From a virus, in IMG/VR virus record IMGVR_UViG_3300009175_000083, positions 1 to 21,719 of that record: a stretch of 21,719 nucleotides of DNA; one strand, 5' to 3'. Position 1 is the first letter of the stretch; every line of letters starts with the position of its first letter. The notes under the pieces are model-generated. The model ran no database searches. It had not been told where the DNA came from and worked only from the letters and a program-made list of their open reading frames with translations. This document shows positions 1 through 21,719 of this stretch, piece by piece. The position numbers were made by a program, and so were the translations under genes.

Positions 1-1106
1 AGGCCTTCAGCTATACTGTTGAGATCATCCAACCTAGCATCTGGTAAATATACCTGATCTGCATACTTTTGCAGTTTTAGTAGTGCCTCAGCCTTTGTTT
101 TAGCAGGAACAAAACGCACCGCATTTTTTATGGTTTTAGTTTTTGGTGCGGTTGCCTTAGAGATTTTTTTGTTCTCAACTGGCTTTCTTAACTCCGGTAT
201 CCCTCCAATATATATCTTATTCCTGGCGGTCTCGGGTATAACCATCTCTGCGGATCCGAAACCCGGCAACGCTGGAGTCACGGTATCAGGCAGAGTATAT
301 TGAATGCCCTCTTCCCAAGCGAATACAGGCAAAATCGTACTCCTACACATGTAATGCGCAGGAGGCATCCAACCTTCGATATTAGCTTTGGCGATTATTT
401 TCCCATTCCGGCTTCTACAGATATCAGATGTCCGAGAGTCCATAATGGCCGAATACTCATATCCGACTACTTCTTCATCACCAACCATCTGCTGGTATCG
501 TGACTGTTCGTAAATCTTGGCCGTCTCGGTCCGCGCTATGTTCTCAAGCCTATGTTCTGAGAAATCCGGGAACTGCTGTCTGATCAGCGAAATGGTCTGC
601 TCTTGATTCAAACCATTCTCTACACCCTGGGCTATTGCATTCTTGGTGTTTTCAAGGGCATCCACACTGTGGACACCCGCAAGCCTCAGTGTGTAGTTTG
701 CGTACCATTCATTTCCGGCTTCTGGATAAAATGGTCCGACATCTGGGTCGACCGCAAATACTGCAGGCTTCTCGATGCCTCCGGCTTTCAAATGATGCAG
801 CAGATCAGCTTGCCTGGCTTCAGCTTGATAAGACACCTGCCCCAGGGCGTAAGTATCAATCATCGATGCTGCTAAAGCATTAGCAAGGCCACGGACCGGA
901 TTAGGTGCCAATATCAGCTGTTTTGGACTTTTGCCCAATTGCAACTGGATAACTAGGTTCTCTGTCTGTTGCCGAACATAAACCATTGCAGATTGCACAA
1001 ACCGGGCTTCCTGCTGATCCAGCCTGGCCAACATAACATTCGGCCTGAATAATTCAATACGCTCTGATGTTGTAAGCCTGATTTTTGTCTTTACTGGCAT
1101 TATCAT
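1..1106 (-). CDS. Phage head morphogenesis protein, MuF / SPP1 gp7 family (3' end cut by window edge)
   Basis: An open frame runs from ATG at 1106 off the left edge (368 codons seen, no stop). The MuF-type signature is clear: ARTET at residues 191-195, DSRTSDIC at 223-230, NG at 234-235, and PPAHYMCRS at 248-256, where Cys230, His251 and Cys254 form a likely metal-binding set. This family is a minor capsid protein bound near the portal and needed for head assembly. After about residue 265 a Pro/Lys-rich linker leads into an extra C-terminal region (from about 330) that the window truncates; in this family such extensions often carry enzymatic domains, but none can be identified here. It follows the 81-aa gene by 5 nt and has no clear ribosome site, so translational coupling is likely. 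A second ATG at 1100 is an alternative start. Confidence 0.88.
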   Translation of the reverse strand, partial: MIMPVKTKIRLTTSERIELFRPNVMLARLDQQEARFVQSAMVYVRQQTENLVIQLQLGKSPKQLILAPNPVRGLANALAASMIDTYALGQVSYQAEARQADLLHHLKAGGIEKPAVFAVDPDVGPFYPEAGNEWYANYTLRLAGVHSVDALENTKNAIAQGVENGLNQEQTISLIRQQFPDFSEHRLENIARTETAKIYEQSRYQQMVGDEEVVGYEYSAIMDSRTSDICRSRNGKIIAKANIEGWMPPAHYMCRSTILPVFAWEEGIQYTLPDTVTPALPGFGSAEMVIPETARNKIYIGGIPELRKPVENKKISKATAPKTKTIKNAVRFVPAKTKAEALLKLQKYADQVYLPDARLDDLNSIAEG

Positions 1107-1111
1107 ATGTT

Positions 1112-1357
1112 TCAAGGTAACGGAGGATATTGCCAGTCAGCAGGCAAATCATCCGTGTTATTGATTACTGCGCTTATACCATCCTCGGCAAAACCTGTTT
1201 GAATTTCTGAAACCTGTTGGTCTGTGAAGTCGTAAGAGCAGGCACACCTACCATCCTGAGATACTCGCGGTTCGCCAAGTTGAACGCCGATCTCTCTGAT
1301 GCTGATAACATTTCTAGCATTATCAAAGTTCGTTCTGTCGGGAAACACAATCACCAT
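1112..1357 (-). CDS. Small hypothetical protein in head gene cluster (81 aa)
   Basis: The 81-aa acidic protein starts at ATG 1357, with GGGGGA about 9 nt upstream as ribosome site. The start overlaps the end of the LamG-like gene by 7 nt, and its stop is 5 nt before the head morphogenesis gene, so it belongs to the late operon. I recognise no domain. It has two Cys residues in CACSYDF (about residues 39-45) and a C-terminal DWQYPPLP. It has no signal peptide or membrane segment. Position suggests a small head-associated or linker protein, but function is unknown. Confidence 0.7.
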   Translation of the reverse strand: MVIVFPDRTNFDNARNVISIREIGVQLGEPRVSQDGRCACSYDFTDQQVSEIQTGFAEDGISAVINNTDDLPADWQYPPLP

Positions 1358-2154
1358 GGTATTGATTCCCCCAAAGATTTCAGCATTGAAGAATAGTATG
1401 CTGCAATCTGAGCGTGTTCAGAAGCAGATAAAGCGCGATTATAGACCGCAGTTTCAAAGATGATTCCACCGTTAATTGGAAACGACGAGTAAGATATTTG
1501 ATCCATCAATGCAGTTGAATATGCACTGGTGTAAGCCGATGCAGTTAATGCCAAACTTCCAGAAGTCTCCACATACACACCGTTTTTATAATGCTGCACC
1601 TTGGTGGAAGCTCCTGCATAATCTATCTCAAATGCCGCCAATGCCCAACTTCCAGCTGCAAAATTCGCAGGACTGGTATATGTTGCTGCTGTATCACCGG
1701 TCGCAGATTTGATCTTGCATCTCATCGATGTTAAAGTGCTACCAGTCCATATTTCGATACCATTTTCAGCGCCGGCAGCAATACGTGAGAGATACAAGTA
1801 TAGGACCGGAGTTACACTTGCTGGTTGCTTAAAAGGGATTATTACCGTAATTATTGGCGATCCGTTCAGAAGTGATCCGATGCTATCTTTGAGAATGTAA
1901 TCATCAGCTCCAAACGTTGCACCATTACTCGCAATGGTAGCATCGTTTGTATCAACTCCAGCAGCTGACCCATTCTGCGCTGATCTCGCATATGGCGCAG
2001 CATTAGACCAGGCTTGCTGACCAACAACCCCAGCTAATTTATATCGCTCGATCAGGCCGTTAAGTGGGATATCATTGCCACTGGCTATAAAATCCCAATC
2101 CATCAAAGGCGATGAAAAGGCCGTGTTTTCCATTAAATTATTTCCGATAGGCAT
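1351..2154 (-). CDS. LamG / concanavalin A-like beta-sandwich protein in head module
   Basis: The 267-aa protein starts at ATG 2154 with AAGGTG five bases upstream. From about residue 95 it shows the alternating hydrophobic pattern of a LamG/ConA-like lectin fold. It ends with the usual signature of these domains: NGGIIFETAVYNRALSASEH (about 228-247), then a helix ending near AAYYSSM. Such domains bind carbohydrates or protein surfaces. Lying between portal and head morphogenesis genes, it could be a capsid surface (decoration or fibre) protein; an adhesin or host-binding role is inference. It overlaps the next gene by 7 nt. A tail-fibre origin is possible, but no collagen or coiled-coil shaft is present. 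The fold assignment is by pattern and not by alignment. Confidence 0.72.
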   Translation of the reverse strand: MPIGNNLMENTAFSSPLMDWDFIASGNDIPLNGLIERYKLAGVVGQQAWSNAAPYARSAQNGSAAGVDTNDATIASNGATFGADDYILKDSIGSLLNGSPIITVIIPFKQPASVTPVLYLYLSRIAAGAENGIEIWTGSTLTSMRCKIKSATGDTAATYTSPANFAAGSWALAAFEIDYAGASTKVQHYKNGVYVETSGSLALTASAYTSAYSTALMDQISYSSFPINGGIIFETAVYNRALSASEHAQIAAYYSSMLKSLGESIPW

Positions 2155-2163
2155 TAGATCACC

Positions 2164-2520
2164 TTATCCAAGCTGGACAACCCGCACTGTAACAGTTCCT
2201 GAAGCGCAAATTGCATAGGGAACTGCGTTTGGACTGAAGTGCCATGACTGTCCAGGTGCAAGCGGTAGACCGGTAGAAGTATCTGCCGGTGCTGTAGACT
2301 TTAGATAGACCGTTGCGGTTCCAGTGTTGATAACAATGCACCTGGAAGCAGTTGCATTAGGGCTGGCAAGTAATGTTATCCCGTTTGCTGTGGCCGGAAC
2401 GGTAACATCTGCAGCAGTGATAATTTTTGGCATCCCAGGTCCTACCGGCAACGGCTGGTTATTTGCCACATCCATTTCATTTCCCGCGACACTGCCGCTG
2501 TTCAGATATGTGTTTAACAT
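2164..2520 (-). CDS. Beta-rich small virion-type protein (118 aa)
   Basis: It starts at ATG 2520, one base overlapping the portal stop (TAATG), with a strong AGGAGG ribosome site 7 nt upstream. After a linker-like N-terminus (about 1-33, rich in Pro/Gly) comes a compact all-beta domain (about 35-118). Short strands are separated by Gly/Ala/Thr turns: ITLLASPNATASRCIVINTG, then VYLKS, then LPLAPGQSWHFSP, then AICASGTVTVRVVQLG. This layout is typical of small phage beta-sandwich domains in decoration or fibre proteins. No enzyme motif is seen. It sits directly after the portal in the late operon. Decoration or fibre function is inference from fold and position. Confidence 0.75.
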   Translation of the reverse strand: MLNTYLNSGSVAGNEMDVANNQPLPVGPGMPKIITAADVTVPATANGITLLASPNATASRCIVINTGTATVYLKSTAPADTSTGLPLAPGQSWHFSPNAVPYAICASGTVTVRVVQLG

Positions 2521-3887
2521 TATTGACCCTCCTGGGTTGTTTTGCTGTTAGGTGCATTATCAACCTTGGATCCATTAGTCGACTTTGTCCTTGGGGTTGA
2601 TTTTGGTGTTCTCGGTGCAGGCTTACTATCGGGTATCGGTGGAATTGGATCAACCTGTTGAGTAGTATCTACAACTTCACGTGCAGGCAGTCCCAAATAA
2701 GGACGGATCCAGGTTTCTCCCGGGACTACTTCTCCAGCCGTGATCAACTGGTAGATAACTCCAGCAAGATTGGTAATGTCATCAGCATCAAGGCTCAGTT
2801 TGAAATCAGGATAGTATCGATCTGCGAAATTGTAATCCACAATGTCCCGGATGATCTGCTCGTTTACAGTCTCTTCCAGTGCTCTCTTGAGCTTCATTAT
2901 GTAGATTCTGAGTGTATCTTGGTGCACTTTAGCTTGTGCATACGATCCGGATTTACTTCCCTGATCAGTTGCCAATGTTTGGCCCAGGATTGCCTTGACT
3001 ATCTGCTTGCCAATGTAGTCCAGCGCGTTGGAGAAATCTGAGGAAGTCTTCCCTGCTGTCTCCATGAACTCGACAAGAGTTCCCTCTGGAACAATGATTG
3101 CTGTTTCCTGCTGGAGACTCTCAAGGCTCTGCAGCAATGCTTCTTGAACTGATTTTGGTGTGTTTTGCGGATAGGTTCCCTTAGGTGTAGGAGCTGCGAA
3201 TTTCTCTAAGTAGGCAGCCCACCAGGACACCAACTTTGACTTGATTAACCAGTATTTGTATGCCGATCGAAGATCCGATGTCCCCCATGGCTCGTCGTGA
3301 ACATTGTTATACGACATCTGAACAAACTTCGATTGCTCAACAGGGATAAATCCACCCTTGATGATCACATCCATTTCGGTCACATTGCCATAATCGTCCA
3401 TCTTGAAATCATATAGCCGTGGATCCTTGGCCTTGATGTTGGTGAGCATTATCCACTTGGCATCTTCACTCCAACCCCAAAGCTTTTCCCCTAGAGATAT
3501 GCCCCAGAGCAACGAATCATAGAGAATGTCCTCTAGTTTATCATCCAGGGAGCCTTTCATCTGATCGAATGTATATTGAACGAACTTGCATTGTTCTTCA
3601 GCCTGAGCAAACTTAGGTTCGTCAGCATCCACGCCAGGAGTGAGTTCCCAACCCTTAGACAGCACTCCCGAGGTTTTGATCAGAAGCGCGCCTTTGATAT
3701 CCGGATCGTGACGCATCAGATCATAATCAGCAGTTCCCTTTTTATTGGTCACATCATCCTGGACGAATGGTCTGGGTGTCTTGCCCCAGCTCCACCACTG
3801 CGTAAAGCCTTGCTCAGCCATTAAAGGCGCAGCAATCTTTGCAGCTGTCCGTCTTATCGTATCGAGTATGTTTGAATATATGCTCAT
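2520..3887 (-). CDS. Phage portal protein, DUF935 (Mu gp29-like) family
   Basis: This 455-aa protein would form the dodecameric ring at the capsid vertex through which DNA is packaged. Family features are a Trp-rich N-terminal stretch (FTQWWSWGKTPRP), a DPDIKGALLIKTSGVLSKGWEL segment (about 62-83), the central DEPWGTSDLRSAYKYWLIKS block (about 198-217) and a later LGQTLATDQGSKSGSYAQAK segment near residue 315, which is characteristic of DUF935 portals. The C-terminal 50 residues are a disordered Pro/Lys/Thr tail. The start at ATG 3887 overlaps the large terminase stop (ATGA). The order terminase, portal, MuF-type head protein is the standard packaging/head order. Confidence 0.93.
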   Translation of the reverse strand: MSIYSNILDTIRRTAAKIAAPLMAEQGFTQWWSWGKTPRPFVQDDVTNKKGTADYDLMRHDPDIKGALLIKTSGVLSKGWELTPGVDADEPKFAQAEEQCKFVQYTFDQMKGSLDDKLEDILYDSLLWGISLGEKLWGWSEDAKWIMLTNIKAKDPRLYDFKMDDYGNVTEMDVIIKGGFIPVEQSKFVQMSYNNVHDEPWGTSDLRSAYKYWLIKSKLVSWWAAYLEKFAAPTPKGTYPQNTPKSVQEALLQSLESLQQETAIIVPEGTLVEFMETAGKTSSDFSNALDYIGKQIVKAILGQTLATDQGSKSGSYAQAKVHQDTLRIYIMKLKRALEETVNEQIIRDIVDYNFADRYYPDFKLSLDADDITNLAGVIYQLITAGEVVPGETWIRPYLGLPAREVVDTTQQVDPIPPIPDSKPAPRTPKSTPRTKSTNGSKVDNAPNSKTTQEGQ

Positions 3888-5464
3888 ATTGATCCTAGTG
3901 TTGATGCTTCACGTTTGCGGGATCCAGTTGTAATGCTCAAGCCTTGGCCGGAATAAGCCCAGGCCATCACAATAGCATCTCCCCAGTCAGTACTTCTCTG
4001 TAATCGTTTTTTTATGTCCTCTTTGGATTCGATGAGAATACCATTGCTACGCAAACTCCAGTGTGGTGCAGTTAAATCGGCAACAATCTGAGAGTCAGGG
4101 GGTAATGCTATATCCTGGCCTGAATCAGGATCCAATGCCTCTCTGAACGCCCAATAACACTCAGCGCGCTTGTTTGCGAATCTCAATTTTCCAGTCTTGT
4201 CGGTTGCCTTGCTTCCTTCTGCAAAATTGATCCCGTTTACAAAACAGGAATTGGGCAACTGTGGATTATTCAGCAATACTTCATATGCCGAAGATCCCCA
4301 GACACTCATATCGATATTTATAGCAATCCCGGGCACCGACTCTCTGAGCACTAATGCTGCAGCGATGGGCCCCGACGGCGTGGTTGTTCCTGGATGAACT
4401 TTCGGCTTTGCAAAGAAGCTGCCATATCTCGGCTGTATGATGGTATTGTCTTTACCACCATGGGCAATATCCACCCCTAGTGCAGATAGAGCGCAGTGTT
4501 CTCTGTGCTCCTGTTCAACCCAACGCTGTTGCGCAATCAATATCCACGCTGTGGGGATGACTTGGAGTGGATCGTCCTCTTGTCCAGCCTGGAAGTTACC
4601 TTCCAGCATCATACTTCTCAATGGCTCAGGAAGGCTTTGTAGTGTGGCCTCATAACCGTTGGCCATATAAATCGGGTTGTCCTGGACTTTTGCAAATATG
4701 AAAGTTCGGCTTTTAGGAGTCTGCAGTTTACCCTTAGAATCTGGGACGGGTTCTGGTCCGTCTACAGGAGTGTCGACTCCATCCAGGCGCACATACCAGC
4801 GCAGTTCACCTGGCTTAGCAGGATTTGGGTGATGAGGATCCAACCATGGTGCATATCGCTGCAAGACCCAATATCCATCCGCGGATAAGGGAGGATTCCC
4901 GGTAAGCAACACTTGCACTTTCTGTTTTGGATTTTCTGATCTTGCCCACGCTCCGATAAACAATACCTGGGATTCTAGGAACTCAGAAGCTTCATCAAAC
5001 CAGACTAGATCGTGTGGTTGGCCTTGATACTTCTTTTTGTCTGGCTCGTGTTGGCATGATCCAAACTGAATGGTCCGGCCATCGTTAAAGCGCCAAATAT
5101 GTTTTGAATCGTTGTAGGACGCAACCTCGGAATAGAGTTCCTGTGATCGTTCTACAATCCCGTTAAGTTGCGGATATTCCCGACGAAGCGCTAAGACTCT
5201 GCGATGTTTTGTTCCAGCTTTTCCAAGCCCCAGATCGGTCTTACCGCCTCCAGCTGCTCCGCCGTAAAATATTTCATCTGCTTCAGAGTTATAGGCTATG
5301 AGTTGAGGAGAGTCTGGAAATGGTTGCCAGTCTATTTGCCTATTCTTCTGGTTCAGGGCTGTCTTGTGTTGCCATCGCTTCGAGAAGTCGAATTGTTTTA
5401 TCGGCAAGGACCCCGTGAAGCACCGCAAGCTCACTGGCGGGTTGTTCTCTAAGCCATTTTTCAT
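3884..5464 (-). CDS. terL: Terminase large subunit (packaging ATPase-nuclease)
   Basis: The DNA-packaging motor has an N-terminal ATPase with Walker A GGAAGGGKT at residues 68-76 and Walker B LVWFDEAS at about 153-160. Its RNase H-like nuclease begins near ALGVDIAHGGKDNT (first catalytic Asp) and ends near STDWGDAIVMAWAY. Length (526 aa) fits. It feeds DNA through the portal encoded next. The start is doubtful. ATG 5464 has no good ribosome site and lies 125 nt inside the small-terminase gene. In-frame GTG (about 5434) and TTG (about 5407) codons are alternatives, and recognisable homology begins only near residue 44 (QIDWQPFPDSPQL). The true N-terminus may therefore be shorter, or translation may be coupled to the upstream gene. 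Confidence 0.93.
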   Translation of the reverse strand: MKNGLENNPPVSLRCFTGSLPIKQFDFSKRWQHKTALNQKNRQIDWQPFPDSPQLIAYNSEADEIFYGGAAGGGKTDLGLGKAGTKHRRVLALRREYPQLNGIVERSQELYSEVASYNDSKHIWRFNDGRTIQFGSCQHEPDKKKYQGQPHDLVWFDEASEFLESQVLFIGAWARSENPKQKVQVLLTGNPPLSADGYWVLQRYAPWLDPHHPNPAKPGELRWYVRLDGVDTPVDGPEPVPDSKGKLQTPKSRTFIFAKVQDNPIYMANGYEATLQSLPEPLRSMMLEGNFQAGQEDDPLQVIPTAWILIAQQRWVEQEHREHCALSALGVDIAHGGKDNTIIQPRYGSFFAKPKVHPGTTTPSGPIAAALVLRESVPGIAINIDMSVWGSSAYEVLLNNPQLPNSCFVNGINFAEGSKATDKTGKLRFANKRAECYWAFREALDPDSGQDIALPPDSQIVADLTAPHWSLRSNGILIESKEDIKKRLQRSTDWGDAIVMAWAYSGQGLSITTGSRKREASTLGSI

Positions 5465-5723
5465 CTTTGAACACTACTTGCTGCGCCGTCAGGGTTTCCA
5501 GGTTAGCTTCGATATAGCGTAATAACAAATCACCAATGCGGTTCCTTTTTGTGTTTCCCTCTGTTTCCCCTGTTTCTGTGTTGTTTCCTGATCTATCTAA
5601 TTTCGCGGACCATTTGGCAACAGTTCCCCTTGGGATCTGATATTGTTCGGCTACCTTGGAGACGGATTGACCCATAAGTAGTGCAGCCATTACCGCCGCT
5701 TTTTGATCGTCTGTATAGCACAT
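5340..5723 (-). CDS. terS: Terminase small subunit, HTH DNA-recognition protein
   Basis: The 127-aa protein has an N-terminal helix-turn-helix (about residues 3-42) with the pattern LMGQSVSKVAEQYQIPRGTV followed by AKW, seen in phage small terminases and transposase-like HTH proteins. A polar linker (about 45-60) leads to a helical C-terminal region likely for oligomerisation. It would recognise the packaging site and load the large subunit, whose gene overlaps its 3' end. Its ATG at 5723 lies only 12 nt after the T-tract of an intrinsic terminator and has a poor ribosome site (GAG about 8 nt upstream). Expression therefore probably depends on late read-through or an undetected promoter. Confidence 0.85.
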   Translation of the reverse strand: MCYTDDQKAAVMAALLMGQSVSKVAEQYQIPRGTVAKWSAKLDRSGNNTETGETEGNTKRNRIGDLLLRYIEANLETLTAQQVVFKDEKWLREQPASELAVLHGVLADKTIRLLEAMATQDSPEPEE

Positions 5724-5734
5724 TGGTTTTACTC

Positions 5735-5773
5735 ATAATAAAAAATGGTCCCAAGTTATGGTAACTGGGACCA
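5735..5773 (-). terminator. Rho-independent terminator / attenuator in front of the terminase genes
   Basis: A long stem is formed by 5746-5758 and 5762-5773: TGGTCCCA pairs with TGGGACCA, continued by GTTA/TAAC past one bulged base, with a 3-nt loop. Reading the minus strand, six T residues follow immediately (5745 to 5740). The hairpin is downstream of the regulator gene that ends at 5920, and its T-tract ends 12 nt before the small-terminase ATG. There is no comparable T-run on the plus strand, so it acts on leftward transcription. Confidence 0.85.
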
Positions 5774-5868
5774 ATACAAGGAGGATTGAAGTGTCTGGTA
5801 GACCGTGAAAAAAAATCAATCTACATACATGCGCGCAAAACGGGAATTCTGTCAGTACCTTTTTAAGC

Positions 5869-5888
5869 TTTTTGGCCTATTTTTGGCC
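5869..5888. repeat. Two direct TTTTTGGCC repeats, 11 bp period, in the early/late gap
   Basis: TTTTTGGCC occurs at 5869-5877 and 5880-5888, one helical turn apart, in the 146-bp gene-free stretch 5774-5919 between the late regulator gene and the terminator. Nearby is an A/T palindrome, six A, TA, six T, at 5902-5915. I see no gene in this stretch on either strand and no convincing -35/-10 pair. The same-face repeat spacing fits a regulator binding site, but that is inference. Confidence 0.35.
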
Positions 5889-5919
5889 CATTTTAAGATC
5901 AAAAAAATATTTTTTGCCC

Positions 5920-6399
5920 CTAGCATAGTTTTTGCATTTTTTCCTCAAATCTGTCTGCCTGTAACTCATTGACAGGCCGCCTCCGGAACTCTTCGTAAAG
6001 GATGGTTAGAACGCCTAGGTGTTTTAGATTTCCCAGCTTTTCATCGGCTCCTTCACGCGCCTGGAATATGGTTTGCCTTGTTCGTTCCACACCGTCCACA
6101 GTTTTGAGCTGTGTGGCAATCTCTTCATCCGAATGCCCTAATAAGTGCAGTTCTACAACAGCAGCCTGGAGCATTGTCAGACGGGCTTTCTTAAGCACTT
6201 TACGAACCTCTTTCCATATCAACCCAGCTAATGGTCCCTCTGCTTGGAATGAAACATAATCATAGGATCGCTTGCCTACTGCGATAGGCTCTAGCGAATC
6301 ATCATAGTCTTGATAATTGTTCTCCTGGTCATAAAGTGCACCTTGATCGATGTGAGCTTCTACACGAGTCTCTTCTGAAACATAAACCACTCTTGCCAT
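5920..6399 (-). CDS. Sigma-70 region 4-like HTH regulator, probable late-gene activator (ArpU/RinA-type role)
   Basis: The 159-aa protein starts at ATG 6399, chosen over an upstream in-frame start because GGGAGGG lies 6 nt before it. The C-terminal half carries a sigma-region-4/ECF-like helix-turn-helix. LTMLQAAVVELHLLGHSDEE leads into IATQLKTVDGVERTRQTIFQ (about residues 77-117), followed by helices to the end. The N-terminal half is acidic and Tyr-rich. Such proteins, encoded just upstream of small terminase, control late transcription in many Gram-positive phages (RinA, ArpU). Its position before the terminator at 5735-5773 fits control of that block. Family membership is by pattern only. 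It could bind the inverted repeats in its own leader. Confidence 0.72.
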   Translation of the reverse strand: MARVVYVSEETRVEAHIDQGALYDQENNYQDYDDSLEPIAVGKRSYDYVSFQAEGPLAGLIWKEVRKVLKKARLTMLQAAVVELHLLGHSDEEIATQLKTVDGVERTRQTIFQAREGADEKLGNLKHLGVLTILYEEFRRRPVNELQADRFEEKMQKLC

Positions 6400-6417
6400 A
6401 CTTCGCCCTCCCTGGTA

Positions 6418-6442
6418 TAGTGTGATTACTAGGCACACACTA
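6418..6442. promoter_or_regulatory. Inverted repeat in leader of the late-regulator gene
   Basis: TAGTGTG (6418-6424) and CACACTA (6436-6442) form a perfect 7-bp inverted repeat with an 11-nt spacer, 19 nt before the regulator ATG. It could be an operator for autoregulation or an mRNA hairpin near the ribosome site. No clear promoter was found around it. Confidence 0.35.
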
Positions 6443-6457
6443 CCCGTAGTAGGGCTT

Positions 6458-6480
6458 GCCCTGATTGGTCAGATCAGGGC
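6458..6480. terminator. Hairpin just after the methylase gene
   Basis: GCCCTGAT (6458-6465) and ATCAGGGC (6473-6480) are a perfect 8-bp inverted repeat with a 7-nt loop, 6 nt beyond the methylase stop. No T-run follows on either strand, so it is a weak terminator candidate, an RNA-processing or stability hairpin, or a protein binding site. Confidence 0.35.
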
Positions 6481-6486
6481 ACTTAC

Positions 6487-7410
6487 TCAAAAACTCAACT
6501 GTAACTGCAGCGCATCAGCAGTCCTCGGTGATAACCATAAACACTCAGTGCGCAACATCGCTTTATCTGATCGTGCTGAAATCGTTGTTGTATACCAACC
6601 TTTGTAAAGCTCCGAATATAAATCGCTCTGATATCCAGAAAGCACCACAAACCCCTTGAAAGCGTTAAGAACCTCCGCAAGGCGACTATGCTGATTATCA
6701 TCCATCTCGTGTCGATATCCGTGTTTTGTTGTCCTGGATGAATGCACGTATGGTGGATCAGCGTATACTAAAGCGTCCGGATAGTCGTGTTGATTGATAA
6801 CTTCCAGCGCATCACGATGATCAATAACCACTCCTTGTAGGCGTTCGCAGAAATTCACAATCTCAGGAGCGTATGAAACCCAATCAGATGCAGCCGTGGA
6901 TCCGGACTTTGTTGATTTAACCCGGAATCCACCTTTCGGGATCCAGCGGGAAGAATGTGTCCGCATCCCACAGTTCCTCCGGAATATCCCGTCAGACCCG
7001 AAACCTGCGAATGATTTCAAGATTGTGCGCCTGGCTTGCTCTACTGGATCCTTCGATTCTTCGTAAGCTTCTTCGAATTCCTCTCTTGCAAACGGAGTCA
7101 ATATAATCGATCGCTGCAATTCGGTTGCTGTTTCCCGATCGCGGAGAACTCGAAAGACATTCACAATCTCTGAGTCAAGGTCGTTGTAAATCTCTGCATA
7201 AGTACGAGATTTCTGCATCAAGATTGAAGCTGCTCCCCCGAATGGTTCTACGTAACATCGATGCTCTGGAAAGTGCTTTATAATCCAAGGTGCCAGGCGG
7301 AACTTTCCACCGTGGTACCGCATTATTGGGCGCTTAGGAGTTGGCTCCAAAATATCAATAGCTACGGCTGTATTTTTCAAACCGCCACCGCCAATTTCTG
7401 CACCTTGCAA
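6487..7410 (-). CDS. DNA N6-adenine methyltransferase, D12 class (Dam family)
   Basis: The enzyme transfers methyl from S-adenosylmethionine to adenine in duplex DNA. Motifs in D12 order are YHGGKFRLAPWI (motif X, about 32-43), YVEPFGGAAS (motif I, SAM binding, 53-62) and YADPPY (motif IV catalytic, 216-221). Length and order match Dam, whose target is GATC, but the target here is not proven. The window is rich in GGATCC. A phage methylase usually protects DNA from host restriction or times packaging/replication. The start is uncertain: TTG at 7410 gives 307 aa and overlaps the previous gene by 34 nt; another TTG (residue 11, behind GGCGG) and ATG at residue 30 are alternatives. All catalytic motifs lie downstream of these choices. 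Confidence 0.9.
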   Translation of the reverse strand: MQGAEIGGGGLKNTAVAIDILEPTPKRPIMRYHGGKFRLAPWIIKHFPEHRCYVEPFGGAASILMQKSRTYAEIYNDLDSEIVNVFRVLRDRETATELQRSIILTPFAREEFEEAYEESKDPVEQARRTILKSFAGFGSDGIFRRNCGMRTHSSRWIPKGGFRVKSTKSGSTAASDWVSYAPEIVNFCERLQGVVIDHRDALEVINQHDYPDALVYADPPYVHSSRTTKHGYRHEMDDNQHSRLAEVLNAFKGFVVLSGYQSDLYSELYKGWYTTTISARSDKAMLRTECLWLSPRTADALQLQLSF

Positions 7411-7559
7411 GCATCAACAATCAACGGTGGGTGCCTCTCATTGATCAGCAGCAATTTAGGATACAATTTGGTGTCCTGGACGCACCAGGTTAGCTGATCC
7501 AAGGATGGTTCGATGTTAGATATAATTACGGAATCGCCTGGTTTGATATAGTCATTCAT
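7377..7559 (-). CDS. Small hypothetical protein (60 aa)
   Basis: The 60-aa ORF starts at ATG 7559, with GGGAGA 7 nt upstream, and overlaps the stop of the preceding 32-aa peptide gene (AATGA). The N-terminal IKPGDSVIISNIEP and later TWCVQDTKLYPKLLLINE look like a short beta-barrel (SH3-like) protein, but I do not recognise a family. It has no membrane segment. Its 3' end overlaps the methylase gene. Function is unknown; good ribosome site and coupling support its being real. Confidence 0.65.
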   Translation of the reverse strand: MNDYIKPGDSVIISNIEPSLDQLTWCVQDTKLYPKLLLINERHPPLIVDACKVQKLAVAV

Positions 7560-7654
7560 TTTGATTCTCCCTTACCCCAAAATATATATCCTAGCAATAT
7601 GCCAAGTATGATTAGTACACAATGCTCAAGCGTTAGCGAAATCGGTATTTGCAT
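7556..7654 (-). CDS. Single-pass membrane micropeptide (32 aa)
   Basis: ATG at 7654 follows directly on the TAG stop of the zinc-protein gene (TAGATG), and the TGA stop overlaps the ATG of the 60-aa gene, so it fits exactly between two genes. The peptide has a short polar start (MQIPISLTLEHC), a hydrophobic helix VLIILGILLGYIFW (residues 13-26) and a charged tail GKGESK, the layout of a one-helix inner-membrane peptide. No strong ribosome site is seen; translation is probably coupled to the gene before it. The function may be superinfection or membrane related, but nothing in the sequence shows it. Confidence 0.6.
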   Translation of the reverse strand: MQIPISLTLEHCVLIILGILLGYIFWGKGESK

Positions 7655-7996
7655 CTATGCTACCCTCTTCCACATTGCGCACTTAGCGCTAACAGCCCTG
7701 TCAACCATCTTCCGCATTGCCAATATCACAGTAAATCTATCGAATTGGGAATCGTCCGTTAATTCCAGTCTCGTTAAATCTGCATCGAAATTCGTCTCAG
7801 CATTCCGGTAGAAAATTGCATAGCGAGTTCGATTTTTAATCAAGATCGCATCTACGTAAAGCAGATTGCCCTCAGTATCACAATACACGGGAGGCACTGG
7901 CCTGGGAGGTTCTACTGGCAAGCAATTAGCGCAGATCGATTTACCCGCGGATCCAATGCCAGTTATTTTCGTATTGCATATTTTACAAATTGGCAT
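7655..7996 (-). CDS. Zinc-ribbon hypothetical protein (113 aa)
   Basis: The ATG at 7996 was chosen over an upstream TTG because it puts the Cys motif at the very N-terminus and gives a normal stop/start overlap with the gene before. The N-terminal MPICKICNTKITGIGSAGK, then SICANCLP, is a Cys4 zinc ribbon (two CxxC pairs). The remainder (about 40-113) contains a YVDAILIKNRTRYAIFYR beta segment and an Arg/Lys-rich helix ending WKRVA. The zinc finger suggests nucleic-acid or protein binding. I do not recognise a family. It lies between the 218-aa unknown gene and the 32-aa membrane peptide, in the operon downstream of the primase. Confidence 0.68.
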   Translation of the reverse strand: MPICKICNTKITGIGSAGKSICANCLPVEPPRPVPPVYCDTEGNLLYVDAILIKNRTRYAIFYRNAETNFDADLTRLELTDDSQFDRFTVILAMRKMVDRAVSAKCAMWKRVA

Positions 7997-8639
7997 TGTA
8001 ATTACCAATCTTTCCAAGCCGACCTTTGACAATGTAAAGCCGGCTCAAAAGTTGATTAATTGGAGTTATATCCCGGGACACAGCATCATCTTCCGGAAGG
8101 AAATATTGTTTATACTCCTCTTCAAAAGCGGCTTTATCTTCAAACTCAGTGACTCCAGACTGGTAATATAGCATCCACCCGGATGCTATTCTCATTAATC
8201 GTGTCCCAACACAACGAAATCCATGCAAAGGTCCTTCAGCCTCACTTTTAGTGACCACAGCTAGATTCAGAAGAGAGAACCATATTTCTGAGTCCTCTGT
8301 TAGATCAGGCCGTGGATCCCCGATTATTCGATAGAAAGGTTTGTTTGGGTCTGCGAACGCAATATCAGACTTATTGTTTTTTTGAATTTCTAATTCAAAA
8401 TTAAGCTCTTTGAGAATAGCATTAGCATTCTTGCCTATCTTCGAATGTAAATCAGGTGTAAGCTGCTCTCTGGGCTCCACTATGAACATTGATTTATTTT
8501 TACCTGGTGCCAGGCATACATGGAATCCTTTGCGGCGTAATGCCGGGACATAGACACAGATAAAGCTATCGTCCTTTGCACTGTCTTTCCCATTGCCTTT
8601 AATTTCGCTACTTGGTTTATTTTTTGTAGCCGTAGACAT
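7983..8639 (-). CDS. Hypothetical protein downstream of primase-helicase (218 aa)
   Basis: It starts at ATG 8639 with AGGAG 6 nt upstream, 9 nt after the primase gene ends. The first 25 residues are a disordered Lys/Ser/Asn-rich tail. The body is mixed alpha/beta with segments SFICVYVPALRRKGFHVCLA (about 25-44), KPFYRIIGDPRPDL and DSEIWFSLLNLAVVTKSEAE. No nucleotide-binding, nuclease or membrane motif is visible. Position suggests a partner of the replication protein, but no family is recognised. The 3' end overlaps the next gene by 14 nt. Confidence 0.75.
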   Translation of the reverse strand: MSTATKNKPSSEIKGNGKDSAKDDSFICVYVPALRRKGFHVCLAPGKNKSMFIVEPREQLTPDLHSKIGKNANAILKELNFELEIQKNNKSDIAFADPNKPFYRIIGDPRPDLTEDSEIWFSLLNLAVVTKSEAEGPLHGFRCVGTRLMRIASGWMLYYQSGVTEFEDKAAFEEEYKQYFLPEDDAVSRDITPINQLLSRLYIVKGRLGKIGNYNANL

Positions 8640-8648
8640 ATCAATCTC

Positions 8649-11372
8649 CTATTGTTCGTTTGTATCAAAATCGTCATAATTAGTATTTTGAGAAACACCG
8701 TAAATAACGCTATTTTCAGTTTCTTCAACCGTTATTTCTAAGGCTTCAAATTTAGATAATTCGTCTGTTTTGTCCGGAATGACGCAAATGACGGAATTAG
8801 GGGTTTTTGCTGAAACTATTTGAGAAGTGTCCTTCATGGAGGACTTTACGTCAGAATCTTTAATTCTGTCATTTGCGTCATTAACACCCTCTTTACCATC
8901 TAAATCTAATGTTTTAGTGACGCAAATGGCGCAATTTTCGCTATTTTCCAAATCTTCTTCAGATTCGATACTTCTGAAAAGGTTTCCTGTTTCTTGTAAA
9001 ATTGCGTCACTTGCGGCTTTTTTTGTCGTTATACCTCTGAGAAGCCTTATTCCGTCCGTCCCTCTAGACCTGTCAATTCCGTCTCTTTGTGCCAGATTTT
9101 TGGCAAACCATTGCACTGCTTTGAATGCCGGATGTTGCTTGTTTGTGTCACACCACGTTAAATATTCTTGCCATAATGAGCTTATTTCACATATCGCCTG
9201 CCAATGCAAAACGCACTCCATATCTAAGAACTCACCTATTGGATCCTGGCTGTCGAAAAGGGCTTCTATTTCGCGTTTTAAGACCTTGGGCATACGCAAA
9301 CCCTCTGATTTCCATTCAAGGCAGCCCTTGACCGCCCAGGCCAGTATTCCTGATGCTTCAGCAATCAACTTATCGTAGATTTTGTCATCCTTGACCGGTG
9401 TTTTGCCCTCATCCGGATCATAGAATCTTTGGCGAAAAGGGATTAGCTTGATACGGCGCTTCATTGCGAATGATTGGCTCCGTATTTTAGGAACATCGTT
9501 GGTAGCAAACACTATCTTGAATGTAGGAACGTAAGTGAAAAAGCTTTTGTAAAGATGCCGGCAGGTGATAGGGTCTCTACCAGCCACGCGTTTCAATAGC
9601 GGCTCATTGAAAGCTTGATTTTCTTCTGCTTCAGACGCAGTCACCAGCCTGGCCCCTGATAAGCTGGCCAGATCAGCAGTATTGTTGTCTGTTCTTTCTA
9701 CGAAAGTAGTAACAGGGGTATCTCTGATGTAATCGCCAAAAATATAACGAAGAACATCCATGAACTTTGATTTTCCACACTGGCCACGTCCATAAAGAAT
9801 GAACACTGATTCCTCCCGGGTATCACCTGTGAGGCAATAGCCAACCATTCGATGAACAAAATCTATGATCTCTTCATCTTCCTGGAAGACTTCCTTGAGG
9901 AACTGAATCCACCTGGGACACTCAGCTTCCGGATCATAAATAACAGGCGCTATTTTGCTGATCAAATCACGCTGCTGATGTGGCTTGAGTTTACCTGTTC
10001 GTAGGTCCACTGTGCCGTTCACACAGTTTAGAGCCCAATGATCGGCGTCCAGTGCCACTGTTTTCACTGGGACTCCCGGCAGATGACGCCCCAAGGCAAT
10101 CATTGCTTCAAGTCCTCTACGCGATTCTGAACGCTTTACATGACTAAACAAAGCTTTGCTTTTATCAGGATCCTGGATAGACGGAAGAGTATCGTACATC
10201 GATCTGATAGACATACACGCCAGGCGCTCTATTTCGCCAGTATCATCGCGTTTCCATTGCATTCCGGACCAATGTAACCATTGCCCTGAGTCGACATCAT
10301 AGCGCAGATTTTCGCCGTGCTGATCTATAAGGAATTCTGCATTACCCAGGTCGGTCAAATATTTGATGTCTGACAAAAATTGCCCAGTATTTAATTTGGA
10401 TCCCACTGAGTTTGAGTTATATATTTGCCGGGACTTGTATGTATGTCCACAGTCTTGAATTGCTCGCTGAAGTGTTTGCTCTCGATAATCATCCCGTTCC
10501 CATTTCTCGCGCATAAGCCCTGATTGACGGAACAACCGGTCCATTTGAGGCTGATTGCAGTCGGTCCAGAACGCCAGGAAATTACACAACGCTTGATCAG
10601 CTGCCGATGCATCATTATTATTGTTCGACAGGTCCCCGTTCCAAAGTTGGGTGAACTGGGGGCCATTCTTGGCTGCTTTGGCTTTGTCAATTACTTCATC
10701 ATCCGTAAGCGGTTTATCAGCTACATTCAATCTTTTATTTGTGGATAATTTGCGAGGCTTCTCTGGATCATCCGATCCAGTCTCAGCATTACCAAACATA
10801 TCAAAGTAAAGTGCTGATATTTCATTAGCTGCCGGCTGAATGATACCCGAGTTCCCGGGCACCAGGCAGCCCGTCATAACAAGGAATCGACGGTCCTCGT
10901 ATATTTCGATGTTTGGATGTTCGGACACTCTACAGCGGCGTCCTGGCTTCTTTCCTTTGATGATTATATGGACACCGCTGCCAGACCTCGAGTACTCCGC
11001 ATAGGAATCAAATTGATTGACTATCAGACGTGCCCAGGACTCCAACTCTTTGATGCCAGTTTCAGGATTCTCAATTACACAATGATCAAGATCAATCCCG
11101 ACATAAGGATCTGATGCTGAAACTATAAAGCCTATACCCTCATATCGTTTGGCCACTGATGCACATTGCTCAAAAGTGCCCCAGGTAGCCGGATCGTCCG
11201 ATTTAGCACGGGACCCGCCATTCCAGTTAATTGGTATTTTTGTAGGCTTATCCTCGCGAATCTCGATTTTATAACAAACCCATTGAGGACGTTCTCGCAA
11301 CTCCAATGGTATTTTTTCGTATTCGAGTTCAATAGCATTTTTAGTTGATGACATTGGAGTTGTCGGACTCAT
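8649..11372 (-). CDS. PrimPol / D5-type primase-helicase (907 aa)
   Basis: This is the replication protein. The N-terminal domain is an archaeo-eukaryotic primase-polymerase: hDhD motif GIDLDH (residues 92-97), SGSGVHI (130-136, sxH motif), then IEIYEDRRFLVMTG (155-168). A D5/P4-type SF3 helicase follows: Walker A GRGQCGKS (528-535), acidic Walker B-like segment LVTASEAEEN (576-585), FATNDVPKI (622-630) and the Arg-rich AMKRRIKLIPF (636-646). It would prime and unwind at the phage origin. The ATG at 11372 overlaps the helicase-gene stop (CAATGA) and has GGAGG 9 nt upstream. The last 110 residues are hydrophilic and low in structure. Their coding DNA carries repeated TGACGCAAATGAC elements in both orientations, a possible origin. 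Confidence 0.93.
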   Translation of the reverse strand: MSPTTPMSSTKNAIELEYEKIPLELRERPQWVCYKIEIREDKPTKIPINWNGGSRAKSDDPATWGTFEQCASVAKRYEGIGFIVSASDPYVGIDLDHCVIENPETGIKELESWARLIVNQFDSYAEYSRSGSGVHIIIKGKKPGRRCRVSEHPNIEIYEDRRFLVMTGCLVPGNSGIIQPAANEISALYFDMFGNAETGSDDPEKPRKLSTNKRLNVADKPLTDDEVIDKAKAAKNGPQFTQLWNGDLSNNNNDASAADQALCNFLAFWTDCNQPQMDRLFRQSGLMREKWERDDYREQTLQRAIQDCGHTYKSRQIYNSNSVGSKLNTGQFLSDIKYLTDLGNAEFLIDQHGENLRYDVDSGQWLHWSGMQWKRDDTGEIERLACMSIRSMYDTLPSIQDPDKSKALFSHVKRSESRRGLEAMIALGRHLPGVPVKTVALDADHWALNCVNGTVDLRTGKLKPHQQRDLISKIAPVIYDPEAECPRWIQFLKEVFQEDEEIIDFVHRMVGYCLTGDTREESVFILYGRGQCGKSKFMDVLRYIFGDYIRDTPVTTFVERTDNNTADLASLSGARLVTASEAEENQAFNEPLLKRVAGRDPITCRHLYKSFFTYVPTFKIVFATNDVPKIRSQSFAMKRRIKLIPFRQRFYDPDEGKTPVKDDKIYDKLIAEASGILAWAVKGCLEWKSEGLRMPKVLKREIEALFDSQDPIGEFLDMECVLHWQAICEISSLWQEYLTWCDTNKQHPAFKAVQWFAKNLAQRDGIDRSRGTDGIRLLRGITTKKAASDAILQETGNLFRSIESEEDLENSENCAICVTKTLDLDGKEGVNDANDRIKDSDVKSSMKDTSQIVSAKTPNSVICVIPDKTDELSKFEALEITVEETENSVIYGVSQNTNYDDFDTNEQ
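8780..9009. repeat. Iteron-like repeats of TGACGCAAATGAC inside the primase gene (candidate origin)
   Basis: TGACGCAAATGAC occurs at 8780-8792, as an exact inverted copy at 8868-8880, and with one change (TGACGCAAATGGC) at 8918-8930. A shorter inverted TTGCGTCA lies at 9002-9009. The copies are read in opposite orientations through the same reading frame and encode different peptides (SVICVI against NDAND), so the conservation is at DNA level. Repeats in an initiator gene are a common origin layout (lambda O is the classic case). Origin function is inferred. Confidence 0.5.
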
Positions 11373-13717
11373 TGATTCAGACCTCCACAGGATGCTAATG
11401 ACATCCAGGTTCGTCGTTCTATTGGAGTAGTTGTTCTGATGGCTTTACGAATACCTTGGATGTCACCTAATACGATGGCTGTTTTGCGAGCCCGGGTGAC
11501 TGCTGTATAGAAAAGGTTCCTGCTTAACATATAGGTATGCTGTCGATGAATAATACAGACTACACAGGCATATTCAGATCCTTGGACCTTGTGGATAGAA
11601 CATGCATACGCCAGGACGATATTATTCGCTTGAGTGGTCCCCATTTCGATTTGGGTTAATTCGTCCCGGTCCTCAAATTTAATCTTCATCACAGTTACAG
11701 GTCCGTCAGGTGTTTGATCTTTATCTATACTTTCAATCACTCCTTGAGTTCCATTCATAACATCCAGCTTATAATCGTTCTTAATCTGCATGATTTTGTC
11801 TCCCTTGAGGAAGACTGTGTGCGGCTCTTTATCTTTGATGACTTCAGGTAGGTCCAGGCCGTATTTTCGTTTCTGCCATACACACTGCAACTCAGCATTT
11901 AAACGATTGACACCTAATTTGCCTTTGTTATAAGGAGTGATGATTTGGCATTCTAAAACAGGATCAAATCCCCATTGTTCAAACTTGCCATTCATTAGAC
12001 TCCGGAGTGAATCAACAAGAATATCTGGATCCTCGAGCTCTCGAATTACCCGCCATTCTCTACCTCCGCCCGCGAGGACTTCTGTGGTGGGTTTTACTAT
12101 CCCATCTAAAATGGCATTGCAATTGATTTTCAATTCACCAGCTGCGCGATGGCATTCAGTAAGATAGTGAGATGGAATTAATTCGCGATCGAGAATGTCC
12201 CTGAGCACATTGCCCGCGCCGATCGGAGGAAGTTGGTTATGGTCCCCCACTAATAAAACTTGTGTTTCAGTCCAGTTAATAGCTGAAAACAAGTGCCAAA
12301 GCAGATTAATGTCACACATTGAAACTTCATCCACAACAATGAAGTTGTAGGGGAGTTTATTCTCTGCCGTATAACCCCATCCAGTTTGAGGATTATACTC
12401 AAGCAGTCTGTGGATAGTCATTGCAGGCGCACCCTCAGCCAGGCTAGACATACGTTTTGCAGCTTTACCTGTAGGCGCACACATCCCAATGCTTAACTCT
12501 TCATTTTGGAAAACCTTACAGGCAAGGGCTATTGTGAATGATTTACCTGTTCCAGCGCCGCCAGTGATAACAGAAATTCCATTTTCAAGAACCATTTTCA
12601 CTGCTTGACGTTGGGATTCAGTTGGTGTTTTACCTGTTGCGCTGGCGGCATCTTCGATTAGCTCATCAGGACTTTTAGAAAACTCTACTTCACCCCCGGG
12701 AGCGTTTATACTTGCTCTTCCCTCAGCAAACCATTTGATCAGGTCTGTTTCGCGATTATATATTTTCGTCAGAGCTATTAAGGATCCGGAACCTTTAATC
12801 TCTTCAATGAACATTTCAGATCCACAAAGCTCGACAATACCATTTTCAACTTGAGTGTATGCAGCCAGAGAATCCAGCGCTAAAGTGGAAACAGCATTCC
12901 TAATCAATTCTTTTTTGGATATCCAGCAATGACCTCCAGTATCGGCCTCGTTTTCCAGAAGATAGACAAGACATGCTCGAATGCGTCCAGGATGTTCTTT
13001 CGGTATCCGCATCTTCATTGCAATTTCATCAGTTCGGGCAAATCCGAAGCCGCGTAGTTCTCCACAGAGAATATATGGATCCGCTTCTAATATCTGTTTG
13101 GCTTGATTGCCATACTTCTCGGCAATGCTTTTAATCTGACAATGGGTAAGTCCAAATGATGAAAGCCAAATTGATATGGCATTGGTATCTGATTTCAAAA
13201 CCCATTCAGCTTGAACTGCATAAGCTTGCTCTATTGTGATTTTGCCGACTTTGGCAACTTTTTCCGGATCTTCGCGGATGATTTGATCAAAGTTAGAGGA
13301 GAATGCTTCCGCAATCAATTTTGATTTAACTGGACCAATGCCTTTAAAAGCAGGATTGTTTGTCAGATATTCAGCGATACCGTCAGAAGAGTCTATATCT
13401 GGCATAGGATATTCGATTAATTTGGCTTTGAACTGCCAACCCCATTTTGCATCTTTGACCCAGGCGCCATGCATTATTACTTTTTCACCAAGCGCAACTG
13501 AGGAAGTTACAGAGAAGCTTACATCTCGATCAAGAGATACGTTTTTCTCTTGTAGTCTGCCGGCGCTCCAAGTTTCTGAAGCTCTGTTTATATGGGTGAT
13601 TGTCCCTTCTATTTTGGTTTGCTTTTCATAGTCACGCTCACCCATAGACATCAGATACGAGTCAAAATCTACACCGTCAACAGGTTTACCTATCTTGCTT
13701 TTCTCCGCAGTCTCCAT
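11369..13717 (-). CDS. RecD2-like SF1 5'-3' DNA helicase (782 aa)
   Basis: The N-terminal part (about 30-100) resembles the OB-like domain of RecD2. Next comes a helix-hairpin-helix region (AFKGIGPVKSKLIAEAF, 123-139). Helicase motifs are I GGAGTGKS (386-393), Ia MCAPTGKAAKRM, II VVDEVSM (461-467), III LLVGDHNQLPPIG (488-500), V/VI YACSIHKVQGSEY and LFYTAVTRARK near the C-terminus. It would unwind DNA with 5'-3' polarity in replication or recombination. It lacks RecBC partners, as RecD2 proteins do. The start at ATG 13717 has GGGGGGAGAG just upstream and overlaps the ERCC4 gene by 32 nt. Its stop overlaps the primase ATG. It may assist replication with the PrimPol/D5 protein. Confidence 0.9.
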   Translation of the reverse strand: METAEKSKIGKPVDGVDFDSYLMSMGERDYEKQTKIEGTITHINRASETWSAGRLQEKNVSLDRDVSFSVTSSVALGEKVIMHGAWVKDAKWGWQFKAKLIEYPMPDIDSSDGIAEYLTNNPAFKGIGPVKSKLIAEAFSSNFDQIIREDPEKVAKVGKITIEQAYAVQAEWVLKSDTNAISIWLSSFGLTHCQIKSIAEKYGNQAKQILEADPYILCGELRGFGFARTDEIAMKMRIPKEHPGRIRACLVYLLENEADTGGHCWISKKELIRNAVSTLALDSLAAYTQVENGIVELCGSEMFIEEIKGSGSLIALTKIYNRETDLIKWFAEGRASINAPGGEVEFSKSPDELIEDAASATGKTPTESQRQAVKMVLENGISVITGGAGTGKSFTIALACKVFQNEELSIGMCAPTGKAAKRMSSLAEGAPAMTIHRLLEYNPQTGWGYTAENKLPYNFIVVDEVSMCDINLLWHLFSAINWTETQVLLVGDHNQLPPIGAGNVLRDILDRELIPSHYLTECHRAAGELKINCNAILDGIVKPTTEVLAGGGREWRVIRELEDPDILVDSLRSLMNGKFEQWGFDPVLECQIITPYNKGKLGVNRLNAELQCVWQKRKYGLDLPEVIKDKEPHTVFLKGDKIMQIKNDYKLDVMNGTQGVIESIDKDQTPDGPVTVMKIKFEDRDELTQIEMGTTQANNIVLAYACSIHKVQGSEYACVVCIIHRQHTYMLSRNLFYTAVTRARKTAIVLGDIQGIRKAIRTTTPIERRTWMSLASCGGLNQ

Positions 13718-14144
13718 ACTTCTCTCCCCCCAACTTCAAAAGCTCTTCAACTAGCACCCTGGCATGTGGCCTGTCACCGGCAAACACTATATGGACCGGA
13801 CTATATGAATGCATTAATCCGCAAGTAATACCCAGCAGCGCTGCCGGCGTTATTTCTGATCTATAATCTCCTGCAAGGATGTCCGATATAGAAGCTTCGA
13901 TGACCACTGCGGCGAATGCGTATTCTTGCAATTTTTTTAGTTCAACCCCGAAACGGCGCTTGCCTTGGATAACTGTGTGTATATAGTCTTCTAATGATTT
14001 TCGCTCAATGGCTATTGTGGTTTCCAAACCTTCGAGTGAATAATCCCCCGCGGGGAGTGCTTTTTTGCAACACTCCCCGTTGAAGATGTAAGGGCGTTGT
14101 TCACGCGAGTCTATTATGATTTTGCGTTGTCCAACAGTGTCCAA
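13686..14144 (-). CDS. ERCC4 (XPF/Mus81-type) nuclease
   Basis: The 152-aa protein is almost only an ERCC4 nuclease fold. IIIDSREQRPY (9-19) is followed by PAGDYSLEG (31-39) and the catalytic signature ERKSLED (47-53, ERKxxxD). A basic KRRFGVELKKLQ segment (62-73) and the core strand FAAVVIEA come next. The family cuts branched or flap DNA. There is no helix-hairpin-helix after it, so it may work as a dimer or with another DNA-binding protein. The start is TTG at 14144, directly after the SSB-like gene, and no ATG lies before the catalytic part. Together with Sak4-like, SSB-like and RecD2-like genes it suggests processing of recombination intermediates. No RusA- or RuvC-type resolvase is visible in the window. 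Confidence 0.87.
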   Translation of the reverse strand: MDTVGQRKIIIDSREQRPYIFNGECCKKALPAGDYSLEGLETTIAIERKSLEDYIHTVIQGKRRFGVELKKLQEYAFAAVVIEASISDILAGDYRSEITPAALLGITCGLMHSYSPVHIVFAGDRPHARVLVEELLKLGGEKYGDCGEKQDR

Positions 14145-14146
14145 TG

Positions 14147-14722
14147 TTAATCGTCCGCAAATGGATCGTAGTTATCATCACCAGGCTTAGGTTTGGCTGA
14201 CTTGGTTGAAGATGCTTTGCCGGATCCAGTTGCCGCCGTCGCTGAAGCTTCTGGTTGAACCTCCCCAACTCTGCCCAAAAACTTGTTCAGGTAAATGTTC
14301 GGGAGATCCTGGCCAGCCCGGGTCTTTACCTGGACTTCAACAAGAACGTCGAGAAGCTCATTTCTGCGAGTGGCCAGGAACTTAGAGAGCATGAATCCTT
14401 GTGCTTCAGTGTCAACGCCATACATTTTGAGATCATGCTTCAAGTAGCCTATCTGCTGTATGGCTTTGTCACGCTGCTCTCCCTCTTCAGGAATGTTGTT
14501 CCATCGGAAGATTTTGCCACCCTCCTGGGGCCCATCATGGACTTCGAGTTCCTGAGAAAAACCCAGAACCTCTTTTTTAGATCGCTTTACGTCGACCGCT
14601 TCCAGTCTGCACACGTAAGTTCCATCAGGAACTCTTTTTCCTACTTCGGCTTCTGGAGTCGCATTGAACACGTTGTCTAGATAACCCAGCTCTACATCAG
14701 CTGTAAATGCTGTTTCTGCCAT
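14147..14722 (-). CDS. SSB-like single-stranded DNA-binding protein with acidic tail (DUF669-like)
   Basis: The 191-aa protein starts at ATG 14722 with AAGGAG 10 nt upstream. A beta-rich body (about 25-155) has DGTYVCRLEAVDVKRSKK, GKIFRWNNIPEEGEQ and LLDVLVEVQVKTRAGQDLPN, like the OB-fold phage SSB-like family DUF669. A disordered Ala/Ser/Gly/Lys linker (about 157-182) leads to the acidic tip DDNYDPFADD. Such tips in SSBs recruit partner proteins. It would coat single-stranded DNA during replication and annealing, next to the Sak4-like ATPase gene. SSB role is supported by architecture; the exact family is by pattern. Confidence 0.78.
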   Translation of the reverse strand: MAETAFTADVELGYLDNVFNATPEAEVGKRVPDGTYVCRLEAVDVKRSKKEVLGFSQELEVHDGPQEGGKIFRWNNIPEEGEQRDKAIQQIGYLKHDLKMYGVDTEAQGFMLSKFLATRRNELLDVLVEVQVKTRAGQDLPNIYLNKFLGRVGEVQPEASATAATGSGKASSTKSAKPKPGDDNYDPFADD

Positions 14723-14750
14723 TTGAATTGTTCTCCTTAATGTTTGATTT

Positions 14751-14767
14751 TTCGACTTTTGATTTTG
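14751..14767. repeat. CTTTTGATTTTG repeat downstream of the Sak4-like gene
   Basis: The 64-bp gap 14723-14786 holds CTTTTGATTTTG, also found upstream of the same gene at 15606-15617, with related CTTTTGATCTTT at 15571-15582. The gaps flanking this one gene thus share A/T-rich repeats. They may be leftovers of insertion, or RNA signals; function is unknown. Confidence 0.3.
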
Positions 14768-14786
14768 GGCATGTATTTTTTAGAAT

Positions 14787-15542
14787 CTACTTCGAGTGTT
14801 TGAAAATCCAATCTTCTTCGGTTATCTGTTCACCAAGTAGCGCTTTCGAAAACGCATTGTAATTTAAAGGAAGAGTATCTGGAATATCCGGATCATCTGG
14901 GCCTAATCTGACACCAGCTTCATAAATGGTTGTAGGCTTTGTGTGGATAACATGCTGGTAACCAGTTATAGATCCCTCTTCGCTCGTTATCTCTTCGACA
15001 CAGGTATATAGAATGTAGTCAGCAACACCGGCAACAACTTTCAAAGCTCCGGATGATAAGGCAGAAGCTATTTTAGTTTCCTTACCTGTTCTGGTCTTAA
15101 CCTGTTTTTCTGTGCTGTGCCCTATCATCATTAATCCGTAGGGAAGAAGTGAGAGCTTGTTGATTGCCCTGAAAAGCTCATCGTTCACCAGCTTGTATCC
15201 AGTATTGTTTTCATCTGTGCCCCTGGCCATATCGTTCTTTTTGAGCACATAATCAAAACAGAAGCGATATAGATTATCAATCGTGTCGATCACTATGGTT
15301 TTCCTGTCGTGATCTCCATCTTTAATGAGTTTGAACACCTGACAGAAATCCAACCAGGACGATACTTCGACTTTCCGCAAGTGTAAGTGAGATTGCCCTG
15401 GCTCGGTCGCTATAAACAGAGCATCCGGAGCCTGGCTGCAGAATGTCGTCTTGCCGATCTTGCGCTCGCCATATATAAAGGTGATCTTTTGTGATATGTC
15501 TTTGATCGGAATGGAATCTTCCGTTGGTAATGCCTCAATCAT
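14787..15542 (-). CDS. Sak4-like RecA-fold ATPase (phage recombinase)
   Basis: The 251-aa AAA/RecA-core protein has Walker A GERKIGKT (25-32), Walker B KTIVIDTIDNLY (81-92) and MMIGHSTEKQ near 137-147 as the downstream sensor-like segment. This is the layout of phage Sak4/AAA_24 ATPases, which anneal single strands with an SSB partner in phage recombination. An SSB-like gene lies 64 bp downstream. The ATG at 15542 has only a weak ribosome site (AGG 9 nt upstream). It is flanked by A/T-rich repeats and preceded by a G/C hairpin. A non-recombinase P-loop protein is possible, but context favours recombination. Confidence 0.82.
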   Translation of the reverse strand: MIEALPTEDSIPIKDISQKITFIYGERKIGKTTFCSQAPDALFIATEPGQSHLHLRKVEVSSWLDFCQVFKLIKDGDHDRKTIVIDTIDNLYRFCFDYVLKKNDMARGTDENNTGYKLVNDELFRAINKLSLLPYGLMMIGHSTEKQVKTRTGKETKIASALSSGALKVVAGVADYILYTCVEEITSEEGSITGYQHVIHTKPTTIYEAGVRLGPDDPDIPDTLPLNYNAFSKALLGEQITEEDWIFKHSK

Positions 15543-15672
15543 TATTGAATACCTGAACTTTCTTGTTTGTCTTTTGATCTTTAGATTTTTGGTCTCTGGT
15601 TATGTCTTTTGATTTTGAGTTACTCCTCCCGGGGGAGGAGTTTTGATCTTTGAGTCTTTTTCGACTTATTGG
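15543..15672. repeat. A/T-rich repeat region between the Gam-like and Sak4-like genes
   Basis: No gene is seen in these 130 bases. GTCTTTTGAT occurs at 15569-15578 and 15604-15613, with TTTTGATCTTTGAG at 15641. Together they give the stretch a repeated T-rich pattern on the plus strand (A-rich in the mRNA). Confidence 0.45.
15622..15641. terminator. Perfect G/C hairpin upstream of the Sak4-like gene
   Basis: ACTCCTCCC (15622-15630) and GGGAGGAGT (15633-15641) are a perfect 9-bp inverted repeat with a 2-nt centre. On the plus strand TTTT follows, so it could stop antisense transcription. On the minus strand no T-run follows. There the stem sequesters a GGAGGAG ribosome-site sequence that has no start codon close behind it. 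Confidence 0.45.
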
Positions 15673-16416
15673 TTAGGATGCCTCCGGCAGATCATCAGCC
15701 TGATCGGCAATTTCGATTTTGAGAGCAGCAAGAGCTTTACTCAAGTCTTTGTCGATGGTCCCAGTGGGCACCTCATCAGCGTGGACACTAACAAAATCCG
15801 GTTTACTGGGAGTCAGGCAAATAGCCTCGAATGCTGTTATATCTAATGAAAGACAAATATCTTTCTGCTTTGCCCACTCGAAAGCTTTACCAGGATCATA
15901 TCCGATGGTTGTAGGTTTTTTGATTTGGATCCCGATTCCAGGGAATGGTTTCTTGTTTGTCTTGTCGTGGTTTGGATCCGCGTATTGCTTGACGGCCAGC
16001 TCCCGCAATTCAGTCTCAGCAATAGTTAAATCTCTCTTGTGATTGGCAAGGCTGGTGATCTGAGCCTTATACTGCTCATTTAACTGTGCAAGTGCAGCAT
16101 TATATGTTTCCTGCTCGGTTTGGACTGCCAATCTCAAATAGTGGACTGCGGTTACTTTGCGCTTAATTATTGATTCGATGGGTTCGGGTTTTGATTCCAC
16201 AAACAATTCCGCTTCCCTGGCCTCTTTGATTCGGTAGAATGCTTCCTCATTGGGAATACCATCTTCCAGGAACTTCTGGTATTGTGTTAACTCGGAATCC
16301 GACATATGTTGTAGATGGTAGAGTATAGCCTCTGCCTCTGTTTCGGCCTGGATTTCTACTGCGACCTCTGTGTGCGGGTCTATATCCTGAAACAAATCTT
16401 GTTCTTTTACGCTCAT
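15673..16416 (-). CDS. Coiled-coil protein, possibly Gam-like DNA-end-binding / nuclease inhibitor
   Basis: The 247-aa protein starts at ATG 16416, where AGGAG lies 9 nt upstream; an earlier in-frame ATG has no such site. The middle is strongly helical and charged (TEQETYNAALAQLNEQYKAQ onward, about residues 120-165), a probable coiled coil. The C-terminal part has GIGIQIKKPTTIGYDPGKAF, then EWAKQKDICLSLDITAFEAI. A helical hairpin followed by this small beta/alpha part resembles Mu Gam and related phage proteins that bind DNA ends and block host nucleases, and its place beside recombination genes fits. The resemblance is weak; Gp157-like or unknown are alternatives. Confidence 0.55.
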   Translation of the reverse strand: MSVKEQDLFQDIDPHTEVAVEIQAETEAEAILYHLQHMSDSELTQYQKFLEDGIPNEEAFYRIKEAREAELFVESKPEPIESIIKRKVTAVHYLRLAVQTEQETYNAALAQLNEQYKAQITSLANHKRDLTIAETELRELAVKQYADPNHDKTNKKPFPGIGIQIKKPTTIGYDPGKAFEWAKQKDICLSLDITAFEAICLTPSKPDFVSVHADEVPTGTIDKDLSKALAALKIEIADQADDLPEAS

Positions 16417-16461
16417 TGGTATATACTCCTTATGTGTTTCGTTATTCACTTCAATGAAAAG

Positions 16462-16492
16462 TGCTTGCTTAATCTGAACCATTAGGCAAGCA
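16462..16492 (-). terminator. 12-bp hairpin after the 80-aa gene
   Basis: TGCTTGCTTAAT (16462-16473) pairs with ATTAGGCAAGCA (16481-16492) apart from one position that is a G-T wobble or C-A mismatch depending on strand. It lies 9 nt after the stop of the 80-aa gene. On the minus strand CTTTTCATT follows, a weak T-run, so it may be a leaky terminator or attenuator within the early operon. Confidence 0.4.
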
Positions 16493-16500
16493 TTCTGCGT

Positions 16501-16743
16501 TTAAAACATCCTCGCCTGTCTACTGGACAGCGTAACAGTAACATCACCATCCTCATCCTTTTCAGGAGTAGGCACCTCAGCCTCCAATTTCACAACCAGT
16601 CGATCATAAGACAGTATCCGATTGAGATTGACAAGAATCTCTTCATAGTTCTCTAGATAACTTGGAATGCTCAACTGGATAGTCAATCCAGACTTGTCCA
16701 TACCGACTTTATTTTTCATAAAAGCGACCATTTCCATTTCCAT
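16501..16743 (-). CDS. Small hypothetical protein (80 aa)
   Basis: ATG 16743 overlaps the stop of the gene before (TGATG) with GGAG 9 nt upstream. In-frame ATGs at residues 3, 5 and 9 are alternatives. The protein has SGLTIQLSIPSYLENYEEIL followed by VNLNRILSYDRLVVKLEAEV and an acidic C-terminal DEDGDVTVTLSSRQ. This is a small alpha/beta protein without a recognised family, in the early operon before the recombination genes. Confidence 0.65.
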   Translation of the reverse strand: MEMEMVAFMKNKVGMDKSGLTIQLSIPSYLENYEEILVNLNRILSYDRLVVKLEAEVPTPEKDEDGDVTVTLSSRQARMF

Positions 16744-16988
16744 CAGGCAATACTCCTTTCATCATCTTTCGTGTTCACCCACTCCAGCATCATGATTTGA
16801 ACTTGGTCGGGTGGGTAGCCAAGATCCAGCAGTCTGTATCGCTCTTTCCTGTAAGCAGCTGCATCGGCATTGATCTGGGCTTGCAATTCAGGTGTCCAGT
16901 TCGGGTCAATACGGTCCTGACTGGCATCTGCAGCGGCGTCGTCACGATTTTCACGATGCTGATTCGGTGTTCGTGGATTCGCATACAT
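16743..16988 (-). CDS. Small hypothetical protein (81 aa)
   Basis: It starts at ATG 16988, with AAAGGAG 7 nt upstream. The N-terminal 30 residues are polar and probably disordered (Asn/Arg/Asp/Ala-rich). The rest is helical: TPELQAQINADAAAYRKERY and LLDLGYPPDQVQIMMLEWVN. No known domain. It overlaps its upstream neighbour by 38 nt and its downstream neighbour by 1 nt, typical of the small early genes here. Confidence 0.65.
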   Translation of the reverse strand: MYANPRTPNQHRENRDDAAADASQDRIDPNWTPELQAQINADAAAYRKERYRLLDLGYPPDQVQIMMLEWVNTKDDERSIA

Positions 16989-17142
16989 TAGCTAACTCCT
17001 TTACTTCGCCTCTCGGTTCCCATAAACATATTGTGTTACCAACACAGTTTTCGCATTCTGGAGTATATTCGTCATTGTCTCCGGTTTTGCATGTGTGGCA
17101 CTGGTGATCCATGCAGGTAGCGATGTTCCATTCGTGGCTCAT
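16951..17142 (-). CDS. Small Cys-rich, probably zinc-binding protein (63 aa)
   Basis: ATG 17142 overlaps the stop of the 55-aa coiled-coil gene and has GGAG 7 nt upstream; an in-frame TTG precedes it. Cys residues are spaced as two pairs: CMDHQCHTCKTG and, 11 residues on, CENCVGNTIC. That is a treble-clef or ribbon-like metal site. It overlaps the next gene by 38 nt, yet the ribosome site and Cys pattern support a real gene. Function is unknown. Confidence 0.6.
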   Translation of the reverse strand: MSHEWNIATCMDHQCHTCKTGDNDEYTPECENCVGNTICLWEPRGEVKELANVCESTNTESAS

Positions 17143-17309
17143 CAATTCGCTCCAATGATCCTGGTCAACGCATCGACAGCCTGCTTCAACCTACTGGCAG
17201 CATCCTCAGCCCTGATTACTCGTTCAATCAACCTGGATTCGTTGGCCGCATAAGTCTCCACTTTTGATTGCAGCTCATCGATCATCGATTGTTGTTCAGC
17301 TTTGGTCAT
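17142..17309 (-). CDS. Short coiled-coil protein (55 aa)
   Basis: ATG 17309 overlaps the TGA of the membrane-protein gene (ATGA) and its own stop overlaps the next ATG. The sequence is one long amphipathic helix: MTKAEQQSMIDELQSKVETY, then LIERVIRAEDAASRLKQAVD, with hydrophobics at heptad-like spacing. A weak GGGTG ribosome site lies 4 nt upstream. A small coiled-coil next to a membrane protein is reminiscent of holin-region or scaffold-like pairs, but no such role is shown. Confidence 0.6.
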   Translation of the reverse strand: MTKAEQQSMIDELQSKVETYAANESRLIERVIRAEDAASRLKQAVDALTRIIGAN

Positions 17310-17668
17310 TTCGCACCCGCTGTCTGCGACTGGATGATCTGACTCAAACTCTGCTTGTCAGTGACCCGCTGGTAAATCTGGGATCCAACCGCCAGAAGCA
17401 GGAACCCAAGGATGAATATAATAATCCATCGCTCGATCTTGCCGGAGTCCCATAGGTTGGCTAACCAGAACGTTGCACTGGCTTTCCAATCCCTCCTGCG
17501 ATAACTACCCTTGTTAACGCCCCTGGGGCGTCTGCGTCTGCCAGTTCCGACAAACAGTATATTGATATCGTTTGCGATTGAACGATGCTGCTCAATGGGG
17601 CAACTCGGTGAATACATGCCCCTGGGGCAAGTGCAGCGCAATGTCGGTGTGGTTTTAGTCGGTATCAT
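17306..17668 (-). CDS. Single-pass membrane protein with Cys-rich N-terminus (120 aa)
   Basis: ATG 17668 was chosen over an upstream in-frame start because it gives the usual short (14 nt) overlap with the preceding gene. The N-terminal part contains RCTCPRGMYSPSCPIEQHRS (about 9-28) with three Cys and a His, a possible metal site. A basic segment GRRRRPRGVNKGSYRRR follows (about 42-58). One membrane helix, WIIIFILGFLLLAVGSQIY, lies near 80-98, with a polar C-terminal tail. The basic segment before the helix suggests a cytoplasmic N-terminus. Superinfection exclusion or a membrane anchor is possible; no family is recognised. Confidence 0.66.
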   Translation of the reverse strand: MIPTKTTPTLRCTCPRGMYSPSCPIEQHRSIANDINILFVGTGRRRRPRGVNKGSYRRRDWKASATFWLANLWDSGKIERWIIIFILGFLLLAVGSQIYQRVTDKQSLSQIIQSQTAGAK

Positions 17669-18062
17669 TTTGCACCGCCAAATATGTTTCAACCGGGATT
17701 GCATCAGGATCAACATAACCGCCCTCAACATAAGGCAGAATGTTTTCGTCAACCCAATAACATGGGTGTGACTGACCTAGCATCTGGTAGCAATCAGAAC
17801 AAGGCATAGGCTGTGGCTTATTCTTGCTTTCCTTGTAGTATTTGCACTTGTAGCACTGATGCTTGTAGTCGTCACAGGATTTCGGATGCCCTAAGTGGCA
17901 ATCAAAAACAACTTCCGGGTATGCCTTATCAAGCACATTGATAGCATTTACAGCCTTATTAGCCAACCATCCCAGGTCGTAACTGTTAGACTCGACGACA
18001 TTTTTGTTGATTATTTGCCGGACTAAACTTAATGCAAGTTCATGCTTCTCAGAATTATTCAC
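17655..18062 (-). CDS. Cys-rich hypothetical protein (135 aa)
   Basis: It starts at GTG 18062, overlapping the upstream stop (GTGA), with a strong GGAGG 7-8 nt before it. The N-terminal 50 residues are helical. The centre is dense in Cys/His: FDCHLGHPKSCDDYKHQCYK, then CKYYK and CSDCYQMLGQSHPCYW (about 53-102), which suggests one or two zinc sites. The C-terminus is acidic. It may bind nucleic acid or protein, but no family is recognised. It belongs to the run of small early genes at 16.5-19.1 kb. Confidence 0.7.
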   Translation of the reverse strand: MNNSEKHELALSLVRQIINKNVVESNSYDLGWLANKAVNAINVLDKAYPEVVFDCHLGHPKSCDDYKHQCYKCKYYKESKNKPQPMPCSDCYQMLGQSHPCYWVDENILPYVEGGYVDPDAIPVETYLAVQNDTD

Positions 18063-18319
18063 TTCAATCCCTCCAATGTAGCTAATTCAGCCTGTAAGCT
18101 GGCCATCTGCTCCCGCAATTCCTGTCTCCGCAGTTCAGCAGGATCCACAACGGCTATAGGTTCGTCTTTGTTAACGGCCAGTAGAATAGATCTCGTTTTC
18201 CGCACTGCTGCAGTCAGCTCAGGATTTAACAATCCGGCAAAACCTCTGACTGCCGGCTGCAAGTCTGCAGAGTCGGACATTACGAAATTTGTATTCATTT
18301 GTAGCCGTTTCCGTTTCAT
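18059..18319 (-). CDS. Small protein with C-terminal coiled coil (86 aa)
   Basis: The start at ATG 18319 has GGAG 7 nt upstream and overlaps the upstream stop (TGATG). A basic start (MKRKRLQ) leads to a mixed region LNPELTAAVRKTRSILLAVN. The C-terminal helix AELRRQELREQMASLQAELA onward (about 61-83) is a clear coiled-coil heptad pattern. It may be an oligomeric early regulator or adaptor; no family is recognised. Confidence 0.62.
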   Translation of the reverse strand: MKRKRLQMNTNFVMSDSADLQPAVRGFAGLLNPELTAAVRKTRSILLAVNKDEPIAVVDPAELRRQELREQMASLQAELATLEGLK

Positions 18320-18543
18320 CAGTTAGCTCCGAAGAATTTCCTTGATTTGGATGGGCAAACAGTCGTATAATCAGTTTGGAAAGAGATACGGCTCCCTTGA
18401 GCTTTGATAGTTTCCGTTATCGCCGTATCTCTTTCACCCCCTGTGTTTACCGTTCCCTCACTCGCTTTCTGCTCAAGAATTCCAGGTATTTGTACGGGTT
18501 TTTCGCCTATATAGGTTTTATTTGCAGTATTGTGTGCTAACAT
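18319..18543 (-). CDS. Small hypothetical protein (74 aa)
   Basis: ATG 18543 is preferred, with AGGGGTG 8 nt upstream. A longer form starting at TTG 18591 (90 aa) would overlap the previous gene but has no ribosome site. The protein is polar and Thr/Lys-rich with few hydrophobics (KTYIGEKPVQIPGILEQKAS near the start, SFQTDYTTVCPSKSRKFF near the end) and is probably partly disordered. No function can be assigned. Confidence 0.5.
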   Translation of the reverse strand: MLAHNTANKTYIGEKPVQIPGILEQKASEGTVNTGGERDTAITETIKAQGSRISFQTDYTTVCPSKSRKFFGAN

Positions 18544-18587
18544 CTGTTTGTCACCCCTGCGTATCGCGTCCCATTTGGGAATATGGT

Positions 18588-18806
18588 TCAATCGTCGACA
18601 GCTTTCAGTCCTTTTCTATGCGCCCACACGTCCAGATCAACCTGGGCTTCTTTCTGTGTCTTGCGCATAGGTAACGCTGGACTGATCACCCTATGCATAC
18701 TGGTTTTGCCCATCTTTATCCGAACGGTGAACCAATCTCCAGTGGGTCCGCCGATGCCCTGGGTTATGCAGTATGTGTATCCGTCTGCAGAGTATCGCTT
18801 AGGCAT
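18588..18806 (-). CDS. Small hypothetical protein (72 aa)
   Basis: ATG 18806 has AGGAG 7 nt upstream and overlaps the upstream gene by 8 nt. The sequence is a compact basic alpha/beta protein: YTYCITQGIGGPTGDWFTVR then a C-terminal helix KTQKEAQVDLDVWAHRKGLK. I do not recognise a family. The strong ribosome site and coupling argue that it is expressed. Confidence 0.64.
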   Translation of the reverse strand: MPKRYSADGYTYCITQGIGGPTGDWFTVRIKMGKTSMHRVISPALPMRKTQKEAQVDLDVWAHRKGLKAVDD

Positions 18807-19119
18807 TGACCGGCTCCTTGTCGAAACTTGCTATACAGAAAGATGTCTGCACCTTTCGGGTCTTGGGATCCTCATCTCTCTGCATATAGTGCCACTCGTT
18901 TTTGACCGCAAGCTTATCCAATGCCTCCGCGGCTTCTTCCACAGTCTCGAAAACACCAAATCGTTTTACTGGATGGGGTATGACACCGTAGGCTTTGCGC
19001 CAGTCAATCATCCATCCATCTCCGTCAGGGGATTCTACGACTGCGTAAATCTTGGAATCGCCATCAAAACCAAGATAGGATGCTTTGTCGTAATATTTGC
19101 CGTCTTTAGAAAGTCCCAT
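18799..19119 (-). CDS. Small hypothetical protein (106 aa)
   Basis: ATG 19119 follows the TAG of the pentapeptide-repeat gene directly (TAGATG), so translation is probably coupled; the ribosome site is weak. The N-terminal half is beta-rich (YLGFDGDSKIYAVVESPDGD, then GWMIDWRK). A helix FETVEEAAEALDKLAVKNEW (about 56-75) follows, like small phage proteins that pack a helix on a sheet. No named family is recognised. Confidence 0.66.
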   Translation of the reverse strand: MGLSKDGKYYDKASYLGFDGDSKIYAVVESPDGDGWMIDWRKAYGVIPHPVKRFGVFETVEEAAEALDKLAVKNEWHYMQRDEDPKTRKVQTSFCIASFDKEPVNA

Positions 19120-19800
19120 CTAACTCGAAGCCTCGGCCGGTTCGTTTGCTTCTGTAGTCTCAACTGGAGCTTCAACCAATCCGATTTCTACCAAATCTTT
19201 CTCACCCACTACATTACAGCGCCAAAGGCGTATTTTTCCATCGGTGCCAACTGGAATACAGGCGATATCGGCTGCAGTGAACTCAACAACCAATATGCGA
19301 TTAGTTATTTGCCATTCGCGCATACACCAGTCAAGTGTGGCTACGTTTATACCAGCCCCACATTGTTCACGATCGTTAGTATCTGCTTCCGTTTCACAGA
19401 CTTCCTCACCCATAATGTATTTCAGTCGTTTATGGTGTATTGGGGATTGGAGATCATGCGTAACCAGCTTGTAAAGCCTAATCGGTCCAGGTTGATCGAG
19501 AAGCATCATCAAAGGAATGGATTTATATTTACTCACCCCGTTGGCCCTGGACAGGTCGGCCCCATACAGGTTGGCCCCATACAGGTCGGCCCCATACAGG
19601 TTGGCCCCATACAGGTTGGCCCCAGACAGGTTGGCCCCATACAGGTTGGCCCTGGACAGGTCGGCCCCAGACAGGTTGGCCTTTTTATCCACAACAGCCG
19701 CTTTCAGGTCTGCGTATTCGCCTGCAATGATTATTTCGCCTGTAAATCGGTGTTTGATTTCGATGTGCTGCAGTTTTGGTTCGTTGTTCTCAATTGTCAT
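19120..19800 (-). CDS. Pentapeptide-repeat protein with DUF5758-like C-terminal domain (226 aa)
   Basis: ATG 19800 is preferred (AGGAG 11 nt upstream); a GTG three codons earlier is only 2 nt from the same ribosome site. Residues about 40-90 are nine consecutive A(N/D)LxG/R pentapeptides ([15 protein letters not shown]), predicted to form a right-handed beta-helix turn. The C-terminal part ([53 protein letters not shown]) is the domain often found behind phage pentapeptide repeats. Known pentapeptide proteins can mimic DNA, but the tract here is short, so a structural or recognition role is as likely. It is the second gene of the early leftward operon. Confidence 0.8.
19543..19677 (-). repeat. 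Nine tandem 15-bp DNA repeats coding for the pentapeptides
   Basis: Nine 15-bp units run from 19543 to 19677, all variants of GGCCCCATACAGGTT with changes confined to a few positions (CCATA/CCAGA/CTGGA and a final T/C). The near-identity at DNA level, including synonymous sites, points to recent duplication or gene conversion. Copy-number change would stay in frame. Confidence 0.85.
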
Positions 19801-19827
19801 TTCAATCACTTCTCCTATCTAGCGGCG

Positions 19828-20025
19828 TCAGGCCGCTGTTGTGTTGTTAATGCTCAGCCCGTGAATAACACTCATCACGGAAAGAACCCAGCGCTCGGTA
19901 ACTTCGATCCTGCCATTTTCGATGTCACAAAGCGAAGACCTATCTACCAGTCCGAGTGCTTTTGCAAGTTTGGTCTGATTGACACCTGCGGCAGTTCGAG
20001 CTTTTTCTATGTCTTGTCCTGTCAT
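19828..20025 (-). CDS. Cro-like HTH (XRE family) repressor (65 aa)
   Basis: This is the first gene of the leftward early operon, with ATG 20025 and a strong GGGAGG 6 nt upstream. The protein is a single XRE-type helix-turn-helix: IEKARTAAGVNQTKLAKALG and SSLCDIENGRIEVTERWVLS (about 6-50). It is transcribed divergently from the cI-like gene and lies beside two operator-like repeats, so a Cro-type role in the lysis-lysogeny choice is likely. Confidence 0.85.
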   Translation of the reverse strand: MTGQDIEKARTAAGVNQTKLAKALGLVDRSSLCDIENGRIEVTERWVLSVMSVIHGLSINNTTAA

Positions 20026-20043
20026 GGTTTACCTCCCTTTCAG

Positions 20044-20072
20044 CTGTCAACTGCGGTTGACACTCATATATT
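20044..20072 (+). promoter_or_regulatory. Possible rightward promoter for the repressor operon
   Basis: On the plus strand CTGTCA (20044-20049, 4 of 6 to TTGACA) and TATATT (20067-20072) are 17 bp apart and overlap O1, which would allow autoregulation of the cI-like gene with a leader of about 75 nt. It is weaker than the leftward promoter. Confidence 0.4.
20045..20062. promoter_or_regulatory. Operator O1: perfect TGTCAAC-N4-GTTGACA palindrome
   Basis: TGTCAAC (20045-20051), TGCG spacer, GTTGACA (20056-20062) is a perfect 7-4-7 dyad. It covers the expected start point of the leftward promoter (whose -10 is at 20068-20073), so a repressor bound here would block it. A dyad of this size suits an HTH dimer such as the cI-like or Cro-like protein. 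Confidence 0.75.
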
Positions 20073-20096
20073 ACAACATCTTTTCCGGGCTGTCAA
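20068..20096 (-). promoter_or_regulatory. Early leftward sigma-70 promoter
   Basis: On the minus strand TTGACA (20096-20091) and TAATAT (20073-20068) are separated by exactly 17 bp. This drives the Cro-like gene and the operon beyond. It is framed by O2 at the -35 and O1 at the start point. Confidence 0.82.
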
Positions 20097-20108
20097 CAGT
20101 TGCGGACA
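20091..20108. promoter_or_regulatory. Operator O2: degenerate second dyad overlapping the -35 box
   Basis: TGTCAACAGTTGCGGACA repeats the O1 left half exactly; its right half GCGGACA is a poor match to GTTGACA. Centre-to-centre distance to O1 is 46 bp. Its left half is the complement of the leftward -35 TTGACA. Confidence 0.6.
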
Positions 20109-20154
20109 AGTATTTTTAAAAAAACCAATCTTTTTTTGAGAGGAGTCTGTTAGA

Positions 20155-20610
20155 ATGTCAACAACAGTTTTGGACGCGAGGATTTATACAGTGTCAAAGA
20201 TAAATAATGAGTGGGCAAGTAAGATTAGAGAGCTGCTGTCCGTGCACAATCTAACGTTACGGGATGCAGAGACTTTTACTAATGTTGCGGCTACCAGAAC
20301 ATATATATCTGATTGGACACACGGCAAAGTTCCGCAATATCAGATAGCTGTGGACTTCTTGAGTTATTTCCCACGAGAAGAAGCTATCGAATGTTTGCGC
20401 GCTGCCGGGTATGATGCCCCTGCAAAGTGGATTGAAACCGAAATCCCTAAATCCCCAGAGGAAAAACTAACCGAAGCCCTGGAGGAAGTCCTCTTCCGTG
20501 ATAACCACGGCAAATATAACGACCACACGAAAGACCTGCTTGCCAAAGCACTCGACAAGATAAACGCCATAGAAAGAAGCAAAGAGATTAAGAAAAGGAG
20601 TGAGAATTGA
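20155..20610 (+). CDS. cI/ImmR-like HTH repressor without protease domain (151 aa)
   Basis: ATG 20155 has GAGAGGAG 9 nt upstream. The helix-turn-helix region lies at about 18-80 (WASKIRELLSVHNLTLRDAE, then RTYISDWTHGKVPQYQIAVD). A charged helical C-terminus (PEEKLTEALEEVLFRD, then TKDLLAKALDKINAIERSKE) probably makes it oligomerise. There is no S24 self-cleavage domain, so it is likely removed by the metallopeptidase encoded two genes on, as in ImmR/ImmA systems. It would repress the leftward promoter through O1/O2. Its stop overlaps the TTG of the next ORF. Confidence 0.8.
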   Translation: MSTTVLDARIYTVSKINNEWASKIRELLSVHNLTLRDAETFTNVAATRTYISDWTHGKVPQYQIAVDFLSYFPREEAIECLRAAGYDAPAKWIETEIPKSPEEKLTEALEEVLFRDNHGKYNDHTKDLLAKALDKINAIERSKEIKKRSEN

Positions 20611-20753
20611 ACCTTAAGTTTTTGATACTCGAAAACAAGAGAGCAAACCTGAACAGCACACCTGTCATTTGTGACACCGACGTCAACAAAAGGATAAAGC
20701 TCCAATGGGAAAAATCGACAATGCGGTCTTACAGGCCAGATTATTATCATTAA
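20607..20753 (+). CDS. Small TTG-start ORF between repressor and ImmA (48 aa)
   Basis: TTG 20607 overlaps the repressor stop (TTGA) and has an excellent AAAGGAG 6 nt upstream, better than most genes here. The predicted protein begins NLKFLILENKRANLNSTPVI and ends in a basic/aromatic RSYRPDYYH. It overlaps the ImmA gene by 49 nt in another frame. There is no family match. It may be a true immunity-operon peptide or a coupling ORF that carries ribosomes to immA. Confidence 0.5.
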   Translation: MNLKFLILENKRANLNSTPVICDTDVNKRIKLQWEKSTMRSYRPDYYH

Positions 20754-21292
20754 GCTCAGACTCAATACCTGTTAACGTGAAGAAACTAGCGAAAGGCCTT
20801 AATGTTACCGTTTTGTATGAAGACATCGGTGAATGCTCAGGCTTTTACACAGCCCGCTCGTGTGGCTGTTACATCGTAGTAAACAAGAACCAACCTACTG
20901 TTCGCCAACGCTGGACTATCTCGCACGAACTGGGTCACCACGCCCTACCATCTCCCCGCTCCATAGAATACTTCTCCACTCGCGAAAGAGCCTGCAACAC
21001 ATTTGCAGCAGAGTTATTGATGCCGGAAAACGCAGTCAGGCTTTACCTCCCCTCGTTCCTCTGCAATACTTGGACTGACACTTCCGATGCAATGGCAAAA
21101 TACTTCGATGTCAGCCCCCAGGCTGCACTTTTTCGACTTGAAGAATTAAATATAATCGAAAATATCAGCGTCAACCAATTACGCGAGGCTTATATTGCTG
21201 TGAAGGCAATGAACATGCCTGAACATTCCCAATTACCTGCAGCAATGCAGATCGCAGATTTCATCAGTGAAATGAGTAAAGACAAGAATTAG
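20705..21292 (+). CDS. immA: ImmA/IrrE family zinc metallopeptidase
   Basis: The 195-aa protein has the zinc protease signature HELGH (residues 74-78) and the conserved downstream ERACNTFAAELLMP (93-106), whose Glu103 is the expected third ligand. ImmA enzymes cut the cognate HTH repressor when the host SOS or other signal triggers induction (known for ICEBs1). Here the repressor is two genes upstream on the same transcript. ATG 20705 has AAAGGA about 10 nt upstream. The C-terminal half (after about 115) is a helical domain, as in relatives. Confidence 0.9.
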   Translation: MGKIDNAVLQARLLSLSSDSIPVNVKKLAKGLNVTVLYEDIGECSGFYTARSCGCYIVVNKNQPTVRQRWTISHELGHHALPSPRSIEYFSTRERACNTFAAELLMPENAVRLYLPSFLCNTWTDTSDAMAKYFDVSPQAALFRLEELNIIENISVNQLREAYIAVKAMNMPEHSQLPAAMQIADFISEMSKDKN

Positions 21293-21306
21293 GATGAAAT
21301 GTAATT

Positions 21307-21336
21307 GCCGATCTGGCTATGTCCAGCTGGATCGGC
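21307..21336 (+). terminator. Hairpin after the ImmA gene, weak terminator
   Basis: GCCGATCTGGCT (21307-21318) pairs with AGCTGGATCGGC (21325-21336) as a 12-bp stem (two G-T wobbles) and a 6-nt loop, 15 nt after the ImmA stop. The following AGGCTTTATAATAA has only a short T-run. It probably ends the rightward immunity transcript. Confidence 0.5.
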
Positions 21337-21388
21337 AGGCTTTATAATAATAACTCCGTGCCAGTATGGACGGCTGGAGGTAACGATA

Positions 21389-21719
21389 ATGAGACAATGT
21401 CCACAATGCGGTTATATGAATGATGACACCCAACAGGTTTGTTTTCATTGTCAGTTCGATATTGCTACCAGCGTAAAATCTAAAAGAAGAAAGATGATTA
21501 TTATCATTGCAATTGTTGTAGGTATATATCTAGCTATTGTTATAAACGGAATGAATACATCTCCGAACTATCAACAATCAGAATACCCGGACAATAAAAC
21601 TAATTCTTCTTACGGGTCATATTACGCCCCTCCCGCGCCAGTTCCTACATCTCAACCAGAAGAAACAAATAGTAATAATGGTAACTATGTAGCACCAATG
21701 CCAGAGCATCAACCACAAT
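21389..21719 (+). CDS. Zinc-ribbon single-pass membrane protein (3' end cut by window edge)
   Basis: ATG 21389 has GGAGG 8 nt upstream, and the frame is open to the right edge (110 codons seen). The N-terminal MRQCPQCGYMNDDTQQVCFH, then CQF, is a CxxC...CxxC zinc ribbon. A basic SKRRK is followed by a hydrophobic helix MIIIIAIVVGIYLAIVI (about 36-52). After it comes a Ser/Pro/Gln/Asn-rich extracellular-type region. Bacteria often carry such ribbon-anchor proteins. A TATAAT lies at 21343-21348, a possible -10 of its own promoter, although its -35 is poor. It may be a lysogeny moron or a host gene beyond the phage. Confidence 0.78.
   Translation, partial: MRQCPQCGYMNDDTQQVCFHCQFDIATSVKSKRRKMIIIIAIVVGIYLAIVINGMNTSPNYQQSEYPDNKTNSSYGSYYAPPAPVPTSQPEETNSNNGNYVAPMPEHQPQ

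Follow-up and report, generated by a model that had tools for sequence, protein, structure and literature searches.

A terminator-type hairpin kept in place before the terS gene of a phage, a possible gate for late-gene expression

In several described systems, RNA polymerase passes a terminator that heads a late or lysis operon, as reported for lambda Q, AlpA and GafZ (PMC6266700, PMC7969949, PMC11150451). In lambda, the regulator gene is followed by a terminator upstream of the late genes (PR'-tR'; PMC6266700, PMC4825925). AlpA from Pseudomonas aeruginosa, a presumed activator, proved to be an antiterminator, and intrinsic terminators are found immediately upstream of its first target genes (PMC7969949). 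The Caulobacter gene transfer agent has a dedicated factor, GafZ, which bypasses a terminator near the start of the structural cluster (PMC11150451). IsrK of Gifsy-1 is described as a terminated leader that functions as a small RNA, alongside a protein resembling Q (PMC4825925). The Gram-positive phage regulators Ltr, RinA and ArpU are encoded upstream of packaging genes, with repeats before the late promoter, and are described as activators that bind repeats (PMC13123087). That article never uses the word "terminator" in its main text. Literature searches for RinA with antitermination and terS, and for Term-seq with late operon, found nothing, and related searches returned nothing that we recognised as describing a layout of regulator, promoter, terminator and late genes.

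The window analyzed here is a stretch of 21,719 nt from a viral record (IMGVR_UViG_3300009175_000083). Its features around the terminase genes are listed in Table 1. As in lambda, a terminator lies between the regulator gene and the first late gene, and the packaging and head genes are found behind it. The window differs from lambda in that no Q homologue was found (its putative regulator has no PHROG, Pfam or NCBIfam match) and that no Q-binding site or late promoter is recognisable. The likeness to AlpA is one of layout, and AlpA does not serve a phage late operon. The terminator bypassed by GafZ differs in that it lies behind the first gene and is built of 150-bp repeats (PMC11150451). The proteins of the Ltr/RinA/ArpU type differ in being described as activators, and the regulator of the window matches none of their profiles.

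Table 1. Features around the hairpin in the window
Feature	Start	End	Strand	Remarks
terL	3884	5464	-	PHROG terminase large subunit
terS	5340	5723	-	127 aa, HTH; ATG without a visible Shine-Dalgarno sequence
Block B	5734	5743	-	TTTTATTATG; identical in all three copies; overlaps T tract; includes TATTAT
Candidate promoter of a rival explanation, TTACCA-18-TATTAT	5735	5764	-	9/12 consensus; spans hairpin and block B
T6 tract	5740	5745	-	directly 3' of stem
Terminator hairpin	5746	5773	-	12 pairs, one bulged base, 3-nt loop; from fold, scan and shuffles
Block A	5778	5791	-	CTTCAATCCTCCTT; 14/14 positions shared with the copy before terS in the relative
A-rich imperfect direct repeats	5860	5919	-	30-bp units 19/30 alike, 11-bp repeat inside
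Putative late regulator	5920	6396	-	158 aa from ATG with GGGAGGG; weak HTH resemblance

The initial annotation had described a 12-bp stem with a 3-nt loop, followed by six T residues. This hairpin is confirmed, with one bulge in the stem as an additional detail. The distance between the T tract and the terS ATG had been given as 12 nt and has to be corrected to 16 nt (5739-5724). On the minus strand, block A is followed by the hairpin, the T6 tract, ATTATG and the start of terS. The GC-rich stem runs directly into the T-rich tract of the transcribed strand, and this tract is present on the terS-sense strand only. On its own, the hairpin folds to -15.0 kcal/mol; when its surroundings are included (66 nt in all), the fold reaches -16.1 kcal/mol (z -2.3), a value matched in 5/200 shuffles. 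A scan with strict criteria (7 or more pairs, no more than one unpaired stem base, a loop of 3-9, a T-rich tail) identified three terminator-like sites in the window. The hairpin is the strongest of these and the sole one on the minus (coding) strand; an equally strong site was obtained in one of 40 dinucleotide-shuffled windows. When the 34-nt spacer between blocks A and B was shuffled alone, an equal hairpin arose in 3/3000 cases (dinucleotide shuffles). The hairpin is not listed by a simpler consensus terminator scan of the window, probably because of the bulge, and a looser scan was too permissive to be informative (49 matches in the window, 29-50 in 15 shuffles). Rfam has no match in the window at the gathering score. 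We consider the hairpin to be an intrinsic terminator with high confidence, and it looks to be under selection. Elsewhere in the window, a perfect 8-bp inverted repeat (15622-15641) lies between two minus-strand genes and holds an SD-like sequence.

The protein attributed to terS matches only HTH models among profiles, and its role is deduced from the neighbouring TerL, the portal gene and the conserved gene order. The upstream gene had been called a sigma-region-4-like regulator, a label that is weak. An ORF program starts it at GTG 6438 (172 aa). The gene has no match in Pfam, PHROG or NCBIfam at E 0.001, and relaxing the Pfam search to E 10 still gave no match. A single-sequence AlphaFold model is poor (pLDDT 53.5) and weakly resembles the HTHs of GerE, FixJ and sigma-4 (best E 0.06). 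Just behind this gene are the A-rich repeats; the best self-repeat of the 146-nt gap is reached by 2 of 500 shuffles. The window also codes for a pentapeptide-repeat-like protein (19120-19809) with a repetitive core (GANLYGADL and variants).

Direct DNA relatives of the window were not found in the phage collection. A TerL search led to two contigs, G001 (42 kb) and G002, which have identical sequence around the element and are thus counted as one phage. Compared to the window, TerL of G001 is 81% identical and TerS is 55% identical, and the gene upstream of the element is a different one. Before terS of G001, block A and block B (10/10) are present at an equal distance to an ATGTGC start. The spacer is exactly 34 nt long in both phages, with an identity of only 8/34, and each spacer folds to a hairpin directly adjoining the T tract (-15.0 in the window, -14.4 in G001, the latter equalled in 23/3000 dinucleotide shuffles). 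G001 has a third copy of the element, the hairpin of which starts 85 nt behind a sigma-4-like gene. It consists of the core TCCTCCTTCACCTC, a new stem (-13.2; matched by 4/3000 shuffles) and then CTTTTTATTATGGCGAAATATTATGTGC; the block A core TCCTCCTT is common to all three copies. The three stems were paired by hand from the base rather than with a covariance model because they differ in length. All eight compared pairs are kept, seven of them with changes on both sides. The stem is thus kept by compensatory change across three copies in two phages. The conservation of structure without sequence, together with G-U pairs, the bulge and the one-strand T tract, favours a terminator-like RNA hairpin over a palindrome to which a protein binds.

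The two copies in G001 (27738-29265; 7738-9265 in the extract L024) flank an insert of about 1.45 kb with two genes (158 and 208 aa) and its own promoter-like TTTACA-17-TAATAT. This insert looks like a moron that is bounded by terminator elements. Without it, G001 would have the order of the window: regulator, element, terS. The regulator gene of G001 matches Sigma70_r4_2 at E 6.4e-5, below the Pfam cut-off. The protein has no PHROG match, and its structure model is too poor for use (pLDDT 39.3). Homology between the regulators of the window and of G001 was not found by sequence comparison.

Additional copies were looked for with pattern and profile scans. A first pattern scan of viral contigs returned two stretches, a second one 39 and a third one 30. 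In the second scan, the only hairpins of -6 or lower beyond the two known contigs were in L060 (-11.7) and L066 (-14.0), neither of them before a TerS. When 33 pattern matches were examined, hairpins beyond the known contigs were restricted to L068 (-8.2), L082 (-15.2) and L089 (-7.5), the latter from a genome scan of one phylum. In that phylum, the pattern was met in 1/400 genomes and the TerS profile matched in 3/400. Single queries with TerS and the regulator found no relatives among 8 and 51 pattern stretches, respectively. In two further pattern matches, L062 and L064, AATCCTCCTT and AAGGAGGATT form an inverted repeat, which would hide the ribosome-binding site of a gene starting at TTTATTATG.

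The viral contig L082 shows the order regulator gene (PHROG_36 and PHROG_248), TATCCTCCTTTC, strong hairpin, TTTTATTATGG. It is one good match among many and thus only suggestive. Its regulator and three relatives were used as successive tblastn queries, which led to named Gram-positive phages and to some unannotated phage records; duplicate records of one phage, such as RefSeq copies, were counted once. At 8 of the 12 loci related to the PHROG_36-type regulator, a terminator is found at most 300 nt from the regulator stop. The window, G001 and L082 are excluded from this count because the relatives came from L082, which was itself picked for showing the layout. When they are included, the count is 11/15 loci, compared to 8 terminators in 64,407 nt elsewhere in those 15. 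Among annotated gaps of at least 80 nt, a terminator occurs in 5/8 regulator gaps versus 2/17 others (p 0.017); for gaps of at least 30 nt, the values are 5/9 versus 4/23 (p 0.045). The two Latilactobacillus phages are near relatives. For three unannotated loci (L105-L107), the tblastn frame served to define the gene ends. The terminator of L107 begins immediately at the stop codon, where it may simply close the gene. The four loci without a terminator are from Butyrivibrio phage Arawn, Bacillus phage BCJA1c, Faecalibacterium phage Brigit and Brevibacillus phage Emery. Rather than behind the regulator, the terminator of BCJA1c is placed immediately before terS, and Emery has a long-loop hairpin outside the criteria of the scan.

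In the stretch from regulator to terminator, these phages have a promoter-like motif in common, TAnTATGnTAGTGTGA (score 139.6, compared to at most 111.6 in 12 shuffled sets), with instances such as TGTTACTATGATAGGGTGA in Listeria phage LWP01 and TGTTACTATGGTAGCGTGA in Enterococcus phage EFC-1. It is convincing in 7 of the 9 training loci. A held-out near relative, TMW 1.1365, fits it (0/400 shuffles), and the fit of G001 is marginal (6/400 shuffles). The motif was not found in the window, BCJA1c or Arawn; between 5919 and 5774 of the window it is not recognisable, as 184 of 400 shuffles score as well. The arrangement is compact in EFC-1, where regulator stop, motif, terminator and terS ATG are within 104 nt (L104 2899-3003). 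In the Latilactobacillus pair, motif and terminator are kept while the leader between them diverges, and one stem pair is swapped from A-T to G-C.

We also considered, and rejected, the possibility that a terminator upstream of terS goes with the TerL family as such. Among distant TerL/TerS contigs, a terminator precedes terS or terL in 1/12 (L012 was omitted because its match starts at base 3), and in the stretches scanned from named phages with a related TerL (Bordetella phage BPP-1 and others), one precedes terS in 0/7. The feature thus seems to follow the regulator type and not the terminase. One distant TerL relative, L015, has a strong terminator (2855-2886; -20.2) that ends 6 nt before the terL ATG.

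We consider the chances about even that the hairpin is a gate with regulated readthrough in the leader of the late (packaging) operon. As the hairpin is kept in place despite its changed letters, the late genes are probably turned on by polymerase passing the stop. Transcripts would begin before the hairpin, either within the regulator operon or from a promoter that directly follows the regulator gene, and would stop at 5745-5740 by default. Passage would need a termination-resistant polymerase, or initiation frequent enough for leak-through to suffice. The resistance would most likely be supplied by the product of the upstream regulator gene, in the manner of lambda Q at PR'-tR'. A switch for late genes had already been proposed in the initial annotation. 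Its terminator and the place before terS hold, and the gene order recurs in other phages, whereas the regulated switching is plausible rather than demonstrated. Several findings weigh against the gate: the window shows no recognisable promoter of the comparator type, its regulator has no family match and is unlike that of G001 in sequence, four of the 12 comparator loci are without the terminator, the enrichment weakens when gaps of 30 nt are admitted, a terminator before terS or terL is missing from 7/7 named phages with a related TerL and from 11/12 distant contigs, and both flanks are conserved beyond the needs of a bare terminator.

In a rival explanation, the hairpin would end the early operon and overlap a late promoter, with TATTAT of block B as the -10 element and a terS leader of about 5 nt. 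We regard this as unlikely. It had been argued that a normal promoter has too little space behind the hairpin. The 16-nt gap is indeed short, so that any promoter there overlaps the hairpin, but the argument is not airtight, since TTACCA-18-TATTAT does just that. A start from this site could give an almost leaderless terS mRNA, which would fit the lack of a visible Shine-Dalgarno sequence, and -10-like sequences follow the terminator in the two Latilactobacillus phages. The identity of block B across three copies goes further than the T tract, of which it makes up a part, would require. However, matches of the TTACCA-18-TATTAT type are about as frequent in shuffles as in the window, and G001 has no clear -35 partner. 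ATTATG stands before several G001 genes, so that block B may be a translation start, and it resembles a start region. Also, the third copy is not followed by terS.

Terminators are commonly found at operon ends. The hairpin might be such a passive, leaky terminator, which would lower the expression of terminase and downstream genes without regulated readthrough, and the terminator before terL in L015 may be taken as a parallel. This is quite unlikely in our view: the packaging and head genes of the window lie behind the terminator, and its position and flanks are conserved to the base.

Block A is anti-Shine-Dalgarno-like, being the complement of a Shine-Dalgarno region. Because it is complementary to ribosome-binding sites of these phages, a short RNA, the terminated leader with the stretch CAAUCCUCCUU, could block the translation of earlier genes. 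Both genomes have one or more gene starts that can pair with block A over about 14 nt. The start of gene 17655-18062 is the best of 25 window genes (-24.2 kcal/mol), and gene 26076 is the second of 49 in G001 for the terS copy (-25.4). Yet any CCUCC pairs with SD sequences, the extra pairing was judged by energy and rank alone, and the leader diverges between the two Latilactobacillus phages, so we consider a small RNA improbable. As a separate observation, the ribosome-binding site of gene 17655-18062, GGAGGGATTGAAGTG (18062-18076), is a near-perfect complement of block A, and antisense pairing is possible. A plus-strand gene with block A as its ribosome-binding site was rejected, as the downstream ORFs do not agree: the window has one of 5 codons, and the relative has none at its terS copy. 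A packaging site or operator in the DNA, bound by TerS or the regulator, could draw on the TerS HTH, which is conserved between both phages, and on the conserved blocks A and B, but it is highly improbable given that G-U pairs, bulge and one-sided T tract point to RNA and that the second copy, 1.45 kb away, would mean a second packaging site.

Returning to the gate, the hairpin of the window fits well, as a sequence feature, into a kind that is already known. It is set apart as a variation on this kind by its conserved flanks, by the additional copy in G001 and by the layout that recurs with sigma-4-like regulators, and its position is kept to the base while the stem is rewritten. It is tempting to speculate that sigma-4-like late regulators of a widespread phage class, including that of the window, are antiterminators acting on late genes, although we rate this generalization as rather doubtful. 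Such a regulator would be loaded at a TATGnTAG promoter immediately downstream of its own gene, from where it would carry the polymerase through a promoter-proximal intrinsic terminator. If true, what are now classed as activators would turn out to be Q-like antiterminators, a revision that AlpA has already undergone. Few phage groups have been studied closely as to how their late genes are switched on. Should the layout prove general among Gram-positive phages, a reporter on one plasmid would tell activation and antitermination apart for the whole regulator class, and packaging would have a marked point at which defence systems or satellites could block it.

Follow-up and report, generated by a model that had tools for sequence, protein, structure and literature searches.

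In pRN1, a stem-loop of ~100 bp (21-nt stem, 58-nt loop) located directly 3′ of rep is required for replication, and such a stem-loop, explicitly not iterons, has been proposed for prim-pol/SF3/winged-helix proteins generally (PMC4234260). The origins of SaPI and SCC elements consist of iterons just downstream of rep that are bound by the initiator's C-terminal domain (PMC7581432). In SaPI, the repeats have opposite orientations and two head-to-head hexamers are loaded (PMC9894130). The ori of lambda is embedded in the reading frame of gene O, where added iterons lengthen the protein (PMC7466680). Here, we describe repeats in a phage fragment of ~21.7 kb, the 21,719-nt IMG/VR virus record IMGVR_UViG_3300009175_000083, which was analyzed at full length and is referred to as the window. 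Very probably, these repeats are a phage replication origin made up of facing 9-bp iteron arrays ~100 bp apart within the reading frame of the initiator. This reading follows from the geometry of the repeats, conservation of DNA rather than peptide, the domains of the protein and the position of the site relative to origins annotated in homologues.

The site is best read as a putative origin of the SaPI/pRN1 type that lies within the initiator ORF and would serve head-to-head initiator helicases. Like the SaPI and SCC elements (SaPI5 Rep, SaPIbov1, Cch2), the window has a homologous initiator (7ola), iterons on the 3′ side and opposed repeats around a spacer. Two hallmarks of the SaPI/P4 type, the origins of self-loading SF3 helicases, are present: the initiator is a D5/SF3 primase-helicase whose C-terminal DNA-binding domain is a winged helix as predicted by AlphaFold2, and two opposed iteron sets flank a spacer. 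However, the SaPI/SCC origin is downstream of its gene, whereas the window's site falls within the ORF, in frame, and comprises two units, which makes it a variant of this type and not a typical example. With pRN1 and BIP-1, the locus shares the combination of prim-pol, SF3 and winged-helix domains and, at the gene's 3′ end, a ~100-bp element with ~21-nt arms and a ~60-nt loop. In contrast, the pRN1 element was described as a non-coding stem-loop without iterons, whereas the arms in the window are translated tandem iterons; the element in the window has a comparable size (105 nt with 22-nt arms) but lies within the gene, and the pRN1 hallmark of a structure conserved without conserved repeats was not found. 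Lactobacillus phages A2 and phi-adh encode a homologous primase (32-34% identity) and have facing arrays in their annotated origin, but these arrays are directly behind the primase ORF, outside it, and their iteron sequences differ. Finally, lambda resembles the window in having iterons within the initiator's reading frame, but its initiator is unrelated and its iterons lie mid-gene beside an AT-rich tract, as opposed to facing arrays in a C-terminal tail. Profile searches gave no match to an O-like family, i.e., to an O-type initiator that recruits the host helicase.

The primase-helicase and its two facing iteron units

The ORF at 8649-11372 (minus strand) encodes a 907-aa prim-pol/SF3 (D5, P4-family) primase-helicase. 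The protein matched the profiles PF08706 (D5_N, 1e-34), PF22763 (NrS-1 HBD) and DUF5906, as well as phrog_1829 DNA primase (3e-201), and scored above the cut-off for TIGR01613; its domains are arranged in the order prim-pol, helix bundle and D5-type SF3 helicase. The closest solved relatives in a profile search were the SaPI5 primase-helicase 7ola (7e-61) and the NrS-1 primase. In agreement with the profile match, 7ola was also found by Foldseek with the helicase part (TMt 0.69). A single-protein viral scan for relatives returned no match, and relatives were found by alignment-based searches. Residues 696-783 (9024-9287, minus strand) form a C-terminal winged-helix-like domain, the predicted iteron reader, for which AlphaFold2 gave the order H-H-E-H-H-E-E, a winged-helix topology and a pLDDT of mostly 85-95; its match to PF03288 (Pox_D5) was weak (E 0.0074, below the cut-off). 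Residues 797-907 (8652-8984, minus strand) are a disordered tail with a pLDDT below 50, which is absent or short in aligned homologues of known phages. All of the repeats fall within residues 785-864, mostly in the disordered tail behind the winged-helix-like domain. The site lies within the last 123 codons of the ORF and ends before the stop codon, and the neighboring gene begins 9 nt past that codon. An earlier sequence-only reading, which had proposed a candidate origin in a poorly structured tail at residues ~787-865, agrees with this residue range. Upstream of the primase, a replication and recombination block of the window (11369-15542, minus strand) encodes a RecD2-like helicase, an ERCC4 nuclease, an SSB-like protein and a Sak4-like annealing ATPase.

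The 13-mer TGACGCAAATGAC on which that reading was based occurs where it had been reported, exactly at 8780-8792 (+) and 8868-8880 (−) and with one mismatch at 8918-8930 (+). Many copies scattered elsewhere had been named as evidence against an origin; a search of the whole 21,719-nt record at ≤1 mismatch found no further copy. Although these copies are real, the true repeat unit is a 9-mer, TGACGSAAW, arranged in tandem pairs, and the 13-mer is part of two tandem iterons. The pairs make up two facing units, 8780-8880 and 8918-9018, whose geometry is identical: a tandem iteron pair stands against an inverted pair, and the unit measures 101 nt between its outer edges. On reading the sequence of unit 1, the left pair TGACGCAAA TGACGGAAT (8780-8797, +) is faced by the right pair TGACGCAAA TGACAGAAT (8863-8880, −), and the spacer between them (8798-8862) contains the hairpin AGTCCTCCATGAAGGACACT (coding strand) and an extra iteron copy, TGACGTAAA (8845-8853, −; 8/9 match). 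Unit 2 consists of the left pair TGACGCAAA TGGCGCAAT (8918-8935, +), a spacer (8936-9000) and the partly decayed right pair AGCCGCAAG TGACGCAAT (9001-9018, −), whose inner iteron matches at 8/9 positions. A short inverted copy had been placed at 9002-9009; it exists, but is better described as the two tandem iterons of this last pair.

Unit 2 is offset from unit 1 by 138 nt (46 codons), and the two are identical at 57 of 101 positions, with 29 of 36 matching in the arrays and 28 of 65 between them. Most simply, they arose through a tandem duplication of 138 nt, after which one copy partly decayed. Within 8690-9060 there are seven iteron matches of ≥7/9, where the frequency in the remainder of the window predicts ~1. 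The repeats lie in the window's most AT-rich kilobase; the GC skew does not change sign near them and favors neither side. An Rfam search of the window found no known RNA family. Elsewhere in the window (19120-19809, minus strand), a gene for a pentapeptide-repeat protein contains DNA repeats unrelated to the origin, and these probably account for the window's highest repeat score.

Conservation of facing arrays among homologues

Related loci were gathered from IMG/VR and GTDB genomes. The closest relatives (L015 and L158, 54-56% identity) have an iteron in common with the window, arranged in facing tandem pairs in the same ORF tail and with nearly the same span. The arrays TGACGCAATTGACGCAAAT ... 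ATGCGTCAATTGCGTCA of L015 encode the peptides PLDAIDANN/NASIAS and the arrays AGTGACGCAAGTGACGCAAAT ... ATTGCGTCACTTGCGTCACT of L158 encode NSDASDAN/IASLAS, both unlike the VNDAND/NSVICVI encoded by the window's repeats. Five further relatives (L016, L017, L096, L098 and L171; 39-42% identity) also have facing arrays within the tail, built from related or different iterons of the GTGACG type or GTGAACC. The sequence-only reading had held that protein selection cannot explain the copies, had suggested an alignment of homologues as a check, and had named homologues that keep the peptide but not the DNA repeats as evidence to the contrary. The alignment gave the reverse, since DNA repeats are conserved and the peptide is lost in L015, L158 and the 39-42% relatives alike. 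A scan of IMG/VR for the tandem-iteron pattern yielded 65 stretches, only one of which (L252, on the same contig as L015) was located in the tail of a D5 primase in the stretches examined; the geometry is therefore diagnostic, but the exact iteron is not. Tandem TGACGCAAA arrays in L315 (1014-1119) and L257 (8015-8275) are divergent, pointing outward, and are ~105 and ~250 nt across, respectively. No D5 helicase was found in the stretches of these two loci that were examined, and the arrays perhaps serve, as origin or operator, an unrelated system that uses a similar iteron.

To survey the family, we applied to 229 loci, at the 3′ end of the helicase core, a detector that looks for a single 7-mer present twice in each orientation, with a spacing of 8-13 nt and a separation of 35-130 nt; 458 random windows from the same contigs were the controls. 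Facing arrays with ≤1 total mismatch were present at 83 of 229 loci vs. 0 of 458 control windows, and with ≤2 mismatches at 118 vs. 2. About half of the 229 homologous loci have no strict array, indicating that either the detector or the rule is incomplete. Food phages A2 and phi-adh, whose origins are annotated, were the positive controls, and in both the arrays coincide with the rep_origin; the proposal of a candidate origin is thus supported by annotated origins as well as by the published ones of pRN1, SaPI and SCC. The rule that emerges, in which tandem iterons of 8-12 nt face each other over ~100 bp where prim-pol/SF3 helicase genes have their 3′ end, locates candidate origins for a large class of phages and plasmids by sequence alone.

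The arrays have a mean span of 104 nt (sd 11). Spacers are AT-rich relative to their flanks (72 vs. 60%; n = 90, p = 4e-14); that of the window is 64% AT and not above its flanks. Two motifs, AAAACCC and AAGTCCC, recur in the spacers of 14 and 7 of 90 loci, respectively, vs. 0.7 and 0.2 expected from mononucleotide shuffles, which is suggestive of candidate priming or melting sites. TATAGAAAA also recurs in the spacers between facing arrays of the 90 loci, and the window's spacer contains AAAAACCCC and AAAGTCC.

Alternative readings: stem-loop, operator and peptide selection

One alternative is that the functional unit is a stem-loop or cruciform in the style of pRN1 and that the repeats matter only through pairing. 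Unit 1 lies in a 105-nt inverted repeat (8778-8882) that could fold as a single large stem-loop, with 22-nt arms (8778-8799 and 8861-8882; 21/22 complementary) and a 61-nt loop resembling the 21-nt stem and 58-nt loop of pRN1. The predicted DNA fold of this element has an energy of −20.4 kcal/mol (z −4.2), and the arms of L015 and L158 extend over 38-48 nt with 81-84% complementarity. Nevertheless, facing iterons are also kept in L016, where no inverted repeat reaches 11 nt, and in L171, whose only such repeat does not connect the two arrays into a stem. Moreover, unequal arm spacing at 20 of 63 loci prevents inner and outer units from pairing in a single register, and inward complementarity beside the arrays oscillates with the period of the iterons. 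On these grounds, comparison of the sequences indicates that the conserved part is the iterons, not the stem. Pairing would also need no repeats within each arm, and we regard the stem-loop explanation as unlikely. The findings suggest a single architecture behind the stem-loop of the pRN1 type and the iterons of the SaPI type.

Still less probable is that the site lacks origin function and is an operator, used either by a repressor or to autoregulate the replication operon. Any dimeric regulator could bind facing repeats, and the site does lie in the replication operon; it is, however, at the 3′ end of a gene rather than at a promoter, and the annotated or tested origin of homologues occupies the equivalent position. 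Among operators, arrays of at least four units spanning ~100 nt are unusual. That the repeats are a by-product of peptide selection on a low-complexity tail can practically be dismissed, repetitive and disordered though the tail is, because oppositely oriented copies encode unrelated peptides, relatives conserve the DNA while altering the peptide, and the tail's best inverted-repeat score of 19 was attained in 0 of 600 synonymous-codon shuffles with the protein fixed (300 + 300; maxima of 18 and 13).

Proposed initiation from within the initiator's reading frame

If the repeats are an origin, the C-terminal winged-helix domain of the primase would bind the iterons, as supported by position, homology and co-inheritance. 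By analogy with SaPI, SV40 and pRN1, two hexamers would then assemble head to head, the spacer would be melted, and the prim-pol would start primers in the melted spacer. In the lineage of the window, an origin that usually lies behind the primase gene would be translated as a disordered tail. Domain-specific co-evolution of the iteron and the winged helix was also considered and set aside: iteron similarity tracks the winged-helix domain only marginally better than it tracks the helicase domain, and partial correlations of 0.15 and 0.11 fail to discriminate between them.

Most arrays are found just past the primase stop codon, and in several lineages, including that of the window, the ORF reads through. 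The array is wholly inside the ORF at 10 of 63 non-redundant loci (≤1 mismatch). The period of these embedded arrays is 9/9 at nine loci and 8/8 at one, a 9-nt period being in-frame, and 18 of 20 embedded spacings are multiples of three vs. 53 of 106 elsewhere (Fisher p = 0.001, uncorrected for shared ancestry). On a FastTree phylogeny built from 138 cores, six changes are needed to account for the embedded state, and well-supported branches force at least three of them; this count merges gains and losses, and several embedded rows are on long branches. Examples beyond the window's clade are L198 (REPCEPCEP/GSQGSHHSQ), L233 (GYDGYDGS/PSYPSYPS) and L099. Outside the lambda group, these cases point to repeated evolution of origins within the initiator's own codons. 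In such origins, DNA-level selection would dictate a disordered protein tail, which can readily be taken for protein repeats.

The last 20 residues have a net charge of −2 to −7 in embedded cases, compared with a mean of +0.5 in short-tailed homologues; in the window's primase (8652-8711), this acidic end has a net charge of −4. It is only suggestive that acidic tips are the reason for the ORF staying open through the origin. It is possible, if rather doubtful, that translation of the origin is itself functional, with the ORF kept open through iterons whose period is locked to 9 nt, the acidic tip contacting another replication protein and occupancy of the origin feeding back on the initiator's last codons; such feedback would act on their transcription or translation. 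The C-terminal ends behind embedded origins are acidic, often with a hydrophobic last residue (LDWSNGVAF, DMEVF and DVEEF), and recall the protein-interaction tip of the SSB type.
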